Assembly: GCF_031583065.1 (NCBI RefSeq)
Contig: NZ_CP134053.1
Span: forward strand, 4,960,001-5,024,000
DNA length: 64,000 bases
Direction of reading: 5' to 3'
Source: Streptomyces sp. CGMCC 4.7035
GTDB taxonomy: Bacteria > Actinomycetota > Actinomycetes > Streptomycetales > Streptomycetaceae
A program made the position numbers and the translations under genes. Shown here one piece after another: positions 1 through 64,000 of this stretch (its first letter is position 1; each line of letters begins with the position of its first letter). The notes below the pieces were generated by a model. The model was given only the letters and a program-made list of their open reading frames with translations, was not told where the DNA came from and did no database searches.

Positions 1-24
1 CGGCAGACTGTCAGGTGCGGTCAT
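1..24 (-). CDS. 5' end of a gene leaving the window
   Basis: Reading the minus strand, an ATG at 24-22 is followed by MTAPDSLP up to the window edge. A purine-rich AAGAGGAG lies about nine bases upstream (around 34-43), a good Shine-Dalgarno for this start. Only eight codons are visible, so no function can be given. The intergenic stretch 25-275 holds no other gene I can support; the frames open on the plus strand there lack a ribosome site and family resemblance. Confidence 0.5.
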
Positions 25-275
25 CGTGTTGGTCTCCTCTTCGTGACGTCAGACCTTTCGAAGGATCAACCGGTGGCCGCCTTACGTTTTCAGGCGACAC
101 CCTTCCCCGGGACGAAAACCCCCGGAACGGGTGGAACCCGTACACCACTTCCCAGGACGCAACCCGCGACGACCCTACCTGTGAGTGGGCGGTGGGGTGG
201 CAGTGGGTTGGTGGCAGTCACTGCGATCAGCGTGTCGGGGGGTCGTTGCTGCTCAGGGTCTTGGATGTGTGCGAG

Positions 276-1055
276 TCACACGATTTGGATGACGTGCTTT
301 CCGCGGACGCCGCCGGCCTCCAGGGCGCGGTGGGCGGCGGCAATGGAAGCGAGGGGGTGAACAGTGTCCACGACCGGACGGATATCGCCGTTCTGTGCGT
401 ACCGGGTCAGTTCGGCGAACAGCTCGTGCCCTGGGTTGCCACTGAAGAAACGCACCCGTCGGGAGCCGTGGACGCTGGAGCCGAGCAGATAGGAGACGCT
501 TGTGAGGAGGTTCTCGAGATCGAAGGCGATGGCTACCATGCGTCCGCCCGGGGCCAGTAGCCGGCGGTAGGCGGGGTGCTGTGTGCCGACGGTGTCCATG
601 ATGACGTCGAATGCGCCAAGTTCTTGCGGGCGGGTCGTCGTGTAGTCGAGTACCTCGTCCGCGCCCAAGCCGCGAACGAAGTCGAGGTTCTTCGGGCTCG
701 CGAGGGCGGTGACGTGAGCGCCGAAGACCTTGCCGATCTGGACTGCGACGCTGCCGACACCGCCACTGGCCCCGCGCACCAGGAGGCGTTCGCCGGGCCT
801 GAGACGCGCCTTGTCACGCAGGGCGGTGATCGAGGTCGTTCCTCCTCCGAGCAGGGAGACAGCCTGCACCGGAGTGGGATTGCCCGGGGCCAGAGCTATC
901 TGCTGGGGGCGGACGGCCACGTACTGCGCCGCGCTGCCGGACTTCGTCCGCCCCAGGAAGCCCCACACCCGCTCCCCCTCCCGGATACCGGGCACCGAGG
1001 GGCCGACCTGGTCCGCGACTACGAGCACCGCCCCTCCTCCTCCGCCTCCCGCGTT
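276..1055 (-). pseudogene. Quinone oxidoreductase-like (MDR) gene, 5'-truncated
   Basis: About 260 residues match the zinc-independent quinone oxidoreductase branch of the medium-chain dehydrogenase superfamily. Visible marks are the NADP-binding GASGGVGSVAVQIGK, the cofactor-domain stretch GADEVLDYT, FDVIMDTVG, and the family ending AAHRALEAGGVRGKHVIQIV. These enzymes reduce quinones or enones with NADPH in the cytosol. Resemblance begins near GAVLVVADQVG and stops at about 1055, where the opposite strand enters a different broken gene, so roughly the first 60 residues of a normal protein (about 310-330) are missing. The upstream open frame is low-complexity GC-rich sequence, not a plausible N-terminus. 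The core is otherwise uninterrupted. Most likely a remnant cut by a rearrangement. Confidence 0.7.
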
Positions 1056-1450
1056 TACTGGGCGATGACCCACGTCTCCTGGACCTCCGGGGAGACGCCG
1101 CCCGGGCCCTGGCCGACGACCTCCGCGCACAGATCGACGACCTGCAGACCCGGTTGCGGGAGGCCGAGATGCACCTGGAGCACCTCGCGATCACCCGCAA
1201 GACCGTCACCGGCCTCGCCGACCGGCTCCCGGCCGTCGCGCCGGAGCTGCCCGAGCACCCGGACTATCCCCGCATCCTCGCCGCCTTCAACCACGCGACC
1301 GGGCCGCTACGAGCCAAGGACGTCTGCGCAGCCCTCGGCCACGAACTGCTGCCGAAAAACGTCGAAGGCACCCGCGCCAAGTTGAAACGCCTGGTCAAAC
1401 TCGGGATCCTCACCGAGGCCGACACCGGCAACTTCGCCAGGAGGCAATAG
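1052..1450 (+). pseudogene. Fragment: coiled-coil plus winged-helix hypothetical
   Basis: An open frame reads through DDPRLLDLRGDAARALADDL, a heptad-rich coiled-coil (ALADDLRAQIDDLQTRLREAE) and a small winged-helix-like domain (GPLRAKDVCAALG, then KLKRLVKLGILTEA). I recognise this architecture from Streptomyces proteins often found near transposases, but not with a defined function. The first in-frame start is a TTG at 1154, inside the coiled coil, while the reading frame and its bias extend upstream to about 1052, exactly where the quinone oxidoreductase remnant on the other strand ends. I read this as a gene fused at a deletion junction and lacking its start. It could alternatively be expressed from the TTG as a 98-residue protein. 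Confidence 0.5.
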
Positions 1451-1539
1451 CCGACAGAACCTCCACCAGCGTCCTTGCTCCCACCTCAGCCAGAAACGGA
1501 CACCACCTTACGAACCGCCCACTAAGGGCGCGCAGATAA

Positions 1540-1851
1540 TCAACACGCATTCTTGATCTTGCTTTGGGTGGGGTTGGGAGCGAGGAACGTCGCGACGTCG
1601 GATGGTGTGCGGAAGCGGGCGGTGGAGGCGTTGATGTGGTGGCCGTGCACTTGCACGAGCGGGTGGACTTCCTGTTTTGCGCGGCTGATGGTCATGGCGG
1701 TGACGCCGAAGAGCTGGCCGAGGAGGTCCATGGTGGCGAGCTTGCGCAGGTAGAGCACGGTGACCAGGATTCGGTCAGCTGGGGAATGTCCGCGCATCTG
1801 GGGACTGTACGGTGTCAATGACACTCCCTCGACCGATTCCGCCGGGGACAC
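1540..1851 (-). pseudogene. ISAzo13-type transposase, C-terminal remnant
   Basis: The 103 residues contain SPADRILVTVLYLRKLATMD, a helix-turn-helix-like GQLFGVTAMTISRAKQEV and the ending KIKNAC, which resembles the C-terminal end of ISAzo13-family transposases of Streptomyces. The catalytic DDE portion, which precedes this part, is absent: upstream sequence (above 1851) belongs to the LysR side without transposase resemblance. No terminal inverted repeats were found. This is a dead fragment, consistent with the other broken genes between 276 and 1851. Family name is from recollection of the C-terminal pattern and is less certain than transposase origin. Confidence 0.55.
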
Positions 1852-1884
1852 CGAGAGTCTCCTGCCGTGACGATCAAACTCGCG

Positions 1885-2820
1885 TCACCGGGTGGATCCC
1901 AGGGTCGGATGTTCGATGGTCTGGATGAGCTCCGGCTGACGGTCGCGAACCTGGCGCGCGACATCGACGAATTGTCCAACGAGCGGCGATGCGTCGCCGG
2001 CCCTCCAGGCAAGAGCGGTCTGGACTCCGGGCACGTCGTCGATGACGACGAAGCGCACGCCGGCGTGCGGCGTGAAGCGGCTGGCGCAGGCCGCCGTGAT
2101 GCTGCACGCGCGCCCGGTAGCGACGATCTCCAGTTCCTGCATGTGGGAGCTCGTCTCGATGGGGGGCTTGAGCGGGGCGGTGCGGTGCTTGGCAAGTGTC
2201 CAGAAGTCTCGATAGATGGGGTCCTCGACCCGGCCGATCGTCAGCTGCTCGTCGGCGATCTCCGCGGCGCTGACCCGGTCGCGGTTCGCAAGCGGATGAC
2301 TGGCGGCGAGGACGACCACGCGGGGTTCGGTGAAGAGCACCTCCCACTCTATGCCCGGGGCCGAGACCGGAAGCCTGACCACGGCGAGGTCCGACTGACC
2401 AGAGGCGAGACCGGCCGACGGGTCCACGAACGTGTACTCCTGTATGTCCACGTGTGCGTCGGGGAACCGGCGTCCGAACTCTTGAAGCACCGGGGTCGTG
2501 AGCTCGAGCATCGCCAGGGTGTAGAAGCCGAGCGTCAACGTGCCGCTGCTACCCAGACCGACGTTCCGGACGGACCGCACACCGTCGTCGAAGGTCTTGA
2601 GCGTCGCACGGCACACGTCAAGGAACTCCGCACCGGCGGGCGTGAGCTCGACCGAGCGACTTGTGCGTACGAACAGCTGGGTGCGCAGCTCCGCCTCCAG
2701 ATCCTGGATCTGTTTGCTCAGCGCTTGCTGCGCGATGTTCAGTCGGACCGCCGCACGGCTGAAGTGAAGCTCCTCGGCGACGGCGACGAAGCCTCGCATC
2801 CTCCACGTGCTCACATCCAC
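1885..2820 (-). CDS. LysR-family transcriptional regulator
   Basis: A 311-residue LysR-type regulator. The N-terminal winged helix-turn-helix (about residues 1-60) reads FVAVAEELHFSRAAVRLNIA, then QQALSKQIQDLEAEL, LFVRTSRSVELTPAG; the substrate-binding domain fills about 90-300. The frame is open to 2991, but the GTG at 2820-2818 puts VDVSTWRMRGFVAVAEE at the N-terminus, the usual spacing to the DNA-binding helix, so I chose it. The gene is divergent from the amino-acid dehydrogenase at 3140 across 319 bases, the classic arrangement for a LysR protein that controls the neighbouring catabolic operon, probably with the substrate or an oxo-acid intermediate as coinducer. That regulatory target is inference. 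Confidence 0.88.
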   Translation of the reverse strand: MDVSTWRMRGFVAVAEELHFSRAAVRLNIAQQALSKQIQDLEAELRTQLFVRTSRSVELTPAGAEFLDVCRATLKTFDDGVRSVRNVGLGSSGTLTLGFYTLAMLELTTPVLQEFGRRFPDAHVDIQEYTFVDPSAGLASGQSDLAVVRLPVSAPGIEWEVLFTEPRVVVLAASHPLANRDRVSAAEIADEQLTIGRVEDPIYRDFWTLAKHRTAPLKPPIETSSHMQELEIVATGRACSITAACASRFTPHAGVRFVVIDDVPGVQTALAWRAGDASPLVGQFVDVARQVRDRQPELIQTIEHPTLGSTR

Positions 2821-3139
2821 AACGTCTGATTGTAGATCCCCGCGAACTTGCTGTTTCACAACGTGCACCGCGCTGACGACGATGAGTCCAGACGACGTCT
2901 CCGCGAGGACGTTCGTTCGCAGCCCTGGGTTCGCTGGAGGGAGCGCACCATGAGCACCGGAGCGACCGACGAAGGTGGCCGACTCAACCACCCGTGCGCC
3001 GGGTGTCCCGGCATCGTTCCATGGTTCTCGCGTTCGCTTGACGCCAGGCGCTGACCACTAACGCCGACCCACCAAAGCTCGGCCCCAACCGACATCGCCG
3101 CGACCCGTCGGCCGCGACCAAAGCACTGGAGGAACAGGC
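2821..3139. promoter_or_regulatory. Divergent promoter region, LysR / dehydrogenase operon
   Basis: This 319-base gap separates the divergent LysR gene and the amino-acid dehydrogenase and should hold both promoters and the LysR site. TTGACG at 3038-3043 could be a -35 hexamer for the dehydrogenase, with TAACGC at 3059-3064 as a poor -10 (15-base spacer). The AT-richer stretch at about 2828-2866 (TTGTAGATC ... TTTCACAACG) is the most likely LysR-binding area because it abuts the LysR start. The dehydrogenase ribosome site is GGAGGAA at about 3128-3134. None of the promoter calls is firm. Confidence 0.4.
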
Positions 3140-4192
3140 ATGACCTCGACTCCCACTCTCGACCACGAGCGAGTCGTCGTACGCCGCGGAGAGCGCTCGG
3201 GCCTTCCCGTCATCGTGGCGATCCACTCGACCCAGCTCGGATCCGCAGTCGGCGGCTGCCGTATGTGGACCTACTCCAACTGGCGCGAAGGACTCGCCGA
3301 CGCGCTCCGTCTCTCCGAGGCGATGTCGTTCAAGTGTGCGGTCGCCGGGATCGAGCACGGCGGTGGCAAGTCCGTCATCCCGCTACCCGAAGGGACGGTG
3401 CTCACGCCCGAGCTGCGCACGGCTGTCATGCGCGACCTCGGCGACGTCGTCCATGAGCTCGGAGGTCAGTACGTGGTGGGTGCGGACGTCGGAACGTCCG
3501 CCGCCGATATGCGCACGGTCCGCGAGCGCACCATGTGGGCCGCCGATCACGACAATGTGGCGGGCTCCGAAGCGGAGGCCGAGTCGATGGTCGAACCGAC
3601 ATCGCTCGGTGTCTATGAGTCGATGCGCGCGACCGCCAACCACCTCTTCGGAAGTCCCGAGCTCCGGGGCCTGTCCGCCGCAATCGTCGGCCTCGGCAGC
3701 GTCGGCGGTCCGCTGGCCCGTAGGCTCGCGCAGGACGGCGTGCACCTCGTCGTCACCGACATCGATCCGACCCGACGGGAGCTCGCGGAGGAGATCGGCG
3801 CCGACTGGGGTGGCCCGGACACGCTCTTCTCTCCCGTCGACATCGCAGTCCCCGCAGCCCTCGGTGGCGTGCTCTCCCCGGAGACCGTCCCGAGGCTCAG
3901 GTGCCGAGCCGTGGTCGGTCCGGCCAACAACCAGCTCGTCGACGACGGCGTCGCGGACTTGATCGAGGCGCACGGCGCCGTGTGGGCACCGGACTTCATC
4001 GTCAACGCCGGTGGGGTTGTCTGGGGAGTAGCGACCCAGCTCGACGGACGCTCGGCTGCCGACGCGCTCGGCAAGGTGCGCGAGATCGGAGGGCGGGTCG
4101 CCGACGTCCTCACGCGGGCCAGGGAGACCGGGCAGACACCCCTCGCCGTCGCCAGGGAGCAGGCCCGAGCTCGTCTCGCATCGGCCACCTGA
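3140..4192 (+). CDS. Glu/Leu/Phe/Val-type amino-acid dehydrogenase
   Basis: 350 residues, the usual length for leucine/valine/phenylalanine dehydrogenases, which oxidatively deaminate an amino acid to its 2-oxo acid with NAD+. The catalytic region shows EAMSFKCAVAGIEHGGGKSVI (split: substrate-binding Lys near 64, catalytic Lys near 76 in GGGKSVI) and GADVGTSAADM; the Rossmann domain has VGLGSVGGPLARRL near 182 and NAGGVVWG near 292. ATG start with GGAGGAA upstream. It is followed after 31 bases by the indolepyruvate oxidoreductase, so the pair could take an amino acid to its oxo acid and then to acyl-CoA. Substrate cannot be read from sequence; phenylalanine, tryptophan or a branched-chain amino acid are all possible. 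A shrunken paralogue lies at 8652. Confidence 0.88.
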   Translation: MTSTPTLDHERVVVRRGERSGLPVIVAIHSTQLGSAVGGCRMWTYSNWREGLADALRLSEAMSFKCAVAGIEHGGGKSVIPLPEGTVLTPELRTAVMRDLGDVVHELGGQYVVGADVGTSAADMRTVRERTMWAADHDNVAGSEAEAESMVEPTSLGVYESMRATANHLFGSPELRGLSAAIVGLGSVGGPLARRLAQDGVHLVVTDIDPTRRELAEEIGADWGGPDTLFSPVDIAVPAALGGVLSPETVPRLRCRAVVGPANNQLVDDGVADLIEAHGAVWAPDFIVNAGGVVWGVATQLDGRSAADALGKVREIGGRVADVLTRARETGQTPLAVAREQARARLASAT

Positions 4193-4223
4193 GACCCACG
4201 GACACAGAGAACGGCGAAGGACG

Positions 4224-7200
4224 ATGACCGAATCCCACCAGAACAACCGGAACCTGACCGAGCGCTACACCGCCACCGACGGCGTGGTCCACATGACGGG
4301 CATCCACGCGCTGGCCCGGCTGCCTCTCGACCTCCGTCGGCGAGACCTTCAGGCGGATCACCACTCCGCGGTTTTTATCTCCGGGTACGAGGGCTCACCG
4401 CTCGGCGGGTACGACCTGGAGCTCCTCCGCGTCCGTGACCTGCTCAACGAGCTCGAGGTCGTCTTCCAGCCCGGGCTGAACGAGGAACTCGCGGCCACGG
4501 CGGTCCAGGGTGCCCAGCTCGCGGGCACCATGGCGGACAAGCGCGTCGACGGTGTGACCGGGTTTTGGTACGGCAAGTCGCCCGGCCTGGACCGCGCCTC
4601 GGACGCCCTCCGGCACGCGAACCTCAGCGGGACGCACCCGGCCGGCGGAGCTGTGGCGCTGGTCGGCGACGACCCCACGGCGAAGTCGTCCACGGTCCCG
4701 GGCGCGTCGGAGATGCTCCTTGCCGACCTGGGGCTGCCGACGTTCTACCCGGCGACCCCGCAGGAGGTCCTCGACTACGGCCTCCATGCCGTGGCCATGT
4801 CGCGGCTGTCCGGACTTTGGACCGCGCTCAAGATCGTGACCAGCGTCGCGGACGGATCCGCGACGGTCGACGTCGATCCGGACCGGCTCGACATCACTCT
4901 TCCGGACACGGTCGTGGACGGTACCGCCCATCAGCACGCCGTGACGGCCATGATGTCCGGGCCGGTGCTGGCCACGCTCGAACGGTCTCGTGGGGGTGCC
5001 CGGATCGAGATGGCGCGCCGTTACCTGACCGCCAACCACCTCAACCACGTCTACGGAGCGGACGGCTCGCAGAAACCGGCCCGGATCGGCCTCGTCACGG
5101 CCGGCAAGGTCCACAACGACCTGGTCCAGGCCCTGACCTCACTCGGCCTCGACCGCGAGGCTCTCGCGGATAGCGGGATCCGGGTTCTCAAGCTGGGCGT
5201 GATCTTCCCGCTCGACCCGGACGAGATCCGGAACTTCGCCGACGGCCTGGACGAGATCGTCGTCGTGGAGGAGAAGCGTTCCTTCCTCGAAGGCGCCATC
5301 AAGGACCTCCTCTACGGGACCGTGCGTCCCCCGACGGTCGTCGGCAAGCGCGACGAGGCCGGCGCGCCACTGTTCTCCGAGGTCGGCGAGCTCGACCCCG
5401 ACCAGATCGCCGCAGGACTGCGGAAGCGTCTCGCCCGGCAGCCGGAGCTCGCTGCCCTGGTCCGCGCGAACGCACAGCCGGGCAGTGAGCGCAGGCGCAA
5501 GCTCCTCCCCCTGGCGGTCCGCACGCCGTACTTCTGCTCGGGATGCCCGCACAACACCTCGACCAAGGTCCCCGACGGGTCACTGGTCGGCGGCGGCATC
5601 GGCTGCCACGGCCTGGCCCTGCTCATGGCACCGACCCTGGTCGGCGAGATCACCGGCCTTACGCAGATGGGCGGCGAGGGTGTCCACTGGATCGGGATGG
5701 CGCCGTTCATCGAGCGCGACCACCTGATCCAGAACCTCGGAGACGGCACCTTCCACCACTCCGGAAGCCTGGCCATCCGTGCGGCTGTCGCGGCCGGCTC
5801 CCACCTGACCTACAAGCTGCTCTACAACTCCGCCGTGGCAATGACCGGCGGTCAGCAGGCGGTAGGGCAGATGTCTGTCACCGAGATCGCCACGGCCGCC
5901 GCCGCCGAAGGCGTCTCTCGAACCATCATCACCACGGAGAACCCGAAGTCGTACCGCAAGGTCAAGCTTCCGGCGAACGCCACTGTCTGGCACCGCGACC
6001 GTCTCATCGCCGCTCAGGAGACCCTTGCCACCACCGCTGGCGTGACCCTCCTCATCCACGACCAGGAGTGCGCCACTGAGTTGCGCCGCAAGCGCAAGCG
6101 CGGTCTTGCTGTCGATCCGTCGGCGAGGGTCGTCATCAACGAGCGCATCTGCGAAGGCTGTGGAGACTGCGGCGTCGCGAGCAACTGCCTGTCCGTGCAG
6201 CCGGTCGAGACAAAGTACGGCCGGAAAACACTGATCGACCAGTCGTCCTGCAACAAGGACTACTCCTGCCTCAAGGGAGACTGCCCGTCGTTCATGACCG
6301 TCACCCCGGCGACCGCACCAGGACGGCGCGCGACCGCACGCCGGGTCGTCGATGCCCTGCGGGAGTCCGACCTGCCGGTGCCCGAATTCCGGCACGATAT
6401 CGCCATCACTCCCCACACGACACGCATACTCGGGGTCGGAGGCTCCGGCGTCGTCACCCTGTCCCAGATCCTCAGCGTCGCCGCAACCAACGCGGGACTG
6501 CACGTCGTCTCCCTCGACCAGACCGGCCTTGCCCAGAAGGGTGGCGCCGTCGTCTCCGACATCAAGATCAGCGCTCGCCCCGTCGAGATCGCCAACAAGG
6601 CCGCGGCCGGTGAGGTCGACCTCTACCTCGGTGCCGACCTGTTGGTCGCGGCCGACCCGGCCAACCTCGGGGCGGCGCGCCCCGAGGGCACCGTCGCCGT
6701 GGTCGCCACGGATCTGGTCCCGACCGGCCGGATGGTCTCCGACGTGCACCAGAAGTTCCCGGAGATCGACCTGCTCACCAGCCGTGTCCGGGCAGCGGTC
6801 GCGGCCGAGGACATGCTCGTCTGCGACGCACGGAAGGCATCGGTCGCGCTGTTCGGCACCGACCAGTTCGCCAACCTCGTGCTCGCCGGCGCCGCGTACC
6901 AGAAGGGAGCACTGCCCCTGCCCGCGAGCGCTGTCGAGGGGGCCATCGAGCTCAACGGCACCAAGGTCGAGGAGAACATCCAGGCGTTCCGCCGCGGCCG
7001 CCAGATGGTCGCCGACCCGGCGGCCTTCGCCGAGGCTATCGGCTCTGTCACCACCGAGACTCACCCGACGCTCACCTCACGTGCCCAGCGAGTGGCGGAG
7101 CTCGTCGACACGGATGCCGACTCCACACTGGGCCGGCTCGTCCGGGACCGGGTCCGGGACCTGGTCGACTACCAGGACGACCGCTACGCACGCCGCTATG

Positions 7201-7757
7201 CCGAGTTCGTCGAGTCCGTGCGGCGCCAGGAGGCACAGCGGATTCCCGGCTCGGAGCGGTTCGCCGAGACCGTCGCCCACCACCTGCACAAGCTCATGGC
7301 CTACAAGGACGAGTACGAAGTCGCTCGGCTGGCGCTCGACGCCGAGGTCCGTGCGAGCGTCGAAGACGAGTTCGGCGGGGGAGCCAAAGTCGCCTACCAT
7401 CTCCACCCGCCGGTCCTCAAGAGCCTCGGCATGCGCCGCAAGCTCAGGCTCCGCCACTCGTCCGTACCGGTCTTCCGGGCACTGCGCGGGATGCGACGCC
7501 TACGTGGGACGCCGCTTGACGTCTTCGGCTACGCGCACGTCCGCAAGGTCGAGCGTGAGCTCGTCGAGGAGTACACGCGCGTCATCACGACGCTGGCACC
7601 CGACCTCGACGGCGAGCGGCTCGACCGGGCCGTGGCGATCGCTGCGCTCCCCGACCAGGTCCGCGGCTACGAGCAGATCAAGCTGGCGAACGTCGAGACC
7701 TATCGGAAGGACCTGGCGAGGTCGTTGGAAGACCTCACGACACCCGCGCACGCCTGA
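4224..7757 (+). CDS. Indolepyruvate ferredoxin oxidoreductase, fused alpha-beta type
   Basis: A single 1177-residue polypeptide of the fused indolepyruvate/2-ketoacid ferredoxin oxidoreductase family, converting an aryl- or alkyl-2-oxo acid plus CoA to acyl-CoA, CO2 and reduced ferredoxin with thiamine diphosphate. In order: N-terminal pyrimidine-binding domain (about 20-400, with GYEGSPLGGYD), the diphosphate-binding domain with FCSGCPHNTST near 436, GGGIGCHG and QMGGEGVHWIG, a cysteine cluster region ICEGCGDCG near 641 and SSCNKDYSCLKGDCPSF, then the gamma-like domain GVGGSGVVTLSQIL near 736 and LAQKGGAVVSDIKIS. Long C-terminal region (about 930-1177) typical of the large fused form. Start ATG with AAGGACG upstream. 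It overlaps nothing but sits 31 bases after the dehydrogenase and 8 before the next gene: one operon. Confidence 0.9.
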   Translation: MTESHQNNRNLTERYTATDGVVHMTGIHALARLPLDLRRRDLQADHHSAVFISGYEGSPLGGYDLELLRVRDLLNELEVVFQPGLNEELAATAVQGAQLAGTMADKRVDGVTGFWYGKSPGLDRASDALRHANLSGTHPAGGAVALVGDDPTAKSSTVPGASEMLLADLGLPTFYPATPQEVLDYGLHAVAMSRLSGLWTALKIVTSVADGSATVDVDPDRLDITLPDTVVDGTAHQHAVTAMMSGPVLATLERSRGGARIEMARRYLTANHLNHVYGADGSQKPARIGLVTAGKVHNDLVQALTSLGLDREALADSGIRVLKLGVIFPLDPDEIRNFADGLDEIVVVEEKRSFLEGAIKDLLYGTVRPPTVVGKRDEAGAPLFSEVGELDPDQIAAGLRKRLARQPELAALVRANAQPGSERRRKLLPLAVRTPYFCSGCPHNTSTKVPDGSLVGGGIGCHGLALLMAPTLVGEITGLTQMGGEGVHWIGMAPFIERDHLIQNLGDGTFHHSGSLAIRAAVAAGSHLTYKLLYNSAVAMTGGQQAVGQMSVTEIATAAAAEGVSRTIITTENPKSYRKVKLPANATVWHRDRLIAAQETLATTAGVTLLIHDQECATELRRKRKRGLAVDPSARVVINERICEGCGDCGVASNCLSVQPVETKYGRKTLIDQSSCNKDYSCLKGDCPSFMTVTPATAPGRRATARRVVDALRESDLPVPEFRHDIAITPHTTRILGVGGSGVVTLSQILSVAATNAGLHVVSLDQTGLAQKGGAVVSDIKISARPVEIANKAAAGEVDLYLGADLLVAADPANLGAARPEGTVAVVATDLVPTGRMVSDVHQKFPEIDLLTSRVRAAVAAEDMLVCDARKASVALFGTDQFANLVLAGAAYQKGALPLPASAVEGAIELNGTKVEENIQAFRRGRQMVADPAAFAEAIGSVTTETHPTLTSRAQRVAELVDTDADSTLGRLVRDRVRDLVDYQDDRYARRYAEFVESVRRQEAQRIPGSERFAETVAHHLHKLMAYKDEYEVARLALDAEVRASVEDEFGGGAKVAYHLHPPVLKSLGMRRKLRLRHSSVPVFRALRGMRRLRGTPLDVFGYAHVRKVERELVEEYTRVITTLAPDLDGERLDRAVAIAALPDQVRGYEQIKLANVETYRKDLARSLEDLTTPAHA

Positions 7758-7765
7758 GCGGGGGA

Positions 7766-8655
7766 GTGTCTGATCAGCGGGTGAGCTTCACCCAGACGCT
7801 GCGGCTCTCGGACGGCCGCAGGCTGGCGTGGTACGAGTTCGGCGACCAGGCCGGGACGCCCTGCCTCTACATGCCGGGCACCCCGGAGTTCGGGCTGGCC
7901 GGCGGATGCTACGGCGCCGCGGCGGACAAGGCGGGCGTGCGCTGGATCTCCATCGACATACCCGGATACGGCCACTCCGCCCCGTGCCCCCGGCGAACCC
8001 TCGCCCAGTGGCCGCGGACGTCGACGAGCTCACGGCCCACCTCGGGCTGAAGCACTACGCGGTGGCCGGCGAATCCGGCGGGGGTCCGCACTCCCTCGCG
8101 GTGAGCCACGCCCACCCCGACGAGGTGACCGTGACGCTTCTGCTCGCCGCGATGGGCCCGGGCCACGAGCGCTGGGTGCGCAAGGGGATGCGCGCAACGA
8201 ACATCCTGCTCCACTACCTGGGGGTCTACTGCCCAGCCGCACTGCGCATCCCGCTCGCCGTGATGTTGATCCCGCCGTTCAACCACCGGCTGGAGCGACA
8301 GGTACCGGCGGCCGACCGGGCGGCCGTGGCCGATCCCGACTATCAGCGCCGCCGCCTTGCCGAGCCAGACGCGTTCCGCGGCGGGACCCGCCCCGTCGCC
8401 GAGGAACTCCGGCTGCTCGCCAGACCCTGGGAATTCGACCTGGCCGAGATCCGAGGGACTGTGCACCTCTGGCACGGATCCAAGGACGTCAACGTCCCCA
8501 TCGCAGTGGCCCGCGGCGTGGCGGACGCACTGCCCGACGCCGTCCCTCACTTCTTCCCGGACGCGGCGCACGCTGTCGGGTTCGGGCAGCGGCACGAGGT
8601 CATGAAGATCATCGCCGGGGCAACCCGGCCTGTCAGTCCAAAGGAGGCAAAATGA
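7766..8655 (+). pseudogene. Alpha/beta hydrolase with one frameshift
   Basis: Two frames together make one alpha/beta hydrolase of about 296 residues. The first frame gives RRLAWYEFGDQ, MPGTPEF and IDIPGYGHSAPCPRRTLAQW; the second continues with ADVDELTAHLG, the nucleophile elbow GESGGGPHSLAVSHAHPDEV, the acid region WHGSKDVNVP and histidine region DAAHAVGF. The break is at about 8010-8012, where restoring one G in the TGG-CC junction rejoins the frames. GTG start at 7766 follows a GGGGGA purine stretch nine bases after the preceding stop. Substrate unknown; an acyl or ester hydrolase for the pathway is a guess. Either a real one-base loss or a sequence error. Confidence 0.75.
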
Positions 8656-8849
8656 CAGCGACGGCCCTGCGCGGGCACGAGAAGCTCGTCATACAGGAAG
8701 CGCTTGTCAAGGTCCGGGACATCGGGCCCCGGGTGGCCGGGGTACTGGCGCGATCGGCCGAGGCTGCGACGACACCACTCGCGCTGGCGCTCGCCGAGGC
8801 GCGCTCCGTCCTCGAAGCCGCGGCGCTCAAGGGAGGTCGGACCTCGTGA
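8652..8849 (+). CDS. Internally deleted amino-acid dehydrogenase paralogue
   Basis: This 65-residue product is built from the two ends of a dehydrogenase like the one at 3140. Its first 15 residues (MTATALRGHEKLVIQ) align with MTSTPTLDHERVVVR, and the rest (EALVKVRDIGPRVAGVLARS, then TTPLALALAEA) aligns with ALGKVREIGGRVADVLTRAR ... TPLAVAREQA at the C-terminus of the full enzyme. About 285 residues, including both lysines and the Rossmann fold, are missing. It keeps a strong AAGGAGG ribosome site, an ATGA overlap with the upstream stop and a GTGA overlap with the next gene, so it is probably still translated. It cannot be a dehydrogenase. It may simply be a relic that maintains coupling for the downstream genes. 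Confidence 0.75.
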   Translation: MTATALRGHEKLVIQEALVKVRDIGPRVAGVLARSAEAATTPLALALAEARSVLEAAALKGGRTS

Positions 8850-9097
8850 CGCCGCTTCCCGAGGCGGCGATCACCGTGTCCGCGGTGCGTCCCCTCGACA
8901 CCCTGCTCCGGGTCGCGGAGGAGGCACGGCTCCGCCGCCACGTCCGGGTCCTCACCCTGAGCCTGCAGGCCATGCCGACGACCGGGGGAAGCGAGATCGC
9001 CCTGCACGTGCAGGGGGGCCACCGGGATGTCGAGCTGCTGTGCGCCCGGCTGCGGCGCCTTGTCGACGTCCGCACAGTCATGGCGGTGCCGCGATGA
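8846..9097 (+). CDS. Small stand-alone ACT-domain protein
   Basis: 83 residues forming one ACT-like fold, most like the small regulatory subunit of acetolactate synthase: ITVSAVRPLDTLLRVAEEA, then RLRRHVRVLTLSLQ, a strand GGSEIALHVQG and ending VDVRTVMAVPR. ACT domains bind amino acids and modulate partner enzymes, so a regulatory or sensing role for this amino-acid operon is plausible. The GTG start at 8846 overlaps the previous stop (GTGA) and its own stop overlaps the next start (ATGA). No catalytic partner such as a large acetolactate synthase subunit is present nearby. Assignment rests on pattern and length rather than a search. Confidence 0.55.
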   Translation: MTPLPEAAITVSAVRPLDTLLRVAEEARLRRHVRVLTLSLQAMPTTGGSEIALHVQGGHRDVELLCARLRRLVDVRTVMAVPR

Positions 9098-10767
9098 CTG
9101 GCGGACACGACACGAACCCCGCAGGCATCCGGGCGATCGCCGACGAGTTCCACCACGAATGGCTGACGAGGCATCCCTTCCTGGCGATGGATGATGGGAT
9201 CCCCGGCTACGACCACCTCGTACCGGACCTGTCGGGCGCCGCCGACCGGGACTTCCGGTCCCGGCTCCTCGACCTGGCTGATCGCGCGCGGGCCGCCGCG
9301 GCGCCGCCCGGACCCGACAGTGTGACCCGCCAGGTCGTACTGTCGGCGATCGAGCGGGAACTGGACTTCATCGCCGTCGGCGCCGTGGAGTACACGGTGT
9401 CGGCCGTAGGGGAGCAGGGTCCGTCCGCGTTGCTGACCGCGGGGGCGCGGACCAGGCTGAGCAGCCCCGGCGACGCCCAGGCCTATCTGGCCCGCTGCGC
9501 TGAGTTCCCGCGCTATCTCCGCGAGCACGCCACCCGGCTGCAAGCCGGTGCGGAGCAGGGCCGGACGCCCGTCGCCTCGCTCGTCCGGGTCGCGCTCGAC
9601 CAGGTGGGCCGGTACCTGGCCGACCGGGACGGAGACGTGCTGGCCGACGTCCCGCCCCCCGCGGGCTGGTCCGGGGCGCGCAACTGGTCGGACCGGATCA
9701 GGGCACTGGTGGCCGACGAGGTCCGGCCCGCGCTCGCGCAGTGGCACGACGCGGTCGCCAGGCTGCCCGCCCGGGCCGACACCGAGTGCGGCCTGTACCA
9801 CCTGCCCGGCGGCCTGGACGCCTACGGCCGCCTCGTCAAGGCCCACACCACCGTGGACCGTGCCGTGGCCGATATCCACGACCTCGGCCTGACCGAGGTC
9901 GCTGCGCTGACGGCCCAGATGACGGCCCTGGGTAAGGAGCTGGGTCTGCACGGCTTCCCCGCGGTCGTGCAGGCATTCGCCGCCTCGGCGGCGGGAGTCG
10001 GCGCGGAGGAGGCGATGGCACAAGCCCGAGTGGCGATCCACCGCGCCGAAGCGGCGCTGGCGGACCTGTTCTCCGCACCGCTGCCGCCGCCGTGCGAGGT
10101 TGCGGCGATGCCCGTGCATCTCGGCCAGACCGGCCACGCACCGCACTACACATCGCCTCGCCTCGACGGCAGCGCTAAGGGCGTGTTCTGGTTCAACGCG
10201 CAACATCCCGAGACGGGAAGCGGCTGGGCCCTGGAAGCACTCGCCTTCCATGAGGCGGTGCCCGGCCACCACCTGCAGCTCTCCCGCGCGCAGTTGCTCG
10301 GCGATCTGCCGGATCTGCAACGGTACGGCTCCGTCACCGCGCACTGCGAAGGCTGGGCGCTGTACGCCGAGAAGCTTGCGGAAGAGGCCGGCCTGTACTC
10401 CTCCACCGAAGCCCGGCTCGGCGCGCTGGGCCTGCGACTGTTCCGGGCCGCCAGGCTGGTCGTCGACACCGGCATCCACGCGTTGGGCTGGTCGCGGGCG
10501 CAGGCCACGACCTGGCTGACCCGGACGGTCCCGCTTCCGGCCGCCTTCGCCGAGGCCGAGATCGCGCGATACATCGCCGTTCCGGCGCAGGCCTTGAGCT
10601 ACACGATCGGAATGCACGAACTCCTGCGTCTGCGCGACAAGGCCGACACCGGGTCCGGGCCGGCCCGTTCGCTCCGGGATTTCCACGCCGCCGTGCTCGA
10701 CCACGGCTCGGTCCCCCTGCCGTTGCTGGCCGACATCGTCGAGGAAGGAGGCCATTCGACACGGTAG
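9094..10767 (+). CDS. DUF885-family metallohydrolase
   Basis: 557 residues of the DUF885 family, predicted zinc-dependent hydrolases or peptidases. The signature is HEAVPGHHLQLSRAQ near residue 385, followed by CEGWALYAEKLAEEAG with the conserved Glu, and an ending IGMHELLRLRDKA. No signal peptide: the N-terminus MTGGHDTNPAGIRAIADEF is soluble, so cytosolic. The frame is open further upstream, but ATG at 9094 overlaps the ACT-gene stop as ATGA, matching the coupling seen in the two preceding junctions. Substrate unknown. A second, different DUF885 gene is at 55775. It closes the catabolic operon. Confidence 0.85.
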   Translation: MTGGHDTNPAGIRAIADEFHHEWLTRHPFLAMDDGIPGYDHLVPDLSGAADRDFRSRLLDLADRARAAAAPPGPDSVTRQVVLSAIERELDFIAVGAVEYTVSAVGEQGPSALLTAGARTRLSSPGDAQAYLARCAEFPRYLREHATRLQAGAEQGRTPVASLVRVALDQVGRYLADRDGDVLADVPPPAGWSGARNWSDRIRALVADEVRPALAQWHDAVARLPARADTECGLYHLPGGLDAYGRLVKAHTTVDRAVADIHDLGLTEVAALTAQMTALGKELGLHGFPAVVQAFAASAAGVGAEEAMAQARVAIHRAEAALADLFSAPLPPPCEVAAMPVHLGQTGHAPHYTSPRLDGSAKGVFWFNAQHPETGSGWALEALAFHEAVPGHHLQLSRAQLLGDLPDLQRYGSVTAHCEGWALYAEKLAEEAGLYSSTEARLGALGLRLFRAARLVVDTGIHALGWSRAQATTWLTRTVPLPAAFAEAEIARYIAVPAQALSYTIGMHELLRLRDKADTGSGPARSLRDFHAAVLDHGSVPLPLLADIVEEGGHSTR

Positions 10768-11090
10768 CGCCGAACTCGGCCCGCACAGCCCATCGAGGAT
10801 TCCGGGGACCGGCCCTGAACCGGCCGGCCTCCGAAGGTCGCCGAGAGATCACGAACGCCGCCGCCACGTCCGCGCCGGACAGCGATCTGCCGCGACGCCC
10901 AGATCCCGCACCGCTGGATCGACAACATTACCGTCAGCTACCTGGTCCCCGGAATCAGCCCGGTCCTTCGCACCTATATACGCGTTCGACTCCAGGTGAC
11001 CCTCACCGATTACCAGGGTCCGCCGACCTGACAGTCGCCGGGCCGTCGATGGTTGCCGCCGCAACCCACACACAACGAGGAGATGACCGC
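10768..11090. other. Intergenic region before aminopeptidase N
   Basis: 323 bases without a gene I can support. CTATATA around 10974-10980 is the only AT-rich spot and might belong to the aminopeptidase promoter. The aminopeptidase ribosome site, GAGGAG, is at about 11076-11083. No strong terminator hairpin with a U-run follows the DUF885 gene. Confidence 0.4.
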
Positions 11091-13664
11091 GTGCCTGGCA
11101 CAGACCTGACTCGCGAAGAGGCACAGCAGCGGGCGAAGCTGCTCACCGTTGACTCGTACGAGATCGATCTCGACCTCTCCGGCGCGCAGGAGGGCGGCAC
11201 CTACCGGTCCGTGACCACCGTGCGCTTCGACGTCGCCGAAACCGGCGCCGAATCCTTCATCGACCTGGTGGCCCCGGCGGTCCACGAGGTCACCCTGAAC
11301 GGTGATCCGCTGGACCCCTCCGACGTCTTCGCGGACTCCCGGATCGCGCTGCCGGGCCTGCTGGAGGGCCAGAACGTCCTGCGGGTGGTCGCGGACTGCG
11401 CGTACACCACCACGGGTGAGGGGCTGCACCGGTTCGTCGACCAGGTCGACAAGCAGGCCTACCTCTACACCCAGTTCCAGGTGCCGGACGCCCGCCGGGT
11501 CTTCGCCTCCTTCGAGCAGCCGGACCTGAAGGCGACCTTCCAGTTCACCGTGAAGGCGCCGAGCGGCTGGACTGTCGTCTCGAACTCGCCGACGCCCGAG
11601 CCCAAGGACGACACCTGGGTCTTTCAGCCGACGCCGCGCATCTCGTCGTACATCACCGCCCTGATCGTCGGCCCGTACCACTCCGTGCACAGCGTGTACG
11701 AGAAGAACGGGCAGAGCGTGCCGCTGGGCATCTACTGCCGTCCTTCCCTGGCCGAGTTCCTCGACTCGGACGCGATCTTCGAGGTGACCCGGCAGGGCTT
11801 CGACTGGTTCCAGGAGAAGTTCGACTACAACTACCCCTTCAAGAAGTACGACCAGCTGTTCGTACCGGAGTTCAACGCGGGCGCGATGGAGAACGCGGGC
11901 GCGGTCACCATCCGCGACCAGTACGTCTTCCGGTCCAAGGTGACCGACTCGACGTACGAGCTGCGGGCGGAGACCCTCCTGCACGAGCTGGCCCACATGT
12001 GGTTCGGCGACCTGGTCACCATGGAGTGGTGGAACGACCTATGGCTGAACGAGTCGTTCGCCACCTACACCTCCTTCGCCTGCCAGGCGTACCACCCCGA
12101 GTCCCGGTGGCCGCACTCCTGGACCACCTTCGCGAACTCCATGAAGACGTGGGCGTACCGGCAGGACCAGCTGCCCTCCACGCACCCGATCATGGCCGAG
12201 ATCCGCGACCTGGACGACGTGCTCGTCAACTTCGACGGCATCACGTACGCCAAGGGTGCGAGCGTCCTGAAGCAGCTGGTCGCGTATGTCGGCATGGACG
12301 AGTTCTTCAAGGGCTTGCAGGCGTACTTCAAGCGGCACGCGTACGGCAACACGCGCCTGTCCGACCTGCTGGGCGCCCTGGAGGAGACCTCCGGGCGTGA
12401 CCTGAGCACCTGGTCGAAGAAGTGGCTGCAGACGGCCGGGATCAACATCCTGCGCCCGGAGGTGGAGACGGACGCCGCCGGTGTCGTCACCTCCTTCGCC
12501 ATCCGCCAGGAGGCCCCGGCGCTGCCCGCCGGCGCCAAGGGCGAGCCCGTCCTGCGCCCGCACCGGATCGCGATCGGCCTGTACGAGCTCGACGACGAGA
12601 GCGAGAAGCTGGTCCGCGAGGACCGGATCGAGCTTGACGTGGACGGCGAGCTGACGGCCGTACCGCAGCTGACCGGCCGCCGCCGCCCGGCGGTGTTCCT
12701 GCTCAACGACGACGACCTGTCGTACGCCAAGGTCCGCCTCGACGAGGAGTCCCTGCGCTTCGTCACCGATCACCTCGGCGACTTCGAGTCCTCCCTCCCC
12801 CGCGCCCTGTGCTGGGCCTCGGCCTGGGACATGACCCGCGACGCGGAACTGCCCACCCGCGAGTACCTGTCCCTCGTGCTGTCCGGCATCGGCAAGGAGT
12901 CGGACATCGGTGTCGTCCAGTCCCTGCACCGCCATGTGAAGCTCGCCACCGAGCTGTACGCCGCCCCGACCGCCCGCGAGGCCCTGCTCACCCGCTGGAC
13001 CGACGCCACGCTGGCCCACCTGCGCTCCGCCGCACCGGCGAGCGACCACCAGCTGGCCTGGGCCCACGCCTTCGCGGCCACCGCCCGCACCCCGGAACAG
13101 CTGGACCTCCTGGAAAGCCTGCTGGACGGCACCCACAGCATCGAGGGCCTGGCCGTCGACACCGAACTGCGCTGGGCGTTCGTGGAGCGCCTGGCGGCGG
13201 TCGGCCGCTTCGACGAGGCGGAGATCGCGGGCGAGTACGAGCGGGACAAGACCGCGGCCGGCGAGCGCCACGCGGCCACCGCCCGCGCCGCCCGCCCGAC
13301 CGAGGCTGCGAAGGCGGAGGCCTGGGCGTCGGTCATCGACTCCGACAAGCTGCCGAACGCCGTGCAGGAGGCCGTGATCAACGGCTTCGTCCAGACCGAT
13401 CAGCGTGAGCTTCTCGCGCCGTACGCGGACAGGTACTTCGAGGTCCTGAAGTCGGTCTGGGACTCCCGCTCCCACAAGATCGCCCAGCAGATCGCGATCG
13501 GCCTCTACCCGTCCCTCCAGGTCTCCCCGGAGACGCTGACCAAGACGGACACCTGGCTGGCCTCGGCCCAGCCGAACGCGGCCCTGGCCCGCCTCGTCTC
13601 GGAGTCCCGCTCGGGCGTCGAGCGCGCACTGAGGGCACAGGCGGCGGACGCGGCCGCGGAGTAG
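11091..13664 (+). CDS. pepN: Aminopeptidase N (M1 family)
   Basis: An 857-residue M1 zinc aminopeptidase that removes N-terminal residues from peptides in the cytosol. The exopeptidase motif GAMENAGAV lies near 263 and the zinc site HELAHMWFGD near 296, with the third ligand Glu in WLNESFATYTS 18-19 residues later. The C-terminal ERAP1-like helical domain occupies about 540-850. The frame is open from 11049, but the GTG at 11091 gives VPGTDLTREEAQQRAK, the standard Streptomyces PepN beginning, and has GAGGAG at a good distance. Monocistronic, with no coding neighbours on the same strand for 700 bases. Full length and free of lesions, unlike much of the surrounding region. Confidence 0.93.
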   Translation: MPGTDLTREEAQQRAKLLTVDSYEIDLDLSGAQEGGTYRSVTTVRFDVAETGAESFIDLVAPAVHEVTLNGDPLDPSDVFADSRIALPGLLEGQNVLRVVADCAYTTTGEGLHRFVDQVDKQAYLYTQFQVPDARRVFASFEQPDLKATFQFTVKAPSGWTVVSNSPTPEPKDDTWVFQPTPRISSYITALIVGPYHSVHSVYEKNGQSVPLGIYCRPSLAEFLDSDAIFEVTRQGFDWFQEKFDYNYPFKKYDQLFVPEFNAGAMENAGAVTIRDQYVFRSKVTDSTYELRAETLLHELAHMWFGDLVTMEWWNDLWLNESFATYTSFACQAYHPESRWPHSWTTFANSMKTWAYRQDQLPSTHPIMAEIRDLDDVLVNFDGITYAKGASVLKQLVAYVGMDEFFKGLQAYFKRHAYGNTRLSDLLGALEETSGRDLSTWSKKWLQTAGINILRPEVETDAAGVVTSFAIRQEAPALPAGAKGEPVLRPHRIAIGLYELDDESEKLVREDRIELDVDGELTAVPQLTGRRRPAVFLLNDDDLSYAKVRLDEESLRFVTDHLGDFESSLPRALCWASAWDMTRDAELPTREYLSLVLSGIGKESDIGVVQSLHRHVKLATELYAAPTAREALLTRWTDATLAHLRSAAPASDHQLAWAHAFAATARTPEQLDLLESLLDGTHSIEGLAVDTELRWAFVERLAAVGRFDEAEIAGEYERDKTAAGERHAATARAARPTEAAKAEAWASVIDSDKLPNAVQEAVINGFVQTDQRELLAPYADRYFEVLKSVWDSRSHKIAQQIAIGLYPSLQVSPETLTKTDTWLASAQPNAALARLVSESRSGVERALRAQAADAAAE

Positions 13665-13675
13665 GGGACACGGCA

Positions 13676-14256
13676 TCAGGGGCGCCCGGGGTCCTCACCT
13701 CGGACGCCCCTTCTCGCTGTGCGGTGCAGTCCCTCGGCCAGAGCCCTGCCCACCAGCTCGTCGATCAACTGCTGCACGGTCTTGACGAGGAGCAGCTCCA
13801 GGAAGTCCCAGTCGGCCACGCTGGTTTCGGCGATCAAGTTCTTGCTTACGGAGCGGGCCTGAGGCGGGCCGTAGTCAAGGATGTCGGCGCCGGTCTGCTG
13901 CAGGGCCTGGTCGAGGCACCGTTTCCAGGCCGCGCGGGGAAACTGCGCGAGAGCGGGGACTCCTGGGGCGAAGACGAGGGGACCGGCGGTTGCGAGGACG
14001 GGCTTGTGGATACGGTTGCTGCGCTGTGCCAACGTCGTACCACGAGCGTCACGATGTTGCGGGTCAGCCCGAGCTCCCTGGCCAGGGTGTGGGAGCCCGG
14101 CAGGCGGCTGCCGGTCGGCAGCCGGCCGTTGAGGATGGCGGTGCGGATGCGGTGCAGGAGCTGCCTATGCAGGGACTCACCGCCGCGCTCCCGGGTCAGC
14201 GGAGTCTGAAGAAGGAAGTCGAGCTGCGGCCCCAGGGCCTCGCTGGTCGCTGACAT
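13676..14256 (-). pseudogene. MocR/GntR-type regulator remnant
   Basis: The N-terminal part from the ATG at 14256 (MSATSEALGPQLDFLL) carries a GntR winged helix: LHRQLLHRIRTAILNGRLPT, GSRLPGSHTLARELGLTRN. After about 14030 the frame is lost and a second frame continues with the MocR aminotransferase-like signature FAPGVPALAQFPRAAWKRCL and ADILDYGPP. Then the expected 300 residues of the PLP fold are replaced by unrelated sequence up to the aminopeptidase. At least one frameshift plus a large 3' deletion. It is divergent from the GNAT-MFS pair at 14380, so it was probably that operon's regulator. Confidence 0.65.
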
Positions 14257-14379
14257 GACCCTCTCCCCTCGCACAGGCCATCCGTGGACCCATGGACTGC
14301 CTTGATTGTGGACCTAACCAAGGGGCCACGTGATGCCTAACGTTGCAGGCACCCACACACCGGGAGAAGGGGAAGCAGG

Positions 14380-15117
14380 ATGTCCTCGCAGCTCAACGAA
14401 TACGCCCAGGCCGTTGGCCGCCCGCTGGCCGAGTGGAGCGCCCGCCCGGCGCCCGCCCGCGTCACCATCGACGGCTCCTTCTGCCGGCTGGAACCGCTGG
14501 ACGCCGATCGCCACGCAGGCGATCTCTATTCCGCCTATCATCTCGCGCCGGACGACAGGGACTGGACGTATATGACGGTCGGCCCCTTCGGCAGTCCCGG
14601 CGACTACCACCACTACGTCGCGACGGTGGCACAGGCAGAAGATCCACTGCATTATGCCGTCATCGACCTCGGCGGTATTGCTGTGGGCACCCTCGCCCTG
14701 ATGCGGCAGGACCCGTCCAATGGTGTCGTCGAGGTGGGAAGCGTCATGTTCTCACCCCTGCTGAAGCAGACTCCGGTATCGACCGAAGCGCAGTTCCTGC
14801 TCATGTCCTACGTCTTCGATCAACTCGGCTACCGGCGTTACGAATGGAAGTGCGACAGCCTCAACGCGCCCTCACGCAAGGCGGCAGAGCGACTGGGCTT
14901 CACGTACGAGGGGACCTTCCGCCAAGCGGTCGTGTACAAGGGCAGGAACCGCGACACGGCATGGTATTCCGTCATTGACGCCGAGTGGCCGCGATTGAAA
15001 ACGTCGTTTCAGGAGTGGCTGTCGCCGGAGAACTTCGAAGCCGACGGCCACCAGAGGCGGTCGCTGGCCGCCGTACGCGCGTTTGGCCCGCATGCCGAAG
15101 CGCCGAGTACGCGGTGA
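14380..15117 (+). CDS. GNAT-family acetyltransferase (RimJ-like)
   Basis: 245 residues of the RimJ/RimL-like GNAT family, which acetylate protein N-termini or small molecules using acetyl-CoA. The opening FCRLEPLDADRHAGDLYSAY, the central strand YAVIDLGGIAVGTLALMR, EVGSVMFSPLLKQTPVSTEA and the C-terminal YEWKCDSLNAPSRKAAERLG with FTYEGTFRQAVVYKGRNRDT are typical of this branch. ATG start with GGAGAAGGGG upstream. The stop overlaps the GTG of the MFS gene (GTGA), so the two are translationally coupled. Together they may form a detoxification or self-resistance pair, which is inference. Confidence 0.85.
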   Translation: MSSQLNEYAQAVGRPLAEWSARPAPARVTIDGSFCRLEPLDADRHAGDLYSAYHLAPDDRDWTYMTVGPFGSPGDYHHYVATVAQAEDPLHYAVIDLGGIAVGTLALMRQDPSNGVVEVGSVMFSPLLKQTPVSTEAQFLLMSYVFDQLGYRRYEWKCDSLNAPSRKAAERLGFTYEGTFRQAVVYKGRNRDTAWYSVIDAEWPRLKTSFQEWLSPENFEADGHQRRSLAAVRAFGPHAEAPSTR

Positions 15118-16449
15118 CGGCCGTCGATGTGACCGAGGCGTCAGCCGGACATGGGGTGCCGACGTCCGCAAAGCGGCCGGAGCGAATCCCCGCAATGGTA
15201 GTCCTCACGTTCGCCTACGGCCTCAGCCAATTCTTCCGTAGCTACGTATCGGTGATATCCCCCGCAGCTCATCGACGCCTTCGGCTTCTCACCCCGGACG
15301 TTCGGCCTCTTCTCCGGTACCTTCTTCCTGGCCTTCGCCGTGGCACAACTGCCTCTTGGAATAGCGTTTGACCGATTCGGCATCCGCCGTCCCATGCTCG
15401 TGTGCATGACGCTCGGCACGATGGGCGCAGTCCTGCTCCCGCTCAGCGACCGGCCCCTCTTTGCGCTGTCGGCCCAAGCGGCGCTCGGGCTCGGCTGTGC
15501 GCCGGCGTACATGGGCCTGCTTGCCTGGGTCATGGCAGCGGGCCAGAGCATGCGTGAAGTGAAAGCGGTCACCGTCGCCGGCACGCTCGGCTTCCTCGGC
15601 GCCGTGATCGCCGGCTCGCCACTGGCGTGGGCCGTGACGTGGATCGGCTGGCGCGCGGCCATGGGCGCAGCAGCCGCTGCCATGGCCGTGGCCACCGCGG
15701 GTATCGCACGGTCACTGGGCCGTGACACCCGCTCCGCGCCGGGGGCCGTCGTCCCGACGGCATCCACGGGCAGCAGCCGGCCACCGTCGTCACGTCGGGC
15801 CGTCCTAGTTCTCCTGCCCGTGTGCTTCGCCCTCGCGGCGGGAGGCACGTTCCGTACCTCCTGGGGCGGGCCGTATCTGTCCGACGTCTTCCACCTCGGC
15901 GCTGCGGCCCGCGGGTACGCGATGACGGCGGCGAGTCTCGGCGCCCTCGTCACCTCCCTGCTGCTGGCTGCCGCCCTGCGCGTCACCCGGATCAAAACAC
16001 TCGTGGTCGCGGTCCTTTCGACGGGCGTACTGCCGGCGCTGCTGATGGCGCTCTGGCCCGCGCGTGACGCCGTCCTCAGCGCCGGCTCCATCTGCGCCCT
16101 GTTCTGCGTCGGCTCCATCCACCCGTTGGTCATGTCGCAGGCACGCGCTGTGGTGGCCCCTCACCGCCTGGGACTCTGGCTTGGTGTACTCAACACCGCG
16201 GTCATGCTGGGAATCGCGCTGACCAACGCCGCCTTCGGAGTGATCGCCGGCAGCGCCACCCAGGCCGGCCTGCCGATCGACAGTCTCTACCGCAGGCTTT
16301 TTCTTCTCATGGCCACGATCACGGCTCTGGGAGCCGTTTTCGCAGCCTTCGGGCCGGGCACCTCGCGCTCCACCGCCGACCGACGACGGGCACACGCGAG
16401 GTTCGGCCGAGAATCAGCGGCCACTCATACCGAAGGAGCCCTTGGTTGA
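15114..16449 (+). pseudogene. MFS transporter with one frameshift
   Basis: A 12-helix major facilitator transporter of about 444 residues split over two frames. The first frame runs from GTG 15114 through VVLTFAYGLSQFFRSYVSVI; the second continues with IDAFGFSPRTFGLFSGTFFL and LGIAFDRFGIRRPMLVC, the loop 2-3 MFS motif. Removing one C from the five-C run near 15258-15264 restores VISPQLIDAFGF. Later helices (PAYMGLLAWVMAAGQ, TFRTSWGGPYLSDVF, VGSIHPLVMSQARAVV) are intact. It overlaps the acetyltransferase stop. Substrate unknown. A homopolymer break could be a sequencing error; if real, the transporter is dead. Confidence 0.75.
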
Positions 16450-16656
16450 ACGGTGCAACAGTCCTTCGGGATGCCGTAAGAGACGACGAGGCCGAGTGGC
16501 GGCACCTGTGGACCGGTTGCACGGCGTTCTACTAGCCTGCGCGTTTCACTTGCGGCCGTGTCCGGATCTTGAGCGGGAACGCGAAAGTGCCTTCTGAGCT
16601 GGGACGATGAGGCTTGTCTAAGGTCTCCGTCGTTCCAGCAGGAAGGCACTTTCTGT

Positions 16657-18051
16657 GTGCACACTACTGCCTCGCGCGCCAAGCTCGTCGTCTCGTCCGA
16701 CGGGCGCTGGGTGGTCAACCACGCCGGGTCTCGTCTGCTGGCCGATCTCGCCGATGCCACCGGCCTGACCGCGTCCGACGCGCTGCGTCGGCTGCGGCCA
16801 CGCGGCACCGGGCACGCCCCGGGCAGGATCGTGGTGGATCTGGTGGTGATGCTCGCCGACGACGACAAGGCCATCACGGACCTGGCTCTACTACGCGATC
16901 AGCCCGAGGTGTTCGGTCCGGTGGCCTCCACTGCGACCGCCTGGCGGCTGCTGGCCGGCATCGATCCTGCCGCCCTCGCGGCACTGCGGGCGGCCCGCGC
17001 CGCTGCCCGCGAAGTCGCCTGGATGCAGGCCACCGACACCGGCCCTGGGATACCCGCGGCCCACGCGGGCGGACGCGACCTTGCGAGCCTGGTCCTGGAC
17101 ATCGACGCCACACTCGTCACCTGCCACTCCGAAAAGGAGCAGGCGGCGGCCACCTAAAAACGCGGCTTCGGCTACCACCCGCTGCTGTGCTTCCTGGACA
17201 ACACTGGAGAAGCCCTGGCCGGGGTTCTGCGGCCGGGCAGCGCCGGAGCCAACACCGCCGCCGACCACATCGCCGTCCTCGAGCAGGCCCTGCCCCAGAT
17301 CCCCGACGCCCACCGCCACGGCACTCCCATCCTCATCCGCGCCGACAGCGCCGGAGGCGCCAAGGCATTCCTGACCCACCTGCGCCACTTGCGCTCGCGC
17401 GGCATCCACACGTTCTTCTCGGTCGGTCACCCCGTCACCGATCCGGTCCGCCGCGCCATCCGCGCCCTGCCCGAACACGTCTGGCATCCCGCGCTGGAAC
17501 AGGACGGCTCACTGTGCACCGGCGCGGAGGTCGCCGAGCTGTCCGGCCTTGTGGACTGGACGGCTACCCCGACGGCACACGGATCCTCGTGCGGCGTGAG
17601 CGCCCGCATCCCGGCGCCCAACTGTCCCTGTTCGACCTCGACGAGGGCATGCGCCACCAGGTCATCCTCACCGACACCCCGTACGGCGAAGGCTCACTGC
17701 GACACCTGGAAGTACGCCACCGCGCCCATGCCCGCGTCGAGGACCGCATCCGCTGCGGCAAGACCACCGGCTTCGGCCGCGTCCCCTCCCGCCACTTCGC
17801 CATCAACACCGCCTGGCTGGAGTTGTCCCTGACCGCCCTCGACCTGCTCGCCTGGATGCGCACTCTGCTACTGGAAGGCGAACCGGCCACCCGAGCCGAA
17901 GAAGCTCCGCTACCGACTGCTGCACGCAGCCGCCCGCATCACCCGCGGCGGCCGCCGCCTGCACCCGCGGATCTCCGCAACCTGGCCCTGGCGAAACGAG
18001 CTGACCAGCGCATTCACCCGCCTCACGACCCTGCCACGGCCGGCCACCTGA
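16657..18051 (+). pseudogene. IS1380-family transposase, multiply broken
   Basis: A DDE transposase of the IS1380 type, about 465 residues if repaired. Its parts are GSRLLADLADATGLTASDAL, then VLDIDATLVTCHSEKEQAA (first catalytic Asp region), a TAA stop at 17155-17157, then KRGFGYHPLLCFLDN and LIRADSAGGAKAFL (second Asp). A frameshift near 17560 leads to DGTRILVRRERPHPG and GRVPSRHFAINTAWLELSL, and another near 17893 leads to KKLRYRLLHAAARITRGGRR, ending at the TGA 18049-18051. Three lesions mean it is inactive. I could not identify terminal inverted repeats with confidence, so the element limits are left open; the spacer 16450-16656 probably contains its left end. Confidence 0.8.
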
Positions 18052-18207
18052 ACCACGGCACCGCCCCTGCCCACCCACGACCCGAGGAACCCTGGAGAAC
18101 CCGACCCGCGCGTCGGGCCCCAGCCATGCCCGACCAGCCGCCGACAGCCCGAGCCACCGCTTCACCGCGATCCGACCAGCTCAGCCGAGCGAAGCGAAAG
18201 AGGGAGG

Positions 18208-18930
18208 TTAGGAGGTCAGGCGCTTGAGGAGTGCGGGATGGTCGGCGAGGGCCTGGTGAAGACTCTTCTGGAGGCGGGGGGTGTACTGGCCGGGGTCGGC
18301 GGCCTCCCAGTCGATCGGGCCGAAGGGGGGCTCGGGGTCGTACTCGATGAACAGCTGGACCTTGCGTGCGGTGTCCGGGCCGGCGAGTTCGCCGACCAGG
18401 TGGAGTGCCATGTCGATGCCTGCCGACACTCCGGCGGCGGTGACGACGTTCCCGTCCTTGACCCAGCGCTCGTTCACGGGGATCGCCCCGAACTTGGCGA
18501 GCAGGCTGCGGTACATCCAGTGCGTGTTGGCCCGGCGTCCTTCCAAGAGACCGGCGGCGGCGAGTAGCAGGGAGCCGGTGCATACGGAGCCGACGATCTT
18601 CGACCGTGCGGCCGTGGTGCGCAGCTTCTCCAGCAGCTTCTCGTCGGCCATCGCGGCGACGGTGGGGTTCGTGCCGCCGGGCACGATGAGCGCGTACGGG
18701 TCGGGCATGGTCTCGAAGGTGTGGCTGGGGACCAGGGACAGCGGGGTGTCGGTGGCCATCGGTTCGATCTGCTCGCCGACCACGACCGTGTCGTAACCGG
18801 GGGCGTGCCGGGAAAGCACGCTGAAGACCTGCAGCGGGCCGACGATGTCGAGCGGGGTGAGGCCCGGGTACTGGACGAAGGCGATGGTCTTCACAGGGGT
18901 TTCGTGCTGGGGGGCTGAGGATCCGGTCAT
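18208..18930 (-). CDS. DJ-1/PfpI-family protein
   Basis: 240 residues of the DJ-1/PfpI (glutamine-amidotransferase-like) superfamily. It shows FVQYPGLTPLDIVGPLQVFS, IVPGGTNPTV, the nucleophile elbow GSVCTGSLLLAAAGLLEGRR and THWMYRSLL; the Cys in SVCTGS is the expected reactive residue. Members of this branch include isonitrile hydratase-like proteins, but function here is not defined. ATG at 18930-18928; the same frame stays open far upstream but without family resemblance. It is divergent from a GlxA-type regulator that carries the same fold, a common pairing in Streptomyces in which the regulator controls the DJ-1 gene. Confidence 0.85.
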   Translation of the reverse strand: MTGSSAPQHETPVKTIAFVQYPGLTPLDIVGPLQVFSVLSRHAPGYDTVVVGEQIEPMATDTPLSLVPSHTFETMPDPYALIVPGGTNPTVAAMADEKLLEKLRTTAARSKIVGSVCTGSLLLAAAGLLEGRRANTHWMYRSLLAKFGAIPVNERWVKDGNVVTAAGVSAGIDMALHLVGELAGPDTARKVQLFIEYDPEPPFGPIDWEAADPGQYTPRLQKSLHQALADHPALLKRLTS

Positions 18931-19086
18931 GGGGGATGCTCCTGGTAGCTGGGCCGACCTAATGGGGCGGTAGAACTGCACTACCACTGTGTGTGGTGTT
19001 GCGGACGAGGACGAGAGCAACGGGACCGCGGCGTCCGAATTCCTGCGATATCTGTCTTTCAGACCAGCCGGGTACAGTCGGAAGGC

Positions 19087-20058
19087 ATGAGGACAACAGG
19101 CCGCCGCATGGTCATCGCGGCGTACGACGACGCCGAGCTCCTCGAGATCAGCTGCGTGACCAGCGTCCTCGACACGGCGAACCGGCAGGGCGCGAGCCCG
19201 CCCTACGAGGCCCGTCTGGCCACGCCCGAGGGCCGTCCGGTGCACTGCGCTTCCGGGCTGGTGCTGGCGAGTCAGGCGGCCCTGGAGAAGATCCGAGGGC
19301 CGGCGGACAGCCTGATCATCGTAGGCGGGCGCGGTCACCGGGCCGCCGCTGGCAACGCCCGGCTCGTCGAACACGTGCGGCGCCTGGCGAAGGTCAGCCG
19401 ACGGGTGGCGTCGGTTTGCACGGGGGCAAGTGTGCTGGCGGAGGCGGGGCTGCTGGACGGGCGGCGGGCGACCACCCACTGGTCCATCGCCGGCGAACTG
19501 GCCGCCCGTCACCCGGAGATCGAGGTGGATCCCGCCCCGCTGTAAATCCGCGACGGCCGGATCAGCACGGCCGCCGGCGTCACGAGCGCACTCGACCTCA
19601 CCCTCGCGTTCGTCGAGGAGGACCACGGGCCGGCGCTGGCCCGCTCGGTCGCCCGCATGATGGTGGCCTACCTCCAGCGTCCCGGAAACCAGGCACAGAT
19701 CAGCATGTTCGTCGCGGCACCCGCGCCCGGGCACCGCACCGTCCAGCAGGTCGTCGAGCACATCACCGCCGCGCTGGACCATGACCTGGGCGTACCCGCG
19801 CTCGCCGAGCGAGCCGGAGTGAGCGAGCGCCACCTGACAAGGCTCTTCCTCGACCACCTCGGGCAAACGCCCGCTCGCTTCGTCCGTACCGCGCGCACCG
19901 AGGCGGCATCCCAACTCCTGGTCAGCACGGAGCTGCCGCTCTCCGCCATTGCCCGGCGGTGCGGCTTCCGCTCCACCGAGACCCTGCGGCAGGCGTTCCT
20001 GGACCGGTACGGCACGACACCCAGCCAGCACCGGGCCATCCACGGCAGCACATCCTGA
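19087..20058 (+). pseudogene. GlxA-type AraC regulator with internal stop
   Basis: A 323-codon GlxA-family regulator: an N-terminal DJ-1/PfpI-like domain ([60 protein letters not shown]) and a C-terminal AraC helix-turn-helix pair (ALAERAGVSERHLTRLFLDH, then LSAIARRCGFRSTETLRQAF). The two halves are in one frame but separated by TAA at 19543-19545, where homologues normally read a codon followed by IRDGRISTAAG. A TAC-to-TAA change is the simplest explanation. Without readthrough only the sensor half is made. Divergent partner of the DJ-1 gene, which it likely regulated. Confidence 0.8.
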
Positions 20059-20498
20059 CCCTGTGCCACTCGAAAAGTCCTCGCTGCATGTCACGCGGCG
20101 TATCTGTACTCCGTTGATGAGGCCGCCGAGGATCCGAGTGTGCAGCAGCTTGTGGGCGTCGGCATTTGAAGGCAGTGGCCTGTTCCCGGGCAGTGGGTGT
20201 AGCTGGTTGCGCGCCTGGTCAGGCCGCGGCGTCGACGACGGCGGGCATTGCGTCTGCAAGCGTCGTCACCGACGGGTGGGCACTCGCCGTCTCCGCGGAT
20301 CCCCCGAGCGAGCTACCCGGCTGTCCTCTCCCGGGGGACGCGGCCCCCGCCACAGGACGCTAGGCTCACCGTGCAAGACCGTCCGGCCCGCGGTGCCGTG
20401 TGGTGCGGATACCGAACGGGTCGTACCGAAAGAGCAGGCGGGCCGCGGACCACGGCCCGGTCCTGGTGCCGCTCAGGGCGGGACCTACAGGATCGCGG
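20059..20498. other. Intergenic region with short dispersed repeat
   Basis: 440 bases between the GlxA-type pseudogene and the histidine kinase. I see no gene. It contains a 21-base sequence (20297-20317) that recurs at 22848-22868. It probably also contains the kinase promoter, but I see no convincing hexamers. Confidence 0.4.
20297..20317 (+). repeat. 21-base direct repeat, copy 1
   Basis: This segment begins GGATCCCCCGAGCGAG and is identical over 21 bases to 22848-22868; after a divergent short spacer both continue with TGTCCTCTC. Copy 1 lies about 180 bases upstream of the histidine kinase start. Confidence 0.7.
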
Positions 20499-21805
20499 AT
20501 GATGATGACGGAAGACCCAGCAGCGCGTGAACCATCGGGTTCGGCATCCCCTGCGTCAACGGCGCGTGGGCAGGACAGGGGCCTATCCGCACGCGTGAAC
20601 CCGGTGGCCGCCGCGGCCGCCCGGCTCCGCGTGCTGTCGCGGTGGTGGGGATCGCGCTCTGCTGCCACCAGGGACTGTGGGGTCGCGCTTGTCTTCACGG
20701 TGCTGTCGTTCGCGGCGCCGCTGTCGCGGTTCGGGGTGCAGTTCGGCGACCTTCCCACCCATGGCGTCTCGGTCGCGAGTGTGCTGCTGTCCCTGGGGCA
20801 GACCCTGCCGCTCGCGGTGCGCACCCGGTGGCCGGCTGCCTGCCTCGCGGTGGTGGGGGCTTCGTTCGCGGTGTACGAGTGCCTGGGCTACCCGCCGAGC
20901 TTCGGCAGTCTGGGGCTGTACGTCGCGCTGTACTCCGCGGGTGTCCACCAGGACCGCCTTCGGCGGGTCGTACCGCTGGCGGCGACGGGCGGGTACGTGG
21001 TCTTCGGCGTCGTCCTGCACGTGCTGGGCTCGCCCGAGGGCCTGACCGACTACGTGCTCTATTACATGGTCCTGGCGGTGGTGTGGGGCCTGGGTGTCCA
21101 GGTACGTGGGCGGCGGGCGCAGGAGGCCGAGCGACGGCGCCTGTCCGCGCAGATGGCCATCGCGGCGGAACGCAGCCGTCTGGCTGGGGAGTTGCACGAC
21201 GTGGTGACCCACCATGTGACCGCGATGGTGGTGCAGGCAGGTGCTGCGCAGTACCTGACCGAGTCGCCGGACCGCCTCCACGAGGCCCTCGAAGCCATCA
21301 GCGGCACCGGCCGCCGCGCGCTGGCCGAGCTGCGGTTCCTGCTCGGGGTGCTGGAGGCGACCGGTGATGCGGCGCCCCGGGAGCGGACGCCGGTGCCGGG
21401 CCGGGTGCCTGATCTGGTGGAGCAGACACGAGCGAGCGGCCAGCCGATCGAGTTGGTCGAGGACGGAGAGCAGCCGGCCATGGCCACAGGTGCCCAGCTC
21501 ACGGCGTATCGCGTCGTGCAGGAATCCCTGACGAACGCCGTGAAGTACGCCGCGGGCCGGCGGACGCTGGTGCGGCTCGCGCACACCCCCGACTGGACGG
21601 ACATCGAGGTCACTACCGCCGGGACGGCCGACGGCGCTCCCGCGTCCACCGCCCCGCTGGGCGGCGGCCCGCACGTCTCGGGCGGCCGGGGCCTGACCGG
21701 GCTGCGGGAACGGGTGGAAATGCTGGGGGCGAGTTCGCGGCTGGGCCCAGCCCGGAAGGCGGGTTCCGCGTGCACGCACGCATTCCCGCGGGAGGTGCCG
21801 CGTGA
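20499..21805 (+). pseudogene. NarL-type sensor histidine kinase, frameshifted at C-terminus
   Basis: A membrane histidine kinase of about 435 residues. N-terminal hydrophobic helices (GVALVFTVLSFAAPLS, LYVALYSAG, GGYVVFGVVLHVLGS, YMVLAVVWGLGVQV) precede a HisKA_3 dimerisation box ELHDVVTHHVTAMVVQAGAA and an ATPase domain with VVQESLTNAVKYAAG and GRGLTGLRERVEMLG. There the frame breaks: one G missing from the run near 21724-21728. Restoring it gives EFAAGPSPEGGFRVHARIPA and a stop at 21803-21805 overlapping the response-regulator GTG, clearly the ancestral arrangement. As read, the last 25 residues are replaced and the frame runs on for hundreds of bases. ATG triplet at 20499-20507 is the likely start. 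Confidence 0.75.
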
Positions 21806-22500
21806 GTGTTCCGCCCCCTGCGATCAGGGTGCTGGTCTGCGAAGACCAGGCCCTCGTGCGTGCCGGCTTCGTCACGATCCTCTCCGCCCAGCCCGACATG
21901 GAGGTCGTGGGCGAGGCCGTGGACGGCCGGGAGGCGATCCGGATCGCGCAGGAGCTGAAGCCGGACGTCGTCGTCATGGACATCCGTATGCCCCTGCTCG
22001 ACGGAATCGAGGCCACCCGCCGCCTGGCGGGGCCCGACTCCGCCAGCCCCGCCAGGATCCTCGTCGTGACGACCTTCAACGTCGACGAGTACGTGTACGA
22101 GGCCCTGCGCGCAGGCGCCAGCGGCTTCCTGCTGAAGGACGCCCCGCCGCCCGAACTGATCAACGCCGTACACGTCGTCGCCCGCGGCGAGTCCCTCCTG
22201 GCCCCCGCCGTCACCCGCACCCTGATCGGCCGCTTCGCCGAACGCGTACGCCCCTCCGCCGCCCCCGCGTCCCCCGAGCGCGAGCGCCTGAAGGTCCTCA
22301 CCCCCCGCGAGCACGAGGTCCTGCTCCTCATCAGCGAGGGCCTGTCGAACGCCGAGATCGCCACCGAGCTGGTCATCAGCCACGAGACCGTGAAGACCTA
22401 CGTCTCCCGCATCCTCACCAAACTGGACCTCCGCGACCGCGTCCAGGCGGTGGTCCTGGCGTACCGGGCGGGGTTGGCGGGGGACGGCGACCGAGCCTGA
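21802..22500 (+). CDS. NarL/FixJ-family response regulator
   Basis: 232 residues: receiver domain with acidic pocket VLVCEDQALVRAGF, phospho-acceptor Asp in VVVMDIRMPLLDG, Thr/Ser in VTTFNVDEYVYEAL and Lys in LLKDAPPPEL, then a LuxR-type helix-turn-helix LTPREHEVLLLISEGLSNAE and SHETVKTYVSRILTKLDLRD. GTG start overlaps the kinase stop (GTGA), so it is coupled to the kinase and should be its partner. Targets are unknown; the S33 peptidase downstream is a possible one. The receiver and DNA-binding domains are both intact even though the kinase gene carries a frameshift. Confidence 0.92.
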   Translation: MSVPPPAIRVLVCEDQALVRAGFVTILSAQPDMEVVGEAVDGREAIRIAQELKPDVVVMDIRMPLLDGIEATRRLAGPDSASPARILVVTTFNVDEYVYEALRAGASGFLLKDAPPPELINAVHVVARGESLLAPAVTRTLIGRFAERVRPSAAPASPERERLKVLTPREHEVLLLISEGLSNAEIATELVISHETVKTYVSRILTKLDLRDRVQAVVLAYRAGLAGDGDRA

Positions 22501-22981
22501 CGGCCCTGTGCCCCCGGCCGGGGCCGGAAAACGCGGCCACGGCCGCGTCCCCTCCCCGACCGACCACCCCGCCGAGGCGGTATCCGGACCATGGACCGGC
22601 TCGCCCGATCGGCATGCTCCCCACCCTACGTGGCTCTCTGGTCCACCAGGACCGGACCACCCGCGTCGTTCCGGCCACCCGCGGAATGTCGGCACGAAGC
22701 AGGATGCCCGACAGCACTGTCCGGTTGTTCGGACGCTTGCACCTCGGGTGATCCGTGCGGCGCGGCAAGCCGGCAGCACGGCTCGATCCGCGCCGACAGC
22801 TCATCCGATACGCCCCACGGCGGCCGCTCCGTTCTCAGGGTCGCCCAGGATCCCCCGAGCGAGCTACCTGATGTGTCCTCTCTGCGGTGACGCGCGCCAC
22901 CGGTGGTCTCTTGTTGACTCGAATCGTCAACACAACGGCCGCACCAGGCCGGCCGACCAGCGAGCAGCTAAGGACAACGCC
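22501..22981. other. Intergenic region before S33 peptidase
   Basis: 481 bases with no gene I can support. AACGCGGCCACGGCCGCG near 22530-22547 can form a short GC stem that may serve as terminator for the response regulator. A 21-base repeat copy lies at 22848-22868. GTTGACTCGAATCG near 22912-22926 is AT-richer and could be part of the peptidase promoter. Confidence 0.4.
22848..22868 (+). repeat. 21-base direct repeat, copy 2
   Basis: Identical over 21 bases to 20297-20317, and followed by the shared TGTCCTCTC. Copy 2 lies about 115 bases upstream of the peptidase start. Confidence 0.7.
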
Positions 22982-24589
22982 ATGACGACGACACGCAGTT
23001 CCGCGAAGCACGGTTTCCCCAGAGGCCGCCGAATCGCCGCAACTGTGTTGGTTTCCACGCTGGCAGGAACCGCACTGGCCGCGTGTGGTGCCGACGCCAA
23101 GGGCGCGCAACCGGCCAATGTCTCCGGCAAGAGCGCCGGCCAGACTGCGGGCGCCGCCGAGATCACCTGGGGCAAGTGCCCGGCACTGGCCGAGGGACAA
23201 ACCCGTGACCCCCACCTGGCCTGCGGGACGTTGGAGGTGCCCTTGGACTACCAGAACCCGGGCGGCACGAAGATCGACGTGGCGGTCTCCCGGCTGTCCA
23301 CCGCCAAACCCGGGAAACGACGTGGCGTCCTGCTGCTGAATCCCGGTGGGCCGGCCCTGGGCGGTCTCGACACGCCCGAAACCATGGCGCCCACGCTGCC
23401 GAAGTCCGTGCTGGAGCGCTACGACCTGATCGGCTTCGACCCGCGCGGCGTCGAACACAGCACCCCGCAGAGCTGCGGTCTCAAGGACCCCACCGTGACC
23501 GGGCTCTTCCCCTATCCCGCCGCGGACGGCTCGATCACCAAGAACCTGGCCCTCGCCAAAGCCGACGCCAAACAGTGCGCCGACACCGTCGGCAAGAACC
23601 TGCGGTACTACAACACCGCCAACACCGCCCGCGACATGGACCGCATCCGCCAGGCACTCGGTGAGCAGAAGATCTCCTACTGGGGCCAGTCCTACGGCAC
23701 CTACCTCGGCGCCGTCTACCGCTCCCTCTTCCAGAACCACACCGACCGCATGATCCTGGAAGGCAACGTCGACCCCACCAAGGTCTGGGCCAACCAAGTC
23801 GCGGACACCTGGGGCAAGGGCATGGCCGACCGGTTCCCCGACGCCGCCCGCGTCGCCGCGGCCAAGGACAGCACCCTCAAGCTGGGTACGAACGTCGCGC
23901 AGGTGACCCACACCTACCTCACCCTCGCCGACCGGCTCGACCGCACGCCCGCAGCGATTCCCGGCGCATCGGCGTCGCTGGACGGAGCGCTGCTGCGGAA
24001 CATGACCTACGCCCTGCTCCTGCACAACAACACCCTTCCCGTGCTCACCAACTTCTGGAAAGCCGCCGACGACCTGACCCACGGCAGCACCACGGCCGCC
24101 GACGCCGCGGTTCTCAAGGAGGTGTTCGCCGACACACCGACGTCCCCGGGCATCCCCGCGGACAACCAGGCCACCATGTTCATGGCTCTCACCTGCGGCG
24201 ACGCCGAATGGCCGCACGACGTCGACGGCTACGCCGCCCGCACCGCCGCCGACCGCGAGAAGTGGCCGCTCACCGCGGGCATGCCCGCCAACATCTGGGC
24301 ATGCGCCTACTGGGACAAGCCGGCTGAGGCGACGGTCAAGGTGGTGCCCGGCGGCCCGCGCAACACCCTGATCCTCCAGAACCGCCGGGACAACGCCACC
24401 ACGTGGGAAAGCGGCGTCGGACTGCACAAGGCCCTCGGTGACGGCTCCGCCTTCGTCGGCGTCGACAACGGCGGGCACTACGTCTACAACGAAGGCTCCG
24501 CCTGCGCCGACAAGGCCACCGTCGGCCTGCTGACCACCGGCCACCTGCCGGACAAGGACGTCTACTGCACCGATGTCACCCAGAAGTAA
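22982..24589 (+). CDS. Secreted S33 tripeptidyl aminopeptidase, lipoprotein
   Basis: 535 residues of the Streptomyces mycelial/tripeptidyl aminopeptidase type (alpha/beta hydrolase, peptidase S33 with C-terminal TAP-like domain). The N-terminus has a twin-basic stretch FPRGRRIAATVLVSTL and a lipobox LAGTALAAC, so it should be a surface lipoprotein. Catalytic features: LLLNPGGPALGG (oxyanion), IGFDPRGVEHS, nucleophile SYWGQSYGTYLGAVY, acid region NTLILQNRRDNATTW and histidine VDNGGHYVYNEG. ATG 22982 is chosen because it is followed directly by the signal peptide; the longer open frame is GC noise. It removes tripeptides from extracellular peptides, by family knowledge. Confidence 0.9.
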   Translation: MTTTRSSAKHGFPRGRRIAATVLVSTLAGTALAACGADAKGAQPANVSGKSAGQTAGAAEITWGKCPALAEGQTRDPHLACGTLEVPLDYQNPGGTKIDVAVSRLSTAKPGKRRGVLLLNPGGPALGGLDTPETMAPTLPKSVLERYDLIGFDPRGVEHSTPQSCGLKDPTVTGLFPYPAADGSITKNLALAKADAKQCADTVGKNLRYYNTANTARDMDRIRQALGEQKISYWGQSYGTYLGAVYRSLFQNHTDRMILEGNVDPTKVWANQVADTWGKGMADRFPDAARVAAAKDSTLKLGTNVAQVTHTYLTLADRLDRTPAAIPGASASLDGALLRNMTYALLLHNNTLPVLTNFWKAADDLTHGSTTAADAAVLKEVFADTPTSPGIPADNQATMFMALTCGDAEWPHDVDGYAARTAADREKWPLTAGMPANIWACAYWDKPAEATVKVVPGGPRNTLILQNRRDNATTWESGVGLHKALGDGSAFVGVDNGGHYVYNEGSACADKATVGLLTTGHLPDKDVYCTDVTQK

Positions 24590-24906
24590 CCCGCCGGAGC
24601 GCGGTGTTTGCCTGTCCGGCTGACGGCCAGAGGGGATACGCGAGAGTCGACATGGGGCATCGTGGGCGTGAACTCCTCCAGCGTCGGCACTGCTGCTTGG
24701 CGATCGCGGTCTGGATGATCACGATCTGTTCAGGCCGTCTTGGCGGCGAAGGGGCCGCCGGGGAATCCTCCGAGATGTGCGGCCCGAACAGCACGGCCTG
24801 CGGCACCGCGGCGGCGTCTGGTCCAGCAGGAAGGACCCGGCGAGCTGTCCCTCGTCCGGGTCTTCGGTTCCTCGGCCCCTTCTCGGCGAGGCTCCCGAGC
24901 CGGCTT
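24590..24906. other. Intergenic region before IS630 element
   Basis: 317 bases between the peptidase and the left end of the IS630-type element. No gene, hairpin with U-run or repeat was recognised. A minus-strand frame here (with EQIVIIQTAIAKQQCRRW) looks faintly protein-like but I cannot place it. Confidence 0.35.
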
Positions 24907-26126
24907 CTAGTGCTGGATTCCTCATTACCTGGGTATATGTGCTGGTGGCGGGGTGGTTCGGGTGCTCGGGGGCGGGTGCTGGACGGTGGTGTTACGGGCA
25001 CGGCCGAGCCGTGACATGAGCGAGGAACGAGTCGTGCTTCGGCTGTCGCGAGCACGTAAGGCGCCGCGCGATCTGGCGGTGCGGGCTCGGATGGTCGAGT
25101 TGAGCTGGTCGGGACAGCGAGTACCGGCGATCGCGGACGAGTTGCGAAGCAGTCCCAAGACAGTCCGCCGCTGGTTGCACCGCTTCAACCGCTCGGGCCT
25201 GGACGGGCTGGAAGACCTGGGGGGACAGGGCCGCAAGCGGCGGATCACCGAGGCGGAACGCTCCCAGATCATCGGCCTGGTCAAACGGCCGGCACCGGGT
25301 CGGCTGACCGTGCAGGCCGACGGGGAGCTGGCCGCGGCGGACGAGGCCGGGCCGCCGGAGTGGACCCTCGATGCACTGGCGGCTGAGGCCGGGCGGCTGG
25401 GCATCGAGATCGGCCGCAGTCAGGTCCGCCGGATCCTGCTGGCCGAGGGGGTGCGCTGGCGTCGCACCCGATCCTGGACCCGCTCGAAGGACGCGGACTT
25501 CGAGGGAAAAGGACAAGGATCATCGAGCTCTACACCTGCCCGCCCGAAGGCGCAACGGTCGTCTGCGCCGACGAACTCGGACCGGTGATCCCACGCTCCT
25601 TCCCGCCGGCGCCGGGCTGGTCGCTGGACGGCCACCGCATCAAATCCGAGGTCGACTACGGTCGCGGGCCGGAGAAGACCTGGGTTTACGGCGCTCCGCG
25701 GGTCAGGGACGGACACGAGGTCACGATGACTGCTTCCTCCCGTAACAGTGCCTTCTACCAGCAGTTTCTTCAGAAGGTCGAGGCAGCCAATCCCACCGGG
25801 GACATCTACGTCGTCACCGACAACCTGTCCTCGCACAACAGCCTGTCCACCCGGACCTGGCTGGAAGACCACCCCCGAATCCGGCACGTCTTCATCCCGT
25901 CGGAGCCTGCTGGCTCAACCTTCAGGAAGGCTGGTGGCGCATCTTTCGCAAGGCTGCCCTCGCCGGCCAGTCGTTCGCCGGGCCACCCGAGATCGATCAA
26001 GCAACCCGCCTGGCAACATCCCAGCTGAACGCTCGAGCCCGGCCCTGGGTATGGGGAAGACCCGCACCACCAACCCGGTTACTGCGGCACCGGTATGTGT
26101 ACTCCGTTTGAGGAATCCAGCACTAG
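24907..26126 (+). mobile_element. IS630-family insertion sequence
   Basis: The ends are an exact 18-base inverted repeat: CTAGTGCTGGATTCCTCA at 24907-24924 and its complement at 26109-26126. Taking TA at 24908-24909 and at 26124-26125 as the duplicated target, the element proper is 24910-26123 (1214 bases) inserted at a TA, as the IS630/Tc1 group does. The transposase stop lies inside the right repeat. The right end is only 11 bases from the start of a histidine kinase gene, so insertion replaced that gene's leader. Uninterrupted ends but a frameshifted transposase: probably immobile unless helped in trans. Confidence 0.85.
25016..26111 (+). pseudogene. IS630 transposase, two frameshifts
   Basis: About 365 residues when read across three frames. 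The first frame has the N-terminal helix-turn-helix IADELRSSPKTVRRWLHRFN and LGIEIGRSQVRRILLAEGVR. After loss of one A in the run near 25510 the next frame gives VVCADELGPVIP (first catalytic Asp), KTWVYGAPRV and YVVTDNLSSHNS (second Asp). After a second break near 25910 the last frame gives WLNLQEGWWRIFRKAAL with the catalytic Glu, ending VYSV-stop at 26109-26111. All DDE residues survive, so the lesions are recent or are sequence errors; some IS630 relatives use programmed frameshifting, but two breaks make that unlikely. Confidence 0.8.
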
Positions 26127-26137
26127 GCTTGGCTGCC

Positions 26138-27328
26138 ATGTTGCGCCGCTTGATGGCTCTGCCACGGATACACACCGTCTACGACGTGTCGATCGCGGTG
26201 TTGGTGGCCCTGGTGACCTCGCGCTACGACGAATCGTACGACGTGCTCACAGGTTGCACGATGGCCCTGGCCCTGCTGTTCCGGCGCCATCGGCCGATGC
26301 TGGTGATGTGCGTGGTCTCGGGACTTGCGCTGATCCAGTACGTGGTGACAAATAACTTGGCCGCGTACGACATGGCGCTGCTCGTCGCGATGGTTTCCGT
26401 GGTCGCCCACACCCGGACGATGTGGCATGCCTACGCTGCCGGTGCGGGCGTGGTGCTGGGCGTGATGGCGCTTTTCGGCGGGATGCTTCCGTTCGGCAGG
26501 GCGGCGACCGAGAGTTTGAGCGACATCGTCGCGTTCGGTGGTGTCTGTGCGGCCGTATGGCTGACCGCCATGGTGCTGCGGACGCGTCGGCTGTACGTGG
26601 CCAGCCTGGAGGCCCGAGCCGCCACGGCTGAACGGGAGCGTGAGCACCTGGTGCGGCTCGCGGCCGCCGAGGAACGCGCCGAGATCGCCCGGGAGTTGCA
26701 CGATGTGGTCGCCCACAGCCTGGCGGTGATGATTCTGCAGGCCGACGGTGCCGGATACGTCCTCAAGACGGATCCCGACAAGGCTGGTTCCGCGTTGCAG
26801 GCGATCGGCGACACCGGGCGTGACGCGCTGGCGGACATGCATCGGATCGTGCGGGTGCTGCGTGGCGGCCGCGCCTCAGGCCAGGGCGAGGCGCCGGATG
26901 CGGATGCCGACCGCCGCCGGGTCTCGCTGGACGATCTGGAGACCGTGGCCGAACGGGCCCGCACCGCCGGGCTGAAGGTAACGTTGACGGTCGAAGGCGA
27001 ACGGGACGGGCTGTCGACGGCGGATGAACTGACCGTGTTGCGGATCGTCCAGGAGAGCCTGACCAACGTGCTGCGGCATGCCGGTCCCGGCGCGGACGTC
27101 ACGATCACGCTGCGGTTCGACAAGGACGTGGTGCTGATCGGCGTGGTCGACGACGGCGCCGGCAAGCTGGCCGGCTCCGTGCCCGCGTCGGAAAGGGTCA
27201 GCGGTGGGAACGGTCTCGTAGGCATGCGCGAGCGCGTGGAGGTGTCCGGCGGCAGTTTCACCGCCGGACCGCGCCTGGGCACGGGTTGGCAGGTCGCTGC
27301 GGAGCTGCCGGTAAGGACGACGGGATGA
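26138..27328 (+). CDS. NarL-type sensor histidine kinase
   Basis: 396 residues: N-terminal membrane helices (YDVSIAVLVALVTSR, MALALLFRR, LVMCVVSGLALIQYVV, GAGVVLGVMALFGGM, AFGGVCAAVWLTAMVL), a short coiled stretch, HisKA_3 box with the phospho-acceptor in ARELHDVVAHSLAVMILQAD, and an ATPase domain VLRIVQESLTNVLRHAG, VDDGAG, GNGLVGMRERVEVSGG. ATG 26138 is 11 bases past the IS630 end and has no Shine-Dalgarno, because the leader was replaced by the insertion; ATG 26153 is an alternative, also without one. The stop overlaps the regulator start (ATGA). It heads a locus with an ABC exporter and may sense a toxic compound or envelope stress. Confidence 0.88.
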   Translation: MLRRLMALPRIHTVYDVSIAVLVALVTSRYDESYDVLTGCTMALALLFRRHRPMLVMCVVSGLALIQYVVTNNLAAYDMALLVAMVSVVAHTRTMWHAYAAGAGVVLGVMALFGGMLPFGRAATESLSDIVAFGGVCAAVWLTAMVLRTRRLYVASLEARAATAEREREHLVRLAAAEERAEIARELHDVVAHSLAVMILQADGAGYVLKTDPDKAGSALQAIGDTGRDALADMHRIVRVLRGGRASGQGEAPDADADRRRVSLDDLETVAERARTAGLKVTLTVEGERDGLSTADELTVLRIVQESLTNVLRHAGPGADVTITLRFDKDVVLIGVVDDGAGKLAGSVPASERVSGGNGLVGMRERVEVSGGSFTAGPRLGTGWQVAAELPVRTTG

Positions 27329-27999
27329 ATGAGATGAGCGGGCCGATCCGTGTCGTCGTGGTGGACGACCAGCCACTGATCCGGGCGGGATTCGCCATGG
27401 TGCTGGCCGCGCAGAGTGACATCGAGGTCGTGGGCGAGGCGGAGAACGGCGCGGACGCCCTGAGGCTGCTGGCAGCCACCAAGGCCGATGTCGTCATCAT
27501 GGACATCCGCATGCCCGTCATGGACGGGGTCGAGGCGACGCGCCGATTGACCGGACTCCCGGAAGCCCCCCGGGTGCTGGTGCTCACCACCTTCGACACC
27601 GATGAGGACGCCTTCGCCGCACTGCAGGCGGGAGCGAGTGGCTTCCTGCTGAAGAACACCCCACCGCAGGAAGTCGTGACGGCGATCCGTGTCGTGGCGG
27701 GCGGCGAGTCCGTCGTGGCCCCGCGCATCACCCGCCAGCTCCTGGACCGGTTCGCGGGCAAGCTGGACCCTTCGCCCCGCCACGACGCACGGCTGGACCT
27801 GTTGACCACGCGCGAACGGGACGTGCTCGGGCTGATAGCCGAGGGCCTCTCCAACAGTGAGATCGCCGCTCGCCTGTTCATCGCCGAGGCGACCGTGAAG
27901 ACCCACTTCGGAAAGATCCTCACCAAGCTGGACCTGCGCGACCGCGTGCAGGCCGTCATCTTCGCCTACGACGTGGGCCTCGTCAGCCCCGCGAGCTGA
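27325..27999 (+). CDS. NarL/FixJ-family response regulator
   Basis: 224 residues: receiver domain (VVVVDDQPLIRAGFAMVL, phospho-acceptor in VVIMDIRMPVMDG, LTTFDTDEDAF, LLKNTPPQEV) and LuxR-type DNA-binding domain (LTTRERDVLGLIAEGLSNSE, AEATVKTHFGKILTKLDLRD). ATG 27325 overlaps the kinase stop, so the two are coupled partners. Likely target is the ABC/FtsX operon beginning about 200 bases downstream, inferred from position. It is about as close to the regulator at 21802 as paralogues of this family usually are. Confidence 0.92.
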   Translation: MNEMSGPIRVVVVDDQPLIRAGFAMVLAAQSDIEVVGEAENGADALRLLAATKADVVIMDIRMPVMDGVEATRRLTGLPEAPRVLVLTTFDTDEDAFAALQAGASGFLLKNTPPQEVVTAIRVVAGGESVVAPRITRQLLDRFAGKLDPSPRHDARLDLLTTRERDVLGLIAEGLSNSEIAARLFIAEATVKTHFGKILTKLDLRDRVQAVIFAYDVGLVSPAS

Positions 28000-28014
28000 G
28001 TCCTCGGCGGGACC

Positions 28015-28040
28015 GGGACTACGACTGCAGTCGCAGTCCC
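28015..28040 (+). terminator. Candidate terminator hairpin after response regulator
   Basis: GGGACT and CGAC pair with GTCG and AGTCCC around a TGCA centre, with one mismatch, followed by a C-rich rather than U-rich run. It starts 16 bases after the regulator stop, so termination or attenuation between the two-component pair and the export operon is plausible. Confidence 0.45.
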
Positions 28041-28184
28041 GCCCTCCCCTCCCGGTCGCAGCTCCGCGGCGCGGAGATCAGGCGCTGAACCGATGTGCCG
28101 GGCCGCCCATTTCCCGAGAATTAACCGTGTTGATCGACGAACGGTCGACAAACAACATCGGAAGTAACTTTCTCGGAGGCTGTG

Positions 28185-28601
28185 ATGACTGCTGTTGCCC
28201 GCCCGCGCAAGACCAAGGCAATTGTTTTCGGCGCTGTCGCGCTGGCGTTTTCCGCGGTGATCGTGACCGCGGCCGGGTACTGGTGGCACGAGCACAACAG
28301 GCCCAGCCAGGCGTCCAAGGCCGACTGCGTACTGGCGCAGCAGCTCGTCGACTCCACGCGGCAAATCCCCAGCGACAAGGCAGCCGTTGATAAGTGGGAG
28401 AAGAGTGCGCAGCAGCGCAGGTATCAGCTCAAGGACGGATACCTCGGCGCCAGCATCTCGAATTACGAAGGGCTTGCGGCCCAGAACGCGAGGGGCGAGG
28501 GCGCGCCCTCGGTCAAGGAAGTGCGGCATCTTCAGGACCAGGCCAGCGGCCACTGCGTAGACGCCAACGTCAAGCTTTCGTTCCCTTCGATTTCCTCCTG
28601 A
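28185..28601 (+). CDS. Small single-pass membrane protein, unknown
   Basis: 138 residues. KTKAIVFGAVALAFSAVIVT near residues 10-30 is a single transmembrane helix or uncleaved signal; the remainder is a soluble, charged, mainly helical domain (DKAAVDKWEKSAQQRRYQLK, VKEVRHLQDQASGHCVDANV) expected outside the cell, with two cysteines (ADCVLAQQ and GHCVDA) that could pair. ATG 28185 is preferred to GTG 28182 because GGAGG at about 28173-28177 is well spaced. I do not recognise a family. It is placed 26 bases before the ABC ATPase, so it may be an accessory of the exporter or the sensor. Confidence 0.65.
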   Translation: MTAVARPRKTKAIVFGAVALAFSAVIVTAAGYWWHEHNRPSQASKADCVLAQQLVDSTRQIPSDKAAVDKWEKSAQQRRYQLKDGYLGASISNYEGLAAQNARGEGAPSVKEVRHLQDQASGHCVDANVKLSFPSISS

Positions 28602-28627
28602 CACTCTGCGTAAAGGGAATTCAGCTC

Positions 28628-29398
28628 ATGGCCATGACGCAGGGAACGGGAAATGCCGCAGCCGTTGGTGAGTACATCGCCGCGGCCGTGGATCTGGTGA
28701 AGACCTACAACCAGGGAGAGACGCAAGTCAGGGCCCTGGACGGAGTGACAGTCGGCTTTGCCCGAGCGCAATTCACGGCTATCGCGGGCCCGTCGGGCTC
28801 GGGCAAGTCGACGTTGATGCACTGTATGGCCGGCCTCGACGCGGCCACGTCGGGCCACATAGCCCTGGATGGCACGCAGTTGAACGGCCTGTCCGATCGG
28901 GCGCTGACCCGGGTGCGGCGGGACAAGGTCGGCTTCGTCTTCCAGTCGTTCAACCTGCTGCCGCAGCTGACGGCTCTTGAGAACATCGCGCTGCCTGTCA
29001 CCATGTCCGGCCGGCGTCTGGACCGCGATCTGCTCGACCACCTTGTCGGCGTGCTCGGCATCGGCAACCGGATGTCCCATCGGCCGAGCGAACTGTCCGG
29101 CGGCCAGCAGCAGCGCGTGGCGCTGGCCCGGGCCCTGGTGGCCCGGCCCGCCGTGGTCTTCGCCGATGAGCCCACCGGCAATCTGGACTCGCGCTCGGGC
29201 ACGGAGGTACTCGACTTCCTGCGCCGCTCCGTGCGCGACCTCGGCCAGACCGTGGTCATGGTGACGCACGACCCACGTGCCGCCGCCTACGCCGACCGCG
29301 TGCTCGTCCTCGCCGACGGACGCATCGTCGACGACGTCGACACGGCGTCCGGCTCCGATGTCACCCTGGCACTGGGCACCGTGGGGAGGGCCGGATGA
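28628..29398 (+). CDS. ABC transporter ATPase (LolD/MacB type)
   Basis: 256 residues of the MacB/LolD-type ATPase that partners FtsX-like permeases. Walker A GPSGSGKSTLMHCMAGLD near 54, Q-loop VFQSFNLLPQLTALENI, signature ELSGGQQQRVALARALVA, Walker B VVFADEPTGNLDSRS and H-loop VMVTHDPRAA are all present. ATG 28628 is preceded by AAAGGGAATT. Stop overlaps the permease start (ATGA). Such pairs export peptides, lipoproteins or antibiotics by a mechanotransmission mechanism, and are often governed by the adjacent two-component system. Confidence 0.93.
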   Translation: MAMTQGTGNAAAVGEYIAAAVDLVKTYNQGETQVRALDGVTVGFARAQFTAIAGPSGSGKSTLMHCMAGLDAATSGHIALDGTQLNGLSDRALTRVRRDKVGFVFQSFNLLPQLTALENIALPVTMSGRRLDRDLLDHLVGVLGIGNRMSHRPSELSGGQQQRVALARALVARPAVVFADEPTGNLDSRSGTEVLDFLRRSVRDLGQTVVMVTHDPRAAAYADRVLVLADGRIVDDVDTASGSDVTLALGTVGRAG

Positions 29399-32016
29399 AC
29401 CCCTCCTGGCGCGCGAGCGTCCTGGGATCGCAACTGGCCGAGCTGCTCCGGCGGCCCGGCCGACTGGTGACGACCGGGATGTCGGTCCTGGTGGCCGCCT
29501 TCGTGGTTTTCGCTACGGTCATGGCCCAGCAGATCACCACGAACACCACCGTCGACCACTTCCGCGGCACACCTGAAGCCGCAAGCCTGGTCGCAACCCC
29601 CAGCGGGGATTCCGCGGCCATCAGCGGTACCACGCTCAAGAAGATCCGCGCGTTGCCCGGTGTGGCCGAGGCCGTCGGCCGTGTGCAGACCGGCGCACCG
29701 CTCGCCGGTCCGTCCGAGCACTGGCTGGAACTGCACTCCGACCCCGGCACCGGGCCGCTGTCCGAGGTCCGGCTCGTCAAGGGAACCTATCCCGACCGCG
29801 CCGGTGAGATCGCCGTCAACAACCGGGCGGCCGAAGAACTGGAGCTCGCCCCCGGCACCCGCACGACCCTGAAGATCGCCGACCGCAAGGACGGGGACAA
29901 GACCATCAAGGTCACCCTCACCGTCACCGGTGTGGTGAAGAGCACCGCGACCGCCGAGCAGAAGGCCGGCGGTTACACCACCGACGCGCTTGTCGCGCCC
30001 CTTGCGGATCAGCCGGGCTTCCAGCACGTGGACATCCGCGCCAAGGACGGTGTCCCGGCGAGCGAGCTGTCCGAGCAGGTGCGCGGCGTACTCGACAAGG
30101 CGCCCTCCGCCGCGTCGCTCAAGTCCGGCAGCACCGTGCGGGCCCAGGAAGCACGCGAGGCCCTGAACGGGAACGTCCGTGAGTTCTTCCAGGTCATCTC
30201 CGTGTTCCTGACCGTGGCCGTGGCGGCCGCGGCCATGGTCGCCACCTCGGCCTTCCGCATCGTCTTCGCGCAGCGGCTGCGGCAGTTGGCACTTCTGCGC
30301 GCCATCGGTGCCCCGCAGGGCCGGCTGGTGACCGCTCTCGCCGTAGAGGGCGCCCTGGTGGGCGCGGTCTCGGGCTCGCTGGGTGTGCTGATGGCGCTGG
30401 CCGCCGGATACCTCGCCCCGTCGGCCTCCCGCATCCTCGCGGGAGAGGAGCTGTCGGCACCGGGCTTCCCCGTACTGCGTGCCGTGCTGGTGGTCGTGGG
30501 AGCCGTGCTGGTGACGGTCTGCGCGGTCCTGGCCCCCGCCCTGTCGGCGGCCGGCGTGTCACCGCTCCAGGCACTGCGCGCCGCCGGCACCGTCACGGGC
30601 GAGCGCGGCATCAACCACACCCGGCTCGCCGCCGGAATCCTCCTCGCCATTGCGGCCACGGGGCTCGCCGTTCTGCAACTCCGCGATCTGCCCCAGCCCG
30701 GGCAGATGGATTACGACCGCGAGAACGCCATGATGGTCACCGTCGCCTCGGCCGGCTTCGCCTTTCTGGCGCTCATCGCCCTGGGCCCGCTCCTGGTCCG
30801 CCCCGTGCTGGCCGTGGCCGGGTGGCCGTTGCGCCGGCTGGGCAGCACCGGCAGACTGGCCGTCAGCGGTGTCGGAGGCACGCCCCGCCGTGCCGCGTCC
30901 GTATCCGTCGTCGTCGCCCTCGGTGTCGCTCTGGTCTCCGGCGCCCTCGTCAGCATCGACGGCCTCAACCGCCATCTGGAACGCACCGCCGCCGTCGACT
31001 CCCCCGCCGACTTCCGGGTCGCGGGTGACGGCAAGGGCCTGGACGCCGGCGTCGTACGGCAGTTCGCCACATCCCCCCAGCTGATCCATGTCACCCGCTA
31101 CCGCAGCGTCCAGGTCACCATCGGCCCCAAGGGGGCGGCCAAGGAGATCGAGGTCTCGGACCTGGATCCGTACGCCCTGCCCACCGGCAAGTCCATCGGC
31201 ACCGTCACCGGCTCCCTCGGGGACCTGGGCCCGGGCAGCGCGGTCGTCGCATCCGGCGTGGCCGACCTCCTCGGTGTCAAGGCGGGCGACACCCTCACCC
31301 TCCCTCCCCCACTCCCGGCTTCGCTCGAGCGGGGGGACCCCCATCGCCGCGGCAGCATCAAGCTGACCGTCGCCGCCACGCTGCCCGGTGACGGCCCGGG
31401 CATGGCAGACATCCTGGTCGCACCCGCCGACCTCGACCGGATGGGCGCCTCCAAGAGGGCGACGGGCATCTTCGCCGACGCCGCCACCGAGGGCCTCGCC
31501 GGCCGCGGCAAGGCGCAGCGGGCGCTGGAAGCCCTGATCCGTGAACACCTCTCCCATCGGGACGACGTCACCATCAGCGTCCTGGCGGAAGCCCGGGACC
31601 ACGACCGGAACACGATCCAGATGACGGGCACCATCGCACTCGGGCTCCTCGCCCTGACTGTCCTCATCGCCGTCGTCGGCGTCACCGCCACCACCAGCCT
31701 GACCGCGATCGAACGCACCCGTGAGTTCGGACTGCTGCGCGCTCTGGGACTGGGCGGCAGCGCGCTGCGCCGGATCATCACCGTGGAAGCCGGCCTGTAC
31801 GGAGTCCTCGGCGGCGTCCTCGGCCTGGCCCTCGGCATTCCCTACGCCTGGTTGCTCATCCGCATCATCGTCACCGACCCACCCTCGCGGCTGCCCGGAG
31901 GACAACTGCTGGCGGTCTTCACCGCCCTGACGATCCTCACGGCCCTCGCCGGACTCCTGCCCGCGCGTCGCGCCACCCGTATCACCCCGATGACCGCACT
32001 GAGCAGCACCGAATGA
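29395..32016 (+). CDS. FtsX-like ABC permease
   Basis: 873 residues with the duplicated FtsX layout: N-terminal helix (LVTTGMSVLVAAFVVFATVM), large extracellular domain about 50-255, first FtsX core from about 258 (FFQVISVFLTVAVAAAAMVA, QLALLRAIGAPQGRL), central helices, a second extracellular domain about 510-735, and a second FtsX core from about 740 (GTIALGLLALTVLIAVVGVT, FGLLRALGLGGSALRRI), ending TPMTALSS. Starts with ATGA overlap after the ATPase. The second extracellular domain contains an in-frame palindromic repeat (31304-31350) encoding PPLPASLERGDPHRRG, out of character with its surroundings. Membrane partner of the ATPase at 28628; substrate unknown. Confidence 0.92.
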   Translation: MNPSWRASVLGSQLAELLRRPGRLVTTGMSVLVAAFVVFATVMAQQITTNTTVDHFRGTPEAASLVATPSGDSAAISGTTLKKIRALPGVAEAVGRVQTGAPLAGPSEHWLELHSDPGTGPLSEVRLVKGTYPDRAGEIAVNNRAAEELELAPGTRTTLKIADRKDGDKTIKVTLTVTGVVKSTATAEQKAGGYTTDALVAPLADQPGFQHVDIRAKDGVPASELSEQVRGVLDKAPSAASLKSGSTVRAQEAREALNGNVREFFQVISVFLTVAVAAAAMVATSAFRIVFAQRLRQLALLRAIGAPQGRLVTALAVEGALVGAVSGSLGVLMALAAGYLAPSASRILAGEELSAPGFPVLRAVLVVVGAVLVTVCAVLAPALSAAGVSPLQALRAAGTVTGERGINHTRLAAGILLAIAATGLAVLQLRDLPQPGQMDYDRENAMMVTVASAGFAFLALIALGPLLVRPVLAVAGWPLRRLGSTGRLAVSGVGGTPRRAASVSVVVALGVALVSGALVSIDGLNRHLERTAAVDSPADFRVAGDGKGLDAGVVRQFATSPQLIHVTRYRSVQVTIGPKGAAKEIEVSDLDPYALPTGKSIGTVTGSLGDLGPGSAVVASGVADLLGVKAGDTLTLPPPLPASLERGDPHRRGSIKLTVAATLPGDGPGMADILVAPADLDRMGASKRATGIFADAATEGLAGRGKAQRALEALIREHLSHRDDVTISVLAEARDHDRNTIQMTGTIALGLLALTVLIAVVGVTATTSLTAIERTREFGLLRALGLGGSALRRIITVEAGLYGVLGGVLGLALGIPYAWLLIRIIVTDPPSRLPGGQLLAVFTALTILTALAGLLPARRATRITPMTALSSTE
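31304..31350. repeat. Palindromic GC-rich repeat inside the permease gene
   Basis: The segment runs CTCCCCCACTCCCGGCTTCG, then CTCGAGCGGGGGGACCCCCA and TCGCCGC. CCGGCTTCGCTCGAGCGGG and GGGGGACCCCC give strong fold-back potential. I recognise this type of sequence as a dispersed repeat seen elsewhere in Streptomyces, normally between genes. Here it is read in frame as PPPLPASLERGDPHRR. Confidence 0.6.
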
Positions 32017-32018
32017 AA

Positions 32019-32035
32019 CCGGGGTCCTACCCCGG
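32019..32035 (+). terminator. Short hairpin after the permease gene
   Basis: CCGGGGT-CCT-ACCCCGG, a 7-base-pair stem with a 3-base loop, begins three bases after the permease stop. No U-run follows. It lies between convergent genes and probably ends the export operon. Confidence 0.5.
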
Positions 32036-32039
32036 GTCT

Positions 32040-32864
32040 CCCCCGCGGCTCGCCACTCCAGCCGGACACGTTCCAGGCGGTCGAGGAATAGCTCGAACGG
32101 GGCGCTGTCGTCCATGAGTTCCCGCACCTGCGTCCCGGCGGCCGAGCGCGCGTCGGCGGACTTCAGCGGCAGACGGATGACGGTGACGAAGCCCCGGCGC
32201 GCGAAGCTGTGGACGGTCTGCGGTGCCTCCTCCAGGAAGACCGGCACCTTCAGCGTGAGCAGGTTCTCCTTCAAGTATCCGGCGAAACCGGCGCGTTCGG
32301 GTGCCACCTCCCGGGCGAGTGCGTCGTAGTCGTCGAGTCGGGCGAACCGGAAGGTAAACCCGTCGGGGACCCGGGATCCCTCCCTGGCCACGCTGTAGAC
32401 CTCGGGGCGTCGCACAGGTGCAGCACGCTCTTGAAGCCGACGCCCTTGTGGCCGATCCCGGCGTCGGCGCGCTTGCTGGACAGGGCGATGCTGCACAAGT
32501 CCTTGAAGTTCTTGCCGCCGAACGGCTTGCCGCGATTGGCCACATAGAGGGTGCCGTGCTCACCCTCGTCCTCGTCCAGCCGGATCTCGATACGTCCGTC
32601 GGCGGCGCCGGCCGGGTGCGCGTCGTGCGCGTTCTGCAACAACTCGATGAGCACCCTGCCCTCGTACTCGGGCGCGATGATCGTCTCGGCCACGGCCTTG
32701 GCTTCGCGGGCCGCGTCACGGCCGTCGTCCCAGTCCCGCAGGCAGCCGCGCACCTCGACCAGTGCCTTGTCGTGAACGCGCTTGCGCACGGCGGCCGACC
32801 GGCGCTGCCGCACACGCTCCGCCGACGGTCGCCGGCCCCCCGCTGCCATACCGCTGCTCCCCAC
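32040..32864 (-). pseudogene. Sacsin/Hsp90-like ATPase gene, truncated and frameshifted
   Basis: The 5' part of a large sacsin-type gene with a GHKL (Hsp90-like) ATPase domain. The first frame shows the ATP-binding box VLIELLQNAHDAHPAG, LYVANRGKPFGGKNFKDL and the glycine box GIGHKGVGFKSVLHLCDA. Loss of one base in the G/C run near 32404-32408 moves the frame; the next continues EVYSVAREGSRVPDGFTFRF, LTLKVPVFLEE, RGFVTVIRLPLKSAD and FELFLDRLERVRLEW. Resemblance ends at about 32050, beside the permease terminator, leaving about 270 residues of a protein that is normally far longer. GTG start at 32864. Actinobacterial full-length relatives are large and of unknown role. Confidence 0.7.
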
Positions 32865-33401
32865 CCCGTGCGCCTACCGCCCCGATATGCCGGTGATCCT
32901 ACTGAGCGGGAAGGAGCCCTGAAGGGCGTTTGACACGGGCGGCCCTGTGGCTCTGTGGCGTGCAGCACCGGCAAAGCGGCGCAACATAGCGCGGGATTGC
33001 CGGTTAGCCAAACCGGCAATCCCGCGGATCATTAATGGCCCACCGCCAACACCTGCTCGCATGTCGGAAGGAATCGCGAAGATGACACCAGGTCGACTCC
33101 GAGAGCCCATACCAGCCCCTCGGGTAGCCGCACCACTCACGCCCAAGATCCTGGGACCCCCTTCAGCCCTCCGCAGCACGCAACGACCCCGTCACCGATC
33201 CGGGGTAGCCGACTCTCGGCGCACTCTCTCAGCTGGTCTGGGTGTAACCGCTACCGGCCCTTGCCGCTGTGCCGTTTTTGCCAGCTGACTCCGCAGTGCG
33301 GGGACCCAGCCACCGACTACGCGCAACCGCTGCTCTTAACAGATCAAAACCTGCCGACCATACGTAGCGATGCCGCCTGAGCAAGGACGAAACACTTCGA
33401 A
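32865..33401. other. Intergenic region with a perfect hairpin
   Basis: 537 bases lacking a supported gene. It contains a perfect 16-base-pair hairpin at 32990-33026. The rest (33030-33400) has somewhat lower GC than the neighbouring genes and no frame with coding bias. It could be the attachment or leftover end of the mobile island that follows. Confidence 0.45.
32990..33026. repeat. Perfect 16-bp inverted repeat (hairpin)
   Basis: CGCGGGATTGCCGGTT at 32990-33005, loop AGCCA, then its exact complement at 33011-33026. No U-run follows on either side, so an intrinsic terminator is not obvious. Alternatives are a protein-binding site or an end of a lost element. Confidence 0.65.
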
Positions 33402-33674
33402 ATGCATCAAGAAAGCAAAGAGCTGTCAGGCCCCCGCTACAGCCCTATCCACATTCGGGCTACCTGGGACGGAACGGGGAGCGTGGAAGATGCATCAAGG
33501 GCACTGGGATTCTCACGAGCGAAGGGCTACGACCTCATTCGTCGTGGAGAGTTCCCCTGCCGCGTGCTGCGCATCGGCCGTACGACACGTGTCGTCACCG
33601 CGTCCCTGCTCCGCGTGCTCGAGAGCGGGGTGCCTGAGTACAACGGTACCCACGCTGGCCGCGACACGTCGTAG
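33402..33674 (+). CDS. Excisionase-like small DNA-binding protein
   Basis: 90 residues with a MerR/excisionase-type winged helix: SVEDASRALGFSRAKGYDLI, RRGEFPCRVLRIGRTTRVVT and SLLRVLESG. This is the pattern of AlpA/Xis-like proteins encoded next to integrases in actinobacterial integrative elements, where they direct excision. ATG start; weak upstream purines. No intact integrase follows: next come the IS110 remnant and, beyond an ISAs1 insertion, a broken recombinase-like gene at 36262. Probably a leftover of a decayed integrative element. Confidence 0.7.
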   Translation: MHQESKELSGPRYSPIHIRATWDGTGSVEDASRALGFSRAKGYDLIRRGEFPCRVLRIGRTTRVVTASLLRVLESGVPEYNGTHAGRDTS

Positions 33675-33683
33675 CACGATTCG

Positions 33684-33862
33684 CGCAGAAGCCCCGATGG
33701 AGTGCTTCCCGACGCGGCTTCGTCGTATCACGGGCTCCGAACGCTCGATAGCGGTGAGTCGACAGTTGTGCCCATCGGGGACGCCGCACTCACTCGTGGC
33801 TCGCTCCCTGCAGAAATGCCGTCGGGATGGATCCCCGACGGGGCTTCGCCGTATCACAGCCC
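33684..33862. repeat. Imperfect direct repeats beside the IS110 remnant
   Basis: Two related segments, 33684-33738 and 33810-33862. Both begin GCAGAA, pass through GATGGA and share GACGSGGCTTCGYCGTATCAC with only two variable positions. They lie between the excisionase-like gene and the end of the transposase frame, i.e. on the 3' side of the IS110 gene. No protein is encoded. Confidence 0.6.
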
Positions 33863-34901
33863 CTATGAGCGGGGTGCTGGCTGTAGCTGTCTGACCAGGC
33901 GAAAACCCTCCCGGGCCGCATAGCGTTGGAGGCAACGGACGGTTTCGCGCCGGGTCTTACCCTCCTTGATCCGGCGCTCGTAGTAGTCCTGAGTGCGCAG
34001 ATCGACCCGCAGACGGGTGAACACGATGCGGTGGAGCGCGGCGTTGGCCTGCCGGTCGCCGCCGCGGTTGAGGCGACGGAACTGCCGGCGTCCCGACGAG
34101 CGCTCGACAGGGCTGACACCGCGCAGCACGGCGAACGACGCCTCGCTGTCCAGCCGTTCCGGGTTGTCCCTCTCCGTGATCAGCAACGTGACCGCCGTGT
34201 CCGGACCGATCCCCACCACGTCGAGCAGCTGCGGGGCATGACACTTGACGAGACGGGTCAGACAAGCGTCCACGTCCCGGATCTGCTCGGAGAGCTGGCC
34301 GATCCGGTGAGCCAGCCGACCCAATGCGATCCGAGTGGCCTGCAGCACCGACTCCTCGCAACTGCTCGCGTCCGCGAACCGCGCACAGGAACGGAGGAGT
34401 TCGGCATTGCCAGTCCGGCCAGTTCTTCCCGCAAAGCGGGATCAGCAGTAACCAGGACGGACTTGAGCTGATTGACGGCCTGGGTGCGGGCTTTGACGGC
34501 CGACACCTTCGTGAGTTTGTACATTCTCGCGATCTGCACCGGCCCGTCGCCCGTTTTGGCCCGGCGCGGGTCCGCCCGCTCAACACGGCTCGCGCCGCGT
34601 TCTGGGCATCGAGCGGATCCGACTTACCGCGCCGCCGACGATCCACCCGGTCCATCCAATTCACGTCAAACACGTCCACGCCCTGGACCAGCAGATAGCG
34701 GGACAGGGACGCCCCATAGGAGCCTGTCCCCTCCACCCCGGCCCGCCCCACGGTTCCCGACTTCCTGGCCCACTTCAGCAGATCGCGGTATCCCGCCGCG
34801 GTGGCCGGGAACTCGTCAGTGGCGAGCACCGCCCCCGTCAAGGAGAGCACCGCAGCCACATGGGCGTCCCGGCGTGCTGACGCGCAGGATAGGGTCCGCC
34901 A
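33863..34901 (-). pseudogene. IS110-family transposase, frameshifted
   Basis: A DEDD transposase of the IS110 family in three frames. The N-terminal part has DAHVAAVLSLTGAVLATDEF, GRAGVEGTGSYGASLSRYLL and GKSDPLDAQNAARAVL (RuvC-like acidic residues). A break near 34540 leads to QIARMYKLTKVSAVKARTQA and NQLKSVLVTADPALREELAG; another near 34400 leads to LDVVGIGPDTAVTLLITERD and the C-terminal Transposase_20 domain EASFAVLRGVSPVERSSGRR with NAALHRIVFTRL. The first ten or so residues do not match the family start, and the ISAs1 element begins about 20 bases further on. Two frameshifts make it inactive. Confidence 0.8.
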
Positions 34902-34920
34902 ATTGCACCGCCTGCAGACC

Positions 34921-36251
34921 CAGGGCGGTTTCAAAGTCTTGTGGATCAAGGATCCGTGCTGGTCACGGCATCATGACGATGGGGTCGCGGGCCGCCACGC
35001 ATGCAACGAAGCTCCGGTTGATGCCGGTGACCTACCAAGTCGCCTGTATCGCCCGGAGCTTCGATGTGTCGTCAGTCTGCCACCGTGTGTCTGGTCAAGT
35101 CGCCCTCGCGTCAGCACCGCGTGATCGGCGACCTGCCGTCCCGGCTGGCGACCTTGCCCGATCCCCGTGACCGGCGCGGAAGGCGTCACCCGTTCGTGAG
35201 CGTGCTGCTGACGGCCTGCTCCGCCGTCATGTGTGGGGCCCGGTCCTTCGCGGCGATCGGGCAGTGGGCGCGAAACGCTCCGCAGGACACCCTGGCCCGG
35301 CTCGGCGCCCGGACGGTGTCCGCCTTCACCGTGTGCGTCGCGCCGAGCACGGCGACGATCCGCCGGATCATCAACCGAGTCTGCCCAGGTGGCCTCGCCG
35401 ACCTGCTGGGAAGCGACCCGTCCGGCGCCGACACCCTGGCCGTGGACGGCAAAAGCGCCCGTGGCTCCCGCCACGGTGACACCCCAGCCGCGCATCTGCT
35501 CGCCGCCATGACCGGTGGCGGACTGACCGTCACGCAGTTGCGAGTCCCGGACAAGACGAATGAAATCACCTGCTTCGCCAGCCTGTTGGCCCCGTTCGAC
35601 CTGACCGGGGTGACCGTGACGGCCGATGCCCTGCACGCCCAGCGCGGCCACGCCCGCTTCCTCGTCGAGGAGAAGAAGGCGCACTACGCGCTGTGCGTGA
35701 AGAAGAACCAGGCCGGTCTCTACGAGCGGCTGCACATGCTGCCCTGGAAGGAGGTGACCGCGAAGTTCTACGACCGCACCGAGGGGCACGGCCGAAAGGA
35801 GACCCGCGTGGTGCAGGTCCTGACCGTCGATGACCTCGACTTCCCGCACGCCACACAGGTCGCCCGGGTCGTACGCCACCGCACCTGCCTGAAGACCGGC
35901 AGGCGCAGCCGCGAGACGGTTTACGTCATCACCGATCTGACCAGCCGGGAAGCCTCCCCACAGCGGCTCGCGAAGATCATTCGTTCGCAGTGGGTGATCG
36001 AAAACCGGCTCCACTTCGTGAGGGACACTGCCTTCCGCGAGGACGCCTCCAAGGTGCACACCGAGCATGGCCCGGAGAACATGGCCACCTTGCGGAGCTA
36101 CGCGATCAACTGCCTCCGTGCCGCCGGGCACCACAACATCGCCGCCGGACTCCGCGAGATGTCCTACGAGCCGTTCACCCGTCCCCTGGCACTCCTCGGA
36201 CTCCGCTGACCAGCACAGACGCGCGAACAGTCAGACTTTGAAACCACCCTG
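34921..36251 (+). mobile_element. ISAs1-family insertion sequence, complete
   Basis: A 1331-base element. Ends are imperfect 19-base inverted repeats (18 of 19): CAGGGCGGTTTCAAAGTCT at 34921-34939 against the complement of 36233-36251. The ten bases CCTGCAGACC stand directly before the left end (34911-34920) and directly after the right end (36252-36261), a perfect target duplication of the length expected for ISAs1. One intact transposase gene. The insertion splits sequence that otherwise ran from the IS110 5' side into the recombinase-like remnant. Perfect duplication and intact gene point to a recent arrival. Confidence 0.92.
35064..36209 (+). CDS. ISAs1-family transposase
   Basis: 381 residues with the full DDE (Tnp_1) layout: N-terminal DUF4338-like or H-repeat region DPRDRRGRRHPFVSVLLTAC, then LAVDGKSARGSRHG (first Asp), VTVTADALHAQRGHARFLVE (second Asp), YALCVKKNQAGLYERL, YVITDLTSREASPQRLAKII and the Glu motif QWVIENRLHFVRDTAFREDA, ending HNIAAGLREMS. 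ATG start at 35064, 143 bases inside the element. No frameshift, no missing catalytic residue. Likely functional, in contrast with every other transposase in this window. Confidence 0.92.
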   Translation: MCRQSATVCLVKSPSRQHRVIGDLPSRLATLPDPRDRRGRRHPFVSVLLTACSAVMCGARSFAAIGQWARNAPQDTLARLGARTVSAFTVCVAPSTATIRRIINRVCPGGLADLLGSDPSGADTLAVDGKSARGSRHGDTPAAHLLAAMTGGGLTVTQLRVPDKTNEITCFASLLAPFDLTGVTVTADALHAQRGHARFLVEEKKAHYALCVKKNQAGLYERLHMLPWKEVTAKFYDRTEGHGRKETRVVQVLTVDDLDFPHATQVARVVRHRTCLKTGRRSRETVYVITDLTSREASPQRLAKIIRSQWVIENRLHFVRDTAFREDASKVHTEHGPENMATLRSYAINCLRAAGHHNIAAGLREMSYEPFTRPLALLGLR

Positions 36252-36261
36252 CCTGCAGACC

Positions 36262-37162
36262 GGACACGGTGAGGACTCTGTCGTTCCCTGGCCGAGGGTT
36301 TCCATAACCATAAATTTTGAACGCTACATACGCTGGCACCTGACGCGACGGCTGGAAGACCAGTCCCGCACGGCACCCGTGACCGCCGGCGCATTCCTCA
36401 GAGCCAAGCAGCACACCACCGTCGCCATCCAGTTCCTGCACTGGCTCGGTCAACGAGGACGCCAGCTCGGCGAGTGCACCCAACACGACGTCGATGCCTG
36501 GTTCGGTGCCGGCACCACCACCCGCCAGCACGCCAACAACTTCCTCTACTGGGCCATCAGACAACGGCTCGTCCGCCACCTCACCGTTCCCGTCCCAACG
36601 AACCGAACCAGCCCCCTGACCAGCGAGCAAGAACACCTAGACGCTGTACGGACACTCCTACTGCACGACAGCCTGCCCGCCGCCCACCGAGCCATCGGAC
36701 TGATGCTCGTACTCTTCGGCCAGCCGCTCGCACAAATCGTCAAACTCCGCACCGACCAACTGCGCGACGGACCCGATGGACTCCAGGTCACCTTCGGTTC
36801 TGACTGGGTGAACTTCCCCGAACCGGCGGCAACCGTGATCCGTGTTCACCTGGCGGCCCGCCCTGGCCTCAGCACTGCTGCGAACCCGACTTCTCAACTG
36901 CTGTTTCCCGGCTTCATGCCCGGCCGCCCGATGCATATCTACAGCGTCTCGAACAGACTCCGCACGCTTGGAATCCGCCCCTTGGCCACCCGCTCACGCT
37001 CCTGGCTGCAGATGGTCCGCGAGGCCCCGCCCTCTGTCCTCGCAGACCGCCTTGGGCATCAGTCCCAAGACAGCGATGCGCTACGCGGAGCGTGCCGGCA
37101 CCGACTACCTCGCCTACGCGGCCCTGAAGCATCCCTCCAGACCGCCGACCCCCAACGAATAA
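36262..37162 (+). pseudogene. Recombinase-like gene, 5'-truncated and frameshifted
   Basis: From about 36310 the frame gives FERYIRWHLTRRLEDQSRTA, RAKQHTTVAIQFLHWLGQRG and DVDAWFGAGTTTRQHANNFL, then HRAIGLMLVLFGQPLAQIVK, LLFPGFMPGRP and ending SVLAD; after an extra base near 37056 another frame continues LGISPKTAMRYAERAGTDYL to a stop at 37162. The pattern resembles large Streptomyces tyrosine-recombinase-like proteins: an N-terminal core-binding-like region and a C-terminal catalytic-like fold. A strict R-H-R-Y set is not evident. Its 5' part is absent, with the ISAs1 right end immediately upstream. Assignment to site-specific recombinases is moderate. Confidence 0.55.
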
Positions 37163-37250
37163 CTGTTGCCACTTCTCACCCATACGCTCCGTCCCACCTC
37201 GGCAACGGCAGGCGCACCCGGTTTTACGGTCGCTGCAGGAGGTGAGTGGC

Positions 37251-37490
37251 ATGGGATGGACAATCGTCGGTCTCACGGTGCAGGTGGCGGGGGTCGGCTT
37301 GGCCCTCCGCGGGATGCTCCAAACCTGGCGTCGGCATGGAGGCAGCATCCTGTCCTTCCTGGCCTCCTGGCTGCCGGGGGCATACCGAGGGCGGCGCCCC
37401 ACCACCCGGAGCCGCTGCCGCCCCGGCTACCGCGAGATCCTGGCCCTCTTCGAGCAGTGCGTGGACACCGGGTCCGAGAAATCGTCCTGA
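37251..37490 (+). CDS. Small putative membrane protein
   Basis: 79 residues from ATG 37251, which has AGGAGGTGAG about eight bases upstream, the best ribosome site in this part. MGWTIVGLTVQVAGVGLALR is a probable membrane helix, then a basic stretch TWRRHGG, RGRRPTTRSRCRPGYR and ending EILALFEQCVDTGSEKSS. No family recognised. It lies between decayed genes and could itself be a leftover, but the start signal and hydrophobic pattern favour a real small gene. Confidence 0.4.
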   Translation: MGWTIVGLTVQVAGVGLALRGMLQTWRRHGGSILSFLASWLPGAYRGRRPTTRSRCRPGYREILALFEQCVDTGSEKSS

Positions 37491-37738
37491 TAGGGATACT
37501 CGCGGGGACGGGCTGCGTGCGCGGGATGTCTGTCGCACCCTCGGCACCGGCTTCGGCGATGACGATGCCGTGAAGAAGGCCGTGCACGACGAGGACGGCC
37601 TCGGGCCGGTGAACCACTGGGGAATGGGCGGGGGTCGGAGTGATGAGGTGGATGGTGTTTCCGGTGTGCGCCGACGCCTTGCGGTGTTCGGCGCCATGTT
37701 CGGCCGGGACACCTTCCAAGGGCATCAGATCGAACGTG

Positions 37739-38412
37739 TCAGAACCCGGCGCGACCGTGGGGGGAGTCGTCGGGATCGGCGGCGAGCGGGGCGGTCATCT
37801 CCAGGTCCTCCCGCGAGACGAACCGGACGACCGGGCCGCCCTGCGCCCAGTCCGCGCTGTCGTAGGAGAACGTCAGGCGCATGCTCCTGGAGCCGGGCAG
37901 GCCGGAGGGGGTCGGGGTGGGCGGCGGGCCGGCGAGCGCGACCCAGGTCTCGGGGGTTACGGTTCCGGTAACGGTGAGGCCGTGGGCCATCTGGAAGGCC
38001 CATACCGCGGTCTCCGTCTCGGGTCCGTACTTCCCGTCGTCGTCGAGGGGCGGCTCGGCGCCCTGCTGGTTCAGCAGGCGCTGGACGAGGGAAGGGCGCG
38101 GCCACGGGCCGCACCTACGTGCCGCCGCCCGAGACCGAACCGCCCACCGACGCGGACGACTGGAACCAGACGGGTGTGTCGATGTCGTCCCCGGGGATGA
38201 GGATCGCTCCGGCACGGAAGGTGTGTACGGCGGCCTGGGTCAGGACGCCGAAGTTGCCGTCGACGACGAGGGCGGGCGCTGCGGCTCCAGCGGCGTTGTG
38301 GTGGTGACGTTGGGAACGCCGTACGGGTCGCCACCGGGGTGGCAGGCCGTATGGCATACGTCAGCTCTACCAGCGCACCAGCACCCACCTCACCGACACC
38401 GGTTTCGAACAC
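37739..38412 (-). pseudogene. Peptidoglycan-binding (PGBD) protein remnant
   Basis: Two frames each hold a peptidoglycan-binding type 1 repeat: ALVVDGNFGVLTQAAVHTFR in one, and LVQRLLNQQG, DDDGKYGPETETAVWAFQMA with TGTVTPETWVAL in the other, followed by a tail RLTFSYDSADWAQGGPVVRF. The frames join near 38100. Upstream (above 38330) a further frame, GALVELTYAIRP, may belong to the beginning. At least two frameshifts are needed for one protein, so it is dead as read. Ancestral role was probably a secreted cell-wall-binding protein, but no signal peptide is visible. Confidence 0.5.
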
Positions 38413-39186
38413 GTCGATCCCCAGCCACCGGCTCGGCCAAGGGCCGGCCCGACGGCACAGACGGGACGACCGCCGTCATACCCAGCCGCACCGCGGTCGA
38501 AGGCACCCCGGAAACGACGAAGATCCCGCGCGATCATCATGATCTCCGGGATCTCGTCAACCGGCCTTGAGGTAACTCAACAACGGCTGTGCAGCTAATC
38601 GCCGACGGCGAGATTCCGCGATGCCGATGAAGCGGAAGCACTTGGCGCCGCCGCAGCACCCCCGTGGGGTCAGTTGCCGGGCAGGGATCGTGAACGGCTT
38701 CAGGGCGGCGCTGAGGGCCGCGGACGATCCGGCGGTGCCCCTTCTCCAGCGACAGCCCGTAAAGGTCCCTGCGATAGGCGGCGAGGGCCTCGACGAGGCG
38801 GTGGGAGCCAAGGTCACCGCAACCCCGGTGCGACCGCACTTCCGGAAGCCCTGGCTGCTTCCAGATCCCACCGAGGTGGCGTGTTCAGGCGATGTCCCTC
38901 ATATCGTCGTCACTGGCGACGCGTGGATGACGGGACCTCGGGCGCCCGCGGGAAGCGGCTTAAGGTCGGGCCATTCGCCTTCGCGAACGGTTTGCATCCC
39001 GGCCCAGCGGGCTCCGGGCCAACCGTCCCCAGGGACCTGTAGCAGTCGCATCCGACAGCACCGGCGTCTCACACGCCTCTCACGCACGTGACGTTGCGAG
39101 AACAACCAAGGTGCCTCTGACCTGTACGTTCCTACATCACGTGGACGGTTCAGAACCTGTATGGACGGCCGGTAAACTCTGGACAC
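38413..39186. other. Intergenic region upstream of purB
   Basis: 774 bases. On the minus strand at 38560-38870 frames with AYRRDLYGLSLEKG and AKCFRFIGIAESRR look like scraps of a protein gene that I cannot place. Towards purB the GC content falls: TAAACT at 39173-39178 with TTCAGA at 39149-39154 (18-base spacer) is a fair promoter candidate nine bases before the purB GTG, implying a very short leader. Confidence 0.4.
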
Positions 39187-40629
39187 GTGACTGCTGCGCC
39201 CGCTAAGCCCCGTATCCCGAACGTCCTCGCCGGACGCTACGCCTCCGCCGAGCTCGCCACGCTCTGGTCCCCCGAGGAGAAGGTGAGGCTGGAGCGCCGG
39301 CTCTGGCTCGCCGTGCTGCGGGCCCAGAAGGATCTGGGGATCGAGGTGCCCGACTCGGCGATCGCCGACTACGAGCGCGTTCTCGACCAGGTCGACCTCG
39401 CCTCGATCGCCGAGCGTGAGAAGGTCACCCGGCACGACGTGAAGGCGCGGATCGAGGAGTTCAACGATCTCGCCGGCCATGAGCACGTGCACAAGGGCAT
39501 GACCTCGCGCGACCTGACGGAGAACGTCGAGCAGCTCCAGATCCGGCTCTCGCTGGAACTGATGCGCGACCGCACGGTGGCCGTGCTGGCCCGCCTCGGG
39601 AAGCTCGCGGGTGAGTACGGCGAGCTGGTCATGGCCGGCCGCTCCCACAACGTGGCCGCGCAGGCCACCACCCTCGGCAAGCGTTTCGCGACCGCCGCCG
39701 ACGAGCTGCTCGTCGCGTTCGGCCGGGTCGAGGAGCTGCTGGGCCGCTACCCGCTGCGCGGTATCAAGGGCCCGGTCGGCACCGCGCAGGACATGCTCGA
39801 CCTGCTCGGCGGCGACGCGGCCAAGCTCGCCGAGCTGGAGCGGCGCATCGCCGAGCACCTGGGCTTCTCGCAGGCCTTCACCTCGGTCGGCCAGGTCTAC
39901 CCGCGCTCGCTCGACTACGAGGTCGTCACCGCGCTGGTGCAGCTGGCGGCCGCGCCGTCGTCGCTGGCGAAGACGATCCGGCTGATGGCCGGGCACGAGC
40001 TGGTGACCGAGGGCTTCAAGCCCGGCCAGGTCGGCTCCTCCGCCATGCCGCACAAGATGAACACCCGCTCCTGCGAGCGCGTCAACGGCCTGATGGTCAT
40101 CCTGCGCGGCTACGCCTCGATGACCGGTGAGCTGGCGGGCGACCAGTGGAACGAGGGCGACGTGTCCTGCTCGGTGGTGCGTCGAGTCGCGCTTCCGGAC
40201 GCGTTCTTCGCGCTGGACGGTCTGCTGGAGACGTTCCTGACGGTGCTCGACGAGTTCGGCGCCTTCCCCGCCGTCGTCGCCCGCGAGCTGGACCGCTATC
40301 TGCCGTTCCTCGCCACGACCAAGGTGCTGATGGCGTCCGTGCGCGCCGGCGTCGGCCGCGAGGTCGCGCACGAGGCGATCAAGGAGAACGCCGTCGCCTG
40401 TGCCCTTGCGATGCGCGAGCAGGGCGCCGAACGCAACGAACTGCTGGACAAGCTGGCCGCCGACGAGCGCATCCCGCTGGACCGGACGCAGCTGGACGCC
40501 CTGATGGCCGACAAGCTCTCCTTCACCGGCGCCGCGGCCGCCCAGGTCACCGCCGTCGTCGGCCGCATCGAGGAGATCGCGAAGCAGCACCCGGAGGCCG
40601 CGGGCTACACCCCGGGGGCGATCCTCTGA
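39187..40629 (+). CDS. purB: Adenylosuccinate lyase
   Basis: 480 residues of the fumarase/aspartase superfamily. PurB cleaves fumarate from SAICAR and from adenylosuccinate in purine synthesis. The superfamily signature GSSAMPHKMNTRSCERVNG carries the mobile catalytic Ser loop, HEHVHKGMTSRDLTENVEQL (split in the family as H-x-TS-D) binds substrate, and SHNVAAQATTLGKRFAT includes the catalytic His. C-terminal domain FTGAAAAQVTAVVGRIEEIA. GTG start at 39187. This length, near 480, is that of the longer actinobacterial form. The stop overlaps the next gene's first codon. Marks the return to undamaged chromosomal genes. Confidence 0.95.
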   Translation: MTAAPAKPRIPNVLAGRYASAELATLWSPEEKVRLERRLWLAVLRAQKDLGIEVPDSAIADYERVLDQVDLASIAEREKVTRHDVKARIEEFNDLAGHEHVHKGMTSRDLTENVEQLQIRLSLELMRDRTVAVLARLGKLAGEYGELVMAGRSHNVAAQATTLGKRFATAADELLVAFGRVEELLGRYPLRGIKGPVGTAQDMLDLLGGDAAKLAELERRIAEHLGFSQAFTSVGQVYPRSLDYEVVTALVQLAAAPSSLAKTIRLMAGHELVTEGFKPGQVGSSAMPHKMNTRSCERVNGLMVILRGYASMTGELAGDQWNEGDVSCSVVRRVALPDAFFALDGLLETFLTVLDEFGAFPAVVARELDRYLPFLATTKVLMASVRAGVGREVAHEAIKENAVACALAMREQGAERNELLDKLAADERIPLDRTQLDALMADKLSFTGAAAAQVTAVVGRIEEIAKQHPEAAGYTPGAIL

Positions 40630-41171
40630 CCCGGTTCACCCCGGCGGAGCTGGAGGCCGCCCGCGACCGTCTCGTACCGGACGTGGTCGCGGACGGCCTC
40701 CGGATCCTCTTCTGTGGTATCAATCCGGGTCTCATGACCGCCGCGACGGGCCATCACTTCGCCCGCCCCGGCAACCGCTTCTGGCCTGTCCTGCATCTGT
40801 CCGGCTTCACCCCCCGACTGCTCAAGCCGTCGGAACAGGGCGAGCTCCTCTCGTACGGGCTCGGCATCACGAACGTGGTCGCGCGGGCGACCGCACGGGC
40901 CGACGAGCTGACGGCCGAGGAGTACCGGGAGGGCGGGCGGATCCTCAGCGCGAAGGTGGAGCGGCTGCGGCCCGCATGGCTGGCCGTCGTCGGCGTGACG
41001 GCGTACCGGACGGCCTTCGACGAACGCAGGGCCGGCGTAGGTCCGCAGGAACGCACGATCGGCTCCAGCCGTGTGTGGGTGCTGCCCAACCCGAGCGGCC
41101 TCAACGCGCATTGGACGGCGGCGACGATGGCGGAGGAGTTCGGGCGGTTGCGGCAGGCCGCGGAGCACTAG
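40626..41171 (+). CDS. mug: Mug-type G/U mismatch-specific DNA glycosylase
   Basis: About 181 residues of the Mug/TDG branch of uracil-DNA glycosylases, which remove uracil or thymine mispaired with guanine. Motifs: RILFCGINPGLMTAATGHHF (active-site loop GINPG) near residue 28-40, FARPGNRFWPVLHLSGFT, GLGITNVVARATA and the second motif VLPNPSGLNAHWT. No ATG or GTG precedes the first motif in frame except far inside purB; the CTG at 40626-40628 overlaps the purB stop as CTGA and gives LTRFTPAELEAARDRLVPDV, which matches where the family begins. GTG 40680 is a shorter alternative. Probably coupled to purB. Confidence 0.85.
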   Translation: MTRFTPAELEAARDRLVPDVVADGLRILFCGINPGLMTAATGHHFARPGNRFWPVLHLSGFTPRLLKPSEQGELLSYGLGITNVVARATARADELTAEEYREGGRILSAKVERLRPAWLAVVGVTAYRTAFDERRAGVGPQERTIGSSRVWVLPNPSGLNAHWTAATMAEEFGRLRQAAEH

Positions 41172-41184
41172 GCCCTGTCGTCAA
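41168..41184. repeat. Half copy of the 50150 palindromic repeat
   Basis: CTAGGCCCTGTCGTCAA, spanning the mug stop codon, matches 50150-50166 at 16 of 17 positions. Only one arm is present here. Confidence 0.5.
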
Positions 41185-41624
41185 GGCGGGTCCGTGTCCG
41201 TGACGACCGCGATGAGTCGTATCTCGTCCGTCTCGTCGCGCTCGGCCACGCCGAGCGCGACCCATCGGCCGGTGACCTCCGCCTGCCACACACACAGCTC
41301 GTGCACGAGGTCGCTGAGCATCGCCCAGGGCTCCGGTATCTCCTCACCTCGTTCGCCACGGACGCTGACTGCGAGCAGCCCCGAGCGCTGCCCTGGTCCC
41401 CAACGGTCGTCCAGTCGCCGCGCGATCGACTCCTTCCAGGCGTCGAAGTCCTCCGCCGTCCGTTCCCTCGCCGCACCGTCGCCGCTCCTGAGGCCGACGC
41501 TCGTCGCTAACTCGGCGACGTGGAAGCCGGGCCCTCCGAAGCCCACGTCCGACCCGCCGCGCTGCTCGGGGAAATCCCGCGCGCACAGCAGGTCGATCGT
41601 GGCCAGGTGCTGCTCGATGGTCAT
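41181..41624 (-). CDS. Conserved hypothetical protein
   Basis: 147 residues from ATG 41624. Features: MTIEQHLATIDLLCARDFPE, FGGPGFHVAELATSVGLRSG, DAWKESIARRLDDRWGPGQ, SDLVHELCVWQAEVTGRWVA and VTDTDPP. It has no membrane segment or known catalytic motif and looks like a small alpha/beta protein. I recognise the style from Streptomyces but no function. Convergent with mug (stops nine bases apart) and in the same direction as the ABC genes upstream of it, with 56 bases between. Confidence 0.75.
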   Translation of the reverse strand: MTIEQHLATIDLLCARDFPEQRGGSDVGFGGPGFHVAELATSVGLRSGDGAARERTAEDFDAWKESIARRLDDRWGPGQRSGLLAVSVRGERGEEIPEPWAMLSDLVHELCVWQAEVTGRWVALGVAERDETDEIRLIAVVTDTDPP

Positions 41625-41680
41625 GAATCCAGTAGAACAGCCGCCACTGACAATTGGCGGGGCGTCAGTCACCTCGTGGT

Positions 41681-42403
41681 TCAGGCGTCCCGGCGCTCCA
41701 GGCTCCACGCGCCCGCGAGCAGCGCCACACCCGTCCACACCGCCGTCACCGCGAGTCCCGTCCATGGGCCGAGCATTCCGTCGGAGGTCTCGTGCAGGAC
41801 CACCTGTCCCGCCTTGTCGGGCAGGAGGTCGGCCGCCGTGCCGGACATTCCCCCGATCACGAAGGACACAATGAGCAGGAACGGCACGAGGATGCTCAGC
41901 GTGGCGACCCCGCTGCGCAGCAGCGCCGTGAGTCCGGCGGCGAGCAGCGCCATCAGCGTGAGGTAGAGCCCACAGCCCACGGCGCCGCGCAGCCCCTCGG
42001 ACCAGGTGAGCCCGCTCGCCTTGGCCCCGAGCGCCGCCTTGCCCACCAACAGGCTGACGCACCCGGTCATCAGGCCGACGGCGAGGACCGGTGCCCCGAC
42101 CGCCACCGCCTTGGCCGCGAACCACCGTCCGCGCCGCGGCACCGCGGCCAGCGAGACTCTCAGGGCGCCGCCCTGGAACTCGGCCGAGACAGCCGTCGTA
42201 CCGAATGCGATCGCCGCGATCTGCCCGAAGCTGACACCGAAGAACGTGGAGAACAGCGGGTCGAAGTCCGGGCCCTCGGTGTCGGCCGCGGCGAGCGCGG
42301 AGAAGAGTGCGGTGGCGAGCACGATCGCGAGGAGCGCGCCGACCAGCGACCGCAGCGTACGGATCTTGATCCACTCGGAGTGGAGTACGGGTGTGAACGC
42401 CAT
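41681..42403 (-). CDS. ABC-2 type exporter permease
   Basis: 240 residues with six likely membrane helices: SLVGALLAIVLATALFSALA, IAAIAFGTTAVSAEFQGGAL, AVGAPVLAVGLMTGCVSLLV, LYLTLMALLAAGLTALLR, SILVPFLLIVSFVIGGM and LAVTAVWTGVALLAGAWSLE, with the ABC-2 opening HSEWIKIRTLRSLV. It follows the ATPase gene by four bases and forms an exporter with it. Substrate unknown; such pairs next to a NarL-type kinase/regulator often handle antimicrobials or envelope stress. Confidence 0.88.
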   Translation of the reverse strand: MAFTPVLHSEWIKIRTLRSLVGALLAIVLATALFSALAAADTEGPDFDPLFSTFFGVSFGQIAAIAFGTTAVSAEFQGGALRVSLAAVPRRGRWFAAKAVAVGAPVLAVGLMTGCVSLLVGKAALGAKASGLTWSEGLRGAVGCGLYLTLMALLAAGLTALLRSGVATLSILVPFLLIVSFVIGGMSGTAADLLPDKAGQVVLHETSDGMLGPWTGLAVTAVWTGVALLAGAWSLERRDA

Positions 42404-42406
42404 GGC

Positions 42407-43336
42407 TCAGGCCTCCTGCGGCTGCGTGGGGGTGGACGTGAACTCGGCCTCGGCGGCCGTCAGATCGAGATAGGCCTGTTCCAAGGTGCCCTCCTCGGGG
42501 GCGAGTTCGAGGACCGGTACGCCCGCCCCGGAGGTGAGGCGGCCGATGTCCTCCACGCGCGCGTGCTGCACGCTCCACCGCCCGTTCTCGGTCTCGGCGG
42601 CCTCGTACCCGTTCTTCGCGAGCAGCGCGCCCAGGGCGGCGCCGTCGGTGGTGCGCACCCGGACGCGGGGCTGCACGCGCGCGTCGATGAACTCCCGCAT
42701 CGGCATGTCGGCCAGCAGCCTGCCCCGGCCAAGCACCACGAGGTGGTCGGCGAAGGACGCGGTCTCGTTCATCAGATGGCTGGAGACGAGGACGGTACGG
42801 CCCTCGCGGGCGAGACTGCGCAGCAACTCACGGATCCAGATGATCCCTTCGGGATCGAGTCCGTTGGACGGCTCGTCCAGCAGCACAACGGGCGGGTCGC
42901 CCAGGAGCGCGGCGGCAATGCCGAGGCGCTGGCGCATGCCCAGGGAGTACGTCTTGACCCGGCGCCGGGAGACCGACGCGAGCCCCGTCTGTTCCAGCAC
43001 CTCGTCCACCCGGCGCTCGGGGATGCGGTTGCTCGCGGCGAGCGCCCGCAGATGGGCATGGGCGGTGCGTGAGCCGTGCGCGGCCTGGGCGTCGAGCAAC
43101 GCGCCCACGTGACGCAGGGGTTCGTCAAGCGCCGCGTAGGCGCGGCCGCCGATGGTGGCGGTGCCGGACGTGGGCCGGTCCAGGCCGAGCACGAGCCGCA
43201 TGGTGGTGGACTTTCCGGCGCCGTTGGGGCCGAGGAAGCCGGTGACACGGCCGGGCAGGACGCGGAAGGTGAGCTGGTCCACGGCGCGTGTGGTGCCGTA
43301 CTCCTTGGTCAGGTCTTGGACGTCGATGCTGGTCAT
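42407..43336 (-). CDS. ABC exporter ATPase
   Basis: 309 residues. Walker A GFLGPNGAGKSTTMRLVLGL, signature TYSLGMRQRLGIAAALLG, Walker B VVLLDEPSNGLDPEG and H-loop VLVSSHLMNE are all in place, and the C-terminal extension from about 215 (VRVRTTDGAALGALLAKNGY) is the regulatory tail common in CcmA/DrrA-like exporters. ATG at 43336-43334 is the proper start; the same frame is open further but without resemblance. Partner of the permease four bases downstream. Divergent from a histidine kinase across 108 bases containing a perfect palindrome. Confidence 0.92.
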   Translation of the reverse strand: MTSIDVQDLTKEYGTTRAVDQLTFRVLPGRVTGFLGPNGAGKSTTMRLVLGLDRPTSGTATIGGRAYAALDEPLRHVGALLDAQAAHGSRTAHAHLRALAASNRIPERRVDEVLEQTGLASVSRRRVKTYSLGMRQRLGIAAALLGDPPVVLLDEPSNGLDPEGIIWIRELLRSLAREGRTVLVSSHLMNETASFADHLVVLGRGRLLADMPMREFIDARVQPRVRVRTTDGAALGALLAKNGYEAAETENGRWSVQHARVEDIGRLTSGAGVPVLELAPEEGTLEQAYLDLTAAEAEFTSTPTQPQEA

Positions 43337-43392
43337 GAGGACAGCTTGGCCGCGCTCGGGGAGGCGGGGCCTCCCCCGCCGGTGGAGATCGT

Positions 43393-43410
43393 CTCCCCCG
43401 CGCGGGGGAG
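43393..43410. promoter_or_regulatory. Perfect 18-base palindrome between ABC and HK genes
   Basis: CTCCCCCGCGCGGGGGAG reads the same on both strands. It lies in the 108-base divergent gap, 57 bases before the ATPase start and 35 before the kinase start. Good candidate operator for the neighbouring response regulator; function is inferred from position and symmetry. Confidence 0.45.
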
Positions 43411-43444
43411 GTCCGCTGTCAGTGGCGGCTGGCACGATGTCCCA

Positions 43445-44605
43445 ATGGCCCGCTTCCTGCGCCCGCTGCTGCGGGGGACGACATACACGCGCTTGCTGCA
43501 CCTGTGGGTGCCGATGCTGTTCGAAAGCGTGTGGCTGTTCATCGGCCCGGAATGGCCGTGGGTGCCCGCCGTGCTGTTGATTCCGGTCGGGCTGATTCCG
43601 GCCGTACGGCTGGGCGAGGGCGTTCAGGCGCGGCTGTTGCTGACGCCCGGCGACGAGGACAGCGGCACGGCCATCTCGGTCGCGCCCTCGGTGACCTGGC
43701 GGGACCGGCTGCGTACGGTGCTGTGGCTTGAGACGCGCATGGCGCTGGGCGGGGTGACCACGGTCGTCTGCGTCTGGCTGCCGACCACTGCTTACGACTT
43801 GGTCAGTGCCGCTTGCGGGCGGGCGCCGATCCACGAGCCGTTCATGACCATCGAGCGGTCACACTGGGCGTATGCCTTGGTCGTACCGCTCCTCCTCCTC
43901 GCGTTGTACGGCGCGGTGGTGGGCCTCGGGGCGCTGATCACCGCCGTGGCGCGCCGCCTGCTCGGCCCCTCCCCCAGTGAGCGGCTCGCGGCCCTGGAGG
44001 AGCGCACCGAGCAGCTCCTGGAGCGCACGCGTATCGCCCGCGAGCTGCACGACTCCATCGGGCACGCGCTGACCGTCGCGGTGGTGCAGGCGGGCGCCGC
44101 GCGGGCGGCGGGCGACCCGGAGTTCACCCAGCGGGCGTTGGACGCGATCGAGGAGACGGGCCGGACCGCGCTGGAGGACCTGGAGCGGGTGCTCGGCATC
44201 CTGCGCGAGTCGGATCGCCCGGCGAGCAGCCGCCCCACGTTGGCGGAGGCCGACCGGCTCCTGGAGTCGGCGCGGGCCTCCGGCGCCAAGGTCGACGCCG
44301 ACCTGTCCGGCGCTCTGGAGCAGCTCCCCGGACCGGTCTCCCGGGAGGGCTACCGCATCCTCCAGGAGTCGCTCACCAATGTGCTCCGGCACGCGGGCGC
44401 GGTTCCGGTCCGTGTCCGTATCGGCGTCGACGCGGACACGCTCGCCCTGGAGGTCCGCAATCCGCTGACCGCAGGGATATCGGGGCCCGGGCGGGGCAGC
44501 GGGCTGCGCGGCATACGCGAGCGGGCGGCGCTGCTCGGCGGCCGGGCACGGACGGGTCCGGACGCGGGCGACTGGCAGGTGCACGTCGAGCTGCCGTTGG
44601 TCTGA
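43445..44605 (+). CDS. NarL-type sensor histidine kinase
   Basis: 386 residues. Membrane helices LWVPMLFESVWLFIGPEWPW, VPAVLLIPVGLIPAVRL, ALGGVTTVVCVWLPTTAYDL and ALVVPLLLLALYGAVVGLGA precede a coiled linker, the HisKA_3 box ARELHDSIGHALTVAVVQAG with the phospho-acceptor His, and an ATPase domain GYRILQESLTNVLRHAGAV, GSGLRGIRERAALLGG. ATG 43445 starts 108 bases from the divergent ABC genes. It is followed 14 bases later by its regulator. Likely senses a compound or stress relevant to the exporter. Confidence 0.9.
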   Translation: MARFLRPLLRGTTYTRLLHLWVPMLFESVWLFIGPEWPWVPAVLLIPVGLIPAVRLGEGVQARLLLTPGDEDSGTAISVAPSVTWRDRLRTVLWLETRMALGGVTTVVCVWLPTTAYDLVSAACGRAPIHEPFMTIERSHWAYALVVPLLLLALYGAVVGLGALITAVARRLLGPSPSERLAALEERTEQLLERTRIARELHDSIGHALTVAVVQAGAARAAGDPEFTQRALDAIEETGRTALEDLERVLGILRESDRPASSRPTLAEADRLLESARASGAKVDADLSGALEQLPGPVSREGYRILQESLTNVLRHAGAVPVRVRIGVDADTLALEVRNPLTAGISGPGRGSGLRGIRERAALLGGRARTGPDAGDWQVHVELPLV

Positions 44606-44619
44606 TCTACGCTGGCGGG

Positions 44620-45282
44620 ATGCCGGTCACCGTCCTGCTCGTAGACGACGAACCCCTGGTCCGCGCGGGTCTGCGCGCCGTCCTTGAGGCGCAGCCCGAC
44701 ATCGAGGTCGTCGGGGAGGCGGCGGACGGCGCGGCGGTGATCCCGCTGGTGCGGCAACTGCGGCCGGACGTCGTCGCCATGGACGTGCGTATGCCTTTGA
44801 TGGACGGTATCGCCGCCACGCGCGCGGTGCTGCGGACGGTCGACGCGCCACCGAAGATCGTCGTGGTGACGACGTTCGAGAACGATGAGTACGTCTACGA
44901 GGCGCTGCGCGCGGGTGCGGACGGTTTTCTGCTGAAGCGGGCGCGGCCGGCCGAGATCGTGCACGCGGTGCGCTTGGTCGCCGAGGGCGAGTCGTTGCTG
45001 TTCCCTGCGTCCGTACGGCAGTTGGCCGCGGCGTACGGGGACAACGGCGGCAACCGTGCGGCCCGGGCCGCGATGGAGCGGGCCGCACTGACCGAGCGCG
45101 AGGAGGAGGTGCTGCGGCTGATGACGCGCGGTCTGTCGAACGCGGAGATCGCCGGACAGTTGGTCGTCGGCACGGAGACCGTGAAGTCGCACGTCAGCGC
45201 CGTACTGGCGAAGCTGGGGGCGCGGGACCGGACACAGGCGGTGATCGCCGCGTACGAGTCGGGGTTCGTCGCACCGGGCTGA
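44620..45282 (+). CDS. NarL/FixJ-family response regulator
   Basis: 220 residues: receiver with LLVDDEPLVRAGLRAVLEAQ, phospho-acceptor in VVAMDVRMPLMDGIAATRAV, VVTTFENDEYVYEAL and LLKRARPAEI, then LuxR-type helix-turn-helix LTEREEEVLRLMTRGLSNAE and GTETVKSHVSAVLAKLGARD. ATG start 14 bases after the kinase stop, same operon. Expected to act on the divergent ABC operon, possibly through the palindrome at 43393, which is inference. Confidence 0.92.
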   Translation: MPVTVLLVDDEPLVRAGLRAVLEAQPDIEVVGEAADGAAVIPLVRQLRPDVVAMDVRMPLMDGIAATRAVLRTVDAPPKIVVVTTFENDEYVYEALRAGADGFLLKRARPAEIVHAVRLVAEGESLLFPASVRQLAAAYGDNGGNRAARAAMERAALTEREEEVLRLMTRGLSNAEIAGQLVVGTETVKSHVSAVLAKLGARDRTQAVIAAYESGFVAPG

Positions 45283-45345
45283 TGCGCTCAGCTGCCGCCC
45301 GGCTCTCGCGGGTGTGCGTCGTGCCGAGTAGCATCCGCCCCACAC

Positions 45346-46527
45346 GTGCACGAGCTGGGAGGACGGACGTTGGGGCGGCTGACCGGCGGGGATCCCTCTC
45401 TGCTTCGAAGGATCAACTCGGCGGTGGTGCTGCACGCGCTGCGCGCCACGGACTGCGCGACGCTCACCGAGGTCAGCCGGGTGACCGGGCTGTCCCGGCC
45501 GACCGTCGAGGGCGTGGTCGACGGTCTGATCGAGGCCGGGCTCGTGATCGAGCAGGCCGCCGAGGAGGGCGCCGCCCGACGGCAGGGTCGGCCCGCGCGC
45601 CGGTTCCGGTTCCGGGCCGAGGCGGGCCATCTGCTGGGCCTGGAGGTCAGCGCGCACCGGGTGACGGCGCTCCTCGCCGATCTCGACGGCCAGGAGCTGG
45701 GCACCCTCTCCCGGGAGGTCTCCGAGACGGCCCCGGCCGAAGAGCGACTGGAGCGGCTGCGGAGCACGGTCGGCGAGGTGCTGCGCCGGGCGGGCGTCGC
45801 ACGTGACTCACTGCGTGCGGTCGGCGTGGCGAGCCCCGGGATCGTGGAGGCGGACGGCACCGTCCGCCTGTGCACCGCCCTGCCCGAGTGGACCGGTCTG
45901 AAACTCGGCGAACGGCTCAGCCGCTCCTTCAGGTGCCCCGTACTGGTCGAGAACGACGCGAACGCGGCGGCCGTCGCCGAGCACTGGAAGGGCGTCGCCA
46001 CCGAGTCCGACGATGTCGTGTTCGTGCTGGCCGGGCTGAGCCCGGGAGCCGGCTCACTGATCGGCGGACGGCTGCACCGCGGATACGGCGGGGCGGCCGG
46101 GGAGATCGGGGCGCTGCATCTGCTGGGCCGTGAGGCGACTCCCGAGACGCTGTTGTCGACCACGGACGAACCGCTGCACCCGCTGGACGAGCAGCAGGTC
46201 GCCGATGTGTTCGCGCTCGCCCGCGAGGGCGACCAGCGGGCCCGCGCGGCGGTGGACCGCTTCATCCAGCGGCTCGTGCACGACGTGGCGGCCCTCGTCC
46301 TGGCCCTGGACCCCGAGCTGGTCGTCATCGGCGGTTGGGCGGCGGGCCTGGACGGCATACGGGAGCCGCTGCGGCATGAACTGGCGCGTTATTGTCTGCG
46401 CCCTCCGGAGGTGACCCTGTCCCGGCTGGGCGAGGCCGCGGTCGCGACCGGAGCGTTGCGGCTGGCGCTGGACCACGTGGAGGAACAGCTGTTCGCGGTG
46501 GAGGGCACGGTGACGGCGCGACGCTGA
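45346..46527 (+). CDS. ROK-family transcriptional regulator
   Basis: 393 residues. N-terminal winged helix about 20-80 (CATLTEVSRVTGLSRPTVEG, VVDGLIEAGLVIEQA) followed by the ROK sugar-kinase-like fold: LLGLEVSAHRVTALLADLDG, VASPGIVEADGTVR, VLVENDANAAAVAEHWKGVA and GYGGAAGEIGALHLLG. The zinc-binding CXCGXXGC motif normally following GEIG is absent (LHLLGREATPETLLS instead), so sugar binding or folding may differ from canonical members. GTG start at 45346; TTG 45370 is a shorter choice. Stand-alone; no transporter or sugar-kinase gene beside it. Confidence 0.88.
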   Translation: MHELGGRTLGRLTGGDPSLLRRINSAVVLHALRATDCATLTEVSRVTGLSRPTVEGVVDGLIEAGLVIEQAAEEGAARRQGRPARRFRFRAEAGHLLGLEVSAHRVTALLADLDGQELGTLSREVSETAPAEERLERLRSTVGEVLRRAGVARDSLRAVGVASPGIVEADGTVRLCTALPEWTGLKLGERLSRSFRCPVLVENDANAAAVAEHWKGVATESDDVVFVLAGLSPGAGSLIGGRLHRGYGGAAGEIGALHLLGREATPETLLSTTDEPLHPLDEQQVADVFALAREGDQRARAAVDRFIQRLVHDVAALVLALDPELVVIGGWAAGLDGIREPLRHELARYCLRPPEVTLSRLGEAAVATGALRLALDHVEEQLFAVEGTVTARR

Positions 46528-46563
46528 CCTGGCCGGGCAGCCGCCTCCGGCCGGATACCGGAT

Positions 46564-46799
46564 ACCTGCGCGAAGGTGCCTCTCCTCGAACCTGCACGAA
46601 GACGCCACGCGCTGTACGTGCCCAAGGCGTCACGCCTCGAACGTGCGCCAAGGCGTCCCGCCCCGAACGTGCGCGAGGACGTCACGCCCCGGAACGTGCA
46701 TCAAAGCGTCGCGCCCGGCACGCGCGCGAGGACGTCACGCCGCCGAACGTGCGCGACTACGTCACGCCTCCGAACGTGCACCAAAGCGTCGCGCCCCGG
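46564..46799. repeat. About nine tandem repeats of 25-27 bases
   Basis: Consecutive degenerate units built on GAACGTGCGCGAGGACGTCA followed by CGCCCC. The clearest units are at about 46638-46799; earlier units are more divergent (AACCTGCACGAAGACGCCAC). Variant positions alternate between GCGCGAGGAC-type and GCATCAAAGC-type. It lies between the ROK gene stop and the end of the GntR gene. A frame across it would encode repeats such as VTPPNVRDY, but no start or ribosome site supports a protein. Confidence 0.75.
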
Positions 46800-46879
46800 A
46801 TTCCCGGGGCGCGACGGGTGCGGTTCTCGGCGGTGGCCGGGTGGACCCGCGGTGCGGGGCGTGGCGTCCGGCACCGTGG

Positions 46880-47641
46880 TCAGGAGGCGCGGCGCTCCGG
46901 GTCGTGGTGGATCTCGACGCGGCCGGAGTCACCGAACGTCAGACGGCAGGTGTCGGCGCGGTACGTCGCGACGGAGACGGCCGCCGTACGCCCCTCGGCG
47001 TAGAACCGTGTGGTGACGACGAGGACGGGTGCGCCGGGCAGCCGGTCGAGCTCCTTGGCGTCCGCGGCGCCGGCCGAGCCCAGCTCGACGGACTGGGCCT
47101 GGCCCTCCAGCTCCATGTGCTGCAGCTCGCGCAGCACGGCACGCGCGCGTGCCGCACCCGAGGGAGCGTCTATGGCGGAGAGGGCGGGCACCGAAGAGCC
47201 CGGGACGTAGAGCAGCTCGGCGGCGACGGGCTGGCCGTGCGTCACGCGGGAGCGGCGCACGATGTGCACCTGCTCGTCCGGGTCGGTCTCCAGGTGGTCG
47301 GCCACCCCGGCGGGCGGGACCGCGGTCGTGCAGTCCACGGGCTGCCAGGCATCGTCGGCCGCGCCCGGCCACGCGTGCTGCTCGGACCCCACGGCCACGC
47401 CCACGCGAGGCGGGGCGACGGTGGTACCGACCCCGCGGCGGCGCTGCAGCCGGCCTTCCAGTTCGAGCTGTTCGAGGGCCTGACGGAGCGTGGCACGGGC
47501 AACACCGAAGCGGGCCGCGAGATCCCGTTCGTTGGGCAGGATCTCGCCCACGGAGAACTCGGAGTCGAGTGCTTCGGTGAGCACGGTCTTGAGGTGCCAG
47601 TACTTAGGCTCCGGCACCGATTCCAGCTGCGTGGTCCCCAC
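46880..47641 (-). CDS. GntR-family (HutC/UTRA) transcriptional regulator
   Basis: 253 residues. N-terminal GntR winged helix about 13-80: KYWHLKTVLTEALDSEFSVG, ILPNERDLAARFGVARATLR, QALEQLELEGRLQRRRGVGT. The C-terminal UTRA ligand domain (about 100-240) has VHIVRRSRVTHGQPVAAELL and VLVVTTRFYAEGRTAAVSVA, expected to bind a sugar phosphate or similar effector. GTG start with GGAGGACAG just upstream. The AT-rich TTTATTAAAGG around 47690-47698 upstream is a likely promoter or operator. Convergent with the ROK gene across the tandem repeats. Target operon not visible. Confidence 0.9.
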   Translation of the reverse strand: MGTTQLESVPEPKYWHLKTVLTEALDSEFSVGEILPNERDLAARFGVARATLRQALEQLELEGRLQRRRGVGTTVAPPRVGVAVGSEQHAWPGAADDAWQPVDCTTAVPPAGVADHLETDPDEQVHIVRRSRVTHGQPVAAELLYVPGSSVPALSAIDAPSGAARARAVLRELQHMELEGQAQSVELGSAGAADAKELDRLPGAPVLVVTTRFYAEGRTAAVSVATYRADTCRLTFGDSGRVEIHHDPERRAS

Positions 47642-47835
47642 CCTGTCCTCCGCGATCGCCGTGGCCCGGCGGCGTTTTAGCGCCCTTGTTTATTAAAGGT
47701 TGTTGCACTTCTCTGCGACCATAGGACGGCCCTCACCCTTGGTCAAGACCAATCCTCGATCCCGTGCGGATTGCACGGGTGTCGTGCCGCGGAGCGTTCA
47801 CACGGCGTTCGCGATGCGCGACACGGATGACACGA

Positions 47836-47880
47836 CGGCGAAGCCTCCGTACACGAAGGTCGTGTACGGAGGCTTCGCCG
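47836..47880 (-). terminator. Perfect 20-bp hairpin after the ECF gene
   Basis: CGGCGAAGCCTCCGTACACG at 47836-47855, a five-base loop AAGGT, then its exact complement at 47861-47880. It begins 49 bases downstream of the sigma-factor stop on the minus strand. No U-run; strong stem makes it a likely terminator, and it would also work from the other side. Confidence 0.65.
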
Positions 47881-47928
47881 CTGCCCGGTCGGCCCCTGGC
47901 CGGCTCCTGATCGGCTGCCGGTCGGCCG

Positions 47929-48813
47929 CTAGTCGACCGGCAGGGACCCCAGCTTCTCCGGATTGCGGATGATGTAGACGCACTGGACGCGCCCGTCGGT
48001 GACGTCCAGCTGAAGAACGGTGTCGGGCTTGCCGCCGGACAGGACGAGCAGGGCCGCACCGCCGTTGAGTTCCAGGAGGCGGAACGACACGTCCGGGATG
48101 CCCTGGCCGGACACGCCGACGATGAACCGGCCGACCTTGTCCGCCGTTTCCAGGATCCGCAGCGGCGCCTTGGCGCGGCCGCCGCTGTCGCCGACCAGCT
48201 GGACGTCCGGGGCCAGCAGCCGCATCAGTCCGTCGAGGTCACCCTCGACCGACGCGGCGAGGAACCGCTCGGTCAGATCACGGCGCTCGGCCGGGTCGAC
48301 CTCGTAGCGCGGCCGCCTTTCGTCGACGTGCTTGCGGGCCCGGCCGGCGAGCTGGCGCACCGCGGCCTCGCTGCGCTCCAGGGTGGCGGCGATCTCCGCG
48401 AACGGATACCCGAAGGCCTCCCTGAGCACGAACACGGCCCGCTCCAGGGGCGAAAGGGACTCCAGGACGACGAGGACGGCGAGCGAGACCGAGTCGGCCA
48501 GCACGGCCCGCTCCCCCGCGTCGGGGACGGTGTCGCGGAAGTCGGTCACGTACGGCTCGGGCAGCCATGGCCCGACGTACGCCTCCTTGCGCGCCTGTAC
48601 CTGACGCAGCCGGTCGACGGCCAGCCGGGTGGTGATGCGCACGAGGTAGCCGCGCGGTTCGCGCACCGTGTCGCGGTCGGCGCCGGACCAGCGCAGCCAG
48701 GCCTCCTGGACCACGTCCTCGGCGTCGGCGACCCGCCCGAGCATGCGGTAGGCGACTCCCATCAGGACGGGGCGATGCTCTTCGAAGACCTCGGTCGCGG
48801 CGTCGGTGGTCAC
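47929..48813 (-). CDS. ECF41-type RNA polymerase sigma factor
   Basis: 294 residues. Region sigma-2 (VFEEHRPVLMGVAYRMLGRV, DVVQEAWLRW) and sigma-4 (LSPLERAVFVLREAFGYPFA, EIAATLERSEAAVRQLAGRA) are followed by a SnoaL-like C-terminal extension of about 110 residues, as in ECF41 (SigJ-like) factors. Family hallmarks in the extension are seen as DSGGRAKAPLR (for the DGGGK-type motif) and RNPEKLGSL. The extension acts as a built-in regulator. GTG 48813 gives the N-terminus VTTDAATEVFEEH. ECF41 genes usually sit beside a carboxymuconolactone-decarboxylase-like or oxidoreductase gene; here the divergent neighbour is an alpha/beta hydrolase, a possible substitute target. Confidence 0.88.
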   Translation of the reverse strand: MTTDAATEVFEEHRPVLMGVAYRMLGRVADAEDVVQEAWLRWSGADRDTVREPRGYLVRITTRLAVDRLRQVQARKEAYVGPWLPEPYVTDFRDTVPDAGERAVLADSVSLAVLVVLESLSPLERAVFVLREAFGYPFAEIAATLERSEAAVRQLAGRARKHVDERRPRYEVDPAERRDLTERFLAASVEGDLDGLMRLLAPDVQLVGDSGGRAKAPLRILETADKVGRFIVGVSGQGIPDVSFRLLELNGGAALLVLSGGKPDTVLQLDVTDGRVQCVYIIRNPEKLGSLPVD

Positions 48814-49002
48814 GGCTCCATCCCATCCGACACGCTCAGCCGTGTCCAGGCGGAAGCACTGTCGGGCAGAGCACAATTGCCGCGTACCACCGAGGAGGCA
48901 CGCGCGCGTGGTTGGCGACAACCAAGGGCTACCCGCCGGTAGCAATTGCTGACAAGCTGTCTACAACGGTTCGTCAGCGCGTCCCAGACGAGGAGCAGCA
49001 CC

Positions 49003-49830
49003 ATGGCCACGGTCTCCTTCAGCGTCCCCTCTCCGCACGGCCCCAGGACCGTCTCCGTTTCCTACGCGCGCGCGGGCACCGGCGAACCGCTCCTCCTGCT
49101 GCACGGCATAGGCCATCACCGGCAGGCCTGGGACCCGGTCGTGGACATCCTGGCGACCGAGCGCGACGTGATCGCGGTCGACCTCCCCGGCTTCGGCGCG
49201 TCCCCGGCCCTGCCGGCCGGACTGGCCTACGACCTGTCGACCGTGGTGCCTGCGCTCGGTTCGCTGTGCGAAGCACTGGAGATCGACCGTCCGCATGTGG
49301 CGGGCAACTCCCTGGGCGGACTACTGGCCCTGGAGCTGGGCCGCGAGAAGCTCGTACGGTCCGTCACCGCGCTGTCGCCCGCCGGATTCTGGAGCGCGGC
49401 CGAGCGGCGGTACGCCTTCGCGGTCCTCCTCGCGATGCGGCACACAGCACGCAGGATGCCGCTGCCAGTGGTGGAGCGGCTGTCGCGCACGGCGGCCGGG
49501 CGCACGGTACTGACCAGCACCATCTACGCCCGCCCCGGCCGCCGTTCACCCGAGGCCGTCGTCGCCGAGACGCTCGCGCTGGCCCGCGCCGAGGGCTTCG
49601 CCGAGACCCTCCGGGCGGGCGCTTCCGTCCAGTTCACGGAGGATGTGCCCGGCTTGCCCGTCACTGTGGCGTGGGGCACCAGGGACCGGCTCCTGGTGCG
49701 CCGTCAGGGCGTCCGCGCCAAGCAGATCATGCCCAAGGCCCGGCTGGTCCGGCTGCCCGGCTGCGGGCACGTCCCGATGAACGACGACCCGGCTCTGGTC
49801 GCGCGGGTCATCCTGGACGGCAGCCGCTGA
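49003..49830 (+). CDS. Alpha/beta hydrolase
   Basis: 275 residues. LLLLHGIGHHRQAWDPVVDI (oxyanion region), IAVDLPGFGASPALP, nucleophile elbow HVAGNSLGGLLALELGRE, acid region VAWGTRDRLLV and histidine LPGCGHVPMNDDP make a complete catalytic triad. ATG 49003 with GAGGAG upstream. No signal peptide; cytosolic. Divergent from the ECF41 sigma gene with 189 bases between, so it is the best candidate for a gene driven by that factor. Substrate unknown (ester, lactone or halogenated compound). Confidence 0.88.
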   Translation: MATVSFSVPSPHGPRTVSVSYARAGTGEPLLLLHGIGHHRQAWDPVVDILATERDVIAVDLPGFGASPALPAGLAYDLSTVVPALGSLCEALEIDRPHVAGNSLGGLLALELGREKLVRSVTALSPAGFWSAAERRYAFAVLLAMRHTARRMPLPVVERLSRTAAGRTVLTSTIYARPGRRSPEAVVAETLALARAEGFAETLRAGASVQFTEDVPGLPVTVAWGTRDRLLVRRQGVRAKQIMPKARLVRLPGCGHVPMNDDPALVARVILDGSR

Positions 49831-50020
49831 GGACCCCCGCTGACCACCCCGAGCCGGCCGCCGGCACGCGGAGAAGCGCAACGCGCCGGAGCTCAGGGCC
49901 GCTCGGGCGCGGTCCGGCGAGCAGCCCGGCCACCGCGCGTACAGTGCGCCTCGACACCCTGGCGGTCGCCCTGAACCAACTGGGTGGTCGTGCGTCCGTC
50001 GGCGGCGTACGGGACGGCGA

Positions 50021-50062
50021 CCGGCGACCGGCGACCGGCGACCGGCGACCGGCGACCGGCGA
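50021..50062. repeat. Six tandem 7-base units
   Basis: CCGGCGA repeated six times without variation. A simple-sequence tract that slips easily; likely to differ in copy number between strains. Confidence 0.8.
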
Positions 50063-50153
50063 CAGAGTACGGCTGGTGCCCGGACACGCGCATCTGCCGT
50101 CGGCGCGGATCCGGGAGAGCGTACGGGCGATGACGCGCGCCCGCGGGCCTAGG

Positions 50154-50205
50154 TCCTGTCGTCAAACTCCCGCCTGCCGGACGACGGGAGTTTGACGACA
50201 GGACG
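50154..50205. repeat. Perfect 20-bp inverted repeat
   Basis: GTCCTGTCGTCAAACTCCCG at 50154-50173, a 12-base loop, then its exact complement at 50186-50205. The outer arm sequence recurs once at 41168-41184, so it belongs to a dispersed family. It may act as a terminator after the hydrolase region, though no U-run is seen. Confidence 0.7.
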
Positions 50206-50400
50206 TAGACGCCGGCCGACAGGCGCGGACGGGAGGAGCACGTCGCCGCGGATGCCACCTGCGTGGAGCACGCGGGTCAGCGCCCGGGTTATCGGCGCCC
50301 GGCCGGGGGTCGGGACGCCGGGAGCCTGACGCGCGCTCCTGACTCGGCCGCGGCAACACGCCCGAGACCTCCCATAGCTCCCGTGTCGCCGCGGTCAGTT

Positions 50401-50422
50401 GTTCACTTGCGGTTTCCGTGTG
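50401..50422 (+). promoter_or_regulatory. Candidate PHO box upstream of phoD
   Basis: GTTCACTTGCG followed by GTTTCCGTGTG forms two adjacent 11-base units, the first matching the GTTCAC core of PhoP-binding direct repeats in Streptomyces. It is 65 bases before the phoD start. The second unit is weak, so this is tentative. Confidence 0.4.
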
Positions 50423-50486
50423 CGCTGCGGCGCACCAGTAGTTGTGACAGTGCCCATTGGCCGGAACCGTCCCTGGAGGCGCATCC

Positions 50487-52073
50487 ATGTCACACCGTCC
50501 CTTCCCCGGCCGCCGCAGCGTCCTGCGCGGCTCCCTGGCCGCGTCGGCGGCTCTGACCCTGCCCGGCGCGCTCGGCGCGGCACCGGCGTTCGCCCTGTCG
50601 GGGCGCCCGAAGGCGGGATGGGGCGTCCAGGCCGGCGACGTCACCGCCCACTCCGGTCTCGTCTGGGTGCGCTCGGACCGCCCGGCCCGGATGATCGTCG
50701 AGACCGCCGCGACGGAGTCGTTCCGCAATCCGCGCAGATGGCAGGGCCCTCTGCTGGGCGCGGACACCGACTTCACGGGTACCACGCGGCTGCACGGGCT
50801 GTCGGCGGACGAGCAGATCCACTACCGCGTGCTCCTGGCCGACCCGGACGACCCGCGGCGCACCGGCGAGCCGGTGACCGGCACCTTCCGCACCACGCCG
50901 CTCGGGCGGCGCCGCGGGGTCCGCTTCCTGTGGTCGGGCGACCTGGCGGGCCAGGGCTGGGGCATCAACCCGGACCTCGGCGGTTACCGGATCTACGAAG
51001 CGATGGCGAAGCTCGACCCGGACTTCTTCCTGTGCAGCGGTGACAACATCTACGCCGACGGGCCGATCTCGGCGACGCAGGCCCTGCCCGACGGCAGCAC
51101 CTGGCGGAACATCACCACCGAGGAGAAGTCCAAGGTCGCCGAGACGCTGGCGGAGTACCGCGGCAACTTCCGCTACAACCTGCTCGACGAGAACCTCAAG
51201 CGGTTCAACGCCCAGGTGCCGTCGATCATCCAGTGGGACGACCACGAGGTCCGCAACAACTGGTACCCGGGCGAGGTGATCGCCTCCACCGACACCCGTT
51301 ACACCGAGAAGAGCATCGACGTGCTCGCGGCCAGGGCCCGGCGTGCGTTCAGCGAGTACTTCCCGATCTCGACGCTGCAGCCGGGTGACCGGGACGGCCG
51401 CGTGTACCGGGTCATGCGGCACGGTCCGCTGCTGGACGTGTTCGTCCTCGACATGCGCACCTACCGCAACGCCAACTCGGCCGACAACCAGACCGTCGAC
51501 CCGCAGGGCATCCTCGGCGCGGAGCAGCTGGAGTGGCTCAAGCGGGAGCTGGCGCGGTCGCGCGCGGTGTGGAAGGTGATCGCCGCGGACATGCCGCTCG
51601 GCCTGGTCGTGCCGGACCCCATGGAGAGCAAGCCCAACTTCGAGGCGGTGGCGCAGGGCGACCCGGGCGCACCGCTCGGGCGGGAGCTGCAGATCGCGGA
51701 GCTGCTGCGGTTCATCAAGCACCGGAAGATCACGGGCACGGTGTGGCTGACGGCCGACGTCCACCACACCTCGGCACAGCACTACCAGCCCTCGCGGGCC
51801 GCCTTCACCGACTTCGAGCCGTTCTGGGAGTTCGTCTCGGGCCCGCTCAACGCCGGCGCGTTCCCGGCGAACGCCCTCGACAACACGTTCGGTCCCGAGC
51901 GGGTGTTCGTGAAGGCGCCGACCGCCTCGAACGTCTCCCCCGCAGGCGGCTACCAGTTCTTCGGCGAGGTCGACATCGACGGGGACAGCGGGGAGCTGAC
52001 GGTCCGGCTGCGTGAGCAGGACGGGACGGTGCTGTTCACGCAGGTGCTGCAGCCGGGGCGCGTGGGGCAGTAA
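50487..52073 (+). CDS. phoD: Alkaline phosphatase D, TAT-exported
   Basis: 528 residues of the PhoD phosphodiesterase/phosphatase family. The N-terminus has a twin-arginine signal (PFPGRRSVLRGSLAASAALT, then ALGAAPAFA with likely cleavage after it). An N-terminal fibronectin-like domain (GVQAGDVTAHSGLVWVRSDR) precedes the metallophosphatase domain: LWSGDLAGQGWGINPDLGGY, FFLCSGDNIYADGPI, IIQWDDHEVRNNWYPGEVI and TVWLTADVHHTSAQHY supply metal ligands. ATG 50487 has GGAGGCGCATCC before it. Releases phosphate from phosphoesters outside the cell; normally induced by phosphate starvation through PhoP, consistent with the candidate box upstream. Confidence 0.93.
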   Translation: MSHRPFPGRRSVLRGSLAASAALTLPGALGAAPAFALSGRPKAGWGVQAGDVTAHSGLVWVRSDRPARMIVETAATESFRNPRRWQGPLLGADTDFTGTTRLHGLSADEQIHYRVLLADPDDPRRTGEPVTGTFRTTPLGRRRGVRFLWSGDLAGQGWGINPDLGGYRIYEAMAKLDPDFFLCSGDNIYADGPISATQALPDGSTWRNITTEEKSKVAETLAEYRGNFRYNLLDENLKRFNAQVPSIIQWDDHEVRNNWYPGEVIASTDTRYTEKSIDVLAARARRAFSEYFPISTLQPGDRDGRVYRVMRHGPLLDVFVLDMRTYRNANSADNQTVDPQGILGAEQLEWLKRELARSRAVWKVIAADMPLGLVVPDPMESKPNFEAVAQGDPGAPLGRELQIAELLRFIKHRKITGTVWLTADVHHTSAQHYQPSRAAFTDFEPFWEFVSGPLNAGAFPANALDNTFGPERVFVKAPTASNVSPAGGYQFFGEVDIDGDSGELTVRLREQDGTVLFTQVLQPGRVGQ

Positions 52074-52354
52074 CCATCATATGAATCCGGCCACTTGAGA
52101 ACGGCGCTCGACGCCCGGCGTCGAGCCCCGGTTCCATGATCGGCCGCCGGCTCGCGTACCCTCTGGGGTATCGCGCCGCGCACCGGAGTCATCCCCCGGT
52201 GCGCGGCGCCCGCATGCCACCGCCTGTGCGTGCGCGGCAGCCGGTCCGGCCGCAGACTTTTGTCCAAAGAACAACAAAACGGACAGAGCGACACTTAACC
52301 GATCAGTCACAAAGCGTTCGTGATCACGCAACACCCCTCCTTCACAGTGAATGC

Positions 52355-53788
52355 ATGACTCCAGACATCTCTGACATGACGCGTGCGAAGCACGGTCGCC
52401 CGGTGCACCACTGGCGGCGTGACGTCGTCGAACTCGCCGCACTGTTCACGGCGGTCGCGGTGGCGGACGGAGTGGCCAACCTGGTCGGGCACGGACCCGA
52501 CGGCCCTGCCCTGCTGGTGCTCTCGGCGATGGCCCTGGCCGCGACGGCCGGGTTCCACACCTGGTGGGCACGCCGCCACGGTCACGCACCGCCCACGCGG
52601 GATACCGGCGCCCGGCCGCCCGTCGAGGGGCAGCAGGCCGGGCCGTCCGAGACCGCGGCGGCGGGCGGGGCGACCGCGCTGTGGCGGATGCGGACAACCG
52701 TGAAGGACGAGCCGGGCTCGCTGGCCGCGCTCTGCACGGGGGTGGCCGGGCTGCGGATCGACATCCTCAGCCTCCAGACACACCCGCTGGCGCAGGGCAC
52801 GGTCGACGAGTTCCTGCTGCGGGCCCCGGCGGAGCTGGCCGCGTCCGAGATCACGCGGGCCGTCTCGCTGGCAGGCGGCGCCGAGACCTGGATCGAGCGT
52901 GCGGACGCGCACGACCTGGTGGACGCCCCGACCCGGGTGCTGGGCCTGGCCACGCGCACCGCACTGGACGCGGCGGAACTCCCGCTCGCACTGCGCCAGT
53001 TGCTCGGCCGGTGCACCATCCGCTCCCTGCCCGCCGTCTCCCCCGGCTCCGGCCGGGCGGAGGAGGTCGCTCCCGTCGAGGGAGCCATGGAGGACACGGT
53101 GATGCGGCTGAGGGCGCCGGAAGGTGGAGTGATCACAGTGGAGCGGCCGTATCTGCCGTTCACGCCGACGGAGTTCGCGCGGGCACGGGCGCTGGTGGAG
53201 CTGGACGCACGGCTCGGTCCGCGCATCCCGCGCAGCCAGGACGTGCTGACACTGCCCGAGGGCAACGCGATCACCGTGCGGCGGGCCGACACCTCCGACC
53301 TCCGTGCGGCGAAGGAGATGCACGCCCGCTGCTCCCCGCGCACGCTGAGCATGCGCTACCACGGACCGATCGGTGACGCGGACCGCTACCTCAACCACCT
53401 TCTCAGCCCCCGCTTCGGCCGCACCCTGGCGGTGCAGACGCCGTCGGGCCGCATCGTCGGCCTCGGTCACCTCCTGTGGGACGGCGACGAGACGGAGGTC
53501 GCGCTGCTCGTCGAGGACGACTGGCAGCGGCGCGGCATCGGCACCGAGCTCCTCGGGCGCCTGGTGACGATGGCGGTCGAGGCGGGTTGCGAGAGCGTCT
53601 ACGCCGTCACGCAGGCGTCCAACACCGGCATGGTCGCCGCCATGCGCGGCCTCGGACTGCCCCTCGACTACCAGATCGAGGAGGGCACCCTCGTCATCAC
53701 GGCCCGCCTGGACGCGACCCCGGTCGCCTCACTTATGCCGTACACCCACGCACACGAGCAGCACGGCGCGAGGGGCACACGGGACTGA
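52355..53788 (+). CDS. Membrane-ACT-GNAT fusion protein
   Basis: 477 residues with an unusual order. Residues about 27-70 hold two hydrophobic helices (VELAALFTAVAVADGVANLV and ALLVLSAMALAATAGFHTWW). About 110-165 is an ACT-like domain (WRMRTTVKDEPGSLAALCTG, LRIDILSLQTHPLAQGTVDE). The C-terminal GNAT fold about 305-460 has NAITVRRADTSDLRAAKEMH, EVALLVEDDWQRRGIGTELL (acetyl-CoA loop) and ESVYAVTQASNTGMVAAMRG. An amino-acid-responsive, membrane-anchored acetyltransferase is the simplest reading. ATG 52355 is chosen because it directly precedes the first helix region; the upstream frame is non-coding. Divergent or convergent partners give no hint of the substrate. Confidence 0.82.
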   Translation: MTPDISDMTRAKHGRPVHHWRRDVVELAALFTAVAVADGVANLVGHGPDGPALLVLSAMALAATAGFHTWWARRHGHAPPTRDTGARPPVEGQQAGPSETAAAGGATALWRMRTTVKDEPGSLAALCTGVAGLRIDILSLQTHPLAQGTVDEFLLRAPAELAASEITRAVSLAGGAETWIERADAHDLVDAPTRVLGLATRTALDAAELPLALRQLLGRCTIRSLPAVSPGSGRAEEVAPVEGAMEDTVMRLRAPEGGVITVERPYLPFTPTEFARARALVELDARLGPRIPRSQDVLTLPEGNAITVRRADTSDLRAAKEMHARCSPRTLSMRYHGPIGDADRYLNHLLSPRFGRTLAVQTPSGRIVGLGHLLWDGDETEVALLVEDDWQRRGIGTELLGRLVTMAVEAGCESVYAVTQASNTGMVAAMRGLGLPLDYQIEEGTLVITARLDATPVASLMPYTHAHEQHGARGTRD

Positions 53789-53828
53789 CGACGCGGCACG
53801 CGGCACGCGGCACGCGGCACGCGGAAGG

Positions 53829-53857
53829 AACGGCCCGGCGCACTGCGCCGGGCCGTT
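53829..53857. terminator. Bidirectional terminator hairpin
   Basis: AACGGCCCGGCGC-ACT-GCGCCGGGCCGTT, a perfect 13-base-pair stem with three-base loop, lies between convergent genes (stops at 53788 and 53938). It is preceded by four tandem 7-base units (CGCGGCA type) at about 53790-53820, and followed by CTACCGCCC-type 9-base repeats at 53904-53946. Confidence 0.7.
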
Positions 53858-53937
53858 CGGCGTAAGGGCACCGCGCGATCAGCCCCCGACGCACCCTCAC
53901 ACCACCGCTCCTACCGCTCCTACCGCCCCTACCGCCC

Positions 53938-55155
53938 CTACCGCCCCACAACCTCCTCCCGCCCCCGGTCGCCCACGCCCCGCGCGGCCCCCAACGCCCC
54001 CTCCAGATCGGCCCACAGGTCCTCGACGTCCTCCAGGCCCACCGACAGCCGCAGCAACCGATCGCTCACCCCGGCGCCCCGGCGGTCCGTCGCGTCGACG
54101 ATGCGGTGGCTGATGGAAGCGGGATGCTGGATGAGCGTGTCGACACTGCCGAGGCTCACCGCTGGAGTGATCAGACGAACCCCGGCGATGACCGCGTGGG
54201 GGTCGCCGTGCACCTCGAAAGCGATCATCGCGCCGCCGATCCGCGGATAGTGGACGCGGGCGACGCGCGGGTCGGCGGCGAGCCGACGGGCGAGTTCGGC
54301 GGCGGTGGCGGACGCGGCCCGGACCCGTATCGGCAGCGTCGACAGACCGCGCAGGAGCAGATAGCCGGCGAGCGGATGGAGCACCGCGCCCGTTGCGAAG
54401 CGCACCTGGCGCAGCCTGCGCGCCAGCTCCTCGTCGCAGGCCACCACCCCGCCCATCACATCCCCGTGCCCGCCGAGGTACTTCGTGGCGCTGTGCAGCA
54501 CCAGCCGCGCGCCCTGTTCGGCGGGGCGTTGCAGCACGGGCGTCGCGAAGGTGTTGTCGGCCAGCAGCGGAACCGATCCACAGGCGTGGGCGACCGCGCG
54601 CAGGTCGATCTCCGCGAGCGTCGGGTTGGCCGGGGACTCGACCATGACGAGGCCGGTGTCGGGGCGCAGGGCGTCCGCGATGCCCGCCGGGTCGGTCCAG
54701 GTCACCTCGGAACCCAGCAGGCCGGCGTTCAGCAGGTGGTCGCTGCAGCCGTACAGCGGTCGTACGGCGACGACGTGGCGCAGCCCCAGTGCGTTGCGCA
54801 CGAGCAGGACGGCGGTCAGCGCGGCCATGCCGGTCGCGAACGCGACCGCGCTCTCGGTGCCTTCGAGCCGGGCCAGCGCGGTCTCGAAGCGGGCGACGGT
54901 CGGATTGCCGAGCCGCCCGTAGACGGGCGGGCCCGCGAGCTCCGCGCCGTCGGCCGCGAAGGCGTCGAGACGTGCGGCCTCCCCACGGCTGTCGTGGGAG
55001 GGGTACGTCGTGGAGAGGTCGAGGGGAGGAGCATGCAGCCCCAGCGCGACAAGGTCCTCGCGTCCGGCGTGCACGGCCTCGGTGGCGAGCGCCCGACGGG
55101 CGGGCCGGCCTTCGACGGGGAATCCGTCCTGCGTGTCATGCGTACGGGAATCCAT
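53938..55155 (-). CDS. Cys/Met metabolism PLP-dependent enzyme
   Basis: 405 residues of the trans-sulfuration family (cystathionine gamma-lyase/synthase, methionine gamma-lyase). [57 protein letters not shown] (phosphate-binding), [40 protein letters not shown] and the PLP-lysine motif [18 protein letters not shown] are all present, with [18 protein letters not shown] near the end. ATG 55155 is favoured over the earlier ATG 55173. Divergent from an Lrp/AsnC regulator with 60 bases between, so it is probably controlled by that protein in response to an amino acid such as methionine. Exact reaction cannot be fixed from motifs. Confidence 0.9.
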
Positions 55156-55215
55156 GGACGGAAGACTGAACACCGGCCGGGGTCAGGGCGCAGATGCCCG
55201 TGCTACGTTCGGCGC

Positions 55216-55719
55216 ATGGCCGAATCTGTCGTACTGGACCCGGTGGATCTCCATCTGCTGCGGCTGTTGCAGAACGACGCCCGGACGACCTATCGCGACC
55301 TCGCGGCGCAGGTCGGCGTCGCGCCCTCGACCTGTCTGGACCGGGTGACCAGACTGCGCCGCTCGGGGGTGATTCTCGGCCATGAACTGCGGATCGACCC
55401 GGCGAAGCTGGGGCGCGGGCTCGAAGCGCTGCTGTCGGTGCAGGTCAGGCCGCATCGCCGGGAGCTGGTGGGACCGTTCGTGGAGCGGATCCGGGCGCTG
55501 CCCGAGTCCCGTACGGTCTTCCACCTCACGGGACCTGACGACTACCTTGTGCATGTCGCGGTCGCGGACATGACGGATCTCCAGCGGCTGGTCCTCGACG
55601 AGTTCACTGCGCGGCGCGAAGTGGCCCGGGTGGAGACCCGGCTGATCTTCCAGCAGTGGGACTGCGGCCCGCTGCTGCCGCCCGGGCAGGCCTTGCCGAA
55701 ACCCGCTGAACAGGCGTAA
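55216..55719 (+). CDS. Lrp/AsnC-family regulator
   Basis: 167 residues: helix-turn-helix about 10-55 (LDPVDLHLLRLLQNDARTTY, RDLAAQVGVAPSTCLDRVTR, LRRSGVILGHELRIDP) and a C-terminal RAM (ACT-like) ligand domain (ALLSVQVRPHRRELVGPFVE, VFHLTGPDDYLVHVAVADMT). ATG 55216, divergent from the PLP enzyme, in the usual arrangement of an Lrp protein controlling the adjacent amino-acid lyase. The 60-base gap must contain both promoters and the operator. Confidence 0.92.
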   Translation: MAESVVLDPVDLHLLRLLQNDARTTYRDLAAQVGVAPSTCLDRVTRLRRSGVILGHELRIDPAKLGRGLEALLSVQVRPHRRELVGPFVERIRALPESRTVFHLTGPDDYLVHVAVADMTDLQRLVLDEFTARREVARVETRLIFQQWDCGPLLPPGQALPKPAEQA

Positions 55720-55774
55720 GCCGAGCGCGGAATCCCCGTGACGCGCACCACGTCGCCGTATGAGGATGGTCCGC

Positions 55775-57469
55775 ATGTCAGAGACCACCAAGAGCCCACT
55801 GCCCCGGGAGGTCGCCGACGCCTACGTCGACGCCCTCGTCGCCCTCGACCCGGTCACCGGCACGTACCTCGGAGTGAAGGAGAGTTCGAGCAGACTGCCC
55901 GACACCTCACCCGCGGGCCAGGAGGCGCTCGCCGAGCTGGCGCGGGAGACCCTCGCACGGCTCGACGAGGCGGAGCGCCGACCGGGCGCGGACAGTGACA
56001 TCGAGCGCCGGTGCGCGCGCCTGCTGCGCGAGCGGCTCACCGCCGAGCTCGCCGTGCACGAGGCCGACGAGGGCCTCAGGGCGGTGAGCAACCTGCACTC
56101 CGCGGTGCACTCCGTGCGCGAGGTCTTCACCATCACGCCCACCGCGACGGACGAGGACTGGGCGGCGGTCGCCGAGCGGCTGCGCGCCGTGCCGGCCGCG
56201 CTGCGCGGCTACCGTGAGTCCCTCGCCCTCGGCCTGGAGCGCAAGCTGTACGGGGGCCCGCGCCCGACCGCCACCTTCATCGAGCAGCTCACCGAGTGGT
56301 CGGACACGGACGGCCAGGGTCGCGGCTGGTTCGAGGACTTCGCCTCCCAGGGACCCGAATCGCTGCGTACGGAGCTGGCGGAGGCCGCTCGTACGGCGAA
56401 CGCCGCGATCGTCGAGCTGCGGGACTGGGTGCGCGACGTGTACGCGCCGACGATCGAGGGCGCGCCGAACACGGTCGGCCGCGAGCGCTACGCCCGCTTC
56501 GCGCGCTACTTCAACGGTACGGACCTGAACCTCGACGAGGCGTACGCGTACGGCTGGTCGGAGTACCACCGCATCCTCGGCGAGATGAAGAAGGAGGCCG
56601 AGAAGGTCCTGCCCGGCGCCGAGACCCCGTGGGTGGCGCTCGCGCATCTCGACCGGCACGGCAGGCACATCGAAGGCGTCGAAGAGGTCCGCGTGTGGCT
56701 TCAGGGCCTGATGGACCAAGCGATCGAGGCCCTCGACGGCACGCACTTCGAACTCGCCGAGCGGGTCCGGAAGGTGGAGGCGTGCATCGCCCCGCCCGGC
56801 AGCGCCGCGGCCCCCTACTACACGGCCCCGTCCCAGGACTTCTCGCGTCCGGGCCGGACCTGGCTGCCGACCATGGGGCAGACCCGGTTCCCGGTGTACG
56901 ACCTGGTCTCGACCTGGTACCACGAGGGCGTCCCCGGCCACCACCTCCAGCTGGCCCAGTGGGCGCACGTCGCCGACAGCCTCTCCCGCTACCAGGCCAC
57001 GGTGGGCGGTGTCAGCGCCAACGCCGAGGGCTGGGCCCTGTACGCGGAACGCCTCATGGACGAACTGGGCTTCCTCACCGACCCGGAGGAGCGGCTCGGC
57101 TACCTGGACGCGCAGATGATGCGGGCGGTCCGCGTCATCATCGACATCGGCATGCACCTGGAGCTGGAGATCCCGGCGGACTCGCCGTTCCACCCGGGCG
57201 AGCGCTGGACGCCGGAGCTGGCTCAGGAGTTCTTCGGCGCGCACAGCAGCCGTCCGGCGGACTTCGTGGAGAGCGAGCTGGTCCGCTACCTCTCGATGCC
57301 CGGCCAGGCGATCGGCTACAAGCTCGGCGAGCGCGCCTGGCTGCTGGGCCGCGAGAACGCGAAGAAGCGCCACGGCGACGCGTTCGACGCCAAGGCCTGG
57401 CACATGGCGGCCCTCTCGCAGGGCTCGCTGGGCCTGGACGACCTGGTGGACGAACTGTCCCAGCTCTGA
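55775..57469 (+). CDS. DUF885-family metallohydrolase
   Basis: 564 residues of the DUF885 family. Signature STWYHEGVPGHHLQLAQWAH near residue 385 and ANAEGWALYAERLMDELGFL, with ending MPGQAIGYKLGERAWLLGRE. ATG 55775 precedes MSETTKSPLPREVADAYVDA; no signal peptide, cytosolic. This is the usual-looking Streptomyces form; the gene at 9094 differs in its spacer after the HExxxGHH motif and in its N-terminus. In the same direction as the Lrp gene, 55 bases after its stop, possibly co-transcribed. Probable peptidase or amidase, substrate unknown. Confidence 0.88.
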   Translation: MSETTKSPLPREVADAYVDALVALDPVTGTYLGVKESSSRLPDTSPAGQEALAELARETLARLDEAERRPGADSDIERRCARLLRERLTAELAVHEADEGLRAVSNLHSAVHSVREVFTITPTATDEDWAAVAERLRAVPAALRGYRESLALGLERKLYGGPRPTATFIEQLTEWSDTDGQGRGWFEDFASQGPESLRTELAEAARTANAAIVELRDWVRDVYAPTIEGAPNTVGRERYARFARYFNGTDLNLDEAYAYGWSEYHRILGEMKKEAEKVLPGAETPWVALAHLDRHGRHIEGVEEVRVWLQGLMDQAIEALDGTHFELAERVRKVEACIAPPGSAAAPYYTAPSQDFSRPGRTWLPTMGQTRFPVYDLVSTWYHEGVPGHHLQLAQWAHVADSLSRYQATVGGVSANAEGWALYAERLMDELGFLTDPEERLGYLDAQMMRAVRVIIDIGMHLELEIPADSPFHPGERWTPELAQEFFGAHSSRPADFVESELVRYLSMPGQAIGYKLGERAWLLGRENAKKRHGDAFDAKAWHMAALSQGSLGLDDLVDELSQL

Positions 57470-57477
57470 CCCGCCGC

Positions 57478-57514
57478 ACGGCCGGGCTCACGTCACCGTC
57501 GTGAGCCCGGCCGT
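57478..57514. terminator. Perfect 15-bp hairpin after DUF885 gene
   Basis: ACGGCCGGGCTCACG, a seven-base loop TCACCGT, then its exact complement, starting eight bases after the gene's stop. No U-run, as common in Streptomyces. Confidence 0.7.
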
Positions 57515-57682
57515 ATGCAGCCACTGCCGCTGAGCGCGTGCACGGTGTTTTGCGGCGCCCACGCGCCATCGCCACCCGAGCCACCGTGCCGGGCCCTCAC
57601 CCGCGGTCTTCCACCCCCACCACACCCGACGAGCCCGAGCCTTCAGTCCCCGACCCTTCAGAACCCGTCAGTCCCCGACCCC

Positions 57683-58198
57683 TCAGTCCCCGGCCCTCCG
57701 CACCTGTACGAGCCCCACCCACACCTCGGGACCGGGCTCCACATACGCGACCCGTACCGTGTACCTCCCGGGTTCCAGCGCCACGCGCAGATGGTCGGTA
57801 CGCTCGGAAGCGTTTCCGGGCCAGGCCGCGTCGAACAGCACGACGGCTCCGGGCACGTCCCAGTGCATCTCCGGCTCCCACTCCGCCGCCTCCAGCGCCT
57901 GAGGGATCCGGTCGAGGAGTGCGGCCTCCGAGTCGGCGGCGCACCACCGTACGAACGTGCCGTGCTCCGGCAGATAGGCGGTGGAGGCGGGTTCGTCGCC
58001 GAGGACCAGGGCACGGGTGTCACCGACCGGCAGGAGTCCGACGTGACCGTCGACCTCACAGGCCCGGTCGTAGTCGGAGGACAGTTCGTCGCCGTCGGCA
58101 CCCGCCCAGAACGGCAGCACCACCTCGGGTATCGCGATGAGCGGTCCGCCGCCCGACTCCACCCACTCGACCGCTCCTGGATCCGCGTATCTGACCAT
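57683..58198 (-). CDS. Imm21-family immunity-like protein
   Basis: 171 residues. VEWVESGGGPLIAIPEVVLP, SSDYDRACEVDGHVGLLPVG, ALVLGDEPASTAYLPEHGTF and VRWCAADSEAALLDRIPQAL match my memory of the Imm21 family, small cytosolic immunity proteins of polymorphic-toxin systems that are also widespread as orphans in actinobacteria. ATG 58198. No toxin or secretion gene is adjacent: neighbours are a DUF885 hydrolase and a rhodanese 50 bases upstream in the same direction. The 3' flank carries short CAGTCCCCGACCC-type repeats. The family name is moderately sure; protection from a toxin is not shown. Confidence 0.65.
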   Translation of the reverse strand: MVRYADPGAVEWVESGGGPLIAIPEVVLPFWAGADGDELSSDYDRACEVDGHVGLLPVGDTRALVLGDEPASTAYLPEHGTFVRWCAADSEAALLDRIPQALEAAEWEPEMHWDVPGAVVLFDAAWPGNASERTDHLRVALEPGRYTVRVAYVEPGPEVWVGLVQVRRAGD

Positions 58199-58248
58199 GG
58201 GCAGAAGCTACACGCACGAGGCTGGGCGGAGGCACCGCTTCCGATGGG

Positions 58249-58734
58249 TCAGCAGCCGCAGTCCGCCGCCTCCACCGGCGCCGTCAGCGGATCGGCGGCG
58301 CGGCTCTCGCGGCCCTCCCACGTCTCGTACTCGAAGCCCTCGCGCGCCCAGTACTCGAAGCCGCCGAGCATCTCCTTGACCTGGAAGCCGAGTTCGGCGA
58401 GGGCCAGGGCGGCTCGGGTCGCGCCGTTGCAGCCCGGGCCCCAGCAGTACGTGACCACCGGCACGGACCTGTCGAGAAGGTGCTCGGCCTGCTCGGGGAT
58501 GAGTGCGGTGGGCAGGTGGAGCGCGCCGGGGATGTGGCCCTGGTCCCAGGCCGCGGTGGAGCGCGAGTCGAGGAGGACGAAGCCGGGGTCGCCGCCGGCC
58601 GAGAGCGCGGCGGCGACGTCGGACACGTCGGCGTGGAAGGCGAGGGCGGCGCGGAAGTAGGCGGCGGCCTCGGCGGGGGCCGCCGGGGCGACGCGCAGGA
58701 CGGGGTTGACGGCGGCGGTCGTGCTGGTGCTCAT
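58249..58734 (-). CDS. Rhodanese-domain protein
   Basis: 161 residues with one rhodanese domain: GFVLLDSRSTAAWDQGHIPG, ALHLPTALIPEQAEHLL, active-site loop VVTYCWGPGCNGATRAALAL with the catalytic Cys, and ELGFQVKEMLGGFEYWAREG. The end has a C-terminal CGC (AADCGC) that could ligate metal or form a second redox pair. ATG 58734. Divergent from an Lrp-type regulator; a sulfur-transfer role linked to amino-acid status is plausible. Confidence 0.88.
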   Translation of the reverse strand: MSTSTTAAVNPVLRVAPAAPAEAAAYFRAALAFHADVSDVAAALSAGGDPGFVLLDSRSTAAWDQGHIPGALHLPTALIPEQAEHLLDRSVPVVTYCWGPGCNGATRAALALAELGFQVKEMLGGFEYWAREGFEYETWEGRESRAADPLTAPVEAADCGC

Positions 58735-58801
58735 GGACTGGCCTTCCCTCGCGGGTCTCGATGCTTCCTCTTGCGGATCTCGGTGACCAGAAATCTACGG
58801 T

Positions 58802-58851
58802 CGTTGATCGTCTCCCTGAAGGAGCGATCCCCGGCGTACCCGTTGATCGTC
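58802..58851. promoter_or_regulatory. Direct repeats in the rhodanese/Lrp gap
   Basis: CGTTGATCGTC occurs at 58802-58812 and again at 58841-58851, 39 bases (close to four helical turns) apart, within the 144-base divergent gap. Same-face repeats suit an Lrp/AsnC oligomer. Inference from spacing. Confidence 0.45.
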
Positions 58852-58878
58852 CGGGGATTCCCCTGCTATCTCTCGGGC

Positions 58879-59325
58879 ATGACCGCGTATTCCCCGGACG
58901 CCACCGACTGGCGCATCCTCGACGTCCTGCAGCGCGAGGGCCGCGCCAGCTATGCCGACCTCGCCCGCGCCGTCTCCATGTCCGCGAGCGCGGTCACCGA
59001 ACGGGTGCGCCGGCTGGAGGAGGCGGGCGTCATCCAGGGGTACGCGGCGGTCGTCGATCCCGAGCGCCTGGGCCTGCCGATCCTGGCGTTCGTCCGGCTG
59101 CGCTATCCGAACGGCAACTACAAGCCGTTCCACGATCTCGTGGCGGCGACGCCGGAGATCCTGGAGGCGCACCATGTCACCGGCGACGACTGCTTCGTCA
59201 TCAAGGTCGCGGCGCGCTCGATGCGCCACCTGGAGGAGGTGTCCGGCAGGATCGGCGCACTGGGATCCGTGACGACGAGCGTCGTGTACTCCTCTCCGCT
59301 GCCGCGCCGCCCCCTCGGCCGCTGA
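58879..59325 (+). CDS. Lrp/AsnC-family regulator
   Basis: 148 residues: helix-turn-helix DWRILDVLQREGRASYADLA, RAVSMSASAVTERVRRLEEA, GVIQGYAAVVDPERLGLPIL and the RAM domain ILEAHHVTGDDCFVIKVAAR. ATG 58879. Divergent from the rhodanese gene, which it probably regulates together with itself. Standard length for the family; the sequence is distinct from the Lrp protein at 55216. Confidence 0.92.
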   Translation: MTAYSPDATDWRILDVLQREGRASYADLARAVSMSASAVTERVRRLEEAGVIQGYAAVVDPERLGLPILAFVRLRYPNGNYKPFHDLVAATPEILEAHHVTGDDCFVIKVAARSMRHLEEVSGRIGALGSVTTSVVYSSPLPRRPLGR

Positions 59326-59356
59326 GCGCGTCCGTCGCCGCCCTTGCCCGCCGCCG

Positions 59357-62350
59357 TCAGCCGACGCCTCGCTGCCGCAGCGCCGACCCCGTCCTGCCCT
59401 TCACAACCTCCAACTGCGCGTGTACGCGCCGCCGCAGATCCGCGACATGGCTGACGATGCCCACGCTGCGGTCCCGTTCCCGCAGGGAGTCGAGCACGTC
59501 GAGGACCTCGTCGAGTGTCTGGTCGTCGAGGCTGCCGAACCCCTCGTCGATGAAGAGGGTGTCGAGGCGGACCCCGCCCGCCTCGTCGGTGACGACGTCC
59601 GCGAGGCCGAGCGCGAGCGCGAGGGAGGCGAAGAACGTCTCGCCGCCGGAGAGGGTCGCCGTGTCGCGCTCACGCCCGGTCCAGGCGTCGACGACGTGCA
59701 GTCCCAGGCCGCTGCGGCCGCGTCCCGAGCGGTCGTCGGAGTGGACCAGGGTGTAGCGGCCGGAGGACATGCGCTGCAGCCGTGCGGTCGCGGCGGCCGC
59801 CACCTGTTCCAGGCGGGCGGCGAGCACGTACGACTCCAGGCGCATCTTGCGTTCGTTGTCGGCGGAGGTGCCTGCCGCCAGGGACGCCATCCGGGCCACC
59901 CGGTCGTACTCCTCGCGCAGCGGAGCGAGGCGCCGTACGGACGCGGTCGCTCGCGCGGACAGCCGGTCGAGTTCGGCGCAGCGGCGGGCCGCCGCGTCCT
60001 GGGCGGAGGCGGCGTCCTGGAGTCGGCGGGCGGCTGCCGCGGCGGCCTGTTCGGCCGCACGGAGGTCGGCGGGCGGCTGCTGGGCGGCGGCCGCCGTGTC
60101 GGCCTCGGCGAGCACCGCGCGTACGGCGGCCTCCTCCTGCTGCCAGGCGTCGAGGCGTCGTTGCAGCTCGCGATGGGCCACGTCGTCGAGGAGGGCGGCG
60201 GCCGCGGCGTGCGGGGTGTCGAACCCGGCGCGGAAGGCCGCGTCGGCGAGGCGGGCGTCGGCCTCCTTGAGCCGCTGCGCGGTGTCCTCGGCGGTGCGGG
60301 CGGCGTCGGCGGCCTCGGTGAGCAGGGCGGCCTGCCGTTCGAGGTGCGCCGAGCGCGCGGAGACGCTGATGGCATCGCCCCGGGTGCGGTGCAACTCCTC
60401 GTCCAGTGCCGCTCGTTCGCGGTCCAGCGTGTCCCTGCGGGAGACGCGGGCCGCGCCGCGGAGGGCGGCTTCCTGCTGGGCCGCGGCACGCCGCTCCCGC
60501 TCGCGCTCGGCCCCTCGCAGTTCCTCCTGTGCGGCGTGCAGCTGCGCCGCGCCCGCCCGTGCGGCGCCGTAGAGCCGTTCCAACTCCTCGGCCTGCTCCG
60601 CCAATTGTGGCGTGGGTGCGTCACCGGCCTCGGCCGTGGCGGCGGCCAGCGCCTCGCGTATGACGCCGAGTTGCCGTTCCTCCTCGGCGCGCTCCTCGTC
60701 GACGTGCCGGTAGGCGGCGAGCGCCCGCTCCTCGGCCTCCCGGTCGACGTGTCCGGCGACCTTCCGCGCGGGAGCGGGATGTGCGGTGGCGCCGCAGACG
60801 GCACAGGGTTCACCGGCGACGAGCCCGGCGGCGAGTTCCGCCGCGATGCCCTTGAGGCGTTGTTCCTTGAGGTCGAGCCAGTGTTCGTGGGCCTTCAGCG
60901 CACGCTCGCGGGAGGCGAGGGCGCGGGCCTGGACCGCGTCCGTGTCATGCGCCAGTTGGTCGCGCCTGCGGGCCGCCGCCAGCCGCTTCCGTGCGGGTTC
61001 GCGCTGCACGGCGAGTTGCTCGGCCAGAGTGGCGTCCTCCTGGGCGGCGTCGATCCGCCTCTGCAGACCCGCGCGGGTCTCCTCCCACCCTGCCAGCCAG
61101 TCCTCGGCATCCTGGAGGACGGCTTCGTCGGCGCGCTCCTCACGGTCCAGGTTCGCCCGCTCCACGGCGAGTTCGGCCAGCCGCCGCTCGGCGCGGCGCG
61201 CCGACTCCAGGCCGCCGAGTTCCTCGGCGGCCCGGCGCGCGGCGGCGGCGAGCCCGGCCGCGCCCGCATCGGCGAAGGTCTCCGGAAGCCGGGCACGCGC
61301 GCGTGCCTCATCGGTGGCGGCACACCGGTGCTGGGTCTCGGCAGCCTCACGCAGGTCGAGCGCCGGCGCCACTGCCTCGGCCTTGCGGCCACGCTCCATG
61401 CGCGCCAGCGTCTCCTGATGGACGCCGGCGCGGTCTTCCAGCAGCGCGGCCCGCTCCCGTGCCTCGGCGAACCTGCGCTGCAACCGCGCCCGTTCGCGTA
61501 CGTCGTCCAGGACGCGCTCGGCTGCGGCCCGCGCCGACTCCGCGGCCGTACGCGCACAGTGCGCGATGGTGAGCCGCTCACGGGCCGTGCCGCGGGCGAC
61601 GGCGGCCCAGGCCAGGACAGCGTCGGCCAGCCCGGGTTCGCCCGGGGCGAGGTCCGGCAGCGGCACGGAGTCCCCCGCCGCCTGCTGCATCCGGTGTGCG
61701 TCGGCGAGCAACGCGGCGTCACCGTCCCGCACTTCGGCCTCGGTCGCCCGCCGCCGCTCGGCGAGGCGCTTCTCCACCTCGGCGAAGCGGTGGGTGTCGA
61801 AGAGACGGCCGAGCAGTTTGCCGCGGGCCTCGGCGTCGGCGCGCAGGAAGCGGGCGAAGTCGCCCTGGGGCAGCAGCACGACCTGGCAGAACTGCTCACG
61901 GCTCATGCCGAGCAGCTGGGTGATCTCCTCGCCGATCTCCTGGTGGGAGCGGCTGAGATCCTTCCAGGCGCCGGCCGTGGCGTCGTACTCGCGCAGCCAG
62001 CTCTGCGCCTTGTCCGTGGTCGTACCCATGCCGCGCTTCTTGGGGCGCTCCCAGGGCGGCTGCCGGGTGATCTCCAACCGGCGTCCCGCGACCGTGAGTT
62101 CGAGTCGGATCTCGGTGCGTGTCTGTGGCGCGGCGTGGTCGCTGCGCAGGGTCAGGCCCTGGCCGCTCTGCCGGGCGCCGGGCACGGCCCCGTACAACGC
62201 GTAGCACACGGCGTCCAGGACGGACGTCTTGCCGGCGCCGGTCGGTCCGTGCAGCAGGAAGAGTCCGGCGGCGGACAGGTCGTCGAAGTCGACCTTCTGG
62301 GTGCCGCCGAAGGGCCCGAAGGCGGTGATGTCGAGCCGGTGCAGCCTCAC
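59357..62350 (-). CDS. sbcC: SbcC-type SMC ATPase (exonuclease subunit)
   Basis: 997 residues with the SbcC/Rad50 plan. N-terminal ATPase half: LDITAFGPFGGTQKVDFDDL and Walker A LLHGPTGAGKTSVLDAVCYA; long coiled coils about 180-480 and 560-800 rich in Ala, Glu, Arg; a zinc hook GEPCAVCGATAHPAP near 517; and the C-terminal ATPase half with signature ATLSGGETFFASLALALGLA, Walker B LFIDEGFGSLDDQTLDEVLD and VSHVADLR. GTG start at 62350. Stands 31 bases after the sbcD stop. With SbcD it forms a nuclease that opens hairpins and processes DNA ends. A long antisense frame covers this gene and is an artefact of its codon bias. Confidence 0.95.
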   Translation of the reverse strand: MRLHRLDITAFGPFGGTQKVDFDDLSAAGLFLLHGPTGAGKTSVLDAVCYALYGAVPGARQSGQGLTLRSDHAAPQTRTEIRLELTVAGRRLEITRQPPWERPKKRGMGTTTDKAQSWLREYDATAGAWKDLSRSHQEIGEEITQLLGMSREQFCQVVLLPQGDFARFLRADAEARGKLLGRLFDTHRFAEVEKRLAERRRATEAEVRDGDAALLADAHRMQQAAGDSVPLPDLAPGEPGLADAVLAWAAVARGTARERLTIAHCARTAAESARAAAERVLDDVRERARLQRRFAEARERAALLEDRAGVHQETLARMERGRKAEAVAPALDLREAAETQHRCAATDEARARARLPETFADAGAAGLAAAARRAAEELGGLESARRAERRLAELAVERANLDREERADEAVLQDAEDWLAGWEETRAGLQRRIDAAQEDATLAEQLAVQREPARKRLAAARRRDQLAHDTDAVQARALASRERALKAHEHWLDLKEQRLKGIAAELAAGLVAGEPCAVCGATAHPAPARKVAGHVDREAEERALAAYRHVDEERAEEERQLGVIREALAAATAEAGDAPTPQLAEQAEELERLYGAARAGAAQLHAAQEELRGAERERERRAAAQQEAALRGAARVSRRDTLDRERAALDEELHRTRGDAISVSARSAHLERQAALLTEAADAARTAEDTAQRLKEADARLADAAFRAGFDTPHAAAAALLDDVAHRELQRRLDAWQQEEAAVRAVLAEADTAAAAQQPPADLRAAEQAAAAAARRLQDAASAQDAAARRCAELDRLSARATASVRRLAPLREEYDRVARMASLAAGTSADNERKMRLESYVLAARLEQVAAAATARLQRMSSGRYTLVHSDDRSGRGRSGLGLHVVDAWTGRERDTATLSGGETFFASLALALGLADVVTDEAGGVRLDTLFIDEGFGSLDDQTLDEVLDVLDSLRERDRSVGIVSHVADLRRRVHAQLEVVKGRTGSALRQRGVG

Positions 62351-62381
62351 AGGGCTCCCTCCGAGTCATGCGCATGAGAGG

Positions 62382-63545
62382 TCACCGGGCGACCTCCCGG
62401 ACCGCCTCGTCGGCGCGCACCGCGTCGAACGCGTCCTGGAGCACGGCCCGTTCGCTGTCGTCCGGGCCCGCCCCGCGCACATGGGCCACGAAGTCCTCCG
62501 CGATCTGCTGGTCGGAGCGGCCCGCCAGCCGTCGCGCGTACGACACGTCCGGGTCCTCGGGGGCGCGCTCGGGGTCGAAGACGAGGCTGAGCGTGTGCGG
62601 GAAGCGCTCGGTCAGCCGGGCCATGGGCTCCGCCGGGCGCACCGGGTCGGTGAGCGTGGCCTCCACCCACGCCTCCTCGTGGCGCTCCAGCTCCGGGTCC
62701 ACGAGCAGTTCCTCCAGTCGCCCCCGGATCCGGGCGAGGGGCCGTGGCACCGGGCAGTCGACCCGCTCCGCCTCGACGGAGCCGTCGGCACCCAGATCGA
62801 CGAGCCACATGCTCTTGCGGTGAGCGGCTTCCGAGAAGGAGTACGGCAACGGGGAGCCGGAGTAGCGCACGCGCTCGGTGATGGCCTGGCTGCCGTGCAG
62901 GTGCCCCAGCGCCGCGTAGTCCACCCCGTCGAAGACGCCGGCGGGCACCGCGGCCACCCCGCCGACCGTGATGTCCCGCTCGCTGTCGCTGGGCTCGCCG
63001 CCGGTGACGAAGGCGTGGGCGAGGACGACGGAACGGGTGCCCGGCGCGCGCGTGGCGAGATCGGCGCGGACCCGGTCCATGGCAGCCGCCAGCACCACCT
63101 CGTGGCCCGCCTTCTCGACTCCGAACTCGTCCTTCACCAGGGCTGGTTCGAGATACGGCAGACCGTAGAAGGCCACATCCCCGTGGGCGTCGGTCAGCAC
63201 GACCGGTGTCCCGCAGGCCGCGGGCTCGGTGCGCAGATGGATGCCGGCGCGGCCGATGAGCCCCGCGCCGACGCCGAGGCGACGCGCCGAGTCATGGTTC
63301 CCGGAGATCATCACCGTGGGCACGCCCAGGTCGGCGAGGCGGTGCAGGGCGTCGTCGAACAGCTCGACCGCGGCCAGCGGCGGCACCGCGCGGTCGTACA
63401 CGTCTCCCGACACGACCACCGCGTCCACGCCGCGCTTGCGCACGGTCCTGACGAGATGGCCGATGAACTCGGCCTGGGCGCCGAGCATGTTCACCCGGTG
63501 GAACGCCCGACCCAGATGCCAGTCGGAAGTGTGCAGCAGCCTCAT
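62382..63545 (-). CDS. sbcD: SbcD/Mre11-type exonuclease subunit
   Basis: 387 residues of the calcineurin-like nuclease family. Metal-binding motifs appear in order: LLHTSDWHLGRAFHRVNML, VVVSGDVYDRAVPPLA, VMISGNHDSARRLG, VVLAHAFVTGG and DYAALGHLHGSQAI. The C-terminal capping domain extends from about 270. ATG 63545. Operon with sbcC (31 bases apart), as in most bacteria. Repairs and cleaves DNA hairpins and double-strand ends. Confidence 0.95.
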   Translation of the reverse strand: MRLLHTSDWHLGRAFHRVNMLGAQAEFIGHLVRTVRKRGVDAVVVSGDVYDRAVPPLAAVELFDDALHRLADLGVPTVMISGNHDSARRLGVGAGLIGRAGIHLRTEPAACGTPVVLTDAHGDVAFYGLPYLEPALVKDEFGVEKAGHEVVLAAAMDRVRADLATRAPGTRSVVLAHAFVTGGEPSDSERDITVGGVAAVPAGVFDGVDYAALGHLHGSQAITERVRYSGSPLPYSFSEAAHRKSMWLVDLGADGSVEAERVDCPVPRPLARIRGRLEELLVDPELERHEEAWVEATLTDPVRPAEPMARLTERFPHTLSLVFDPERAPEDPDVSYARRLAGRSDQQIAEDFVAHVRGAGPDDSERAVLQDAFDAVRADEAVREVAR

Positions 63546-63653
63546 GATCCCCGAAGACTAACGGCCGGGTCTGACATCACGGGCGGTTACTCCCGTATCA
63601 GCCCGCCATGACCCTTCTCACATAAACCCGTTATGCACCTTTTGCCCGGTATG

Positions 63654-64000
63654 TCACGCGTCTCCGTAGGCCTCTCCGCCCAGTTCGAACCCGGCCGTAC
63701 CCGCTGTGACGTCCGCGAGCCACGCCCGGAAGGCCTCCACGTCGGCATCCGGCAGCCCGATCTCGATCGTGACGGCCTCCCCGTAGCGCACGTCCCGCAC
63801 CTCGCGCCCGGTGGCCCGCAGATCGTTCTGCACCTTGCCCGCGCGCTGGTGGTCGACGGTCACGGTGGCGAGCCGGAACCGGCGGCGGGTGATCGTGCCG
63901 AGCGTGTCCAGGGCCTCGCCCACCGCTCCCCCGTACGCCCTGATGAGCCCGCCCGCACCCAGCTTCACCCCGCCGTAGTAGCGAGTGACCACGGCCACGA
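63654..64000 (-). CDS. IMPACT/YigZ-family protein, partial
   Basis: The C-terminal 115 residues of a UPF0029/IMPACT (YigZ) family protein; the gene continues beyond the right edge. VVTRYYGGVKLGAGGLIRAY is the family signature, followed by GGAVGEALDTLGTI and the C-terminal DUF1949-like domain TVTVDHQRAGKVQNDLRAT, ending GEAYGDA. These proteins regulate translation in stress in some organisms; no specific role is established here. The 108-base gap to sbcD contains its terminator region but I see no clear hairpin. Confidence 0.88.
   Translation of the reverse strand, partial: VAVVTRYYGGVKLGAGGLIRAYGGAVGEALDTLGTITRRRFRLATVTVDHQRAGKVQNDLRATGREVRDVRYGEAVTIEIGLPDADVEAFRAWLADVTAGTAGFELGGEAYGDA

Follow-up and report, generated by a model that had tools for sequence, protein, structure and literature searches.

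A 65-residue reading frame in a Streptomyces operon as the probable in-frame deletion remnant of a second GLFV dehydrogenase

In-frame deletion remnants, a kind of pseudogene, are known in bacterial operons, in which they persist as short open frames with their start and stop signals kept. Here, we describe a frame of similar appearance in a window of 64,000 nucleotides, which is the whole stretch of DNA that was analysed, from Streptomyces sp. CGMCC 4.7035. The frame (8652-8849, plus strand) encodes 65 residues, which correspond to about 15 N-terminal and about 50 C-terminal residues, some 43 of the latter being matched, of what would have been the second Glu/Leu/Phe/Val (GLFV) dehydrogenase of an operon, and we refer to it as the stub. 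It differs from the remnants mentioned above by its occurrence in two strains, so that it is no one-off. The closest described enzymes are the leucine, phenylalanine and tryptophan dehydrogenases (PDB 8gxd, 7vid, 1leh, 1c1d and 5b37; NCBIfam NF035922), which share a superfamily with the intact dehydrogenase encoded at 3140 in the same window, although the latter reaches 205 of 600 bits against NF035922, far under the cut-off. A search of the literature, at the level of titles and the openings of abstracts, returned apparently no paper on this locus.

The stub is the fourth gene in a plus-strand run that begins with the intact GLFV dehydrogenase (3140-4192; 350 residues; Pfam PF02812 and PF00208) and continues with an indolepyruvate ferredoxin oxidoreductase family protein (4224-7757; 1177 residues; above the cut-off of NCBIfam NF009589) and an alpha/beta hydrolase (7766-8655), the Pfam matches of which are below the curated cut-off. 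The hydrolase is frameshifted near 8010-8020, and its parts lie in different frames in this assembly, the first ending at a stop at 8050 and the second being open to 8655; its homologue in another locus (L081) is one open frame. Downstream of the stub are an ACT-domain protein (8846-9097; 83 residues; PF13710) and a DUF885 protein (9094-10767; 557 residues; PF05960). A second DUF885-like stretch was observed at 56804-57454, with 38% identity to residues 347-548 of the first. The third-position GC content of the dehydrogenase, oxidoreductase, stub, ACT and DUF885 genes was 0.80-0.89, compared with 0.95 for the next gene, an M1 peptidase, and the operon (3140-10767) may therefore have been acquired.

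The coordinates and length of the stub were confirmed to be exact. Its product starts with MTATALRGHEKLVIQ, followed by the 50-residue part. The ribosome-binding site AAGGAGG (8641-8647) is separated by four bases from the ATG at 8652, the start overlaps the stop of the upstream hydrolase frame as ATGA (8652-8655), and the stop overlaps the ACT start as GTGA (8846-8849), so that all three signals that the sequence-only reading had described as kept are present. Because the ribosome-binding site and the start are intact, the stub is probably still translated.

The stub itself matched no Pfam family at E <= 1 and no NCBIfam family at E <= 0.01. Against a profile of 350 columns made from 118 dehydrogenases, with the window's own enzyme and that of Streptomyces sp. 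R39 (see below) left out, stub residues 13-58 corresponded to columns 300-345 with a significant score of 26.5 bits, and the proposal of C-terminal kinship to dehydrogenases thus held against background. In a search of the own genome, residues 15-58 matched the enzyme at 3140 with an E value of 1.4e-6 and 52% identity, and protein identity over the C-terminal part was 52-55%. For the N-terminal end, residues 2-15 were compared with the N-terminus of the enzyme at 3140, both anchored at the start codon, and gave a BLOSUM62 score of 30. None of 1,744 other starts preceded by a motif resembling a ribosome-binding site reached this score, the best having 25; these starts were those of ORFs of >=150 codons from the window and other loci, with the enzyme at 3140, the 1,745th, excluded. 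The looser test with a local N-terminal profile of 10 columns was weaker, since the 6.7 bits of the stub were reached by 10 of the 1,745 starts, among them the enzyme at 3140 and several dehydrogenase-like starts; the stub of strain R39 scored 12.2 bits on it. By HMMER, the first 15 residues alone, a segment too short for this purpose, gave a non-significant -1.6 bits, and MAFFT left the stub N-terminus scattered and unaligned. Hence both ends align with a dehydrogenase, as had been claimed from the sequence alone, the N-terminal one by the start-anchored comparison and more weakly by the other tests, and the C-terminal profile together with the start-anchored match places the stub in the GLFV family by descent. 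The putative deletion junction, located from where each end matches full-length dehydrogenases, falls at 8696-8697, after codon 15 (Q) and before codon 16 (E). Relative to the enzyme at 3140, residues 16-307 are missing, so that the in-frame loss of the core stands and its size, previously put at about 285 residues, becomes about 292. What is missing includes parts needed for the activity of the family. The N-terminal dimerisation domain (PF02812) with its GGGK region, which we take to have a catalytic role in GLFV dehydrogenases, is absent from the stub, with no Pfam match; GGGK is present in the six full-length rows of the alignment and absent in both stubs. The NAD-binding domain (PF00208) is likewise absent, as judged by the lack of a Pfam match and by the region missing in the alignment.

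We compared the C-terminal part of the stub with 149 dehydrogenases, which consisted of 120 proteins and 29 loci; the latter were compared again in six frames, in which none scored above 55. The best matches were P0081 (28/43, 65%) and P0057 (29/49, 59%), full-length GLFV dehydrogenases from metagenomes, with scores of 134 and 125, whereas the enzyme at 3140 ranked eighth with 23/42 (55%) and a score of 99, ranks three to seven being at 100 to 103. By tblastn, P0081 reached 54 bits on the stub, compared with 37 bits for the enzyme at 3140. P0081 is annotated by its source as a leucine dehydrogenase, and P0057 carries no source function. With 354 and 355 residues, the two proteins have the dimerisation and NAD-binding parts, both of which the stub lacks. 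They begin with VSAHTPFGHEKVIL (P0081) and MTVSTAFSHEQVIIQ (P0057), and the offset of the HE pair from their start codons equals that in the stub; HE occupies residues 9-10 in seven of eight aligned sequences, including both stubs and the enzyme at 3140. Judged by its C-terminal part, the stub is closer to P0081 and P0057 than to its neighbour at 3140, which is therefore not its closest relative, and the lost gene was probably a distinct second dehydrogenase. An origin by recent tandem duplication of the enzyme at 3140 was rejected as the simplest reading, as 7 of the 148 other dehydrogenases match the C-terminal part better, two of them clearly and five only slightly.

To determine how widely the stub occurs, 5.8 billion proteins were searched with it. 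As a result, 2 of 36 candidates were found at E <= 1, one being the query itself and the other a 65-residue protein, AB5J52_09090, of Streptomyces sp. R39, which is 89% identical to the stub and has the same length and start. According to protein matches, strain R39 also has an intact dehydrogenase, 95% identical to the enzyme at 3140. Conservation of the short form, raised as a question by the sequence-only reading, is therefore seen in strain R39 at 65 residues and is narrow, with no further strain among the proteins searched.

A full-length second dehydrogenase, for which other strains had likewise been suggested as a source, was at the place of the stub in none of the loci examined, and the ancestral state is accordingly one that we infer. 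A composite query, made of P0081 residues and the last 50 residues of the stub with only the latter scored, found no full-length progenitor at E <= 10 among 1,680 candidates; since this search did not return P0081, matches of about 65% were out of its reach, and it excludes only closer relatives. The following genome samples overlap one another and cover part of the genus, and of 596 stretches from named genomes, the best 80 were examined. The dehydrogenase protein matched 92 of 100 relatives, the own genome included, with a best other identity of 54%, and the oxidoreductase matched 34 of 392 genomes of the genus at E <= 1e-100, again including its own, with a best other identity of 62%. Of 394 genomes of the family, none but the own was matched by the dehydrogenase DNA at E <= 1e-120, and P0081 matched 7 of 394 genomes of the class at E <= 1e-85, the own genome included. 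The DNA at 8600-10767 matched at least 297 of 395 relatives at E <= 0.001, counting its own; the best other among the matches listed was 67%, within DUF885. In two genomes (G474 and G140), short DNA matches covered the stub or its junction with ACT, but around them no stub, ACT or dehydrogenase was detected above chance, the best stub match there having an E value of 0.12. By tblastn in 131 loci, which included 10 from the own genome and many of no more than 3-4 kb, the matches listed (>=28 bits) contained neither stub nor ACT outside the own genome, and among them no locus showed two dehydrogenases with the oxidoreductase. Two loci had one dehydrogenase adjoining the oxidoreductase, with 34-37% identity (L085 and L112), and the pairing therefore recurs. 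These two are a Sciscionella record and an Acidimicrobiaceae record, each with a single GLFV dehydrogenase beside a fused oxidoreductase. The intact dehydrogenase matched 44 plasmid records, all at <60% identity. The operon as such was seen in no other genome or locus examined.

We consider, with a probability of about three in four, that the frame is the remnant of the operon's second GLFV dehydrogenase after a single in-frame deletion and is probably a drifting, decaying gene. This agrees with the earlier proposal of a dehydrogenase of which an in-frame loss left only the two ends, given the matches at both of them and the equal length in the two strains. The operon would once have contained another GLFV dehydrogenase gene, in which one internal deletion would have fused codon 15 to the final 50 codons, either before the split of this strain and Streptomyces sp. 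R39 or before transfer of the operon between them. Thereafter the stub, deprived of the dimerisation and NAD-binding domains, would probably still be translated, with no function of its own, and would probably be drifting. Its frame would stay open because a deletion in frame spares ACT and DUF885 any polar effect and because point changes in GC-rich DNA seldom create stops; in residues 16-58 of the stub, a stop results from only 1.3% of such changes, which makes the open frame weak evidence. The upstream hydrolase, too, is broken in this assembly, which fits this reading.

The substitutions between the two strains were also examined for signs of constraint. Relative to R39, 7 of the 65 stub residues are changed, compared with 19 of 350 in the enzyme at 3140; of these 19 differences, 8 lie within the C-terminal 45 residues (4055-4192). 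Over the shared C-terminal segment, 5 of 43 residues were changed in the stub versus 6 of 43 in the intact enzyme, indicating that the stub does not change faster, and any relaxed constraint therefore rests on few substitutions. Scoring with the family profile was possible for 22 of the 26 differences, among which V28R and L45P of the stub were the two worst. Compared with random single-base missense changes, the five substitutions in the stub fitted the family no better (P = 0.15, in a test that draws single-base changes, whereas V28R needs two), and neither did the two in the rest of the intact enzyme (P = 0.19), whereas the eight in its last 45 residues did (P = 0.016). The random-like pattern of the stub, with small numbers from two sequences only, is only a hint of drift.

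The broader alternative that the deleted dehydrogenase has been kept in the two strains, either as a new 65-residue product or as a translated leader setting the level of ACT and DUF885, appears unlikely. In its leader form, the stub would be kept because it delivers ribosomes to ACT and then to DUF885, its translation mattering and its sequence not. The GTGA overlap at 8846-8849 is consistent with this, and the ribosome-binding site of ACT was partly paired in both predicted folds (8800-8880 and 8825-8862). However, start/stop overlaps such as GTGA are a common layout in bacterial operons, and this one would already have existed in the full-length gene; moreover, ACT has a GGAGG of its own at 8832-8836. 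Furthermore, folding at the stub/ACT junction was like that of shuffles, with z values of -0.12 and -0.30 in the two windows, and the window starting at 8820 ranked 109th in folding energy of 1,070 overlapping windows. The next junction looks different: an RNA hairpin was predicted over the DUF885 start codon (9060-9120, plus strand; -35.3 kcal/mol; z -5.57; reached by 0 of 200 shuffles; 8th lowest of the 1,070 windows), and coupling of DUF885 translation to that of ACT, the second step of the leader reading, is therefore plausible. The DUF885 start overlaps ACT as ATGA and is buried in the hairpin, and by eye no clear ribosome-binding site precedes it. Considering the GGAGG of ACT, the ordinary folding at the stub/ACT junction and the broken frame of the upstream hydrolase in this assembly, the earlier idea that the stub passes ribosomes on to ACT and DUF885 was not supported, and we regard the leader as quite improbable.

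We think it very unlikely that the stub has a function as a small protein, for instance by binding the dehydrogenase at 3140 and changing how it assembles; none of the findings speaks for the dimer interference proposed from the sequence alone. Its identical length in two strains and the presumed operon that it shares with an intact enzyme of the same superfamily would suit such a role, but no more than two strains were found to have it, V28R and L45P fit the family columns poorly, its few changes look random, and it is more like other dehydrogenases than like the neighbouring enzyme that it would bind. As for an assembly collapse between two dehydrogenase copies, which an assembler could in principle produce from one operon, we give it hardly any weight, because the separate R39 assembly (a contig of 10,785,087 bases) has the 65-residue homologue, the first dehydrogenase is intact in both strains, and the stub, at 52-55% over the C-terminal part, is too unlike the enzyme at 3140 for merging.

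The probable remnant of a second GLFV dehydrogenase thus offers a clear case of internal in-frame loss that left the signals of an operon intact, and the stub is most likely a gene relic of an ordinary kind and not a novel functional protein. It also serves as a warning that a short ORF annotated as "hypothetical protein" may be an enzyme stub even if more than one strain has it. If the stub proved to be selected, it would become a case in which the origin of a small protein by deletion can be traced.
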